A DNA stretch of 42,010 bases from Candidatus Palauibacter australiensis (GTDB lineage: Bacteria; Gemmatimonadota; Gemmatimonadetes; Palauibacterales; Palauibacteraceae), in the NCBI GenBank assembly GCA_026705295.1, contig JAPPBA010000023.1, positions 1 to 42,010 on the forward strand, read 5' to 3'. The notes below the pieces were generated by a model. It searched no databases, was not told the DNA's origin, and saw only the letters and a program-made list of their open reading frames with translations. The stretch's first letter is position 1; every line of letters starts with the position of its first letter. Shown in pieces: positions 1 to 42,010 of the stretch. Position numbers and translations under genes: made by a program.

Positions 1-64
1 AGGGACTCGAACCCCCAACCGCCGGTTTTGGAGACCGGTGCTCTACCAATTGAGCTACGCCCCT
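1..64 (-). tRNA. tRNA-Trp (CCA), 3' end cut off by window edge
   Basis: Read on the minus strand, the 5' acceptor strand AGGGGCG is followed by a D-arm (TAGCTCAATTGGTAGAGCA), an anticodon stem CCGGT/ACCGG with loop CTCCAAA (anticodon CCA) and a T-arm with GGTTCGA. The 3' acceptor strand and discriminator lie left of base 1. In many bacteria tRNA-Trp sits just upstream of secE-nusG and the rplK ribosomal operon, so those genes may lie left of the window. That is inference only. Confidence 0.93.
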
Positions 65-94
65 CTGCCGCTTCCCGCGAACCGGCCGTCGGCG

Positions 95-199
95 GCCCGT
101 GGCAAATGGCTGGGGGCGGAGTCGAACCGCCGACACCGGCGTTTTCAGCGCCGTGCTCTACCGCCTGAGCTACCCAGCCCTTTGGCAGCCCGTGGCAAA
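95..199. repeat. 12-bp direct repeat in the tRNA spacers
   Basis: The 12-mer GCCCGTGGCAAA occurs at 95-106 and again at 188-199, in the spacers on either side of tRNA-Phe. The first copy directly abuts the 3' end of tRNA-Phe. The flanking bases are also similar. It is either the remnant of a tRNA-plus-spacer duplication or a shared processing sequence. Confidence 0.6.
107..179 (-). tRNA. tRNA-Phe (GAA)
   Basis: On the minus strand the acceptor strands GGCTGGG and CCCAGCC pair over 7 bp. The D-arm is TAGCTCAGGCGGTAGAGCA, the anticodon stem is CGGCG/CGCCG with loop CTGAAAA (anticodon GAA), and the T-loop is GGTTCGA. The discriminator is A and no CCA is encoded. The length of 73 nt is standard. 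Confidence 0.95.
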
Positions 200-211
200 G
201 GCCCGGCTGCA

Positions 212-284
212 CTCCGGGGGTGGGATTCGAACCCACGACCTAGTGGTTAACAGCCACCCGCTCTGGCCACTGAGCTACCCCGGA
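212..284 (-). tRNA. tRNA-Asn (GTT)
   Basis: On the minus strand the acceptor strands TCCGGGG and CCCCGGA pair over 7 bp with a G discriminator. The anticodon loop CTGTTAA gives anticodon GTT. The T-arm is GTGGGTTCGAATCCCAC. The length is 73 nt and CCA is not encoded. Confidence 0.95.
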
Positions 285-291
285 TCGTACC

Positions 292-315
292 CCGATCCCG
301 CAAAAAAGGGATCGG
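292..315. other. Hairpin between tRNA-fMet and tRNA-Asn
   Basis: A perfect 8-bp inverted repeat, CCGATCCC and GGGATCGG, encloses an 8-nt A-rich loop (six Ts when read on the minus strand). It sits 7 nt upstream of tRNA-Asn in the direction of transcription. It could be part of a termination or processing structure, and no function is assigned. Confidence 0.45.
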
Positions 316-320
316 AGAGC

Positions 321-351
321 AAAACGCCTCGCCCCGCAGCTTTGCGAGGCG
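321..351 (-). terminator. Rho-independent-like terminator after tRNA-fMet
   Basis: On the minus strand an 8-bp stem (CGCCTCGC at 344-351, GCGAGGCG at 325-332) is followed directly by four Ts (321-324). It begins 10 nt after the tRNA-fMet 3' end. The GC-rich stem with a T tract is the classic intrinsic terminator layout, although the T tract is short. It suggests that tRNA-fMet is not always co-transcribed with the three tRNAs beyond it. Confidence 0.5.
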
Positions 352-361
352 AGGCGAGAGA

Positions 362-435
<74 letters not shown>

Positions 436-471
436 GCGCGACCCGCAGGATACAAACGCATCGGAAAAGTG

Positions 472-2250
472 TCAACCTGCCGTGGCCGATCCGCCGCCCC
501 ACCCGCGCGGGTCCGGTCCGCCCGACAGTCGCCCCGTATCCGGGTCGATTCCGACCGCGTGGAGTTGCGCGACGAAGGCGTCGTTCGCGACCTCCAGACC
601 GCGTCCCTCCAGCTCCTCTTTCAAGTGATGGTACAGCTGCGGCTCCAGCTCGAGCAGGTGGTCCTCCCAGTGCCAGCGCGGGACGGAGACGGCTTCGAGC
701 GCCGACATGCGGAAGTCGACCGTGTTGCTGATCGTGTGCTGGACGGCGCCCAGGATCCGCGTGCCACCGGCCGCGCCCGTCACCAGGATGGGCTGACCAT
801 CCCGGAGCACGATGGCGGGCGAGATCCCCGTGATGCGCGCCTTTCCGGGTGCGATGCTGTTGGGCCGTCCGGCCACCGGGTTGAACTGGAACATGCAGTT
901 GTTCCACGTGAAGCCGAGGCCTTCGGTCACGACCCCCGAGGCGGATCCCAGCGTGTGCGTGAGCGCGACGCAGTTCCCGGCCCGGTCCGCGGTCGAGAGG
1001 TGCGTCGTGTCGGGCCCCTCCGGCGGCTCCTCCACGACATCGGGCGGGAGTTCGCGCCGGTCGATGAAGTCCCTCAGTTCGGCGGCGCGGTCTTTCGACA
1101 CGAGGATGTCCGTCGGGTCGTCGATGAACTTCGGGTCGCCGTGGTACCGGCGCCGGTCGATGAAGGAGAGGATCTGGGCGCGGCCCAGGAGTTCGACGTG
1201 CTCCGCCTTCCCGTGTTCGAGACCCGGCACGTCGTATCCCTCGAGGAGGTTCAGGATCTCGATGACCTGGGCGCCGCTGCCCGGCAGGGCGTTCGAGAAC
1301 ACGTCGTGTCCGCGGTACGTGCCATGGACGGGATCGTAGACATCGGGCGTGTACGCCTCGAGGTCGGCCATCGTGAGGAGGCCCCCGTTGCGCTCGAAGT
1401 CCGCCGCGATGCGCTCGGCGATCTCGCCACGGTAGACCACGTCGGCACCGCCCTCGGCGATGAGTTCGAGCGTGCGGCCGTAGTCCCGCTGCACGAGCCG
1501 TTCCCCGGCCCGCCACGGCACGCCGCCGTTGAGGAAGATGCGCGCGGAGGCATCGGTGGTCCGAACCTTGGTGAAGAACGGAACGACGCCCGAAGACGAT
1601 TCCGTCCGCGTCGTGAAGCCGCGCGCCAGGGCGCCGGGGATCTCGAACCCGTCGTACGCGAGCCGGATCGCCGGCTCGACCAGTTCCGCCCACGGTCGGG
1701 TCCCGAAGCGGCTCCACGCCTCCCACAAGCCGGCGATCGTGCCCGGGGTGACGACCGACTTGTAGCCGATCTGGTTGATGTCGCCGCGCACCTTCCAGCG
1801 GTCCGCGTGTCCGTAGATCCGCCCCTCGAGCGCGCTGCGGTAGATGTCAGGCGTGGCCCGACGCCCCGCGCGCCCGTGGAAGTCGATGGACGTGGCGCGC
1901 CGCGTGCTCGCCTCGTACACGACCATGCAGCCGAAGCCGCCCACGCCCGCCGAGAACGGCGTCGTGATGAACTGCGCGAACGCCGTCGCAACGGCCGCGT
2001 CGATCGCGTTGCCGCCGCGCCTCAGGGCTCCGACCCCGGCCTCGACGGCGATCGGCCCGCGCGCGACGACGATCCCGCCACCGGCGTCCCGCGCCCCGTC
2101 CGATGCGCTCGCGGTCCTCTCCTCACCACCCGGACTACACGCACCGAGCGAACCTGCCGCGACCGCGCCCACGCCAGCCGCCGCCGTCGCGATGAAGGCC
2201 CTTCGTGACTGCCCGTCTGCAGGCCGGACATCGTTTCGGTCGGTCTTCAC
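472..2250 (-). CDS. ggt: Gamma-glutamyltransferase, Tat lipoprotein
   Basis: This is a 592-residue gamma-glutamyl hydrolase/transferase, which cleaves or transfers the glutamyl group of glutathione and related peptides outside the cytoplasm. The N-terminus has a twin-arginine motif (SRRAFIATAAAG) and then a lipobox-like LGAC, so a Tat-exported lipoprotein is likely. The family precursor is cut autocatalytically at a Thr. Here that motif is DTTHLSTAD with the likely nucleophile at T415, dividing the protein into large and small chains of normal size. The glycine-rich stretch GAAGGTRI follows in the small chain. The gene is transcribed away from the adenosyltransferase, with a 134-bp divergent gap between them. 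The family call is firm, but the physiological substrate is not visible. Confidence 0.93.
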   Translation of the reverse strand: MKTDRNDVRPADGQSRRAFIATAAAGVGAVAAGSLGACSPGGEERTASASDGARDAGGGIVVARGPIAVEAGVGALRRGGNAIDAAVATAFAQFITTPFSAGVGGFGCMVVYEASTRRATSIDFHGRAGRRATPDIYRSALEGRIYGHADRWKVRGDINQIGYKSVVTPGTIAGLWEAWSRFGTRPWAELVEPAIRLAYDGFEIPGALARGFTTRTESSSGVVPFFTKVRTTDASARIFLNGGVPWRAGERLVQRDYGRTLELIAEGGADVVYRGEIAERIAADFERNGGLLTMADLEAYTPDVYDPVHGTYRGHDVFSNALPGSGAQVIEILNLLEGYDVPGLEHGKAEHVELLGRAQILSFIDRRRYHGDPKFIDDPTDILVSKDRAAELRDFIDRRELPPDVVEEPPEGPDTTHLSTADRAGNCVALTHTLGSASGVVTEGLGFTWNNCMFQFNPVAGRPNSIAPGKARITGISPAIVLRDGQPILVTGAAGGTRILGAVQHTISNTVDFRMSALEAVSVPRWHWEDHLLELEPQLYHHLKEELEGRGLEVANDAFVAQLHAVGIDPDTGRLSGGPDPRGWGGGSATAG

Positions 2251-2384
2251 GTCACGGCTCCTTGTTGGCGGCGCCCCGTGGCGGCGCCAGGTGGCGGCGT
2301 TTCGCCGCGGGCTGTTAAGGTTCGCCCATCAGCGTGGCGCAGGACGCGCGGCACGCGGCCAAACCCGATGATGGCCGATCCCGA

Positions 2385-2975
2385 TTGAAGATATACACGA
2401 AAGGTGGGGACGGAGGGGAGACCGGTCTCCTCGGCGGCGCACGCGTCCCCAAGGACGACGCGCGGGTCGCGGCATACGGCACGGTCGACGAACTCAACGC
2501 CGCGGTCGGGGTGGCGCTCGCCCTCGACCCGCAGGGCGCGACGCTCGGCGAATCCGGGCCGGCGCTCAGGGCCGTTCAGGAGGACCTGTTCACGATCGGG
2601 GCCCGCCTCGCCGCCGCCAACCCCGACCGGTTGCTGCGGAAGGGCACGATTTCCGCGCTCGCCGCCGACCGGATCGACGCGCTCGAGGCCTGGATCGACG
2701 CGCTGGACGCCGAGCTTCCCGCGCTCGACGCCTTCGTTCTGCCCGGCGGGTCGCCCCTCGCCGCCCAGTTGCACATCGCGCGCACCGTCTGTCGGCGGGC
2801 GGAGCGGGGCGTCACCGCTCTCCTCGATGAGCACCCGGACCTCGCCGAAGTCGTCGTCCCCTACATCAACCGTCTCTCCGACCTGCTGTTCACCCTCGCC
2901 CGGGCCGCGAACCGGCGCGCCGGTCGCGAGGACGCCATGTGGCTGCCGCAGCGGCAGCGGGATGAAGCGGGATGA
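2385..2975 (+). CDS. Cob(I)yrinic acid a,c-diamide adenosyltransferase, PduO type
   Basis: The enzyme transfers the adenosyl group of ATP to cob(I)alamin to make coenzyme B12. The product starts KIYTKGGDGGETGLLGG, the ATP-binding N-terminal motif of PduO/MMAB enzymes, followed by the family's YGTVDELNAAVG. Near the C-terminus it has CRRAER and INRLSDLLFTLAR. I chose the TTG at 2385 because it gives MKIYTK, the usual family start, and a length of 196 residues. A GTG at 2334 would add 17 residues. Neither start has a clear ribosome site. No cobalamin riboswitch box was seen upstream. The stop overlaps the next gene as ATGA. Confidence 0.9.
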   Translation: MKIYTKGGDGGETGLLGGARVPKDDARVAAYGTVDELNAAVGVALALDPQGATLGESGPALRAVQEDLFTIGARLAAANPDRLLRKGTISALAADRIDALEAWIDALDAELPALDAFVLPGGSPLAAQLHIARTVCRRAERGVTALLDEHPDLAEVVVPYINRLSDLLFTLARAANRRAGREDAMWLPQRQRDEAG

Positions 2976-3880
2976 CGGCTGGCGCAGAAGACGCGATGGA
3001 GACCGTGACGCGCACCCCGTTTCGACTCACGCCGCCGGGCGCGGAACTCCGCGGCGACTACTGGTCGACCGCTGCTCCCGCCAACGACGCCTCTCCCGCG
3101 GAAGACGTTTCCCCCTCGAGCGACGCGGCGATCGTCGTCTGCCACGGCTTCAAGGGGTTCAAGGACTGGGGGTTCTTCCCCCATCTCTGCGCACGACTCG
3201 CGGAGCGGACCGGGATCCCCGTCGTCTCCTTCAACTTCGACGGCTCCGGCGTGCGCGACTCGGACTTCGATGACCTGGAGGCCTTCAGCCACAACACCTT
3301 CTCCCGCGAACTGTGGGACCTGGAGGTCATCCTCGATGGGCTCGCGGCCGGCCGCCTTGGAGACATCGAGGTCGCCCACGCCACGCGCTTCGGCCTGCTC
3401 GGACACAGCCGGGGCGGCGCCACCTGCATCCTGAAGGCGGGTCTGCGGTCCCAGGTCCGGGCCCTCGTCACGTGGGCCTCGATCTCCTCGGTCACGCGCT
3501 ACGAGAGCTTCGCCGACCGATGGGACGCCGGGGAAACCGTGATCATCCCCAACGCGCGCACGAAGCAGGACATGCCGCTCGAGCGGAACGTGCTCGACGA
3601 CATGCGCGCGAACCGGGAGCGCCTCGACGTGCTCGCCAGCGCCGCGAGCCTGCGGATTCCGGTCACCGTGGTACACGGGGCGGCCGACGAGTCCGTGCCC
3701 TTCAGCGACGCCTGGCGGATCGCCGACGCGGTGGGAGACCTTGCGCGGCTCGTCGGGGTAGAAGGGGGTACGCATACGTTCCAGGCCGGACACCCGTTCG
3801 CGGGCACGACGCCGGAGCTTGAAGAGGCGATCGACGCCTCGGTCGAACTGTTCACGCGCGCACTGAAACGAGACGAATGA
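2972..3880 (+). CDS. Alpha/beta hydrolase (dienelactone hydrolase/S9-like)
   Basis: A 302-residue cytoplasmic serine hydrolase. The oxyanion segment is CHGFKGFKDWGFF, the nucleophile elbow is GHSRGG with Ser near residue 147, the acid is in HGAADESVPF near 239, and the catalytic His is in GGTHTF near 268. All triad positions are in order with normal spacing. The family includes esterases and small peptidases, and the substrate cannot be read from the sequence. The gene overlaps both neighbours by four bases (ATGA at each end), so it is translationally coupled to the adenosyltransferase and to the following lipoprotein. Confidence 0.87.
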   Translation: MTAGAEDAMETVTRTPFRLTPPGAELRGDYWSTAAPANDASPAEDVSPSSDAAIVVCHGFKGFKDWGFFPHLCARLAERTGIPVVSFNFDGSGVRDSDFDDLEAFSHNTFSRELWDLEVILDGLAAGRLGDIEVAHATRFGLLGHSRGGATCILKAGLRSQVRALVTWASISSVTRYESFADRWDAGETVIIPNARTKQDMPLERNVLDDMRANRERLDVLASAASLRIPVTVVHGAADESVPFSDAWRIADAVGDLARLVGVEGGTHTFQAGHPFAGTTPELEEAIDASVELFTRALKRDE

Positions 3881-4401
3881 CTCAAAGTCTGTGGATCGAG
3901 GGGCGAAGATCGAGACTCGCGGCGGCGACGGCGGCCGTCCTGGCCGCCGGACTCGTGGCCGGGGGCTGCCGCTTCGAGCGGCTGGACAGTAACGGCGCTC
4001 CGGTGGCGGACGAGGGGCCCGACCTCGCCGAGCAGGTCGCCTCCCTGCTCGACCGGCAGGCGGCAGCCTGGAACGCAGGCGATCTCGAGGATTTCATGAG
4101 CGCCTACTCCCCATCTCCGACGACGACCTACATCGGATCGACGGGGCTCATCGAGGGCTTCGACGGGATCCGGGAGCGATACGCCCCGGGGTTCGCGCAG
4201 GGCGCGGCGCGCGACAGCCTCCGCTTCGAGGGCCTGCGGGTCCGGGAAGTGGATGAGCGGGTCGGCGTCGCGACGGCGCGCTACGTCCTCGAACGCGAGG
4301 GGACGGTCACGTCGACGGGGCCGTTCACACTCGTCCTGCTGAACGTGGAAGGGGCCTGGCTCATCGTCCACGACCAGTCGGCCGAAGACGGCGGAGGCTG
4401 A
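3877..4401 (+). CDS. NTF2/SnoaL-like lipoprotein (DUF4440 type)
   Basis: A 174-residue small exported protein. An N-terminal hydrophobic stretch ends in VAGGC, a plausible lipobox, and is followed by an acidic linker. The remaining ~125 residues read as an NTF2-like cone fold: a first helix with QAAAWNAGDLEDFMSAY, the GLIEGFDGIRERY segment and C-terminal strands ending LLNVEGAWLIVHDQ. Such domains bind small ligands or act as simple catalytic cups, and none is implied here. The start overlaps the hydrolase stop, and the oxidoreductase begins 6 bp after its end. Confidence 0.8.
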   Translation: MTQSLWIEGRRSRLAAATAAVLAAGLVAGGCRFERLDSNGAPVADEGPDLAEQVASLLDRQAAAWNAGDLEDFMSAYSPSPTTTYIGSTGLIEGFDGIRERYAPGFAQGAARDSLRFEGLRVREVDERVGVATARYVLEREGTVTSTGPFTLVLLNVEGAWLIVHDQSAEDGGG

Positions 4402-4407
4402 CGCCGG

Positions 4408-5643
4408 ATGCGAACCTTCGACTACGTCATCGTGGGGGGCGGCCTCGCGGCGGTCTCGGCCGTGGACGGGATCCGCGACATCGACCGCAAGGGCTCGATC
4501 GCCATGTTCGCGGAGGAGCCGGACCCTCCCTATCACCGGCCTCCCCTGTCCAAGGAGTTCCTGCAGGCGGAAGGGGCGCCGCGTGATCTGCTGCACGTGA
4601 AGCCCGCACGCTGGTTCGAGGAGCGGGCGGACGGACTCACGCTGTTCACGGACGCGCCGGTGAAGCGTCTGCACGCTCGCGCCATGACTGTCCATACGGC
4701 CGAGGGTGACGCGATTCGAGGCGGCCGCATTCTGATCGCCACGGGAGGGCGGGCGAAGCGGCTCGAGGTTCCGGGAAGCCACCTTGCGGGTGTGGCAACC
4801 CTCCGCACCGCGTCCGACTCCGAGCAACTGCGCGAGATGGCCCGCGGCGCCTCGCGCGTCGTGCTCGTCGGCGCCGGCTTCATCGGGATGGAACTGGCCT
4901 CATCGCTGTCGAAGTTCGACGTCGATGCAATCGTCGTCGAGGTGGAGCCGCGGGTCTGGACTCGGGTCTTCCCCGAGGCGATCGCGGGGTTCCTCCGCCG
5001 CTACTTCGAGGAGCGGGGCGTGCGCTTCATGATGGGGTCGAGCGTGGCCGCCTTCGAAGGTGAGGGACGCCTTGCGCGGGTCGTGCTCGACAGCGGCGAG
5101 GAAATCCCCGCCGACCTTGCGATCGTGGGCGTGGGGATGTCGCCGAACGATGAACTCGGTGCCGAGGCCGGCCTCGCGGTCCAGGACGGGATCGTCGTGG
5201 ACGGGTTCGCGGAGACGACGGCCGCCCACATCTACGCGGCGGGCGACGTGGCCCGCTTCCCGGACCCCCTGGTGGGCGGACTCTCGCGCCTCGAACACTG
5301 GGACCACGCCCGCGCCCACGGGCGCCACGCGGGCCGCAACATGGCCGGCGCCAGGGAGGCCTTCGACCACCTTTCCTATTTCTTCACGCACGTGTTCGAT
5401 CTCAGTATCAACGTGTTCGGAGAGACGGCCGAAGTGGACCGCACGATCGTCTCCGGCGAACTCGGCTCCGGCCGCTCGATCGTGTACTGCGTGACGGACA
5501 ACCGGCTCACCGGCACCATCCTCATCAACGCAACCGGCGCGATGGAGGACTGCCGGGCGCTGGTGCGCGCGCGTCCGACGGTGGAGGATCTGTTGAAGGA
5601 ATTCGAGAAGCCGGGCGTGCGGCCGGGCGAGTTGGTCGGTTAG
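4408..5643 (+). CDS. FAD/NAD(P)-dependent oxidoreductase, ferredoxin-reductase/AIF-like
   Basis: This 411-residue flavoprotein has two Rossmann motifs: VIVGGGLAA near residue 10 for FAD and VLVGAGFIGMELA near 155 for NAD(P)H. It also has YHRPPLSK, typical of the BphA4/rubredoxin-reductase group, and the FAD-binding IYAAGDVARF near 275. A reductase C-terminal domain follows. Family members pass electrons from NAD(P)H to a ferredoxin, rubredoxin or quinone. No ferredoxin, rubredoxin or Rieske oxygenase gene is nearby, so the partner is unknown. The stop codon lies in a 17-nt tandem duplication. Confidence 0.88.
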   Translation: MRTFDYVIVGGGLAAVSAVDGIRDIDRKGSIAMFAEEPDPPYHRPPLSKEFLQAEGAPRDLLHVKPARWFEERADGLTLFTDAPVKRLHARAMTVHTAEGDAIRGGRILIATGGRAKRLEVPGSHLAGVATLRTASDSEQLREMARGASRVVLVGAGFIGMELASSLSKFDVDAIVVEVEPRVWTRVFPEAIAGFLRRYFEERGVRFMMGSSVAAFEGEGRLARVVLDSGEEIPADLAIVGVGMSPNDELGAEAGLAVQDGIVVDGFAETTAAHIYAAGDVARFPDPLVGGLSRLEHWDHARAHGRHAGRNMAGAREAFDHLSYFFTHVFDLSINVFGETAEVDRTIVSGELGSGRSIVYCVTDNRLTGTILINATGAMEDCRALVRARPTVEDLLKEFEKPGVRPGELVG

Positions 5644-5660
5644 GCGAGTTGGTCGGATAG
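5627..5660 (+). repeat. 17-nt tandem duplication spanning a stop codon
   Basis: GCGAGTTGGTCGGTTAG (5627-5643) is followed directly by GCGAGTTGGTCGGATAG (5644-5660), with one mismatch. The first copy holds the oxidoreductase stop (TAG 5641). The second places another TAG 17 nt later in a different reading frame. Confidence 0.85.
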
Positions 5661-5688
5661 GGGCTGGGGCGAGGAAAACCGTCGAAAG

Positions 5689-6057
5689 GTGACGAAACAG
5701 ATGGAATCGAAGGATACGAGGGACCCGATGGACGGCATGGGCTCGGCCGACGACGTGACGCCCGAGATCGAGGAGAAGGTGCGAACCGCGCTTCGCGCCG
5801 TGACGGATCCCGAACTCGGCATCAACATCGTGGATCTCGGGCTCGTGTACGATGTCGAGGTCGAGGGGAGCGAGGCGAAGGTCACGATGACGCTGACGAG
5901 CCCCGGCTGCCCCGCGGGCGGTCAGATTCTCGGGGGCGCGAAGGACGCGGCGGAGACGGTGGACGGGGTGGATGAGGCGGTCGTAAGCCTCGTGTGGAAG
6001 CCGTTCTGGACCCCGGAGAGGATCGACCCGGCCGTGCGGGCGATGATGGGCTTCTGA
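5689..6057 (+). CDS. MIP18-family (DUF59) iron-sulfur assembly factor
   Basis: This 122-residue protein matches the MIP18/SufT/PaaD fold, which helps mature Fe-S proteins. The signature DPELGINIVDLGLVYDVEV is present, as is the conserved cysteine segment TSPGCPAGG, whose Cys is the functional residue in relatives. The C-terminal VSLVWKPFWTPERI is also family-like. The start is uncertain: GTG at 5689 or ATG at 5701, both downstream of a weak GAAAGG. No suf or isc genes are in the window. The gene end is the first, degenerate unit of a 17-nt repeat array. Confidence 0.87.
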   Translation: MTKQMESKDTRDPMDGMGSADDVTPEIEEKVRTALRAVTDPELGINIVDLGLVYDVEVEGSEAKVTMTLTSPGCPAGGQILGGAKDAAETVDGVDEAVVSLVWKPFWTPERIDPAVRAMMGF

Positions 6058-6108
6058 CGGTGTCCGGATTCTGATGATGTTCGGGTTCTGATGATGTTCG
6101 GGTTCTGA
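6041..6108 (+). repeat. Four-unit 17-nt tandem repeat carrying TGA stops
   Basis: Units 6041-6057, 6058-6074, 6075-6091 and 6092-6108 all end in TTCTGA. The last two are identical (TGATGTTCGGGTTCTGA) and the first two are diverged. TGA falls at 6055, 6072, 6089 and 6106, exactly 17 nt apart, so all three reading frames are closed. The first TGA is the stop of the MIP18-family gene. Confidence 0.85.
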
Positions 6109-6110
6109 CC

Positions 6111-6635
6111 GTGCTTCTGCGGCTGTTCCTGCTGTTCACGATCGTTCCGGTCGTCGAACTCGCGCTCCTCATTCAAGTCGGAGGTCTGCTCGGACTCGGC
6201 CCCACGCTTCTCCTCGTCATGGGGACGGGGTTCGCCGGCGCCTGGCTTGCGCGGCGCGAAGGTCTGCGGGGCTGGCTGGCCGTCCGCGACGAACTCCAGG
6301 GCGGCCAGCTTCCGGGCGAATCGCTCGTCCATGCGCTCCTGATCCTCGTCGCGGGCATCGTGCTTATCACTCCAGGTGTTATCACGGACATCGCCGGGAT
6401 CCTGCTGCTCGTCCCGCCGGTGAGGCGGAGCCTCATCGCCCGGGTCCGGGACCGGCTGAGCGCCCAGATCGAGCGTGGCACGATCCAGGTGATGAGCGGA
6501 TCCGGCGGCGGGTTCAGCGGCCTGTACGGCAACTTCGGCACGCGCCCCGGGACCGGCGGATCGGGTCGCGGCGGGAGGCCGCGGTCTTCGCGGCGGGAGA
6601 TCATCATCGAGGAGGGCGAGCCGGACGGCGACTGA
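6111..6635 (+). CDS. fxsA: FxsA family membrane protein
   Basis: A 174-residue inner-membrane protein of the FxsA family. In Escherichia coli the gene's overexpression affects phage T7 exclusion by F plasmids, and the biochemical role is unknown. The N-terminal hairpin (LLFTIVPVVELALLIQVGG) and the second transmembrane pair around LILVAGIVLITPGVITD match the family, including the hallmark ITPGxITD. A glycine- and arginine-rich cytoplasmic tail follows. The start is GTG at 6111, two bases after the stop array, with no clear ribosome site. The protein could be translated by re-initiation after the upstream stops. Confidence 0.88.
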   Translation: MLLRLFLLFTIVPVVELALLIQVGGLLGLGPTLLLVMGTGFAGAWLARREGLRGWLAVRDELQGGQLPGESLVHALLILVAGIVLITPGVITDIAGILLLVPPVRRSLIARVRDRLSAQIERGTIQVMSGSGGGFSGLYGNFGTRPGTGGSGRGGRPRSSRREIIIEEGEPDGD

Positions 6636-6673
6636 CGCCCGGGACGGGACCCAAAGACTCTGGAGGTGCGGCA

Positions 6674-7510
6674 ATGGAGCACGAGGACATCGAACGGGGT
6701 CGGGTGCTGACGCGGCGCGAAGCTCTCGCCGCCCTCGGTGTCGGCGGCGGGGCGCTGGCGGCGGGCCCGTGGATCCTCGGGACGGGCACCGACGTGGCCC
6801 TCGCCGCCCAGGCGAACGGGGTCGCGCGCGCCCTGCCGGCTTGTGTGGCGAAGCCCGAACAGACCGAAGGGCCGTTCTTCGTCGACGCGCGGCTCGAACG
6901 CGCGGACATCCGATCCGATCCGTCGACCGGAACAGTGAGCGAAGGCGTACCGCTGACGCTCCGGTTCAACCTCTCGCGAATCTCCCGGGGCGACTGCTCG
7001 GCGCTGCCGGGCGCGCTGATCGACGTGTGGCAGTGCGACGCCGACGGCGTGTACTCCGGCGTGGAGGACGAGGGAGCCCCCGAATCGGCCAGGGAACGGC
7101 ACTTCCTCCGGGGCTATCAGCAGACGGACGATAGCGGCGTGGCCCGATTCACGACGATCTATCCGGGCTGGTACCGCGGGCGCGCCGTCCACGTGCACTT
7201 CAAGGTGCGCACCGACATCTCCGGGCAGCCGTACGAGTTCACCTCGCAGCTCTACTTCGACGAGGCACTCACGGACAGCGTGCACGCACAGGCGCCGTAC
7301 GCGGCGCGCGGACAGCGCCCCGTGACCAACGCGGACGACGGCATCTTTCGCCGTGACGGCGGCGAGAGCCTGATGGCGCAGGTGAGCGAGACGGACCACG
7401 GATACGCCGCCACCTTCGACCTGGGCCTCGATCTCACCGATGCCGAGACCGGTCAGCCCGACGGCCCTGGTGGCAGACGCGGGAGAGCCGGGCGGCCCGG
7501 GTCGGACTGA
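6674..7510 (+). CDS. Tat-exported intradiol ring-cleavage dioxygenase-like protein
   Basis: A 278-residue relative of protocatechuate 3,4-dioxygenase, whose Fe(III) enzymes open catechol rings between the hydroxyls. The iron ligands all appear present: Y127 (DADGVY), Y167 (YPGWYRGR) and H173/H175 (AVHVHF). The family segment QTEGPFF is near residue 63. The N-terminus carries a twin-arginine signal (TRREALAALGVGGGALAAG), so the protein should fold in the cytoplasm and be exported. A GGAGG lies 7 nt before the ATG. It heads a set of exported oxidative proteins. Many exported relatives have no known substrate, so ring cleavage is likely but not shown. Confidence 0.86.
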   Translation: MEHEDIERGRVLTRREALAALGVGGGALAAGPWILGTGTDVALAAQANGVARALPACVAKPEQTEGPFFVDARLERADIRSDPSTGTVSEGVPLTLRFNLSRISRGDCSALPGALIDVWQCDADGVYSGVEDEGAPESARERHFLRGYQQTDDSGVARFTTIYPGWYRGRAVHVHFKVRTDISGQPYEFTSQLYFDEALTDSVHAQAPYAARGQRPVTNADDGIFRRDGGESLMAQVSETDHGYAATFDLGLDLTDAETGQPDGPGGRRGRAGRPGSD

Positions 7511-7583
7511 TGGTCGATCGCCCTGCGCGCGCGCCCGCCCGCCGGTGCTTGCAAGGCGGGGCGCCGGAATCGACCTTTCGAGC

Positions 7584-8177
7584 ATGAAGAGCATGAAACA
7601 GCCCGTCGGCACGGTCGGCGCTGCCGTCGGCTTCGTGATCGCCCTCGGCGCGCTCGTGTCGGGCGAGGCACGGGCCGCCGGGCTGAGCGACGTCCCGGCT
7701 CCGGTGGGGGCGGCGCCGTGGGTCGGCGCGATACCCCGGGTCGGCGCCTGCCTCGTCACACCCGAAGTGGTTCCGCTTTCGGGCACGCAGAGCGCGCCCG
7801 GGAGCCGCGGGTCGATGACGCTCACGCAGCCCGGCTCACCGTTCGAGATCACCGTGGACGACGGCGGCTTCCAGACCTTCGACCTCGAGATCCAGGTCGA
7901 CCGGCTGCGCCGCCGCGGCGGGGCGGTCTACGTCGCGTGGGCCGCGAAGCCCGAACTCGACGAGTGGGTGCAGCTCGGCACGCTCAGCGAGGAGAACCGG
8001 CTCACGGCGCGCGTCGCGTGGAACCAGTTCCTCGTGTTCGTGAGCGAGGAGGCGTCGGCCGACGTCGAGCGCTGGCAGGGGCCGATCGTGCTCACCGGCC
8101 TCTCCCCCTCAGGCCGGCTGCACACCATGGCCGGCCACGGCCCGTTCGAGGCCATGAACTGCCAACTCTACTTCTGA
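7584..8177 (+). CDS. Secreted protein of unknown function
   Basis: The product is not recognised. From the ATG at 7584 it is 197 residues, with a classic signal peptide (MKSMKQPVG, a hydrophobic core, then GEARAAG). An in-frame frame extends upstream to about 7440 but overlaps the dioxygenase, so the internal start is preferred. The mature part is soluble and beta-rich, with two cysteines (one in VGACLV, one in MNCQLYF at the C-terminus) that could form a disulfide. It sits between a dioxygenase-like gene and a multicopper oxidase on the same strand, which suggests an accessory role. That is inference from position. Confidence 0.7.
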   Translation: MKSMKQPVGTVGAAVGFVIALGALVSGEARAAGLSDVPAPVGAAPWVGAIPRVGACLVTPEVVPLSGTQSAPGSRGSMTLTQPGSPFEITVDDGGFQTFDLEIQVDRLRRRGGAVYVAWAAKPELDEWVQLGTLSEENRLTARVAWNQFLVFVSEEASADVERWQGPIVLTGLSPSGRLHTMAGHGPFEAMNCQLYF

Positions 8178-8207
8178 GTCGGCGATAGCGAGCCGGCCGG
8201 GACCGTG

Positions 8208-9938
8208 ATGCCGCGCGGTACGAAGAGCAGACCGGGCGGGCGGGCGGCCCGTCGCCTTGCCGCCGGAGCGGCCATCCAGGCGCTGGTGTGGCTGCCCGGC
8301 GCACCGGCATCGGGGCAGGAGCACGCGGGCCACATGATGGCGACCGACAGCATGGGGGCCGTGTGGCGCATGCCGCCGCAGCCGATCCCGATGCCGATGA
8401 TGCTTCCGGGCCTGATGGGCGCCGTCCCCGGGGTGACCCCGTACCTGCCCGACCCCGGGCACGATCCCGCGATGCTCCCGGAGGCGGTCTTCCGCGAGGT
8501 CGTAGAGGTGGCCGACGGCGACACGCTCCGCCTCGAGGCCGGGTTCGTCCGGCGCACGATCGGGATGCGGACCTTCACGATGTACGGCTTCAACGGGCAG
8601 TACCCCGGGCCCCTCATCCGCGTCCCGCAGGGCGCGGAGATCATCGTCCTGTTCACGAATCACATCGACCTGCCGACGGCCGTCCACTGGCACGGCCTGC
8701 GACTCGAGAACGAGTTCGATGGCGTGCCCGGCGTCACCCAGGACCCGGTCGAACCGGGCGAATCGTTCATGTACCGGGTCTATTTCCCCGACGCCGGCCT
8801 CTACTGGTATCACCCCCACCACCGCGAGGACATCCAGCAGGACCTCGGCCTGTACGGGAACATGCTCGTCGACGCGCCCGCCGCGGACTACTACGGCCCG
8901 GCGAACGGCGAGGACTTCCTCATGCTCGACGACCTGCTCATCGACGACGGAGGACTCTTCCCCTGGGGGCGCGAAGCTGCCGTGCAGACGCTGATGGGCC
9001 GCTTCGGGAACCAGTTGCTCGTGAACGGCGAGCCGCGCTGGGAGGCGACGGTCCGCCGCGGCGAGGTCCGCCGGCTCTACCTCACGAACGTCGCCAACAC
9101 GCGCACCTTCAACCTCGTCCTCGAGGGCGCGGAGATGAAGCTGGTGGGCGCCGACGTGAGCAAGTTCGAGCGCGAGAGCTTCGTCTCGAACGTCGTCCTC
9201 GCCCCCGCCCAGCGGTACATCGTCGATGCGCGTTTCGACGAGCCCGGCACGTACGCGCTCCTCAATCCGATCCAGGCCATCGACCACTTCAACGGCCGCT
9301 TCTATCCGCAGACGGACACGCTCGGGATCGTCACCGTCCTCGACGAGCCGGTGGCGGAGGACCACGGGGATGCGTTCTCCGCCCTGCGGGAACACGCGGA
9401 CGTCATCGAGGACATCGACCGTTACCGCGCCGAGTTCGACCGGCCCGTCGACCACGAACTCGAACTCACGGCTCGCGTGGGGGACCTGCCCAGCGACATC
9501 GTCGCCGTGATGGCGATCGACACGCTGTACTTCCCGCCCGTCGAATGGACGGACGCGATGCCGATGATGAACTACCTTTCGACGTCGGAGAACCTGACGT
9601 GGATCATGCGCGACACGCGCACGGGGAAGGAGAACGGGGACATCGACTGGCGCTTCACGGAGGGGGACATCCTCAAGATCCGTATCCACAACCAGCGCCG
9701 CTCGTTCCACCCCATGCAGCACCCGATCCACATCCACGGGCAGCGCTTCCTGATTCTCTCGAGGGACGGAGTGCCGTCGGACAATCTCGCCTGGAAGGAC
9801 ACGGTCGTGATCCCGGTCGGATCGACGTTCGACATCCTGCTCGAGGCCTCCAACTCTGGCCGATGGATGGCGCACTGCCATATTGCGGAGCACTTGGAGG
9901 CCGGCATGTCCATGCTGTTCACGGTGGACCCCGGCTAG
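8208..9938 (+). CDS. Exported multicopper oxidase (laccase-like), Met-rich N-terminus
   Basis: A three-domain multicopper oxidase of 576 residues that oxidises phenols or metal ions and reduces O2. All four copper-binding blocks are visible: HWHG (~160), WYHPHH (~202), HPIHIHG (~503) and HCHIAEH with a Met axial residue (~556). The N-terminus is a signal peptide ending ASGQ, followed by a methionine-rich stretch (HMMATDSM, then MPMMLPGLM) like those that bind Cu(I) in CueO-type enzymes. GTG at 8205 precedes ATG 8208, and the ATG is chosen. A secreted beta-propeller follows 21 bp downstream. It could be a laccase, a cuprous oxidase or a Mn/Fe oxidase. Confidence 0.92.
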   Translation: MPRGTKSRPGGRAARRLAAGAAIQALVWLPGAPASGQEHAGHMMATDSMGAVWRMPPQPIPMPMMLPGLMGAVPGVTPYLPDPGHDPAMLPEAVFREVVEVADGDTLRLEAGFVRRTIGMRTFTMYGFNGQYPGPLIRVPQGAEIIVLFTNHIDLPTAVHWHGLRLENEFDGVPGVTQDPVEPGESFMYRVYFPDAGLYWYHPHHREDIQQDLGLYGNMLVDAPAADYYGPANGEDFLMLDDLLIDDGGLFPWGREAAVQTLMGRFGNQLLVNGEPRWEATVRRGEVRRLYLTNVANTRTFNLVLEGAEMKLVGADVSKFERESFVSNVVLAPAQRYIVDARFDEPGTYALLNPIQAIDHFNGRFYPQTDTLGIVTVLDEPVAEDHGDAFSALREHADVIEDIDRYRAEFDRPVDHELELTARVGDLPSDIVAVMAIDTLYFPPVEWTDAMPMMNYLSTSENLTWIMRDTRTGKENGDIDWRFTEGDILKIRIHNQRRSFHPMQHPIHIHGQRFLILSRDGVPSDNLAWKDTVVIPVGSTFDILLEASNSGRWMAHCHIAEHLEAGMSMLFTVDPG

Positions 9939-9959
9939 CCGCTCGAAACGGAGGAAAGA

Positions 9960-11336
9960 ATGAAGGTTGGAAATCGGACCCTGACACTCTCCGCGATCGC
10001 CGTGCTCGGCGCGGCGTTCGTCGCCCCGGCGGCGCTCGGCGCCCAGGCGATCGACGTCGTGGAGCGCGGAAGCCGGAATATGGAAGTGCTCGGACACGTC
10101 CCGCTCGGCCCGCGGCTCAGCATCGCGGACATGGACATCGAGCAGGAGATGCACCGGCCGTACGCGTACGTGGCGCGCATGCAGTACGGACCGGTCGGTC
10201 CGAAAGGGCTGGACATCGTCTCGATCGAGGATCCGGAGAACCCCGAGGTGCTGTACGAGTGGCGGATCGAGGACCAGGATCTCCACCAGCGCACCGGCGG
10301 GATGGACGTGAAGCACTTCAAGTGGGGCGACCGCTACTACGTCGTGCAGTCGCTCCAATTCGGCCAGGGCGGCCCGGACTCCGACATGGGGGCCGTCGTC
10401 CTCGACGTGACGGGACTGCCGGACGCCTCGACGGTGCGTGAGGTGGCCCGCATCAGGGAACCCGATCTCCCCGGCGGCTTCCACAACATCTTCATCTACA
10501 AGCACTCGAACATGAACGTGTATCTCGTCGCCACGGTGTCGGGACCGTACGCGGCCGTCTACGACCTCGGCGCCCTCGTCGACGGGGGCGGCGACGCGAT
10601 GGTGGCGCAGATCCCAGTCCCGGATCAGGGGATGCAGGGGAACCGCCGGCGGGGATACCACGACTTCTATCTCGGCTATCACCCGGAAACGGGGACGGAC
10701 CGCTTCTACGGCGGCGGCACCGGCGGCTACTACATCTACGACGTGACGAATCTCGACAACCCGGAGCTGCTGACGCAGATCGTCGGGGTCTCCGGCATTC
10801 GCAGCGGACACACCTTCACGCCTACGCCGGATGGCAACTTCGCGATCGCGGAGACGGAGTATCAGTACGCGCCGCTCAGGATCTTCGACCTCAGGCCCGG
10901 ACTGAACGGCGAGGTGCCGGCGATCAACCGCCCGATCGCGGCGTGGACGGCGAACTGGAAGAACCTCGTGCACAACCACGAGGTGCGTTGGCCGCTCGTG
11001 TTCGTGTCCGGCTACCTGGACGGCCTCGTCGTGTTCAACATGATGGACCCGGAGAACCCGATCACGGTGGGCCACTACGACACGTACCTCGGGCCGCCGA
11101 ACGTCGATCGGACGCCCGTGTTCAACGGAACGTTCGGGGTCGACATTCGGAACGAGGACGGGCTCATCGTGGTGAGCGACATGACGACGGGTCTGTGGAC
11201 CTTCCGGATGGAGGGCTTCCAGGGGTGGAACGGCGACGACTGGGGCGTGCCGAACGTCTCCAGCGCCCAGGACTGGGACAACGGGCCCGCCGGAGCGGCC
11301 GGGCGCATCACGACGGACCAGCAGCAGGGCGACTGA
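9960..11336 (+). CDS. Secreted beta-propeller (LVIVD-type repeats)
   Basis: A 458-residue exported protein with a clear signal peptide (cleavage near ALGAQ). Repeats of the form GLDIVSIEDPENPEVL and GLVVFNMMDPENPITVG recur about every 45-60 residues. This pattern (short strand, then a D-P-x-N-P turn) is that of LVIVD beta-propellers. Such proteins are usually structural or ligand-binding surface proteins. It lies 21 bp after the multicopper oxidase and is probably co-transcribed, so it could be a partner or scaffold of the oxidase. A good AGGA lies just before the ATG. Confidence 0.78.
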   Translation: MKVGNRTLTLSAIAVLGAAFVAPAALGAQAIDVVERGSRNMEVLGHVPLGPRLSIADMDIEQEMHRPYAYVARMQYGPVGPKGLDIVSIEDPENPEVLYEWRIEDQDLHQRTGGMDVKHFKWGDRYYVVQSLQFGQGGPDSDMGAVVLDVTGLPDASTVREVARIREPDLPGGFHNIFIYKHSNMNVYLVATVSGPYAAVYDLGALVDGGGDAMVAQIPVPDQGMQGNRRRGYHDFYLGYHPETGTDRFYGGGTGGYYIYDVTNLDNPELLTQIVGVSGIRSGHTFTPTPDGNFAIAETEYQYAPLRIFDLRPGLNGEVPAINRPIAAWTANWKNLVHNHEVRWPLVFVSGYLDGLVVFNMMDPENPITVGHYDTYLGPPNVDRTPVFNGTFGVDIRNEDGLIVVSDMTTGLWTFRMEGFQGWNGDDWGVPNVSSAQDWDNGPAGAAGRITTDQQQGD

Positions 11337-11346
11337 CGCCCGCGGC

Positions 11347-13137
11347 ATGAGCACCCGGCCACGGCTCCTCGTGGTCGGGAGCCCCTCTCTGGACCTCCTG
11401 CACTACGGCGGCCGCTCCGTGCGGTCCGCCGGAGGCGCGGGACTCTACACGGCGCTCGCGGCGCAACGGGTCGGGGCCGAAGTCACGGTCGTCGCGCCGC
11501 GGCCGGATCCCATGCCGGCGGAACTCGAAGCGGCGGACCGCCTCCTCGACTGGCGCGGGCCGCCCGTCCCGCCCTCCGCGCTCCCCCACTTCGAGATCGA
11601 ATACTTCCCCGACGGCCGGACCGTCTATCGCCAAGCGGTGCGCGGTTCCGAGGGGGACATCCGCTACGGCGACATCCCGGACGCCGGGCCGGGGGCCTTC
11701 GCCTACGTCGTACCGCTCCTCGACCCGGAACTGCAGCTGGGGTTCGCTCGGCGGCTGGCCAAGGCGGGCGTGCGGGTCGGGTGCGGGACGTACGCGCCGG
11801 GGATCCGGGCGCACCAGGAGGTCGTCGCGCGGGTGGTGGAGGCGTCCCACTACTTCTTCTGCAACGAGGAGGAAGCCGGTCTCCTCTTCGGGTCGCTCGA
11901 TGACGTGGCGGTGCCGCCGGGGCGCGTGGTCTTCATCACCCGGGGACCGCGCGGGGCTCGTGTCGTCCTGGGCGACCACGCGATTGACGTTCCGGCCCCC
12001 GAGGTCGAGGAGGTGGATCCGACGGGGGCCGGCGACACCTTCTGCGGGACGGCGCTGGCCCGGCTCGCGGCCGGAGACCATCCCGCCATCGCGGCGCGCG
12101 TGGCGGCGGCCTGTGCCGCGCAGACGGTGACGGGCATCGGTCCGGCGCCCCTCCTCTCGGACGACCCCCCGGCGGCGGCGGCGCGGGATGTCCGGATCCG
12201 CCTCGACCGGGACCGTATTCGGCGCGTGGCCGGGGTCATTGCGACCGCCCCGGAGGCCGTAGCCTTCGACTTCACCGGCCCGGGTTTCCCCGAACCCGGC
12301 GATCCGGCCGCGCTCGATCTCTTTTTCGCCGGGACCGTCCAGCAGTTCGGTTTCTGGCACGAGCGGGCGGGCCGCTACGGGGAACCCATGATCGCCTCTC
12401 TGGGGGGGCGGCCCCTCAAGGGCAGCGACTACCTGTGGGCCGCCTACCTGCGCTGGGCCCGCGAGGCGCCGCACGAACTCACCCCGGCGGGCCAGGCCGT
12501 CCTCGGCGACGCGGACTTCGACCATCGCCTCCGAGACGACGGCGGACACAACCCACTCCCGGCCGGCGCCCTCCATCCGGCGTGCGCGCGGGCGTACGGC
12601 CGCGACATGCTCGGTCTCGGCCTGACGCCGGCGTCGCTCCTGGCCGAAGCCAACGCCGCGGAGCGGCCCCTCGCCCGCTTTCTCACGCGCCTCGATGCGG
12701 TCGGCGGCTACAAGGAAGATCCGTGGCGGAAGAAGTCCGCCCTCCTCGCCGCGATCCTCGGCCAGCGGCCGGAACGCTTCCTGCGGCTCAGGGAGGGGGA
12801 GGACGTGCCGCCGATCGTCGACTACCACTGCCAGCGCAGTTGCCTCCGGCTCGGTGTCGTCTCCGTGACCGACGAGACGCTGGCCGCGAGGCTCGCGAAG
12901 CGGGAGGTTGTGGGCGCGGAAGAGGAGGGGGCCGTGCGCGCCGCCTGCCACGAGGCAGTGGGTGAGATCCGGCGCCTGAGCGGGCGCTCCATGGGGGCCG
13001 TGGACTGGTTCTTCTTTCAGAACCGGACGCGTTGCCCGGAGATGACGGAACCGGACTGTGCGGCGTGCCCCGCGGACCCGGTCTGCGCGCACCGCACCCG
13101 ACTCTTTCAGCCCGTGTTTCGCACGACCGCGTATTGA
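11347..13137 (+). CDS. PfkB-family kinase fused to queuosine-salvage-like (Qng1/DUF2419-like) domain with Cys cluster
   Basis: The protein is 596 residues. Residues 1 to about 270 are a PfkB/ribokinase-type kinase. It starts LLVVGSPSLDLL, has YFFCNEEEAGLLFG, and carries the catalytic DPTGAGDTF with D230 as the general base. Residues from about 285 resemble the queuosine salvage family (Qng1): LFFAGTVQQFGFW, DYLWAAYLRWA, DPWRKKSALLAAIL (K462/K463), IVDYHCQ (D492) and a final AVDWFFFQ. Four cysteines near the end (C563, C571, C574, C580; spacing x7, x2, x5) mimic the [4Fe-4S] loop of HhH DNA glycosylases such as Nth (x6, x2, x5). The kinase call is firm, but the second domain is a pattern-level match. 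A DNA-glycosylase-like fold is the alternative. Confidence 0.72.
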   Translation: MSTRPRLLVVGSPSLDLLHYGGRSVRSAGGAGLYTALAAQRVGAEVTVVAPRPDPMPAELEAADRLLDWRGPPVPPSALPHFEIEYFPDGRTVYRQAVRGSEGDIRYGDIPDAGPGAFAYVVPLLDPELQLGFARRLAKAGVRVGCGTYAPGIRAHQEVVARVVEASHYFFCNEEEAGLLFGSLDDVAVPPGRVVFITRGPRGARVVLGDHAIDVPAPEVEEVDPTGAGDTFCGTALARLAAGDHPAIAARVAAACAAQTVTGIGPAPLLSDDPPAAAARDVRIRLDRDRIRRVAGVIATAPEAVAFDFTGPGFPEPGDPAALDLFFAGTVQQFGFWHERAGRYGEPMIASLGGRPLKGSDYLWAAYLRWAREAPHELTPAGQAVLGDADFDHRLRDDGGHNPLPAGALHPACARAYGRDMLGLGLTPASLLAEANAAERPLARFLTRLDAVGGYKEDPWRKKSALLAAILGQRPERFLRLREGEDVPPIVDYHCQRSCLRLGVVSVTDETLAARLAKREVVGAEEEGAVRAACHEAVGEIRRLSGRSMGAVDWFFFQNRTRCPEMTEPDCAACPADPVCAHRTRLFQPVFRTTAY

Positions 13138-13184
13138 GGCCGGGAAAGTCCATGACGACCGACCACAGGAATCGGGAGAATCTC

Positions 13185-13676
13185 ATGAGAAAGTTCGGAG
13201 CGACGTTGCTTCTCGCCGCGGCGATCCTCGTCACGCCCGCGTACGCCGCCGCACAGGATGACGCCGAAGCGGGGGCGGTCGCTGCCGTGCAGGCGTTGTT
13301 CGACGCCATGGCCGCCCGCGACGGCGATGCGATCCGCGGTCTGCTGACCGAAGGCGCCACCTTCGTGGCTGCGGCGGAGACTCCCGACGGGGTGCAGGTG
13401 CGGGAGAGCACTGGCGCCGAGTTCGCCGCCTCCATCGGCCAGCCGGGCCCCGCCCTGCTGGAACGGATGTGGGACCCGCACGTGATGATCGAGGGTCCGA
13501 TCGCCGTCGTGTGGACGCCCTACGACTTCCACGTGGACGGCCAGTTCAGCCACTGCGGCATCGACGCGGTCAGCCTCGTGCAGACGGGAGACGGCTGGAA
13601 GATCTCGAGCATCGCCTACACCCGCGAAACCGAAGGCTGCGACCCGAGCCCGCTCGGCCCCCCGCCGGGCGACTGA
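13185..13676 (+). CDS. Secreted NTF2/SnoaL-like protein
   Basis: A 163-residue exported protein. The signal peptide MRKFGATLLLAAAILVTPAYAAAQ is followed by an NTF2-like domain with VQALFDAMAARDGDAIRGLL in helix 1, a central WDPHVMIEGPIAVVWTPYDF and a closing GWKISSIAYT. Such domains are common in exported proteins of unknown ligand. The start at 13185 follows GGGAG. ATG 13152 would add 11 residues ahead of the signal peptide and is less likely. It ends 22 bp from the converging cusA. Confidence 0.78.
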   Translation: MRKFGATLLLAAAILVTPAYAAAQDDAEAGAVAAVQALFDAMAARDGDAIRGLLTEGATFVAAAETPDGVQVRESTGAEFAASIGQPGPALLERMWDPHVMIEGPIAVVWTPYDFHVDGQFSHCGIDAVSLVQTGDGWKISSIAYTRETEGCDPSPLGPPPGD

Positions 13677-13695
13677 CGGCTCGCCGTCCGGCGGG
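13661..13695. terminator. Possible bidirectional terminator hairpin
   Basis: CCCGCCGG (13661-13668) and CCGGCGGG (13688-13695) form an 8-bp stem between two converging genes, overlapping the 3' end of the NTF2-like gene. There is no T tract on either side, so it may only stall or protect transcripts. Confidence 0.35.
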
Positions 13696-13698
13696 CCC

Positions 13699-16600
13699 TC
13701 ACGCCTGAGAACCGGGTAGCACCGGTGCGCCCGCCATGCGCCGGAGCTGCGAGCGGCGCCAGAGCAGGTAGATGGCGGGGATGACGAGCAAGGTGAGTAC
13801 CGTCGCGGACATCATTCCGCCGACCATGGGCGACGCGATCCGCTTCATCACGTCCGCGCCGGTGCCGGAACTCCACAGGATCGGCATCAGACCCGCAGTG
13901 ATCGCCATCACCGTCATCACGACCGGGCGCAGCCGCTCCAGCGCCCCCTCGCGAACGGCCTCCGCCACGTCCGCGGCGGTCCGGATCCGGCCCTCGCGGC
14001 GGCGACGCGCGAACGCCTCGTCCAGGTAGATCAGCATCACCACGCCGGTCTCCGCCGCCACGCCGGCCAGCGCGATGAACCCGACCCAGACCGCAACGCT
14101 CGTGTTGTAGCCCAGGAGCCACAGGAACCAGATCCCGCCCACGAGCGAGAACGGGAGGGCCAGCATGACGATCAGCGACTCGGCCACGCCGCGGAAGTTG
14201 AGATAGAGGAGCAGGAAGATGATCCCCAGCGTGACGGGAATCACGACGCGCAGGCGCTCCTGCACCCGCTGCATGAACTCGTACTGCCCGCTCCACACGA
14301 GGGAATACCCGCTCGGGAGTTCGAGTTGGGCGGCGACGACGCGCCGGGCCACCTCCACGTAGCTCCCGACATCGACGCCCTCGATGTCGACGAAGATCGT
14401 GGTAACGGGAAAGGCGTCCTCGGTCTTCACGGCCATGGGCCCCTGGACGGCCGCCACGCGCGCCACCTGGCCGAGCGGGATCTGCGTGCCATCGGGGACG
14501 GGCACCAGCACCTCGCGCAGGTTCTGCAGATCGTCGCGCAACTCGCGCGGATAGCGGACGTTCACCGCGTAGCGCTCCCGCCCCTCCACCGTGACCGTCG
14601 CGTTCATCCCGCCGACGCTCGCCATGATCGCGTTGTGCACATCCCCGACGTTGAGGCCGTAGCGCGCCGCCTCCGGCCGGTCGACGTCGATGTCGACGTA
14701 GTAGCCGGAGACCCCGCGCTCCGCGAACGCGCTCCGCGTCCCGGGGATCTCGCGCACGATACGCTCCGCCTCCTCCCCGAGCGCCTGCAGCGTGTCGAGA
14801 TTCGGGCCGAAGATCTTGATCCCCACCGGAGTGCGGACGCCGGTGGCGAGCATGTCGATGCGTCCCTTGATCGGCATCGTCCACGCGTTCGTCACGCCGG
14901 GGAGAGCCACCGCCTCGTCCATCTGCGACAGCAGCCCGGCGTAGGTGACCCCGGGCCGCCATTCCTCCCGCGGCCGCAGGGTGATCGTCGTCTCGAACAT
15001 GTCGAGGGGGGCGGGATCCGTGGCGGTTTCCGCGCGCCCGGCCTTCCCCAGCACTGTCTCCACTTCGGGGAAGGACGCGAGGACGCTGTCCTGGTATCGC
15101 ATGATCTCCCGAGCCTGGGCGATCGACGCCCCGGGGACGGTCGTCGGCATGAAGAGGATCGACCCTTCCTGGAGCGGCGGCATGAACTCGCTGCCGAGCC
15201 GTTGCCACGGCAGGATCGTCGCGCCCAGCACCCCCACGGCGGCCGCGACGACGAGCCACGGGCGGCGGAGCGCGAAGCCGAGGAAGGGTCGGTAGAGCCA
15301 GCGCAGGGCGCGATTCACCGGGTTCGCCCGCTCCGGACGGATCCGTCCGCGCACGAGATACCCCATGAGCACCGGAACCAGGGTGATCGCGAGGAACGCG
15401 GACCCCGCCATGGCGAACGTCTTGGTGAACGCGAGAGGTTTGAACAGCCGGCCCTCCTGCTGTTCGAGCGCGAACACCGGGAGGAAGCTGAACGTGATGA
15501 TGAGGAGGGAGAAGAAGAGGGGCGGACCCACCTGCTTCGCGCTCTCGAGGACCACGTCCCAGCGCGAGGCGCCGGGGGCGGCGCGCTCAAGATGTTTGTG
15601 CATGTTCTCGACCATGACGATGGCCGCGTCCACCATGGCTCCGATCGCGATCGCGATCCCGCCGAGGCTCATGATGTTGGCGTTCACGCCGATCCAGCGC
15701 ATGACGATGAACGAGATGAGGATGCCGAGGGGCAGCGTCACGACCGCAACGAGCGCCGAACGGAGATGGAGCAGGAAGATCAGCGCCACGGCGGCGACGA
15801 TGAGCGATTCCTCCACGAGCTTCTCGCGGAGCGTGTCGATGGCCCGGTGAATGAGGTCGCTGCGGTCGTAGGCCGGCCGCAGCCGGGTGCCGGCCGGGAG
15901 TCCCGCGTTGATCTCTTCCAGCCGCTCCTTCACCCGCTCGATCGTCTCGAGCGCGTCCGAGCCGAAGCGCATGACGACGATCCCGGCCACGACCTCGCCG
16001 CGGCCGTCCAGATCCGCGACGCCGCGCCGGGGGGCCGGGCCCTCCTGCACCGTCGCCACATCGGCCACCCGGATCGGCGTGCCGTTCGGCGTCGACCCGA
16101 CAGCCACGTTCTCGATGTCCAGCGTGCCCCGCAGGTAGCCGAGGCCGCGGATCATGTATTCGCGTCCCCCCATCTCCAGGACGCGCGCCCCGATGTCGAT
16201 ATTGTGATCCCCGATCGCCCGGGACACCCGCGTCACGGGGATGTCGAACGCGCGCAGCCGCTCCGGGTTCACCTCCACCTGATACTGCTTCACGAACCCG
16301 CCCAGGCTCGCGACTTCGGCCACGCCCGGCACGGCCGTCAGTTGGTAGCGGAGGTACCAGTCCTGGAGCGTGCGCAGTTCCGCAAGGTCGAGGCTGTCCG
16401 ACTCGAGGGTGTACTCGTAGACCCAGCCCACGCCCGTCGCGTCCGGGCCGAGCACGGGTACGACGTTCTCCGGCAACTGCCGCCGGATTCCGCTCAGGTA
16501 TTCGAGGACGCGCGAGCGGGCCCAGTAGATGTCCGTCCCGTCTTCGAAGATCACGTACACGAGACTGAGCCCGAAGAAGGAGAAGGCGCGCACGACGCGC

Positions 16601-16836
16601 GCGCCCGGCACCTTCAGCATCTCCGACGCAATCGGGTACGTGACCTGGTCCTCGACGATCTGAGGCGCCTGTTCCGCGAAATCGGTCTGGACGATGACCT
16701 GCACGTCCGACAGGTCGGGGATGGCGTCGAGCGGCGTCGTGCGCACGGCCCACAGGCCGGCGCCGACGATGGCGGCCGAGCCGAGAAGGACGAGGGATCG
16801 GTTCCGGATCGACCAGGCGATGACGCGGCCGATCAT
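13699..16836 (-). CDS. cusA: CusA-type Cu(I)/Ag(I) RND efflux pump
   Basis: This 1045-residue heavy-metal RND transporter is the inner-membrane proton-driven pump of a tripartite CusCBA-type exporter. Three methionines correspond to the E. coli CusA copper-binding triad (M573, M623, M672): M563 (ILFMPTT), M613 (APLDMFETT) and M662 (GRIDML), with identical spacing of 50 and 49. This points to monovalent copper or silver over Zn/Co. Transmembrane motifs AIGAMVDAAIVMVEN (~400) and LAGVAAETGVVMLIYLDEA (~930) match the proton-relay helices. The start overlaps the end of cusB by ATGA. Length is normal. Confidence 0.95.
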   Translation of the reverse strand: MIGRVIAWSIRNRSLVLLGSAAIVGAGLWAVRTTPLDAIPDLSDVQVIVQTDFAEQAPQIVEDQVTYPIASEMLKVPGARVVRAFSFFGLSLVYVIFEDGTDIYWARSRVLEYLSGIRRQLPENVVPVLGPDATGVGWVYEYTLESDSLDLAELRTLQDWYLRYQLTAVPGVAEVASLGGFVKQYQVEVNPERLRAFDIPVTRVSRAIGDHNIDIGARVLEMGGREYMIRGLGYLRGTLDIENVAVGSTPNGTPIRVADVATVQEGPAPRRGVADLDGRGEVVAGIVVMRFGSDALETIERVKERLEEINAGLPAGTRLRPAYDRSDLIHRAIDTLREKLVEESLIVAAVALIFLLHLRSALVAVVTLPLGILISFIVMRWIGVNANIMSLGGIAIAIGAMVDAAIVMVENMHKHLERAAPGASRWDVVLESAKQVGPPLFFSLLIITFSFLPVFALEQQEGRLFKPLAFTKTFAMAGSAFLAITLVPVLMGYLVRGRIRPERANPVNRALRWLYRPFLGFALRRPWLVVAAAVGVLGATILPWQRLGSEFMPPLQEGSILFMPTTVPGASIAQAREIMRYQDSVLASFPEVETVLGKAGRAETATDPAPLDMFETTITLRPREEWRPGVTYAGLLSQMDEAVALPGVTNAWTMPIKGRIDMLATGVRTPVGIKIFGPNLDTLQALGEEAERIVREIPGTRSAFAERGVSGYYVDIDVDRPEAARYGLNVGDVHNAIMASVGGMNATVTVEGRERYAVNVRYPRELRDDLQNLREVLVPVPDGTQIPLGQVARVAAVQGPMAVKTEDAFPVTTIFVDIEGVDVGSYVEVARRVVAAQLELPSGYSLVWSGQYEFMQRVQERLRVVIPVTLGIIFLLLYLNFRGVAESLIVMLALPFSLVGGIWFLWLLGYNTSVAVWVGFIALAGVAAETGVVMLIYLDEAFARRRREGRIRTAADVAEAVREGALERLRPVVMTVMAITAGLMPILWSSGTGADVMKRIASPMVGGMMSATVLTLLVIPAIYLLWRRSQLRRMAGAPVLPGSQA

Positions 16837-18059
16837 CGGCCCTCCTCGCTGTGGCCACCGTGCTGCATGCCGGGCATGCTCCCGCCCGTCGCACCGAGGC
16901 GGGATTCGGCGTCGATGAGGAAGTTCGCGGAGGCGACGATCGTCTCCCCTTCCGCGAGGCCGCTCAGGATCTGCACCCGGTCTCCGGCCCGTGCTCCCAG
17001 CACGACCTCGTGCGGCATCAGCACCCCCGCCTCATCGCGCACGAAGACGAGGTTGCGCTCCCCCGTGACGACGACGGCCTCCAGCGGCACCGCGATGTCG
17101 TCCCGGATCGCGGCGACCTCGAAGAAGACGGTGGCGAACATCCCGGGCTTGAAGCGAAGGCCGGGGTTCGGGACCGAGACCCGGACGCGGTTCGTGCGGC
17201 TTGCGATCTCGATGGTGGGATAGACGAAGCTCACCGCCCCCATCATGTGTTCGCCCGGATAGGCGGTAACCTCGATATGGGCCTGCGAGCCCACCTCGAC
17301 GAACTGCAGGTCCCGCTCGAACACCTCCCCCTCCACCCACACGGTCGAGAGGTCGGCGATCCGGTACAGCCGCGTGCCGGACGTGACCCGTTGTCCCTCG
17401 ACGACATCCTTCTCGAGCACGATCCCGCTCACCGGAGCGACGAGGCGCAGCGTCTTCGTCACTTCCCCGGTCCGCTCGAGCCGCTCGATCTGCTCGTCGG
17501 TGATATCCCACCAGGCGAGGCGGCGGCGACTCGCCTCGAGCATGGACTGCGCGCTCGACCACGCCTCGGTGGCGGCCGGGTCGACCTGTGCGGCGAGCCG
17601 GCGAGCCGTCAACAGTTCTTCCTGGGCCGCGACGAGCGCGGGGCTGTAGATCGTGAGCAGCGGCTGGCCGCGGCGAACGGCTTCTCCCGTGGTCGCGACC
17701 AGGAGTTCCTCGACGAAGCCGTCGGTCTTTGGCGTAATCTCGGCGATGTTGCCCTCGGGGGCATCGATGCGGCCCACGGTTCGGATCTCGCGTACCGCGG
17801 AGATCCTCTCCACGGTGGCATAGGTGACGCCGAGCGCCTGCTCCTGTTCCGACGTGAGCTGCACGAGACCGCGCCCGAGCGCTGGCGCCGTGTCGGTTTC
17901 CGCGGGCGCGACCATGGCGGGCATGTGCGCCGCGTGATCGCCTTCCATGCCGGGCATCTCCGCCATCTCGGAGCCGCCGCCGCAGGCCCAGAGCGCGGCC
18001 GCGACCGGAACGAGTCGGAGCCGGGCGCGCGCGAACGGGAAGAGGTTGCATCGTCTCAT
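16833..18059 (-). CDS. cusB: CusB-type periplasmic adaptor (membrane fusion protein)
   Basis: A 408-residue adaptor linking the pump to the outer-membrane channel. After a signal sequence ending near WACGGG (possible lipobox) it has a Met/His-rich stretch (MAEMPGMEGDHAAHMPAM), like the Cu(I)-passing N-terminus of CusB. The barrel-sandwich segments are GFVEELLVATTGEAVRRGQP and LRLVAPVSGIVLEKDV around a helical hairpin, and the beta-barrel includes GLRFKPGMFATV. The C-terminus is also metal-rich (MPGMQHGGH). The start at 18059 overlaps the upstream stop as ATGA. An open frame continues further upstream but only antisense-reads the channel gene. Confidence 0.93.
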   Translation of the reverse strand: MRRCNLFPFARARLRLVPVAAALWACGGGSEMAEMPGMEGDHAAHMPAMVAPAETDTAPALGRGLVQLTSEQEQALGVTYATVERISAVREIRTVGRIDAPEGNIAEITPKTDGFVEELLVATTGEAVRRGQPLLTIYSPALVAAQEELLTARRLAAQVDPAATEAWSSAQSMLEASRRRLAWWDITDEQIERLERTGEVTKTLRLVAPVSGIVLEKDVVEGQRVTSGTRLYRIADLSTVWVEGEVFERDLQFVEVGSQAHIEVTAYPGEHMMGAVSFVYPTIEIASRTNRVRVSVPNPGLRFKPGMFATVFFEVAAIRDDIAVPLEAVVVTGERNLVFVRDEAGVLMPHEVVLGARAGDRVQILSGLAEGETIVASANFLIDAESRLGATGGSMPGMQHGGHSEEGR

Positions 18060-19366
18060 CGGATTACCTCCGTTTCGCCCCCCAGCAGGGCTTCGATCTC
18101 CGCGACGGCCGTGTGATACGCGGCGGTGAGCCGCACGCGTTCGATCTCGTAGCGGTTCACCGTGAGCTCGCTCTGCACGAGCGTCATGAAGTCCACCTGC
18201 CCGACGCGGTAGGCGGAGAGGGACGATTCCACCGCGGCGCGCGCCTGCGGGAGGATCGACGTGGCATAGAGGTCGTGGAGCCGCAGGGCGCGGTCGGACT
18301 CGGCCCGCGCCTCCGCGATCCGGGCGTAGGTCTCGTTCAGGAGTTCGAGTTCGGCGGCCTCCTCGGCGGCCTGCCGGGCGAACGCTTCGTCGCGCATGGC
18401 GAACTGGCGGGAACCCGCCCACAACGGGATGCTGACGCCCACGCTGAAGCTCAGCATGTCCGCGAACCGCGGCCGGTGCGCGTAATCCGCCCCTAACCAC
18501 AGGTCCGGGTAGAGGGCGCGGCGGGCACCCTCGTAGGCCGACTCCGCCGCCCGGATCCGCTCGCGGGCGGCGCGCAGCGCGGGTCTTCTCTCGGCAGCCA
18601 GCGCCATGAGGTTCGCCACGCCGGGAAGGGGCTCGCCGGCGCCGGGCAGTTCGAGCGCCCCCACGTTTCGTTCGGGCCCGCGCCCCAGGAGCGCATTCAG
18701 CCGGGCCGCCATGGCGAGCCTGGTCTGTTCCGCCGCCGCGATGTCTTCGGTCATCGTGGCGACGGCCACCTGCGCCTGCAGGACGTCGTTCTGAAGGCCC
18801 GTCCCCACCGCGTAGAGTGTGTTGGAGACATCGAGGAACTCGCGCAGGAGGTCGCGCGTGTCGCGCATGATGTCCAGTGCCCGGTCCTCGAAGGCGAGTT
18901 CGAAGTACACCCCCTTCACGCGCCGGACCAGCGCGGCCTCCGCATCGAGGACCGCCAGTTCCTCGGCGCCCGCGAGGTGTGCCGCGCGCGCCTCCGCGAA
19001 TCCGAGCTTCCCCGGCCAGGGCAGCGTCTGCTGCAACTGGAGCGTGTTCATCGTCATTCGCTCGCCGGCTCCGAACCCGTCGAGGGGACGGTTTCCGAGG
19101 CGAAACGAGACGACGGGGTCCGGCGGCGCGCCCATCTGCGGCACGCGGGCCCGGGCGGCGTCGGCCCGCAGGCGGGCGACCCGCAGCATCGGGTTGGCGC
19201 CGCGCGCGACGGCGACCGCATCGGACAGGTGGAGCGTATCGCGCTCCTGAGCCCGCGACGGGGACGCCATGGCCCCCCCGACCGCCACGACCCACGCGAA
19301 ACACCGGATGCCCCGTCGGATCCCGCCCTTCAAGCGGGACCTGCGGACACGGGTTACGGCTGGCAT
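18056..19366 (-). CDS. TolC/CusC-type outer membrane efflux protein
   Basis: A 436-residue outer-membrane channel component. It has a signal peptide ending near SRAQ and then the duplicated helical/beta architecture of the outer-membrane efflux family: DAVAVARGANPMLRVARLRA, the MNTLQLQQTLPWPGKL segment and a second-half YRVGQVDFMTLVQSELT. It is the channel for CusA/CusB, to which it is coupled by a 4-base overlap. The stretch MGAPPDPVVSFRLG is frequent in heavy-metal-efflux channels. The upstream gap of 87 bp to the small His-rich gene has no obvious feature. Confidence 0.9.
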   Translation of the reverse strand: MPAVTRVRRSRLKGGIRRGIRCFAWVVAVGGAMASPSRAQERDTLHLSDAVAVARGANPMLRVARLRADAARARVPQMGAPPDPVVSFRLGNRPLDGFGAGERMTMNTLQLQQTLPWPGKLGFAEARAAHLAGAEELAVLDAEAALVRRVKGVYFELAFEDRALDIMRDTRDLLREFLDVSNTLYAVGTGLQNDVLQAQVAVATMTEDIAAAEQTRLAMAARLNALLGRGPERNVGALELPGAGEPLPGVANLMALAAERRPALRAARERIRAAESAYEGARRALYPDLWLGADYAHRPRFADMLSFSVGVSIPLWAGSRQFAMRDEAFARQAAEEAAELELLNETYARIAEARAESDRALRLHDLYATSILPQARAAVESSLSAYRVGQVDFMTLVQSELTVNRYEIERVRLTAAYHTAVAEIEALLGGETEVIR

Positions 19367-19453
19367 TGGATGCCCCTCATCTGAACGGTAACAACTCGCC
19401 CGCGGACCGCCGTCGTCGAACGGAGACCGGGGCGCTCGTGTGGGTGAGTCCGT

Positions 19454-19783
19454 TCAGACGGTCTTGGGCGGAGGCGTGTCGGGAGAGGCTCTGGACCGCA
19501 GTTGGCATGCGGCGCCGGAGAGCGCGGCGTCCGAGTCGTGTGCGAAGGAGCGGAAGCCGGCCGTGCTCATCGGTAGCGAGGCGTGCAGCAAGACGGCGCA
19601 ACCCATCAGCGAGTGACAGTCCGTTCCCGCGTCCGGGCCCTCCGCCGGAGGCTCGACGAGAGTCGGCAACCCCTCCATCGCGTGGTGCTCCCCGTGCTCG
19701 TGCGACCCCGCCTCGCACAGCGGGGCGCGCGCGTACGGAAGCACGAGCGTGGCAAGAAGCAGGGGAACGGTGAGCCGGTGCAT
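19454..19783 (-). CDS. Small exported His/Met-rich protein ahead of the cus genes
   Basis: A 109-residue protein not recognised by family. It has a signal peptide (MHRLTVPLLLATLVLPYARA) followed by a compact metal-binding-looking stretch CEAGSHEHGEHHAMEG, and further Cys residues (DCHSLMGCAVLL and AACQL). A His-, Met- and Cys-rich exported protein at the head of a Cu efflux operon suggests a periplasmic copper scavenger or carrier, in the manner of CusF, though it shows no CusF fold motif. The translation start has no strong ribosome site. A perfect palindrome lies 41 bp upstream. Confidence 0.65.
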   Translation of the reverse strand: MHRLTVPLLLATLVLPYARAPLCEAGSHEHGEHHAMEGLPTLVEPPAEGPDAGTDCHSLMGCAVLLHASLPMSTAGFRSFAHDSDAALSGAACQLRSRASPDTPPPKTV

Positions 19784-19824
19784 GCTGCCAGTTTAGGCGG
19801 CCTCGTGCGCCGTGTCGATGCGGC

Positions 19825-19848
19825 GAGACGTTCCCGCGGGAACGTCTC
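19825..19848. promoter_or_regulatory. 24-bp perfect palindrome upstream of the cus operon
   Basis: The half-site GAGACGTTCCCG is followed directly by its exact reverse complement. The palindrome lies 41 bp upstream of the start of the small His/Met-rich gene and just overlaps the DoxX stop codon. Its 20-bp core recurs at 36900-36919. Position and symmetry suggest an operator for a dimeric regulator of copper export. No -35/-10 pair could be assigned with confidence. Confidence 0.6.
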
Positions 19849-20278
19849 AGTCGATGACCACCTCCACGTCGTTCTCGAAGAGGCTCTTGAGCGTCGCGAT
19901 CCCCGATCCGGCCAGCACGAGGGTCAGCAAGGCGGCGATCAGGAGCAGGTTGAACTCATAGCCGCCCTGGCCCGGACCGACGACGTAGAAGCCGTTGGCC
20001 AGGTGCACGAGGAAGATCCCCGTCAGCATGTGCGCGGCGAGCAGCAGGGCGAATGGGGTCACGAACAGGCCGGCGATCAGGCTTGCGCCGCCAAGGGTCT
20101 CGGCGAGCGCGATCCCCCACGCCGCGATCCCGGAGAGCGGGATGCCGAGCGACGCGAGGAAGGCCGCGGTACCCTCGATGCCTCCGGCCAGCTTGGGACC
20201 GCCGTGCATAACGAAGATCAGTCCGATCACCACGCGGAGGATGGCCAGACCGAGGCCGGGGTTTCTTCCGCCGAGCAT
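19847..20278 (-). CDS. DoxX family membrane protein
   Basis: A 143-residue four-helix inner-membrane protein of the DoxX family. It starts with LAILRVVIGLIFVMHGGPKL, the family's first helix, continues through an LGIPLSGIAAWGIALAETLG segment and ends after LVLAGSG. Some DoxX proteins are linked to thiosulfate oxidation or to redox and oxidative-stress complexes, but most have no assigned role. The ATG at 20278 was chosen because AAAGGAGG sits just ahead of it. An in-frame GTG at 20305 would lack that. It follows the ZIP transporter by 51 bp on the same strand. Confidence 0.87.
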   Translation of the reverse strand: MLGGRNPGLGLAILRVVIGLIFVMHGGPKLAGGIEGTAAFLASLGIPLSGIAAWGIALAETLGGASLIAGLFVTPFALLLAAHMLTGIFLVHLANGFYVVGPGQGGYEFNLLLIAALLTLVLAGSGIATLKSLFENDVEVVID

Positions 20279-20329
20279 CGTGCCTCCTTTCGTGTGACAC
20301 CACACCGGCTTACGCCGCCAGACCAGCAG

Positions 20330-21556
20330 CTACGCGGTCACCATGAGTGCGGTGCCGTACATGACCAGCAGGCCGAGGAGGAGGCCCGTGGCGTTGAGCG
20401 GGGTGAACAGGCCCTGCGGCCAGCTCTTCCGGATCAGCCGGGTGACTTCGACGATGACCTGCAGGATGGCTCCGGCGCCGAGGGCGAGGAAGAACGTCGC
20501 CAGCGTCGGGGAATAGGAGAATCCGCCCGCCCACGCTCCCAGGACGGTCGGGAGTCCGGCAATTCCGCCCATGAACGCGAAGTGCCGCAGCGCGGGCCGC
20601 CGATCCGCAACGGGCGCGACGATCGCCAGCCCCTCCGTCGTGTTGTGGAGCGCGAAGCCGATGACGAGGAAGCTCCCGAGCGCGATCTCGCCCAGGGAGA
20701 AGGCCGCCCCGATCGCGAGCCCCTCGCCGAGGTTGTGCAGCCCGATGCTGATGGCGATCAGGTACGCCACCGTGAGCCCGGGACTCGCCCCGCCGTCCCC
20801 CGAGCCCGCGGAGCCTCCGGCTTTCCGGCCGCGTCCGAGATTACCGAGGGCCCTGAGGCCGACGATGGCGCCGATCACGCCGACGGCGATGAGCCCGGCG
20901 GCCTGGAACCCCTCCGGCACGAGCGCCGACGCCTCGAGCGTGTCCTCGAACGCATCGACGACGAGGAAGGCCAGCAGGCCCACCGTGAGGCTGAGGTAGA
21001 AGTGGATCCACTTGCGGTCGATCCGGCGCAGGAAGGGATACCACAGCAGGCCCACGAGGACGGGGATCACGCCCGCGTAGAGGCCGAGGAGGCCGAAGGT
21101 CGTCAGGTAAAGGGCGTTGGGGCGCGGCGAGAGCGTCGCCACCGCGACCTCGCGGTCGAAGGTGAGCCCGGTGGAAGTCACCAGCCGGATGACGTGGAGT
21201 TCTCCCTCGACCCAGGGATAGTCCAGTTCGAGCGTGGCCCGGGCGAGACGCGGCAAGGTCGGATCGCCATCGATCTCGAACTGCCAGTAGGCGTCGTCGA
21301 CGATTACCTGCGCGATGGTGGCCGCCTCGGGACCGCCGTTCACCACATGCACGCGCATGACGCCGTTCTCCGGGAAGCTCACACGCTCGATCGTGAGGTC
21401 CTCCACGGGCGGGAACGCGTCCCGGAAGGGGGCGGTGGGGTCGGCGCCGAAGAAGAACGCGATGAGCCCCGCCAGGAGCGCGAGCGGGAATAGACCCAGC
21501 ACCCAGCGCGACGGGCCGCTCCGGCGCGGCGCGGCGTCGGGCCGCTCGTCAGACAT
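20330..21556 (-). CDS. ZIP-family metal transporter with N-terminal extracytoplasmic domain
   Basis: A 408-residue protein whose last ~250 residues are a ZIP transporter. The paired metal-site helices carry SIGLHNLGEGLAIGA and GFALHNTTEGLAIVA, matching the HNxxEG signatures that bind divalent metals. The N-terminal ~140 residues differ from ordinary ZIP proteins: one membrane anchor (WVLGLFPLALLAGLIAFFFG) and then a ~100-residue beta-rich domain (for example MRVHVVNGGPEAATIAQVI) predicted outside the membrane. The start overlaps the multicopper oxidase stop by 8 bp, so the two are made together. Direction of transport and metal (Zn, Fe or Mn) are not visible. Confidence 0.86.
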   Translation of the reverse strand: MSDERPDAAPRRSGPSRWVLGLFPLALLAGLIAFFFGADPTAPFRDAFPPVEDLTIERVSFPENGVMRVHVVNGGPEAATIAQVIVDDAYWQFEIDGDPTLPRLARATLELDYPWVEGELHVIRLVTSTGLTFDREVAVATLSPRPNALYLTTFGLLGLYAGVIPVLVGLLWYPFLRRIDRKWIHFYLSLTVGLLAFLVVDAFEDTLEASALVPEGFQAAGLIAVGVIGAIVGLRALGNLGRGRKAGGSAGSGDGGASPGLTVAYLIAISIGLHNLGEGLAIGAAFSLGEIALGSFLVIGFALHNTTEGLAIVAPVADRRPALRHFAFMGGIAGLPTVLGAWAGGFSYSPTLATFFLALGAGAILQVIVEVTRLIRKSWPQGLFTPLNATGLLLGLLVMYGTALMVTA

Positions 21557-22655
21557 CGCGGGGCGCGGGGCCCACGGGCACGCCCTCGCCGGTGGCGAGC
21601 CGCTCGACCGCCTCGAAGAAGCCCATCCACCCCAGTTCGGCGAACTCGCTCTGGTGCGCGTGGAACATGTGCATGCCGGGGTGCTCGAGCCGGAACTCGA
21701 GGACGTGCCGCTCGCCCTGGCACATCATGATCGTGTCCGTGAGTTCGTACTGGTCCGGCCGGGTACCGGTCCGGAACACCTTGAACATGCCCGCGTGCAG
21801 GTGGAACGAGTTGATGAGGTCGAACTCGGTCGTGTTCACGAGATAGATGCGGCACAGGTCGTTCACGCCCACGCGCACGGGATGGTGGTGGTAGTAGAAC
21901 GCCGACGTGTTGACCGCGTACACCTCGTTGTCGCCGTCCAGGTTGCTGTCGAACGCGTTCATCACCATCACCATCTCCCGCGCCGGTTCCCGGCCCTCGG
22001 GCGGATCGACGATGAACGTCCCGTACAACCCCTTATGGATGTGCCGCTTTAGCGGCATCGTGTGGCAGTGGTACAGGTGGAGCCCGAACGGCTTCGCCTC
22101 GAACTCGTAGGTGAAACGCTGCCCCGGCGCCACGATGGGCTCGAAGCCGTCCATCTCCGGCGGGTGCGTGCCGTGGAAGTGGATGGTGTGGGGGTGCGAG
22201 CCCGCGTTCGTGAACTCGACCTGGAGGATGTCCCCCTGGGTGCAGCGCAGGGTCGGGCCCGGCACCTGCCCGTTGTAGGTCCACGCCGGGAAGAAGACGC
22301 CGGGCGCGATCTCGATCTCCCGGTCGAGCGCCACGACCTGCCAGCGGCGCACGATGCGCCCGTCGGCCCGGGTCGTGACCTCTCCGTAGTCGAAATCGGT
22401 GAGGAAGGCCCCCGGATCGAACGCTCCGTCGGGCCCCGGCATGCCGACGATCCCCATCGCCTCCTGGTGCGCCGCGTGCGAGCCCGCGGCGGCGCCGGCA
22501 ACTCCCGGCTCGCGCGGCATGGCGCCGCTGGCCGCCAAGGCATCGCGCGCGCCGCCCCGCGAGGCCAGGTCCACCACCGTCGCGCCCGATACGCCCGCAA
22601 CCCCCGCGGCACCCAGCTTCAGCCAGTCGCGCCGACTCAACGTCTCCGGCCTCAC
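21549..22655 (-). CDS. Tat-exported multicopper oxidase, nitrite-reductase/two-domain-laccase type
   Basis: A 368-residue multicopper oxidase. GTG at 22655 is taken as the start because GGAGG lies 4 nt before it and it puts the twin-arginine motif (LSRRDWLKLGAAG) at residues 6-18. An ATG at 22709 would start inside a palindrome. Copper ligand blocks are HFHGTHPP, LYHCHTMPLKRHIHKG, HLHAGMFKV and HMFHAHQSEFAELGWMG, arranged as two cupredoxin domains. It is coupled to a ZIP transporter, so it may oxidise the metal (Fe or Mn) handled by it or protect against copper. Nitrite reduction is possible but less likely from this context. Confidence 0.85.
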   Translation of the reverse strand: MRPETLSRRDWLKLGAAGVAGVSGATVVDLASRGGARDALAASGAMPREPGVAGAAAGSHAAHQEAMGIVGMPGPDGAFDPGAFLTDFDYGEVTTRADGRIVRRWQVVALDREIEIAPGVFFPAWTYNGQVPGPTLRCTQGDILQVEFTNAGSHPHTIHFHGTHPPEMDGFEPIVAPGQRFTYEFEAKPFGLHLYHCHTMPLKRHIHKGLYGTFIVDPPEGREPAREMVMVMNAFDSNLDGDNEVYAVNTSAFYYHHHPVRVGVNDLCRIYLVNTTEFDLINSFHLHAGMFKVFRTGTRPDQYELTDTIMMCQGERHVLEFRLEHPGMHMFHAHQSEFAELGWMGFFEAVERLATGEGVPVGPAPRDV

Positions 22656-22707
22656 ACGTCCTCCGAATTTCCCGCGAACACCCGTCCGGACCGCGGCCCG
22701 GGGCCAC

Positions 22708-22729
22708 ATTTTTAGCCTAGGCTAAAAAT
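22708..22729. promoter_or_regulatory. 22-bp perfect AT-flanked palindrome upstream of the MCO-ZIP operon
   Basis: The half-site ATTTTTAGCCT is followed by its exact reverse complement, 53 bp upstream of the multicopper oxidase GTG. Its A/T-rich arms stand out in ~70% GC DNA. TTTAGCC/GGCTAAA symmetry resembles, but does not equal, DtxR/MntR-family metal-repressor boxes. The 173-bp gap that holds it has no other visible feature. Confidence 0.65.
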
Positions 22730-22828
22730 CATTTGTCGGAAGATGCACGGATTCCCGGGCAGCGTCAACAAGCGTCCGGTCAGTCCGCGGTGGACGGCGT
22801 CAATCCGTGGCGGGCCGGCTTTCGCGGG

Positions 22829-23881
22829 TCAGGCTTCCGCGGCGCGGAGGATGCGGGTGCGGGCGGCCTCCCGAGCCCGGTCGAGTTCGGCGCCGGCCTC
22901 CGCCTTCGCCCGGGCGACGCGCGCGAACTTGCCGGTTCGGACCCGGGCCAGCCGGGCCCGGGCTCTGGCGGCGGCGCGGTCGAGACGCTTGAGGGACTGC
23001 TCCTCGCGGGCGCGTTCGATGCGAAGGAGACCAGCCTCGCGGGTCCGCTGGATGCGTGAGAGCGCCCGGTCGAGGCGCCGGTTCATACTGTCCGCGGAAT
23101 CGCGGTAGAACTTCGCCGCGAACTCGCGCGGGGTCGCCGTGCGCGCGTAGAGCACGTTGGCGAGTCGCAGGACGCTCAGGATCCGGATGTAGAACCAGCC
23201 GATGTCGAACTCCCACCAGTGCGCCTTGAACTTGGCCGAGCGCGGATCCGCGTGGTGGTTGTTGTGGAGTTCCTCGCCGAGAATCCAGATCCCCCAGGGA
23301 TAGAGATTACGGCTGTCGTCGCGGGTGCCGAAGGTCCGGTAGCCAAGCGCGTGTCCGAGGCCGTTGATGATGTTCCCCGTGAGCGGCATCCAGAACACCA
23401 TGCACGTCCAGACGATGAGCCCGGGGATGATCCCGAACAGGTACAGATTGAGGACGAGCATGATTCTGAGCCCCAGGCCACGGCGCGTCGTGTAGACGTT
23501 GCGTTCGACCCAGTCGTCCGGCGTCCCCTTCCCGTATTTCTCGAGCAGCGTCTCGTCCTTCGCGGCCTTCCGATAGAAGAAGAGCCCGCCGAAGGCGATG
23601 TTCGCGAGACCCTCGAGGGTGGGCGAATGAGGGTCGCCCTCGCGGTCCGCGTAGGCGTGGTGCTTCCGGTGGATCGCGACCCACTCCTTCGTCACGATCC
23701 CGGTCGTGAGCCAGCACCAGAAACGCATGGCGTGCTCGACGACGGGATGGAACACGACGCCCCCGTGCGTCGCCGAGCGATGCAGATAAAGGGTGTTGAC
23801 CATGTTCGTGAGGTGCCCGGCGACAAGGATCCACACGAGGGCAATCCACCAGGGTTCTCCCAGGACCGCATAACCTGGCAT
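22829..23881 (-). CDS. Membrane fatty-acid (acyl-CoA) desaturase with Arg-rich tail
   Basis: A 350-residue di-iron membrane desaturase that adds a double bond to acyl chains. The three histidine boxes are all intact: HRSATH (34-39), HRKHH (71-75) and HNNHH (206-210). The membrane segments lie between them as in delta-9 desaturases. Residues ~262-350 form a highly charged, Arg/Ala-rich helical tail (SRIQRTREAG, RARARLARVR) with no hydrophobic segment. It looks like a coiled coil and is not a standard part of the core. The gene is last in the minus-strand run, 45 bp after queG. Confidence 0.92.
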   Translation of the reverse strand: MPGYAVLGEPWWIALVWILVAGHLTNMVNTLYLHRSATHGGVVFHPVVEHAMRFWCWLTTGIVTKEWVAIHRKHHAYADREGDPHSPTLEGLANIAFGGLFFYRKAAKDETLLEKYGKGTPDDWVERNVYTTRRGLGLRIMLVLNLYLFGIIPGLIVWTCMVFWMPLTGNIINGLGHALGYRTFGTRDDSRNLYPWGIWILGEELHNNHHADPRSAKFKAHWWEFDIGWFYIRILSVLRLANVLYARTATPREFAAKFYRDSADSMNRRLDRALSRIQRTREAGLLRIERAREEQSLKRLDRAAARARARLARVRTGKFARVARAKAEAGAELDRAREAARTRILRAAEA

Positions 23882-23926
23882 GCGTTTTTCTCCTCGCTTC
23901 TCTGCGTTTGGTTGCGACGGTCCAAC

Positions 23927-25036
23927 CTAACTCTGGAGCGCGTCGAGTGCCCAGCGGGCGTGTTCGCGGACGAGGGGCGATGGGTCCGCCGCGAGGCGTC
24001 GCAGGACGGGGGCTGCGGCGGGTCCGCCGGCGTTGCCGAGGCCGACGGCCAGGTTGCGGAGGAGTCCATCGCGGCCGGGACGGCTGAGCGCCGTCCCGCG
24101 GTAGCGCGCGCGGAACTCGCCGGCGTCGAGGGGGGCGAGCTCCTCCGCCCACACGATCATGTCCTCCGGAGGAATCGGCTGGCCGGGACGGGGCGCGAAC
24201 GGCGCCTCCGTCGGCACGGGCGCGTCGGCATTCCAGGGACACACCTCCTGGCAGATGTCGCAGCCGAAGACCCGGGTTCCGATCGCGGGGCGCAGCGACT
24301 CGGGGATGGGGCCGTGGAGTTCGATCGTGAGATAGGAGATGCAGAGGCGCGCATCGAGGAGCCGGCCGTCGAGGATCGCGTCCGTCGGGCAGGCGTCGAT
24401 GCAGCGGCGGCAGGTGCCGCAGCGGTCGGGAACGAAGGGGGGATCGGGTGCGATCTCGAGGTCCGTGAGCAGCTCTCCCAGCATGAAGTAGGAACCGAGG
24501 TCGGGGTGGAGGAGCATCGTGTTCTTGCCGATCCACCCCAGGCCCGCGCGCTGCGCGTGGTCCCGCTCGAGCACGGGGCCATAGTCCACGTAGCGCTTTG
24601 TGCGCGCGCCGGGAGAGAGGTCTTCGATGGCGGCGGAGAGCGCGTCGAGCCGCTCCTCGAACACGTCGTGGTAGTCGCGGCCCAGCGCGTAACGGGCGAC
24701 GACCGGCAGCCGCCGGTGCCGAGCGGAGCCCCCGCCGGCGCGGGTCCGCCGGTCCGGTGTCGTCGTGCCGGCCGGTGCCGAGCCGTACAGGAGGCTTACG
24801 ACGATGAGCGTGCGGCAGCCGGGGAGGGCCTCTCGCGGGTCGAGGCGGCGACGAACCGCGTCCTCGCGCGCCATGTAGGCCATCTCGCCATGGTAGCCGC
24901 TCGCGAGCCAGACCTCGTATGCGTCCCCATGCACCGGAGGCACCGCCGGAGCGAATCCCACCTGGTCGAACCCGGCGGCCCGCGCGGCGGCGCGGACGTT
25001 CCGCTTCAGCGCGGCGGCATCGCGGGCGACGCTCAC
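23927..25036 (-). CDS. queG: Epoxyqueuosine reductase QueG
   Basis: This cobalamin-dependent Fe-S enzyme carries out the last step of queuosine synthesis in tRNA. The 369-residue product has the family segments YALGRDYHDVFE (~116) and a DYGPVLERDHAQ stretch leading to GLGWIGKNT (~152-173). It has two [4Fe-4S] motifs: C206/C209/C212 with C216, and C259/C262/C266 (CDICQEVCPWN). The C-terminus has HEAT-like repeats ending LVREHARWALDAL. The GTG start is 1 nt after the nth stop. The rest of the queuosine pathway is not in the window, but the gene at 11347 may be a queuine salvage enzyme. Confidence 0.94.
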   Translation of the reverse strand: MSVARDAAALKRNVRAAARAAGFDQVGFAPAVPPVHGDAYEVWLASGYHGEMAYMAREDAVRRRLDPREALPGCRTLIVVSLLYGSAPAGTTTPDRRTRAGGGSARHRRLPVVARYALGRDYHDVFEERLDALSAAIEDLSPGARTKRYVDYGPVLERDHAQRAGLGWIGKNTMLLHPDLGSYFMLGELLTDLEIAPDPPFVPDRCGTCRRCIDACPTDAILDGRLLDARLCISYLTIELHGPIPESLRPAIGTRVFGCDICQEVCPWNADAPVPTEAPFAPRPGQPIPPEDMIVWAEELAPLDAGEFRARYRGTALSRPGRDGLLRNLAVGLGNAGGPAAAPVLRRLAADPSPLVREHARWALDALQS

Positions 25037-25037
25037 A

Positions 25038-25709
25038 TCACCCGAACTTCCCGGCGCTCGCGCAAAGATCGGCCACCGGGCACTCGGCGCAACGCGGCTT
25101 CCGGGCGTAGCACACGGTGCGCCCGTGCAGGATCGACCGCCACGCGAAGGGGTGCCATTCCTCCCGGGGCAGCACCCGCATCAGGTCTTTCTCCACTCGC
25201 GGCGGATCGGCCTCGTTCGTGAGCCCGAAGCGGTGCGTCACCCGCTTCACGTGCGTGTCCACGACCACGCCCTCGTGAAGCCCGAACGCGTTGGAGAGCA
25301 CGACGTTCGCGGTCTTCCGGGCGACGCCCGGGAGCGTGAGCAGGTCCTCCATCGTCCGCGGGACTTCGCCGTCGTACAGGTCGACGAGACGGCGGCCCAG
25401 TCCGTTCAGGTGGCGCGCCTTGTTGTTGAAGAATCCGGTCGGGCGCACGGCCTCCTGCAGTTCCTCCAGCGGCGCGTCGGCGTATGCGCGGGCGTCGGGA
25501 TAGGCCGGGAAGAGGGTGCGCGTGACGCGGTTCACGCGCTCGTCCGTGCACTGGGCCGAGAGCACCGTCGCGACGACCAACTGGAGCGGCGTGTCCCAGT
25601 CCAGCGAGACGGTGAGGTCCGGATAGAGGGCGGCAAGTCGCGGCGACAGGGCTGCGGCCAGCTCGGAACGGGCCTTCCAGGAACGAGGCCGGGGCACGGC
25701 GTCAGGCAC
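25038..25709 (-). CDS. nth: Endonuclease III
   Basis: A 223-residue DNA glycosylase/AP lyase that removes oxidised pyrimidines. The HhH motif is LPGVARKTANVV with the catalytic Lys at 132, and the catalytic Asp is D151 in VVVDTHVKR. Four cysteines (200, 207, 210, 216; spacing x6, x2, x5) form the [4Fe-4S] loop. The gene overlaps the site-2 protease gene by 8 bp and is followed 1 nt later by queG. Length and motifs are normal. Confidence 0.96.
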   Translation of the reverse strand: MPDAVPRPRSWKARSELAAALSPRLAALYPDLTVSLDWDTPLQLVVATVLSAQCTDERVNRVTRTLFPAYPDARAYADAPLEELQEAVRPTGFFNNKARHLNGLGRRLVDLYDGEVPRTMEDLLTLPGVARKTANVVLSNAFGLHEGVVVDTHVKRVTHRFGLTNEADPPRVEKDLMRVLPREEWHPFAWRSILHGRTVCYARKPRCAECPVADLCASAGKFG

Positions 25710-26862
25710 TCCTGGCGGGCGGCGGCCCGAGGCACACGAGCCCCAGCCGCTGCAGCCGCTGCACCCGCGCGCCGACCTCCCGGGGGTCGAGCGCGCCGAC
25801 GACGAACCCGTTCTCGATCACGAGCAGGTACGACACCTGGACTCGAATCCGGAACAGGGCTTCGGCGAGAGATTCGTTGGGACGGGCCGAAGGGAACGCC
25901 TCGACGGGTCGCGCGACCGCCCCTATTGGCGTTGTCGCACGAACATCTTTCGGCACCTCGGAGACCGCGCGCGCTTCGACGACGCCGACGAGGCTGCCGT
26001 CGCGCGCCACCGGATACGCTTCCTCCCGTCCGCGCAGGAAGTAGTCGGATATGGCCCGCTCCACCGGCATGGCCGCGTCGATCATGCGGGGCCGGGGGGT
26101 CATGACCGTCGCGACCGGGATCCGGCGCAGAAGCGCGCGGAGTTCGAAGTGCCGCAGGCTCGACGAGGCCGCGTTGACCACGAACCAGCCGATGAAGGCC
26201 GCCCACAGGCCGGAGATGAACTGCCCGCGACTCAGGTTGAAGAGCCCGAGGACGATGAGCGCGCCGCCGAACAGTCGTCCCCCCTGTGTCGCCCACCGGG
26301 TGGCCTTGACGAGATCTCCGGTGACCGCCCACACGATAGAGCGAAAGATCCGGCCCCCGTCGAGCGGAAAGCCGGGGATCATGTTGAAGACGGCGAGCAC
26401 GAAGTTGAGGAGCGCCAGGAACCCGAGCACCGTGACCACCGGGGCCGGGGCGGCCCAGGCTTCCGCCGCCAGCGCCCCTCCGTGGAACGCGCCGGCGAGG
26501 GCCACGCTCGCGAGGGGACCCGCGGCGGTGAGGAGGAACTCGTCCAGCGGACGCTGGGCCTCGTCTCGCGCCTGCGCGATACCGCCGAAGATGAAGAGCG
26601 TGATGTGCTCCACTTCCACGCCTCGCGCCCGGCCCGCCAGAGCGTGACCCAGTTCGTGCAGGAGCACCGAGAGGAAGAAGAGCAGCGCGGCCGCCGTCCC
26701 CATCGCGAGGTACGTGGATGAGGGATAGAAGGGCAGCGCACGCGGGAATTCGCGCGTGGTGAAGGTCCAGATCACGAGCGCCGCGATCGGGAACCACGAA
26801 TAGTCGATCCGGATGGGAAAGCCGAACCAGCGTCCGATCCGGAAGCTGCCGAACAGCGGCAT
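25702..26862 (-). CDS. Site-2 protease (M50) with CBS domains
   Basis: A 386-residue intramembrane zinc metalloprotease. The active-site motif HELGH is at 69-73 in a transmembrane helix, and the third ligand is in NMIPGFPLDGGR. The C-terminal ~120 residues look like a CBS-domain pair (VATVMTPRPRMI, then a second unit around RVQVSYLLVIENGF), a common add-on that senses adenosine nucleotides. The ATG at 26862 shares a base with the upstream stop (TGATG), which fixes the start. Open sequence further upstream lies over the zincin gene. The substrate is unknown. Confidence 0.92.
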   Translation of the reverse strand: MPLFGSFRIGRWFGFPIRIDYSWFPIAALVIWTFTTREFPRALPFYPSSTYLAMGTAAALLFFLSVLLHELGHALAGRARGVEVEHITLFIFGGIAQARDEAQRPLDEFLLTAAGPLASVALAGAFHGGALAAEAWAAPAPVVTVLGFLALLNFVLAVFNMIPGFPLDGGRIFRSIVWAVTGDLVKATRWATQGGRLFGGALIVLGLFNLSRGQFISGLWAAFIGWFVVNAASSSLRHFELRALLRRIPVATVMTPRPRMIDAAMPVERAISDYFLRGREEAYPVARDGSLVGVVEARAVSEVPKDVRATTPIGAVARPVEAFPSARPNESLAEALFRIRVQVSYLLVIENGFVVGALDPREVGARVQRLQRLGLVCLGPPPARSA

Positions 26863-27566
26863 CAGCCGTCTTCGGCGGGGAGGGGGTACGCCGGGAGGGA
26901 GACTTGCGCGGGCCTGTAGTTCTTCCCGCGCCCGAACCGCCACCATGGAGGGCGGCGGCGGATGATGACGCACAGACGGCCCCCGGCCAGGTTCGGCACT
27001 TCCACGAACGCGCGGTTCGCGTACACCGGAGCCTCCACGGCGTAGCGTCGGCCGCGCCATTCGAAGGCGGCTTCATCCGCGTTTTCCGGGATCACCGACT
27101 CGACGAACAGCTCCGACTCCAGCTTCACGACCCCGTCCGGGCCGGACGGTACAGCCCGGCAGAAGTCCGGATCGAAGGGCTCTCCCGCGAGCCGCCGCAG
27201 ATTCTGTTCGTGCGCCCAATCCACCTCATCCAGACCCGCCTCCCCGGCGGCGGATTCCCGGTGGTGCAGCAGTTCGTGCAGGATCGTCTCCCACAGCTCG
27301 CCCTCCCAGTCGAAATCTGGATCCTCCTCGGCGAGGGCCCGGAAGGAGCCGTGGTAGAGGACGAGTTCCGACCGCACGTCCCCGTCCCCGCCGGCGCCGC
27401 TCGGCCACGCCTCCGTCAGGCACTCCCCCATCGTGTACACCCAGTTGAAGTCGGGGTGGCTTGCGGCCTCCGGCTCGATCGTCAGCCCGTCGACCCCCTC
27501 CCGCGCATCGGCGGGGATCTCGTGCCACATGCGGCGGGCCGCCGTCTCGAATCGGTTGAAGTTCAC
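26862..27566 (-). CDS. Zincin-like metallopeptidase family protein (DUF1025-like)
   Basis: A 234-residue protein with an HExxH zinc motif, H97-E-L-L-H101 followed by H102 (ILHELLHHRES). The family pattern is an N-terminal helix pair (FETAARRMWHEIPADAREG), a beta-strand ending in LVLYHGSFR and then the zinc helix, as in the PF06262 group. The C-terminal half (from about residue 140) is less familiar, with WRGRRYAVEAPVYANRAFVE and a basic end. Proteolytic activity has not been shown for many relatives. It precedes the site-2 protease with a TGATG overlap, which may reflect shared function. Confidence 0.75.
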   Translation of the reverse strand: MNFNRFETAARRMWHEIPADAREGVDGLTIEPEAASHPDFNWVYTMGECLTEAWPSGAGGDGDVRSELVLYHGSFRALAEEDPDFDWEGELWETILHELLHHRESAAGEAGLDEVDWAHEQNLRRLAGEPFDPDFCRAVPSGPDGVVKLESELFVESVIPENADEAAFEWRGRRYAVEAPVYANRAFVEVPNLAGGRLCVIIRRRPPWWRFGRGKNYRPAQVSLPAYPLPAEDG

Positions 27567-27593
27567 CGCGCGATCGAACGGTCGACGCCCCCG

Positions 27594-29081
27594 TCAGGCG
27601 TCTTCGGCCGAAGCCGGCGAGCCCGCGGCGTTCGCGGCCAGCCAGCGGTTGAGACCAAGGAAGGCGGCGATTGCGATCGCCCACTGGATGAGTACCGTCC
27701 CGACGTTGAACTCGGAGAAGAGCGTGAACGACGCGGCGAGGTCGTTGAAGTCGACGGACCGCCACAGCCACCACACCGTGATCACGATCGCCTGCAGCGC
27801 CACGAGTCGAATCACGACGTTCCACCACCTGCCGACCACGAGATCGCTGCCCTTGCTGTTCACGAGCCGGGTGCGGAAGCGGTCCACGCCGTGGCGCATG
27901 ATCATGATCGAGAAGAAGAGGCCGCTCATCATCAGCCCGACGCCCCACACCCAGTCCTGATTGCGGAACACCTCGATCCAGATCGCCGACGGCAGTCCGA
28001 GGATGAAGCCGAGGCCGCCGATCGTCAGCACGGCCTTCCTGCGCGCGATCCCCGCGTCCGCGAGGACGCGCGTCGGCATCTCGATCATCGCGATCAGGCT
28101 GCTCCAGGCCGCGAACACGAGCGCGAGGAAGAAGAGGACCATGAACACGGAGCCGCCCGGCATGAGCCCGAAGAGCTGCGGCACCCAGATGAACGTCAGC
28201 CCCTCGTTCCCGGCCCCGACGATCTGGTCGGCCGCGTTGGGCAGGATCGCGAACACCGTGCACAGCACCATGATGCCCGCCAGCAGCGACACGGAGTTGT
28301 TCCCGAACCCGAGCATGAAGGCGTTCAGCGTCGTGTCTTCGCGCTTCTTCATGTAGACGGCGTAGGCGGTGATCAGCCCCCAGCCCGCGCCCGTGTCCCA
28401 GGCGTTCTGCGTCAGAGCTTCGAGCCAGATCGTGGGGTTACTCAACTGCGCCCAGTCGGGCGTGAAGAGGAACGCGAGACCCGCGCTCGCCCCCGGGAGC
28501 GTGACCGCCCGGATCGTCAGCGCGAGGACGAGCAGCAGGAGGCTCGGGATGAGGAAGCGCGCGGCGCGCTCGATTCCCTTCACGCCGCGCAGCACCACCA
28601 ATACCGCAAGCCCGATCGCGATCGCGTGCGTGAGGATCGGCCACGGTGAGCCGATGAATGTGTCCCAGTACTCCTGCGGCCCGACGCACGCCGCGGCCCC
28701 GGCCTCGCAGGGCGCCGTCGGCACGGTGCCGGTCACCGCCCCGACGAGATACCGGATCGTCCAGCCCATCACGACCGTGTAGTAGAACATGATCGCGGTC
28801 GAGATGAAGGCGATCCAGGCGCCCATCCAGGCGGTCTTCTTCCCCCCCAGCTTCGTGAACGCTCCGATCGGTCCCGAGCGCGTCGCCTTGCCGGCGGCGA
28901 ACTCCGCGAGGATCAGGGGCACGGACCAGAGGAAGAGGAAAACGACCCACGCGACGAGGAAGGAACCGCCCCCGTTGGAGGCCGCGATGCGCGGGAAGCG
29001 CCAGATGTTGCCGGTTCCGACGGCCATCCCGAGCATGGCCAGCATCATCGCGGCCCGGGAACTGAAGACGGGATTCGTCAT
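27594..29081 (-). CDS. Sodium-dependent neurotransmitter-symporter family (NSS/SNF) transporter
   Basis: A 495-residue Na+-coupled amino-acid-type symporter. The unwound first helix carries GTGNIWRFPRIAASNGGG, the family's sodium- and substrate-binding signature, and about twelve hydrophobic helices follow. Bacterial relatives such as LeuT, MhsT and TnaT carry hydrophobic amino acids, but the substrate here is not determined. The start overlaps the alpha/beta hydrolase stop by ATGA. The C-terminus (from ~470) is short and polar. Confidence 0.92.
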   Translation of the reverse strand: MTNPVFSSRAAMMLAMLGMAVGTGNIWRFPRIAASNGGGSFLVAWVVFLFLWSVPLILAEFAAGKATRSGPIGAFTKLGGKKTAWMGAWIAFISTAIMFYYTVVMGWTIRYLVGAVTGTVPTAPCEAGAAACVGPQEYWDTFIGSPWPILTHAIAIGLAVLVVLRGVKGIERAARFLIPSLLLLVLALTIRAVTLPGASAGLAFLFTPDWAQLSNPTIWLEALTQNAWDTGAGWGLITAYAVYMKKREDTTLNAFMLGFGNNSVSLLAGIMVLCTVFAILPNAADQIVGAGNEGLTFIWVPQLFGLMPGGSVFMVLFFLALVFAAWSSLIAMIEMPTRVLADAGIARRKAVLTIGGLGFILGLPSAIWIEVFRNQDWVWGVGLMMSGLFFSIMIMRHGVDRFRTRLVNSKGSDLVVGRWWNVVIRLVALQAIVITVWWLWRSVDFNDLAASFTLFSEFNVGTVLIQWAIAIAAFLGLNRWLAANAAGSPASAEDA

Positions 29082-30073
29082 GCGTCGCCTCTCTCGACTG
29101 ACTCTTCTTCCGCTTCCTCGCGCGCCCGGAGCCGCTGGAGCCAATCGTCCAGCGTCTCGTTGAAGGCGCCGGGGCGCGAGATGTGCGAGCCGTGCCCGGT
29201 GCCGGAAATGGGGACATACTCGGCGTCGGGCAGCAACTCCGCGATCTCCAGTGCCCATTCCACCGGACAATACTCGTCGCGTGGGCCCTTCACCACGAGC
29301 GCGGGAACGGCGGTCTCCGCCAGGCCGGGCCGCAGGTCGATCTTCCTCAGGCGGGCGACGCGGGCGGTCGAGACGGAAGGGGGTACGGTGCGCGGCCCGG
29401 TGAAGAGTGTGTATTCGATCAGCGCTTCCCGGCCGGGCGAGTCGTCGAAGACCCAGACGCCGAGGCGGCTCCAGTATCGGGCAAAGCCGCGCGACACCTC
29501 CGTCGGCAGATAGCGGGTCGTGAACCTGGCGAGAAGGATGAGGGCGGCGCGATCGACGCCGACGTGCCCGTAGGAGAGGTGCGCCAGGGGGTTGCAGAGG
29601 ACCATCCCGCGCAACCGTTCCGGAAAACGGCGGGCGAAGCGCATCGCAATGGCGCTGCCGAGGCTCACTCCGACGAGGACGAAACGCCCGACGCCGCGCG
29701 CGTCTACGAGTTCGGCCACATCATCGACCATGCGGTCGAAGTCGTCCCCCGCTGCGAACTGCCGGCGCAGATCCGCGCACACCACGCGCTGGCGGCGCGC
29801 GAAGCTCGGCAACTGATAGCGGAAGGTCTCCTTCGGCCCGTCCGCGCCGGGGATCCAGACGAGCGCATCGCCCGACCCCGCGTCGACGTACTCGACCCTC
29901 TCGCCGTCGGAGTACTCGATGACACCGCCGGGGAGCGCCTCGCCGGCGCCGTCCCGGATGGGCGGCCGCACCAGCGCCTGGTTGCGGCGCGTCATGGCCA
30001 GCCACCAGCCGACGCCCGCGACCCCGACCGCCGCGCCCAGCGCAAACCTGCCGGGCCCGCGCAGCCCGCTCAC
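29078..30073 (-). CDS. Alpha/beta hydrolase with N-terminal membrane anchor
   Basis: A 331-residue hydrolase. The N-terminus is hydrophobic (FALGAAVGVAGVGWWLAM), suggesting an anchor or uncleaved signal. The nucleophile elbow is GVSLGSA, the acid lies in VKGPRDEYCPVEWA, and the catalytic His is in GTGHGSH. The oxyanion region (VWIPGADGPKETF) deviates from the usual HG motif. The substrate is unknown, and the family includes esterases and lactonases. It is coupled to the transporter downstream and begins 11 bp after the zinc peptidase gene. Confidence 0.85.
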   Translation of the reverse strand: MSGLRGPGRFALGAAVGVAGVGWWLAMTRRNQALVRPPIRDGAGEALPGGVIEYSDGERVEYVDAGSGDALVWIPGADGPKETFRYQLPSFARRQRVVCADLRRQFAAGDDFDRMVDDVAELVDARGVGRFVLVGVSLGSAIAMRFARRFPERLRGMVLCNPLAHLSYGHVGVDRAALILLARFTTRYLPTEVSRGFARYWSRLGVWVFDDSPGREALIEYTLFTGPRTVPPSVSTARVARLRKIDLRPGLAETAVPALVVKGPRDEYCPVEWALEIAELLPDAEYVPISGTGHGSHISRPGAFNETLDDWLQRLRAREEAEEESVERGDA

Positions 30074-30083
30074 GGCCGTCCGC

Positions 30084-31574
30084 TCACTGCCAGCGCTCGA
30101 CGCGCGCGAGCAGCGTCTCGGGCGTCAGCCCCTCCACGCCGAACTGCGGTGCGAGCTGCGCCGCATCCTCGCGCCGGCCGGCCGAGAGGACCTCGAGCAG
30201 GAACTTGCCCGCCGCGCCCTTGCGGTGCCAATCGGCCCCGAAGCGCTTGTTGAGCCGGTCGATAATGATGGAGCTGAGCATCCAGCCCCGCAGGCGCCGC
30301 GCGGCCTGGAACCCCCGACGATGGTCCGTGAGGTAGGTCCCCGGGTGGTGGGCGAACCCGGTCGCTTCGTTCAGCAGTTCGGCGTACCGATCCGCCTGCT
30401 CGCCGGGCCGCGGCGCCCGGGCCAGCTCCAGCTCCCAGAGGAGCCGCGCCGCATCCCGGCGCAGACGATAGAGCCTGAGGAACGCCGCGAGTTGCCGGTA
30501 GTCTTCCAGCACGGCACCGCTGAGTCCCGTCACGGATTCGATCCAGCCGCGATCCAGCGTCAGGGAGTCGAACACCAGCCCGAAGGACTCGCCGATCGAA
30601 TCGTCGCCCAGCACACGCTCCTCCCACGAGAGCGCGGCGGACGCGTGCGTGTAGTGGAGCGCGTGTCCCGTTTCATGGAGCAGGCGGCGCGCATCGATCC
30701 AGCCGCCGAGCGGACAGACGACGAGCCGCACGTCCCCAGGCACCTCGATGGCCGCCGTGAAGGACCGTTCGTCCTTGAGCCTTCGCCGGTCGATGTCGAC
30801 GCGCACGGAGCGATCGAGCACCCGACCCAGTCCCATCACTTCGATGGCGCGACGAAGGCCCGCGGCGAACGGCTCGATCTCGAAGTGCCGCCCGAGCCAG
30901 CGCATCCCCATCAGCCACCGCGCGTCGGCCCGTGACGGCGGCCCCTCGCGCGGTTCGAGGCGAGGCTCCGCCTCCGCCTCGAACATCCGCTGGTAGCGCG
31001 CCTCCGTACTCTCCAGGATCGCCGCCGCATCGCGCTCCACGCGCTGCAGGTCCAGGCCGGCCAGCCGCTCCCGCGCTTCCGTGTATCCCCCGAGACCGAG
31101 TTGAACCACAGCCTCGCGTCCCCGGTGCACGACATCGAGCCGGAGCGCCGCGGCCTCTTCGATGCGGCGGTGACGCGCCGCTTCCCATCCCAGCCGCTCG
31201 CCCCGGTCCTCCGCGCGCACGATCCAGTCCGGGACCCGTCTCAGCGGGATCTCCCGCTCGGCGAGCGCCACCGTCGTCCCCGTCTCCCACGACCGCAGTT
31301 CGTCTTCCAGCGGGGCGAGTTCGGCCTCGATCTGCTGGCCCGCGACCCAGTTGAACAGCGTCTTCAGGCGCCGCCGCTCATCGCCCTGCGCTTCGGAAAG
31401 GTCACGCTGGATGGCCTGAAGCACCCCGGGGCTGAGGAGAAGTCGATGTTGCCGGTACAGCGACGCGAGCGACGACCGCGCGTCCAGTCCGCTGCGAAGC
31501 CGATACCAGGCGCGCGCGAGGGCGCCCTGCAGGTGTTGGGCTCGGTCACGGATCTCCGCAACGCGAAACGGCAC
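30084..31574 (-). CDS. M3-like zinc metallopeptidase
   Basis: This 496-residue, mostly helical protein contains HETGHALHYTH near residue 300 and a downstream Glu in DSIGESFG near 327, the gluzincin arrangement of thimet oligopeptidases. The N-terminal half is a helical bundle without recognised motifs (for example LFNWVAGQQIEAELAPLEDE). No signal peptide is seen, so it is probably a cytoplasmic oligopeptidase. It is shorter than classic M3 enzymes (~600-680 residues), so a carboxypeptidase of the M32 group is an alternative. The GTG start follows the glycyl-tRNA synthetase stop by 15 bp. Confidence 0.78.
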   Translation of the reverse strand: MPFRVAEIRDRAQHLQGALARAWYRLRSGLDARSSLASLYRQHRLLLSPGVLQAIQRDLSEAQGDERRRLKTLFNWVAGQQIEAELAPLEDELRSWETGTTVALAEREIPLRRVPDWIVRAEDRGERLGWEAARHRRIEEAAALRLDVVHRGREAVVQLGLGGYTEARERLAGLDLQRVERDAAAILESTEARYQRMFEAEAEPRLEPREGPPSRADARWLMGMRWLGRHFEIEPFAAGLRRAIEVMGLGRVLDRSVRVDIDRRRLKDERSFTAAIEVPGDVRLVVCPLGGWIDARRLLHETGHALHYTHASAALSWEERVLGDDSIGESFGLVFDSLTLDRGWIESVTGLSGAVLEDYRQLAAFLRLYRLRRDAARLLWELELARAPRPGEQADRYAELLNEATGFAHHPGTYLTDHRRGFQAARRLRGWMLSSIIIDRLNKRFGADWHRKGAAGKFLLEVLSAGRREDAAQLAPQFGVEGLTPETLLARVERWQ

Positions 31575-31589
31575 GCGCGGCCCGCCCGA

Positions 31590-32966
31590 TCAGCCGCCGT
31601 CGACCGCGGCGCTGAGCCACGCCGCGACGCCCGACAGCGGCACGCGCGTCTGCTCGAGCGAATCCCGGTCGCGCACCGTGCACGTCGCATCCTCGAGTGT
31701 CTGGCCGTCGATCGTGAGACAGAATGGCGTTCCCGCCTCGTCCTGCCGCCGGTATCGCTTTCCGATCGATCCTGCGATGTCGTGGAGCACGTTGAAGGGC
31801 CCGCGCAGTTCATCAGCCAACTTCTCCGATATCTCCGGCATCCCATCCTTCTTCACGAGCGGGAAGACCGCCGCGTGGAAGGGCGCCAGGGCGGGCTTGA
31901 GCCGCAGCACGACGCGCCGCTGGCCGTCGACTTCCTCCTCGTCGTAGGCATCCGCCAGCACGACCAGGAGCGTCCGGCTGAGTCCCGCCGAGGTCTCGAT
32001 CACGTACGGCACGTACTTCCGGTTCGCAGGCTGGTCGAAGTACTCCAGCTTCTTCCCCGAGTGCTCCTGGTGACGCCCGAGGTCGTAGTCCGTCCGGTTG
32101 TGGATCCCTTCGAACTCCTGCCACCCGAACGGGAACCGGTACTGGATGTCGGATGCGTCCTTGCAGTAGTGCGCGAGTTCGTCCGGCCCGTGCCGGTGGA
32201 AGCGCAGCCGCTCCGGCCGGATGCCCAGCGTCTCGACCCACGCCATTCGCCGTTCCTTCCACGTCTCAAACCACTCGTCCTCCGTCCCCGGCGCGACGAA
32301 GAACTGCATCTCCATCTGTTCGAACTCGCGCGTGCGGAAGATGAAGTTCCCGGGCGTGATCTCGTTCCGGAACGCCTTCCCCACCTGCGCGATCCCGAAC
32401 GGAACCTTCTGGCGCACGGATTCCTGCACGTTTCGGAAGTTGACGAAGATCCCCTGCGCCGTCTCCGGCCGCAGGTAGACGGTCGAGGCCTCGTCCTCCA
32501 CCACCCCCATGAACGTCTTGAACATGAGGTTGAACTGGCGCGGGTCCGTCCACTCGCCGATGGACCCGCACACCCCGCACTGCTGGGCTTCGGGCTCGCC
32601 CGCCTCCAGCTTCGGCAGGTCGTCGGCGCGGAAGCGGCGGTGGCAGCTCCGGCACTCGACGAGCGGGTCCGTGAAGGCGCCCACGTGTCCGCTCGCGACC
32701 CACACCTCGGGGTTCATGAGGATCCCCGCGTCGAGCCCCACGATGTTCGGGTGGCGGTACACCATCTCGCGCCACCACAGATCCTGGATGCGGTTCTTGA
32801 GTTCGATGCCGAGCGGGCCGTAGTCGTACACCGACCCGACGCCTCCGTAGATCTCGGAGGACTGGAAGATGAACCCGCGCCGCTTGGCGAGGGACACGAG
32901 CTTGTCCATCAGGCCGGCCGGATGGCCCGAGTCGGCGGCGGAATCCGTGTTCGTGTTGTCTGCCAT
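31590..32966 (-). CDS. glyS: Glycyl-tRNA synthetase, single-chain (alpha2) type
   Basis: A 458-residue class II synthetase that charges tRNA-Gly. It is the eukaryote/archaea-like homodimer form, not the bacterial alpha2-beta2 form. Visible segments are GGVGSVYDYGPLGIELKN, a zinc knuckle pair (CRSCHRRF and CGVCG), RPETAQGIFVNF, the class II motif 2 (GKAFRNEITP, then RTREFEQMEMQFF) and, near the end, ETSAGLSRTLL. The ATG at 32966 gives a family-like N-terminus (LMDKLVSLAKRRGFIFQSSE). A 246-bp divergent gap with no visible special site separates it from ferritin. Confidence 0.95.
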   Translation of the reverse strand: MADNTNTDSAADSGHPAGLMDKLVSLAKRRGFIFQSSEIYGGVGSVYDYGPLGIELKNRIQDLWWREMVYRHPNIVGLDAGILMNPEVWVASGHVGAFTDPLVECRSCHRRFRADDLPKLEAGEPEAQQCGVCGSIGEWTDPRQFNLMFKTFMGVVEDEASTVYLRPETAQGIFVNFRNVQESVRQKVPFGIAQVGKAFRNEITPGNFIFRTREFEQMEMQFFVAPGTEDEWFETWKERRMAWVETLGIRPERLRFHRHGPDELAHYCKDASDIQYRFPFGWQEFEGIHNRTDYDLGRHQEHSGKKLEYFDQPANRKYVPYVIETSAGLSRTLLVVLADAYDEEEVDGQRRVVLRLKPALAPFHAAVFPLVKKDGMPEISEKLADELRGPFNVLHDIAGSIGKRYRRQDEAGTPFCLTIDGQTLEDATCTVRDRDSLEQTRVPLSGVAAWLSAAVDGG

Positions 32967-33212
32967 GGATATCTTCGGCAGCCGCTCGCGCATGGCGCGG
33001 CGGCGGAATCGGCTGGACCTGCCGGAGCCTCGGGAATCGCAACTGGCTCCGGCCGCGAGCGCGGCAACGATAGCCGCCGCCGGCAAAGACGAGCAACCAT
33101 TTGACGCTGGCGATCCGGTGCGTGGGAAACGAGATTCGGACCGGCGCGGGCGTGGCGCAGTTCCCTGCCCGGCGCGCATTCCCGACGAGACGAGAGGAGT
33201 AGGCAAGGCGAG

Positions 33213-33728
33213 ATGATTGGAACCAGGATGCAGGCGGCGCTCAACGGGCAGATCACGCAGGAGCTGTACGCGAGCCAGGTCTACCTGTCCATGTGCGCGC
33301 ACTTTGAAGGCGAGGGCCTTCCGGGCTTCGCGCGCTGGATGCGCGAGCAAGCCGAGGAGGAGCGGGCGCACGCGCTCCGCATCTTCGACTTCGTGCACGA
33401 CCGGGAAGGACAGGTTTCGCTCGAGACGATCGATGCCCCGCCCGCGGAGTTCGGTTCGCCCCTGGAGGTGTTCCAGGCGGCGCTCGGGCACGAGCGGAAG
33501 GTGACCGGGATGATCGGCGACCTCTATCGCCTCGCGATGGACGAAGCCGACTATCCGGCCCAGGTCATGCTGCAGTGGTTCGTCAACGAGCAGGTCGAGG
33601 AGGAGAAGACGATCTCCGACATCGTCGACCGGCTGCGGCTCGCGGGCGACGACAAGTCCGCCCTGCTCATGCTCGAGACGGAACTGGGCCAGAGGACGGG
33701 CGACCCGGAGGCCGACCCCGCCACGTAG
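33213..33728 (+). CDS. ftnA: Ferritin (FtnA type)
   Basis: A 171-residue non-haem ferritin that stores iron as a mineral in a 24-subunit shell. All ferroxidase-centre residues fall at the same numbers as in E. coli FtnA: E17, E50, H53, E94, Q127 and E130, plus Y24. Length is typical. The ATG at 33213 follows GAGGAGTAGGCAAGGCG, which contains possible ribosome sites. The gene stands alone, divergent from glyS and convergent with the D-aminoacylase-like gene. A visible Fur box was not found in the 246-bp upstream gap. Confidence 0.95.
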   Translation: MIGTRMQAALNGQITQELYASQVYLSMCAHFEGEGLPGFARWMREQAEEERAHALRIFDFVHDREGQVSLETIDAPPAEFGSPLEVFQAALGHERKVTGMIGDLYRLAMDEADYPAQVMLQWFVNEQVEEEKTISDIVDRLRLAGDDKSALLMLETELGQRTGDPEADPAT

Positions 33729-33746
33729 CCGTCGCTTCCCCGCGCG

Positions 33747-35402
33747 CTACCCGCCGGGGGTTTCGGTGAGGTGGCGGGCGGGACCCTTCAGCACCTCGCC
33801 CGGCTTTGCGCCCGTGACGGAGCCGTCGAGGATGACGGGGACGCCGTTCACGAGCACGTGGTGGATGCCGACCGAGTAGCGGTGCGGGTCCACGTAGTCG
33901 GCGCGGTCGATGATGCGGTCGGCGTCGAAGACGGTGATGTCCGCCCACATCCCGGGCGCGATCCGGCCGCGATCCGACTGGCCGATCTGGTCCGTCGACA
34001 TCGACGTCATCTTCCGGATCGCCTCCTCCAGCGTGAGCACGCCCATCTCGCGCACGTAGCGGCCGAGGATGCGCGGGAAGGTGCCGTAGCTGCGCGGATG
34101 CGGGAACCCGAGCCCATAGCCGACCGGGTCGCCGTCCGTCTCGAACATTGCCTGCGGGTGCCGCATGATGCGGATGACGTCCGCCTCGTCCATGAAGTGG
34201 TAGATGGCGCTGAACCCGCCCGCCAACTGGAGTTCGATCGCGAGTTGGACGCCGGTCGCGTCGTTGTTCGGAAGCCCGCGGTCCGCGGCGAGGTCCGACA
34301 TCCGCCTCCCGTTGTATTCGGGGAAGGCGCGGAGCGTGCGGAACTGGATTCGTGACAGGTCCCCGCCCGTCCAGTCACGGCGCATCCACTCCTTGATCTC
34401 CGGCTCCATCCGCGCCCGCGTCTCGGGGTCCGTGACACGGACGCGGAACGAGTCGATGCCGCCCGCCAGCACCCACTGCGGAAAGAGCACGCCGGAGCCC
34501 GTGCTTCCCGCCGTGTATGGGTAGACATCGACCTTTACGTCGATGCCCGCGGCGCGCGCGGAGTCCACGAGCGCGAGCGACTGGACCGTCTTCCCCCAGC
34601 TATCCACTCCCATGGCCTTGAAGTGGTTGATGTGGACGGGCAACCCGCCCTCGGCGCCGATGCGGATCGCCTCGCGCACGGCCGGCAGGAGGCCGCGCGC
34701 CTCGTCCCGCATGTGCGTGTAGTAGATGCCGCCGTATTCGGCCGCGACCTTCGCCAGTTCGATGACCTCCTCGATCTCGGCGTAGTTCGCCGGGACATAG
34801 AGGAGCCCGCTCGCGAGCCCGAGCGCGCCATCCTCCATCGCCTCGCGGACGAGGTCCCGCATCTCGTCGAGTTCCTCGGGCGTCGGCGCGCGGTCCTCCA
34901 TTCCGAGCACCTGCCGGCGGGTCCAGGTGTGGCCCGCGAAGAAGCCGATGTTGGGCGCCACCTCGAGGTCTTCGATGTAGTCGCGCAGCGGGTACGGCTG
35001 ATCGCCGCTGTGCAGCGAGGGAAGGATCGTCGTGATCCCCTGGCGGATGAAGTTCTCGACCAGCGGTCGCCGGTGGACCTGGTTCTGGACGTGGTTGTGG
35101 TGGTCGATGAACCCCGGGGAGACGATGAGCCCGGCCGCGTCGATCTCCTCGGCCCCCTGCCCCGAGAGCCCGCCGTCGCGCGCCACGTCGACCACGCGGC
35201 CGTCACGGATGCCCACGTCGGCGGTGAAGCGGTCGGCCCCCGTCCCGTCGACGACCGTTCCGCCGACGATCACGAGGTCGTACGGAGCGTCGGCCGCGCG
35301 GGATGTGGGGGCGTCGTCCGCCGACTCGGGAACCACGCCGCACGCGGCGAGGACCAGAGCGACCGCAAATGCCGGGGCTGGCCGCATAAGGGTCCGGCGC
35401 AT
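33747..35402 (-). CDS. N-acyl-D-amino-acid deacylase-like amidohydrolase, lipoprotein
   Basis: A 551-residue metal-dependent amidohydrolase related to D-aminoacylases, which remove acyl groups from D-amino acids. An N-terminal signal with lipobox LAACG suggests an exported lipoprotein. The entry motif is SPGFIDHHNHVQNQ (the HxH pair), followed by YTHMRDE and HINHFKAMG as further metal ligands. The C-terminal GSVTGAKPGEVLKG is strongly D-aminoacylase-like. The start shares a base with the preceding gene's stop (TGATG). The gene ends 18 bp from the converging ferritin. Confidence 0.88.
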   Translation of the reverse strand: MRRTLMRPAPAFAVALVLAACGVVPESADDAPTSRAADAPYDLVIVGGTVVDGTGADRFTADVGIRDGRVVDVARDGGLSGQGAEEIDAAGLIVSPGFIDHHNHVQNQVHRRPLVENFIRQGITTILPSLHSGDQPYPLRDYIEDLEVAPNIGFFAGHTWTRRQVLGMEDRAPTPEELDEMRDLVREAMEDGALGLASGLLYVPANYAEIEEVIELAKVAAEYGGIYYTHMRDEARGLLPAVREAIRIGAEGGLPVHINHFKAMGVDSWGKTVQSLALVDSARAAGIDVKVDVYPYTAGSTGSGVLFPQWVLAGGIDSFRVRVTDPETRARMEPEIKEWMRRDWTGGDLSRIQFRTLRAFPEYNGRRMSDLAADRGLPNNDATGVQLAIELQLAGGFSAIYHFMDEADVIRIMRHPQAMFETDGDPVGYGLGFPHPRSYGTFPRILGRYVREMGVLTLEEAIRKMTSMSTDQIGQSDRGRIAPGMWADITVFDADRIIDRADYVDPHRYSVGIHHVLVNGVPVILDGSVTGAKPGEVLKGPARHLTETPGG

Positions 35403-36802
35403 CAGCGCCCGCTCGTGCTCGTCTGCGGCTGGTCCGTCTCCCAGACCGGCACGCCGTCGCGCTTGTAGATGATCCCGTCCTTGATCACGTCGGTCACGTA
35501 GCCGAGCACGTTGATTTCGAAAAGCGGGTTGCCGTCCACGACGATGATGTCCGCGAGCTTGCCGGGCTCGATCGTCCCCGTCTCGCTGAGCCCGAGGACC
35601 TCCGCCGAGACCTTGGTGGCCGCCGAAATCGCCTCGATCTCCGTCATCCCCATGTCGACGAAAGCCGACACCTCACGCCACGCCGACTCCGCGTGGAAGT
35701 TCAGGGGCGACCCGGTATCCGTGCCCATCGCCATGACGGCGTCCGCATCGATGAACTGGCGCCCCGCCCGCTCGCTGTTCCGGATCTGGCGCGGCGTGGT
35801 GCGGAAGTAGGATTTCCGCCAGAAGTCGTCCTTCGTGTAGGAACTCAGCACCTGCTCCCGGATCGGCTCGGGGAAGCTGTTGATGATGTCCGGATCCCAG
35901 AGGCGCTCCGGGAACTCGACCGTGGCGGGGTAGATCCAGATCCGGTGCGAAATCGTCTGTACGACCGGGATCCCCTCCATCGCGATGTGGTCGACGAGTT
36001 CCTGCGAGTAGGGGGGGACGCTGCCACCCGAGCCCGCATGCTGGAGCACGTCGCAACCGCCGCGGATCGCCCCCCACACCACCTCCTCCGCGTAGACGTG
36101 GCAGTGGATGGGGACACCCGCCGGACCCGCCACCGCCTTGATCGCCCGCATGTCCTCCTCGGTCGTGCCGATCCACGTCTTGATGACGTCGACTCCGGCG
36201 TCGATCAGCATCCGCGTCCGCTCCGCCGCTTCCTCGGGCGTGCGGTGCAGGACGCGGAGTTCGGCGGGAAGGAAGCCCCAGGCGTAGCGCGTGACCCAGG
36301 GGCCGCTCGCGAGGAGCCGGGGACCGGGGACTTCGTTGCGGTTCACCCGATCCCGGAAGGCGAGGCTGGACATCGGCGCCGCGAGGTCGACGCCCGCGGT
36401 CACACCGGCCGCGAGCAATTGCTTGGCGGACGTCTCGTACACGAGGTCGTCGTTCCCCTCGAACCACGGGAACCACCGGCTGTAGTCGCCGTGTCCGAGA
36501 ATCATGATGTGCACGTGCGCGTCGACCATGCCGGGCATCATCGTCTTGCCCCGGGTGTCGATGATCTCCGCGTCCGCCGGGATCTCGATCTCGGACGCGG
36601 GCCCTACGGCGACGATCCGGTTCCCCTCGATGACGACGGCCGCATGATGGATCGGGGGCACCTCATACCCATCGAGCAATTGGCCGCCCACCAGCGCGAT
36701 CGTCCCCTCCTGGGCGGCGGCGGGCGGGACCACGGGGAGCGCGGCGAAAGCCGCGAGCGCGAGAACCCCGGTTATCCGGGCGGAGCGGCGGGCGGGAACC
36801 AT
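35402..36802 (-). CDS. Exported amidohydrolase (imidazolonepropionase/prolidase-like)
   Basis: A 466-residue amidohydrolase with a signal peptide ending near AAAQEG. Metal-binding residues appear in VDAHVHIMI (HxH), IHCHVYAEE, LQHAGSG and AMGTDTGSPLN, in the expected order for the Zn-dependent superfamily. The end AISAATKVSAEVLGLSETGT is typical of this subgroup. Members hydrolyse cyclic amides or dipeptides, and no substrate can be read here. Two adjacent ATGs (36805, 36802) follow AGGAGG, and the second has the better spacing. It is coupled to the D-aminoacylase-like gene, suggesting a two-step exported hydrolysis. A palindrome lies 98 bp upstream. Confidence 0.87.
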   Translation of the reverse strand: MVPARRSARITGVLALAAFAALPVVPPAAAQEGTIALVGGQLLDGYEVPPIHHAAVVIEGNRIVAVGPASEIEIPADAEIIDTRGKTMMPGMVDAHVHIMILGHGDYSRWFPWFEGNDDLVYETSAKQLLAAGVTAGVDLAAPMSSLAFRDRVNRNEVPGPRLLASGPWVTRYAWGFLPAELRVLHRTPEEAAERTRMLIDAGVDVIKTWIGTTEEDMRAIKAVAGPAGVPIHCHVYAEEVVWGAIRGGCDVLQHAGSGGSVPPYSQELVDHIAMEGIPVVQTISHRIWIYPATVEFPERLWDPDIINSFPEPIREQVLSSYTKDDFWRKSYFRTTPRQIRNSERAGRQFIDADAVMAMGTDTGSPLNFHAESAWREVSAFVDMGMTEIEAISAATKVSAEVLGLSETGTIEPGKLADIIVVDGNPLFEINVLGYVTDVIKDGIIYKRDGVPVWETDQPQTSTSGR

Positions 36803-36899
36803 CATATCCTCCTCTGCCTTGGCTGCTCTGGATCGATGCGGCTGAATCAACGTGGGGCGTAAATCCGTCGGCGGGCAATGGCGGGTGGGCAGACCTCCG

Positions 36900-36919
36900 G
36901 ACGTTCCCGCGGGAACGTC
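36900..36919. promoter_or_regulatory. 20-bp perfect palindrome, second copy of the cus-operon site
   Basis: The half-site GACGTTCCCG and its exact reverse complement match the core of the palindrome at 19825-19848. It lies 98 bp upstream of the amidohydrolase start and 118 bp upstream of the divergent leader ORF. The surrounding 36806-37037 gap shows no coding frame and no other recognised element. Confidence 0.6.
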
Positions 36920-37037
36920 ACGGGCGTGATGAGTCTCCGTTGATCGGATCCGCCATCCTGTGATCCGGTAGCACGGGCGGCGTGCGTTCGCGCGGGAGAA
37001 CTCAAGGCCCCTACGTTGGGTCCGGAATCACGGAGGT

Positions 37038-37121
37038 ATGATGAAACATCCCTGTCATCACGCTACGCGGCATCCCGGACGAGGCGGTACATCGCCGGAT
37101 CCGGCGGAGGCACGCCGATGA
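37038..37121 (+). CDS. Possible 27-residue His-rich leader peptide
   Basis: GGAGG at 37032-37036 precedes two ATGs (37038, 37041). The frame reads MMKHPCHHATRHPGRGG and continues ten codons to a TGA at 37119. That stop overlaps the ATG of the next gene as ATGA, so a ribosome finishing it would be placed to start the coiled-coil protein. Four His and one Cys lie in the first twelve residues. No family is recognised. The next gene also has its own GGAGG, so this peptide may be chance. Confidence 0.35.
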   Translation: MMKHPCHHATRHPGRGGTSPDPAEARR

Positions 37122-37513
37122 GCGGGGAGATCATCGCCATCATCGGGGCGGCCATCGCCTTGGCCGCGGTAATCGTTCCCGGCCAGCGCGGCATGCGGAA
37201 CGACATCAAGCACCTCCTGACGAAGACGAGTGGGCTGGATGGACGCCTCGACGCCATGGATGGACGCCTCGACGCCATGGATGGACGCCTCGACGCCATG
37301 GATGGGCGTCTCGGTGCCGTCGAGGGGCGTCTCGGCGCCGTCGAGCGGGAGGTCGCGACCGTGCGCACGGAGGTGGCGCAGTTGGAGACACGGCTTACGA
37401 GCTGCATCGGCAAACTCGAGGCGGAACTCAAGGAACGCCTGGCCCGGCTCGAAGGCTACTTCGAAGCCATGGGGGGCGGGGAACGCGCGATCCGAGAGCG
37501 AGCCGCCAAGTAA
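37118..37513 (+). CDS. Membrane-anchored coiled-coil protein with heptad repeats
   Basis: A 131-residue protein with an N-terminal transmembrane helix (EIIAIIGAAIALAAVIV) followed by a long coiled coil. Seven-residue units DGRLDAM, DGRLDAM, DGRLDAM, DGRLGAV and EGRLGAV are consecutive, then EREVATVRTEVAQLETRL continues the heptad pattern. No enzyme motif is present. The ATG at 37118 follows GGAGG by 7 nt, so a longer upstream start is unlikely. Proteins of this layout can bundle or tether other membrane components, but no partner is visible. The hydratase gene converges 9 bp after it. Confidence 0.75.
   Translation: MSGEIIAIIGAAIALAAVIVPGQRGMRNDIKHLLTKTSGLDGRLDAMDGRLDAMDGRLDAMDGRLGAVEGRLGAVEREVATVRTEVAQLETRLTSCIGKLEAELKERLARLEGYFEAMGGGERAIRERAAK
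37238..37342 (+). repeat. 21-nt coding tandem repeat (five units)
   Basis: Units start at 37238, 37259, 37280, 37301 and 37322. The first three are identical (GATGGACGCCTCGACGCCAT then G), and the last two differ at several bases. Each encodes one heptad. Such identical units are prone to gain or loss by slippage without breaking the frame. Confidence 0.85.
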
Positions 37514-37522
37514 GCGGAGCCG

Positions 37523-38317
37523 TTACCGGCCGCGGTAGATGGGGGCGCGTTTCTCTGCGAAGGCCTCCAGGCCCTCGCGCCAGTCCTCGGAGGCCATGCA
37601 GGTGAAGAGCGCTTCAGCCTCCAGGCGCAGCGCCTCCCCGGGGTCGACGGACTCCGCCCGGTCGAGCAGGCGCTTGGCGAGGCGCATGGAGATCGGGGCG
37701 TTGCGGGCCAGCTGGCCGGCGAGGTCGAGCGCGGCGGGGAGAACCTTTTCGGCGGGGAGCACCTCGTTCGCCAACCCCCACGCGCCCGCTTCCTCCGGGG
37801 TAAAGTAGCGGCCCAGCAGGATCAGTTCGGCCGCGCGCGCGTGTCCCACGCGCCGGCGCAGCGTGTAGGCCGTGCCGCCGCCGATGAAGGTCCCGAGCGC
37901 AACTTCCGGCATGCGCAGCTTCGCCCCCTCCGCCACGATGACGAAATCGCACGAGAGGGCGAGTTCGCAGCCCGCCCCGATCGCGTGTCCGTTCACGGCC
38001 GCGACCACGGGCTGCGGCAGCGTCTGGAGCGCGCGGAACACGCGCTGGCTCGTCTCGATGTAGGCGTGGCGCTCCGCCCGCGACGCCTCGTGGTCGCGGT
38101 GTGCCTTGAGGTCGGCCCCGGAGCAGAATCCCCGCCCGGTCCCGGTCACGACGACGACGCGCGTCTCGAAGTCCGCTCCGATCCGGGCGAGTTCGGCTTC
38201 CAGCGCCTCGTACATGGGGAGGCTGACGGCGTTGAGACGGCGGGGACGGTTGAGGCGGAGGATCCGGACGGGACCCTCCGCCTCGACCAGGAGCGGGACT
38301 TCTGCGGCGGCGCTCAG
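37523..38317 (-). CDS. Enoyl-CoA hydratase/isomerase family, apparent CTG start
   Basis: A crotonase-fold enzyme that hydrates enoyl-CoA. Both catalytic glutamates are present: E118 in GAGCELALSCD and E138 in MPEVALGTF. The oxyanion residues lie in CSGADL and GHAIGAG. The first ATG (38215) would remove the N-terminal strand VRILRLNRPRRLNAVS that the family requires. The open frame continues upstream with no ATG, GTG or TTG before an in-frame stop. The only near-cognate start in place is CTG at 38317, which overlaps the upstream stop as CTGA and gives 264 residues, the family norm. The exact substrate is unknown. Confidence 0.82.
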   Translation of the reverse strand: MSAAAEVPLLVEAEGPVRILRLNRPRRLNAVSLPMYEALEAELARIGADFETRVVVVTGTGRGFCSGADLKAHRDHEASRAERHAYIETSQRVFRALQTLPQPVVAAVNGHAIGAGCELALSCDFVIVAEGAKLRMPEVALGTFIGGGTAYTLRRRVGHARAAELILLGRYFTPEEAGAWGLANEVLPAEKVLPAALDLAGQLARNAPISMRLAKRLLDRAESVDPGEALRLEAEALFTCMASEDWREGLEAFAEKRAPIYRGR

Positions 38318-40782
38318 CTTCCCGCGTCGTCCGTCGTGGTGACGGGCTTCGCAGGCTTCACGTGCATCTCAAGCCAGCGGTCTGTCTCCCACAGGACGTG
38401 CAGGACCGACTCGCGCGCCGCGTAGCCGTGGCTCTCGGCCGGCAGGAAGACGAGCCGCGCCGTCGCGCCCAGCCCCTTGAGCGCCGCGTAGAAGCGCCGT
38501 GACTGAATGGGGAAGGTGCCCGAGTTGTTGTCGTCCTCGCCGTGGATGATGAGGATGGGCTCGTTCACCTTGTCGGCGTGCATGAAGGGCGACATGTACA
38601 GGTAGAGGTCCGGGTCCTCCCAGAAGAGCCGCTGCTCCCGCTGGAAGCCGAACGGCGTCAGGGTCCGGTTGTACGCGCCGCTGCGCGCCACGCCGGCCCG
38701 GAAGATGTCCGAGTGGGCGAGCAGGTTGCCGGTCATGAAGGCGCCGTAGGAGTGTCCGCCGACGCCGACCCGGTCCGGATCCACGACCCCGCGCCGTACG
38801 CCCTCGTCCACCGCCGCCTGGGCGTTCGCCACCAACTGCTGGCGGAAGGTGTCGTTGGGCTCCGCGTCGCCCTCGCCGATCACCGGCATCGACGCGTTGT
38901 CGAGCACGGCGTAGCCCCGGGTGACGTACGGCACGGCACCGCCGTAGGGGATCCGCGTGAACTGGTAGGGCGAGTCCCGCCGCTGGCCGGCCGCCGCCGC
39001 GCTCTTGAACTCGGTCGGATACGCCCACACGAAGGTCGGGAGCGGACCATCGCGCTCCTGGTCATAGTCCGCCGGCAGGTAGAGCGTCGCCGAAAGCGGG
39101 ATGCCGTCCCCGCGCTCGTACTGGATCGCCTCCTTGCGGACGCCGGCGAACTGCGGATACGGGTGCGGGAATTCGGTCACGGCGCTGATCGTCCCCCGCT
39201 CGAGGTCGCGCAGGAAGTAGTTCGGGGGCTCGTCCACCGACTCCCGCCGCGTCATCAGCCGCCCGTCGTCGAGGAGCGTGACCACGCCCTCGTAGTACGG
39301 CGCCTCCGAGCGGAACAACTCCTCTTCCGCCCCCGTTTCGAGGTTCCGCTTCCTGAGGAAGGGACGGTTGCCTTCCGGCGAAGCGCCCTGCCCCGCCAAG
39401 TAGATCGAGGACCCGCCGTCGGCGGTCATGAGGACGCCCCGGCCGCGCGCGTTCGTCGTGAACATCGGGAAGCCGGGGTTGTTGTAGCGGTCCTCCGTCT
39501 GGAGGTCGAAGATCAGCTCCATCTCGCCCGGGGCGTCCGGGTCGATTCGGTAAGTGCGCTGCTGGCGGGTGGAGAACCAGTTCTCGTTCAGGAAGGCGAA
39601 TCCCTCCTCCGCCCATATCACGCCGCCGTAGCGGAGCGGGAGATCCGCGATCGCGACGGGCTCGCCGGAGAAGGGCGCCGCGTGCATGAACACCCGGTCG
39701 CGGATGTCCGCCTCGGCGAGAGCGTCGCCGCCGTCCTGCGCCTCCGTCCAATAAAGCGTCGCGTCCGCGTCGGCGCGCCACGCGATCGACCGCACGCCCG
39801 TCGGCACCGACCCGAACGACGTGGGGACGCCATCCTGGAGCGGGAGTTCCGCGACCTCGTGCACTACGTTCCCCTGCGCGTCCCACACTTCGATCGTCCT
39901 CGGGAAGCGGGAGGCCGGCACCTGGTACGAGTACGGCCGGTGGGTCGTCTGCACGAGCAGGTGCTCGCCATCCGGCGATGGCGAGGCGCCCGAGAAGATC
40001 GACGGATCGCCGACCATGGCCACCGACCCGTCGAGGCCGACGCGGGCCAGCTGCGCCGTCGAGTAGTACTGGTAGAGCGCCTCATCGTGCTGGTTCTGCA
40101 GCAGGTCCTGATACGTGCGGGCGGGGGCCGCCTCCCCCGACGTCTCCTCGATCATGGGCGCCGTCGGCACCATCGGCTCGGCGGGCGCCGGGCCGCGGCC
40201 GGGCGGCGCCGCCATGGCGTAGAGGAAATCTCCTTCCGGAGACCAGTTGAACGGGGCCCCGAAGCCGACATTCACGAGGTCGAGGTCCGACAGCCGCCGC
40301 GCCGCCGCGGAGGCGACGTCCAGTATCCAGAGCTGCACGGCCGAGTCGGTGTCGTGCGTGAACGCCACCGCGCTCCCGTTCGGCGACCAGCGCGTGTTGC
40401 GGATGCGCGGGTTCGTCGGCAGCCCGGTCACGGTACGCTCTTCGCCGTCGAACGTGCGAAGCGCCAGCCCGTTGGAGGGCCGCGCGCGGCTGGGGCCGTT
40501 CGTGCGCGGGTTGATGCGGAGCCCGGCGATCCGCAGCTCGGGCGCCGCCACCTCGGCGATCGACGGCAGGCTGGGCCGCATCGTGAGCAGCATCACCGAT
40601 TCGTCGGGGCTCAGACTGATGCCCGGCGTCGCCGGGGCGTCGACGAGCGCGGCGAGTTCGGCGGCCGGCGTCTGGTATCCGTCCGCTCCCTCCTGCGCGG
40701 CGACCTCCGTCGTGGCCGCGGCGAGGAGGAACGCGAAGGAGAGGGAAAGTCGAAGGACTCGGGGACTGTGATCGTGTCGCAT
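38314..40782 (-). CDS. Exported prolyl oligopeptidase family (S9) serine peptidase
   Basis: An 822-residue protein with a signal peptide ending near TEVAAQ. An N-terminal beta-propeller (repeats such as NTRWSPNGSAVAFTHD and FNWSPEGDFLYAM) caps the C-terminal alpha/beta hydrolase. The triad lies in GGHSYGAFM (Ser near 678), HGEDDNNSGTF (Asp near 745) and PAESHGY (His near 785). This is the acylaminoacyl-peptidase/DPP-like S9 layout. It probably clips short peptides outside the cytoplasm. The start is ATG 40782. An open frame continues upstream with no signal peptide and is not used. Confidence 0.93.
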   Translation of the reverse strand: MRHDHSPRVLRLSLSFAFLLAAATTEVAAQEGADGYQTPAAELAALVDAPATPGISLSPDESVMLLTMRPSLPSIAEVAAPELRIAGLRINPRTNGPSRARPSNGLALRTFDGEERTVTGLPTNPRIRNTRWSPNGSAVAFTHDTDSAVQLWILDVASAAARRLSDLDLVNVGFGAPFNWSPEGDFLYAMAAPPGRGPAPAEPMVPTAPMIEETSGEAAPARTYQDLLQNQHDEALYQYYSTAQLARVGLDGSVAMVGDPSIFSGASPSPDGEHLLVQTTHRPYSYQVPASRFPRTIEVWDAQGNVVHEVAELPLQDGVPTSFGSVPTGVRSIAWRADADATLYWTEAQDGGDALAEADIRDRVFMHAAPFSGEPVAIADLPLRYGGVIWAEEGFAFLNENWFSTRQQRTYRIDPDAPGEMELIFDLQTEDRYNNPGFPMFTTNARGRGVLMTADGGSSIYLAGQGASPEGNRPFLRKRNLETGAEEELFRSEAPYYEGVVTLLDDGRLMTRRESVDEPPNYFLRDLERGTISAVTEFPHPYPQFAGVRKEAIQYERGDGIPLSATLYLPADYDQERDGPLPTFVWAYPTEFKSAAAAGQRRDSPYQFTRIPYGGAVPYVTRGYAVLDNASMPVIGEGDAEPNDTFRQQLVANAQAAVDEGVRRGVVDPDRVGVGGHSYGAFMTGNLLAHSDIFRAGVARSGAYNRTLTPFGFQREQRLFWEDPDLYLYMSPFMHADKVNEPILIIHGEDDNNSGTFPIQSRRFYAALKGLGATARLVFLPAESHGYAARESVLHVLWETDRWLEMHVKPAKPVTTTDDAGS

Positions 40783-40838
40783 TGTACAGGCTCCAGCTGA
40801 TGACCGAGGTCGCATGAACCGGTGATCGGGACCACCTG

Positions 40839-40880
40839 GTGTCGTGTCCCAGGTGTCGGGTCCCGGGTGTCGTGTCCCGG
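40839..40880. repeat. Three 14-bp tandem repeats between divergent genes
   Basis: GTGTCGTGTCCCAG, GTGTCGGGTCCCGG and GTGTCGTGTCCCGG follow each other directly, 57 bp upstream of the S9 peptidase start and about 200 bp upstream of the selenoprotein gene. They include GGGTCCC/GGGACC-type symmetry. The rest of the 299-bp gap (40783-41081) holds nothing I can name. Confidence 0.75.
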
Positions 40881-41081
40881 AAAAAGTCCGAACCGCCCAT
40901 GGCGCACGCAAGACGCGCCGGACCTGGGGGGCACGCCGGCGCCGCCGCCCCGGGCGCGCCGGTACGGCCGCCCCGACCGTCCCTGCTGTCGCGCGGCCCC
41001 CCGGTGCGATAGCGTTGCCGGGCCGGCGAACGACGGCGGCGTTCGCGGGCGCAAACAGAAGAGAAAAAGGGAGACAGGGAG

Positions 41082-41789
41082 ATGCGGATGATGGACGCGC
41101 GTTACGTCCGGTTGTGGACGGCGGGGGTTGCCGTGGCGGTCGGGTTGGCCGGCTGCGCACCCGAGGGAGACACCGGAGAAGCCGACGCCTCCACTGCGGC
41201 GGTGGCCGACGAGGCGGCAACCCAGGAGGCGGCGCAGGAGGCGGCTCAAGTGGCGCTCGGCCCCGTGGACGGGCACGACTTGCCGCCGGCGGACCTCGAG
41301 CGCGTACTCGCCGGCAGCCCCGCGCCCGACTTCACCGCCCTTTCAAGCACGGGCGAGCCGATCACGCTTTCGGATTACCGCGGAGAGAAGGACGTCATCC
41401 TCTTCTTCTACCGCGGCCACTGGTGACCGTACTGCGCAAAGCAGCTCGGAGAGCTGCGAGACTTCATGACGCCCGAACAGCGCGAACGGACCCAGCTCCT
41501 GGCGATCGCCCCCGACAGCCCCGAGGACATCGGGCTCATGGTCGACCGCGTTCTCGAGGACTACGACTACGCGCTCGACTTCCCGCTCCTGTCCGATGAC
41601 GGCTCCGCGATCACGAACCGCTACGGCCTCCTGAACGAGGACGACGGGCGCGGGCGCCAGATCCCGCACCCCACGACCTACGTCATCGACATGGACGGCA
41701 CGGTGCGCTGGAGCTTCACGGAAGTGGACTACCGAGTCCGCCCCGAACACGCCGACATCCTGGCCGCGCTCGAAGCCCTGGAGCGCTAG
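41082..41789 (+). CDS. Peroxiredoxin-like selenoprotein, lipoprotein (UGA-encoded Sec)
   Basis: The frame runs 235 codons with a single in-frame TGA at 41424-41426. Before it: a signal peptide with lipobox LAGC (C25), an Ala/Glu-rich linker, then the thioredoxin-fold start APDFTALSSTGEPITLSDYR and VILFFYRGHW. The TGA (position 115) is followed by PYCAKQLGELRDF. Cys relatives of this AhpC/TSA-like group read GxWCPYC, so TGA replaces the first Cys of a CxxC motif and C118 is kept. After it: LLAIAPDS, LDFPLLSDD, PTTYVIDMDGTVRWSF, all family-like. I read it as a Sec-containing (UxxC) thiol peroxidase anchored outside the cytoplasm. A nonsense mutation is the alternative. Confidence 0.85.
41424..41457 (+). 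promoter_or_regulatory. Selenocysteine UGA and putative bacterial SECIS hairpin
   Basis: The TGA at 41424-41426 is followed by 14 nt and then a perfect 7-bp stem, GCAGCTC (41441-41447) and GAGCTGC (41451-41457), with loop GGA (41448-41450). Bacterial SECIS elements lie just 3' of the UGA inside the coding region, with an apical loop roughly 16-37 nt away and a G among its first two bases. Here the loop starts 21 nt after the UGA and begins with G. The hairpin also encodes part of the protein. Confidence 0.8.
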
Positions 41790-41802
41790 GAGGGCAGTTT
41801 TC

Positions 41803-41834
41803 CGGCGGAGCGGCTCGGGCGCAGCCGCCCGCCG
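41803..41834. terminator. Strong hairpin between converging genes
   Basis: A long hairpin: CGGCGG pairs with CCGCCG (41803-41808, 41829-41834), then after one bulged A, GCGGCT pairs with AGCCGC (41810-41815, 41823-41828), with a 7-nt loop CGGGCGC. It begins 14 bp after the selenoprotein stop and ends 2 bp before the stop of the minus-strand gene. A T-rich AGTTTT precedes it on the plus strand but no T tract follows. It is likely a bidirectional terminator. Confidence 0.5.
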
Positions 41835-41835
41835 T

Positions 41836-42010
41836 TCAGCGACCCAGCCGGCAGCGGCCCATGTTGCAGGTGAGGCCGGTCAGTTCCTGGCTCAGCTCCC
41901 TGAGGCGGGCGCGCGCTCCGGGGTCGTAGGCCTGGTCGTTCGCGCGGGTCGGACGGAGGCCGCTGAAGTACTGCCCGCTCTCGAAGTCGTCCGAGTCGAC
42001 GACCTGCATC
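41836..42010 (-). CDS. C-terminal end of an unrecognised protein (partial)
   Basis: An open minus-strand frame enters from the right edge and ends with TGA at 41836-41838. The visible residues include QVVDSDDFESGQYFSGLRP and end RARLRELSQELTGLTCNMG, then RCRLGR. Codon use is GC-rich at third positions, as in neighbouring genes. The final C-x4-C pattern is loosely like that of some sulfatase C-termini, but this is too short to assign. An ATG at 42009 could start a 57-residue peptide, though a longer gene is more likely. Confidence 0.5.
   Translation of the reverse strand, partial: MQVVDSDDFESGQYFSGLRPTRANDQAYDPGARARLRELSQELTGLTCNMGRCRLGR

Follow-up and report, generated by a model that had tools for sequence, protein, structure and literature searches.

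A 2005 paper (PMC1088965) reported peroxiredoxin-like (Prx-like) selenoproteins in which UXXC replaces TXXU, and Prx-like UxxC selenoproteins form a published class (PMC1088965, PMC2398784, PMC13188914). One of its members, the GOS family Prx-like 1 (PF00578, UxxC), is among the commonest GOS families and comprises 225 Sec and 2,740 Cys sequences. The gene analyzed here, from a marine member of the Gemmatimonadota (Candidatus Palauibacter), shares with the Prx-like UxxC/UxxU selenoproteins of the GOS Prx-like 1 kind the PF00578 domain, a UxxC that replaces TxxU, and a bacterial SECIS element after the UGA, and by the published criteria of domain and Sec motif it belongs to the Prx-like UxxC selenoproteins. 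It differs from Prx-like 1 in that the Palauibacter protein appears to be exported and lipid-anchored, and in that Sec forms greatly outnumber Cys forms in the Gemmatimonadota clade, whereas Cys forms greatly outnumber Sec forms in GOS. A preliminary description of this DNA had announced a probable new selenoprotein; the gene and the lineage are indeed new, but the class had already been published. The Gemmatimonadota branch is Sec-dominant and apparently undescribed.

Other described systems resemble the protein in part. The Sec peroxiredoxins of the TxxU type (PrxU, NF040737) belong to the same overall fold family (38.2 bits), but here Sec occupies the Thr position rather than that of the peroxidatic Cys, neither the catalytic Pro nor the catalytic Arg is present, and the score lies far below the cut-off of 270. 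The NCBIfam model PRK09437 (BCP) likewise scored below its cut-off (58.4 versus 140). The SelL-related redox proteins (NF040769) are also Prx-like and gave a weak match (37 bits, cut-off 120), but the present protein has a single UxxC rather than UxxU. The ResA/TlpA proteins share with it a WCxxC-type motif, export, the thioredoxin fold and a Pro in the cis-Pro place; their structures also match in sequence and fold. The domain is nevertheless closer to AhpC/TSA and to peroxiredoxin structures, it has Sec for Cys, and the NCBIfam ResA model, although the second-best match, reached 47.8 against a cut-off of 170. The closest solved fold is that of AhpE, the 1-Cys Prx of M. tuberculosis (1xvw/4x1u; TM about 0.8 by target length, 29-30% identity), but AhpE is a 1-Cys peroxidase with a PxxxTxxC/Arg site that is absent in the Palauibacter protein.

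The selenoprotein gene and its surroundings

The window, meaning the whole stretch of 42,010 nucleotides that was analyzed, is contig C23 of a draft genome of 3.58 Mb that is 95.5% complete. The following features concern the gene and its surroundings:

41082..41789, plus strand: selenoprotein gene, 235 residues including one selenocysteine (translation; homologues with the same TGA)
41069..41073, plus strand: probable ribosome-binding site GGGAG, 8 nt 5' of the ATG at 41082 (from the sequence)
41424..41426, plus strand: UGA codon for selenocysteine, residue 115 (translation, family alignment)
38314-40779, minus strand: gene of an S9-family peptidase, in divergent orientation to the selenoprotein gene (arrangement kept across the genus)
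1-435, minus strand: tRNA gene cluster (Phe, Asn, Met, and another truncated at the contig edge)

In translation, the frame 41082-41789 consists of 114 codons, a TGA as codon 115 (41424-41426), 120 further codons and a TAG. The open reading frame list of the window contained it as two separate halves, 41082-41426 and 41466-41789, and a standard pipeline would therefore split the gene at the TGA, as had been anticipated in the preliminary description, and so hide it. That description had also taken both sides of the TGA for one protein, with the TGA at the first Cys of a GxWCPYC motif. Both points are borne out: the Pfam AhpC-TSA match (PF00578; residues 78-210, 3e-30, 105.2 bits versus a gathering score of 26, with the TGA read as a residue) crosses the TGA, spanning residues 77-223 together with a Redoxin match (1e-21), and the motif is FFYRGHW-U-PYC, with homologues carrying the Cys of WCPYC at this place. 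The nearest named relative of the organism is Candidatus Palauibacter rhopaloidicola (97% protein identity), which places it as a Palauibacter species within the Gemmatimonadota.

On the evidence given below, the frame is almost certainly a genuine selenoprotein gene with Sec decoding of codon 115. To the explanation as a whole, in which a SECIS element directs Sec decoding of an exported Prx-like thiol:disulfide oxidoreductase, we would assign a probability of roughly 0.88.

Besides the divergent S9 peptidase, the gene is flanked by a convergent short-chain dehydrogenase. Examination of these two neighbours for a client or reductant implied no partner, and the neighbourhood is kept only within the genus.

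A second Prx-like selenoprotein was observed in the same genome outside the window (L153:878-1480; G000:C172:6089-6679), with the motif FFRGRW-U-PYC and a PF00578 domain. It is about 33% identical to the first, and its one TGA is kept in 15/17 of the Palauibacter genomes searched.

Active site and proposed function

Two residues besides Sec115 are central to the reading of the active site:

41433..41435, plus strand: Cys118, partner of Sec115 in UPYC, present in 60/61 family members (family alignment)
41670..41672, plus strand: Pro197 in HPTT, invariant, standing where peroxiredoxins have their catalytic Arg and equivalent to the thioredoxin-fold cis-Pro (alignment; cis geometry predicted)

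The UxxC active-site motif of Prx-like PF00578 selenoproteins is present as UPYC. In an alignment to AhpE and an archaeal Prx, the catalytic Pro of the peroxiredoxins corresponds to Arg111, the catalytic Thr to Sec115, the peroxidatic Cys to Cys118 and the Arg to Pro197, so that only the Cys of the peroxiredoxin catalytic set (Pro, Thr, Cys/Sec, Arg) is kept; R111, W114 and P197 are invariant in 61 family members. The elements of a ResA/TlpA-type site are all found, namely W-U-P-Y-C, Pro197 with its presumed cis geometry, and a lipobox or signal peptide. In an AlphaFold2 model (pLDDT 71.5) with a confident core and a disordered N-terminus, Sec115 sits just ahead of helix 116-128, at its N-terminal end, and Foldseek matched this model to AhpE, Bcp and ResA. 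Read from these alignments, the protein is built on an AhpC/TSA scaffold, and its active site is of the thioredoxin/ResA type, combining W-U-x-x-C with a Pro in the cis-Pro place.

A protein that is mainly a peroxidase, in which Sec115 or Cys118 would reduce extracytoplasmic peroxides and the other residue would resolve, could account for the nearest folds and sequences being those of the 1-Cys Prx AhpE and the BCP/PrxQ peroxiredoxins, for Cys118 sitting at the place of the peroxidatic Cys, and for AhpC-TSA being the best Pfam family. We nevertheless consider it unlikely, as the residues standing where the peroxiredoxin Pro, Thr and Arg would be are invariant in the 61 sequences except for the exchange of Sec and Cys, and the combination of WUxxC and a Pro in the cis-Pro place is that of thioredoxins. 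With peroxiredoxins as the closest solved structures, the protein may still have some peroxidase activity. With three of the four peroxiredoxin catalytic residues missing, classical peroxidase chemistry becomes less likely, and sequence and model together suggest that the protein is probably a thiol:disulfide oxidoreductase, which we prefer over a peroxidase. Between the two possibilities named in the preliminary description, a UxxC peroxidase or a thiol-disulfide enzyme, the latter thus fits better, and the former suffers from the absence of the catalytic Pro and Arg.

As a thiol:disulfide oxidoreductase, the protein would use Sec115 and Cys118 as a redox pair of the UxxC type, placed where the thioredoxin-fold helix begins and facing the conserved Pro. 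The target of the selenolate would be a client's disulfide (or oxidised thiol), Cys118 would resolve the mixed selenide-sulfide, and the resulting Se-S bond would be re-reduced by a partner. It would act outside the cytoplasm, as a Prx-like thiol:disulfide oxidoreductase and not as a classical peroxiredoxin.

Export and lipid anchor

The N-terminal region contains the following export signal:

41082..41156, plus strand: signal peptide and lipobox LAGC, with predicted lipidated Cys25 (codon 41154-41156; translation, alignment)

The genus and its near relatives share the lipobox VGLAGC (residues 20-25), and Cys25 is retained in 10/11 aligned relatives. Other family members have an apparent type I (cleavable) signal peptide or an N-terminal membrane anchor. 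Since the export signals vary in kind across the family, we infer export family-wide and lipidation locally, with the protein of Palauibacter probably exported and lipidated at Cys25. The anchoring outside the cytoplasm by a lipidated Cys25 that had been proposed earlier therefore holds for Palauibacter and its close relatives, and does not extend to the other members with their different signals.

A SECIS hairpin and selenocysteine decoding of the UGA codon

Downstream of the UGA codon we identified one further element:

41441..41457, plus strand: SECIS hairpin, 7-bp stem GCAGCUC (41441-41447)/GAGCUGC (41451-41457), apical loop GGA (41448-41450)

The hairpin lies 15-31 nt 3' of the UGA, with nt 15-21 pairing with 25-31, and shows every property of the published bacterial SECIS model (quoted in PMC13188914): a 3-nt loop, the GG, 7 bp, 21 nt from the UGA to the loop, and -11.5 kcal/mol. 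Single-sequence folding of the region is unremarkable (z -0.36) and a full 7-bp stem arose in about 15% of recodings in a synonymous-recoding control, so that the SECIS claim leans on comparative data, that is, on covariation and codon choice. An Rfam search over the hairpin gave no match.

Among the 59 distinct Sec-form sequences, the stem pairs 16-20/26-30 form in all 59 and pair 21/25 in 54. Pair 15/31 also forms in 54/59, as U-A in 34 and G-C in 19, with no G/A or U/C combination, a covariation count that is inflated by the kinship of the sequences; as its 5' base is a third codon position and its 3' base a first, protein constraint alone would not couple the two. The apical loop is GGN or GUG across the family. 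Codon choice follows the stem as well: of the 59 sequences, 57 use CTC for the Leu of the 5' arm, one CTA, one CTT and none CTG, and the Leu of the 3' arm is CTG in 59/59, the CTG share of Leu codons in these genes being 40%. In the Cys forms, mismatches break the stem in all. The paralogue L105 (about 33% identical), a homologue of the second Prx-like selenoprotein, has a SECIS-like hairpin of its own, entirely different in sequence and almost identically spaced. Taken together, the sequence evidence indicates that the SECIS hairpin directs the decoding of UGA 115 as selenocysteine.

The Sec machinery, for which the preliminary description had suggested searching the same genome, was found in full: contig C39 carries tRNA-Sec (79.7 bits, anticodon UCA), selB (376.9 bits) and selA (488 bits), and selD lies elsewhere (L019/L128, G000:C123:5588-6514). 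The selD gene contains one in-frame TGA in SHGAG-U-ACKLGP, the usual Sec form of SelD (GAG-U-ACKLGP). Since selD is thus itself a selenoprotein gene, the host genome has at least three.

The TGA recurs at the codon-115 column in 76 other fetched loci from independent assemblies, about 43-97% identical; around the codon these loci fall into 59 distinct sequences, with one genome represented by two records in some cases. All 59 Sec forms have TGA at this column, nearly all within FYRG-x-W-U-P-[YWFH]-C. Cys homologues, which the preliminary description had proposed to align at position 115, do so: TGC stands at the Sec column in L066, L067, L068 and L033; one distant homologue, from Bacteroidota, has it in FFYRGHWCPVC. 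Values of dN/dS in the genus are about 0.06 on the 5' side of the TGA and 0.10 on the 3' side, calculated from within-genus pairs only, as an indel after the TGA upsets the ungapped comparison in distant pairs. Purifying selection thus acts on both flanks of the TGA.

These data bear on the other ways in which the codon could be read. That the TGA is a true stop, leaving a pseudogene or a translated 114-residue fragment, would agree with its use to end other genes here (for example the S9 peptidase) and with the two ORFs that a standard caller would give; this is very improbable, and refuted on sequence grounds, in view of the purifying selection 3' of the TGA, its position in one column across about 50% divergence, the covarying hairpin and the full Sec machinery in the genome. 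Reading of the UGA as another amino acid, by general reassignment or a suppressor tRNA, is extremely improbable: nothing speaks specifically for it, TGA terminates other genes, the Cys forms carry Cys at the Sec column, and both a SECIS and a tRNA-Sec (anticodon UCA) are present. A TGC misread in sequencing or assembly, conceivable for a single MAG contig, has a negligible probability and is refuted by independent assemblies of several origins that also show the TGA, L022 (97% identical) among them.

Distribution of Sec and Cys forms in Gemmatimonadota

We examined 395 Gemmatimonadota genomes, calling selA at E <= 1e-60. A close homologue with one in-frame TGA was present in 82 of them and a homologue without TGA in three. 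Nearly all TGA-form genomes have selA (81/82, versus 201/313 of the others; Fisher p about 1e-12, which is only indicative since the genomes are related and not independent). The single TGA-form genome that has no selA (G334) has a tRNA-Sec at 79.7 bits, and a tRNA-Sec search of the draft genome G123, which has selA and the TGA form, found none.

The three Cys-form genomes (G039, G074 and G278) belong to one genus, and no selA was found in them. The best matches in a tRNA-Sec search of these genomes were tRNA-Ser with anticodon UGA; RF01852 matches just above threshold in two of them were rejected as tRNA-Sec, being tRNA-Ser. Their genes (L067, L068 and L066, respectively) thus combine Cys for Sec and a broken SECIS stem with genomes in which neither selA nor tRNA-Sec was found. 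The Cys forms make up one clade (100/98) nested among the Sec forms in a 63-protein tree, and one state change suffices; the outgroup of this tree is distant and its root therefore weak, while the nesting of the Cys forms is well supported. The tree and the gene content point to one Sec-to-Cys conversion in this genus, accompanying loss of the Sec machinery.

Some members of the family depart from the common motif. A second copy in one genome (L076, G239:C308) has UPFS instead of UPYC, with Sec kept and the partner Cys changed to Ser. Two genes of the same small clade, L084 (G122) and L087 (G110), have the motifs WURYC and WUIYC, respectively, in which Pro116 is replaced.

Beyond the phylum, a contig scan retrieved Gemmatimonadota Sec forms, a Cys form in one Bacteroidota MAG, and two weak matches (L034 and L035), the first of which was set aside as an ordinary TlpA-like protein. 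No viral relatives were found, and the plasmid relatives all had <60% identity, none covering 80% of the query.

Discussion

Sec use appears common in Gemmatimonadota, with selA in 282/395 of the genomes sampled. The description of the Palauibacterales mentions neither selenium nor selenoproteins (PMC10469786), and in the open literature, most subscription papers being outside our search, we found no account of selenoproteins of Gemmatimonadota. With selA so frequent and no account found, this large phylum seems to possess an overlooked selenoproteome.

Change from Sec to Cys was found to be the rarer direction (PMC1794560). The nested Cys forms (82 Sec versus 3 Cys genomes), coinciding with the absence of selA, represent a clean case of it. 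We consider it an even call whether the family is a distinct exported Prx-like subfamily, found in about a fifth of the sampled Gemmatimonadota, in which Sec is ancestral, one genus lost the machinery together with a single Sec-to-Cys swap and decay of the SECIS, and the protein serves in disulfide repair or a peroxide relay outside the cytoplasm, in a pathway that differs from that of described Prx-like selenoproteins. The main interest of the finding lies in the lineage, in the Sec-dominant distribution of the family, in the coupled absence of selA and Sec, and in the second Prx-like selenoprotein.
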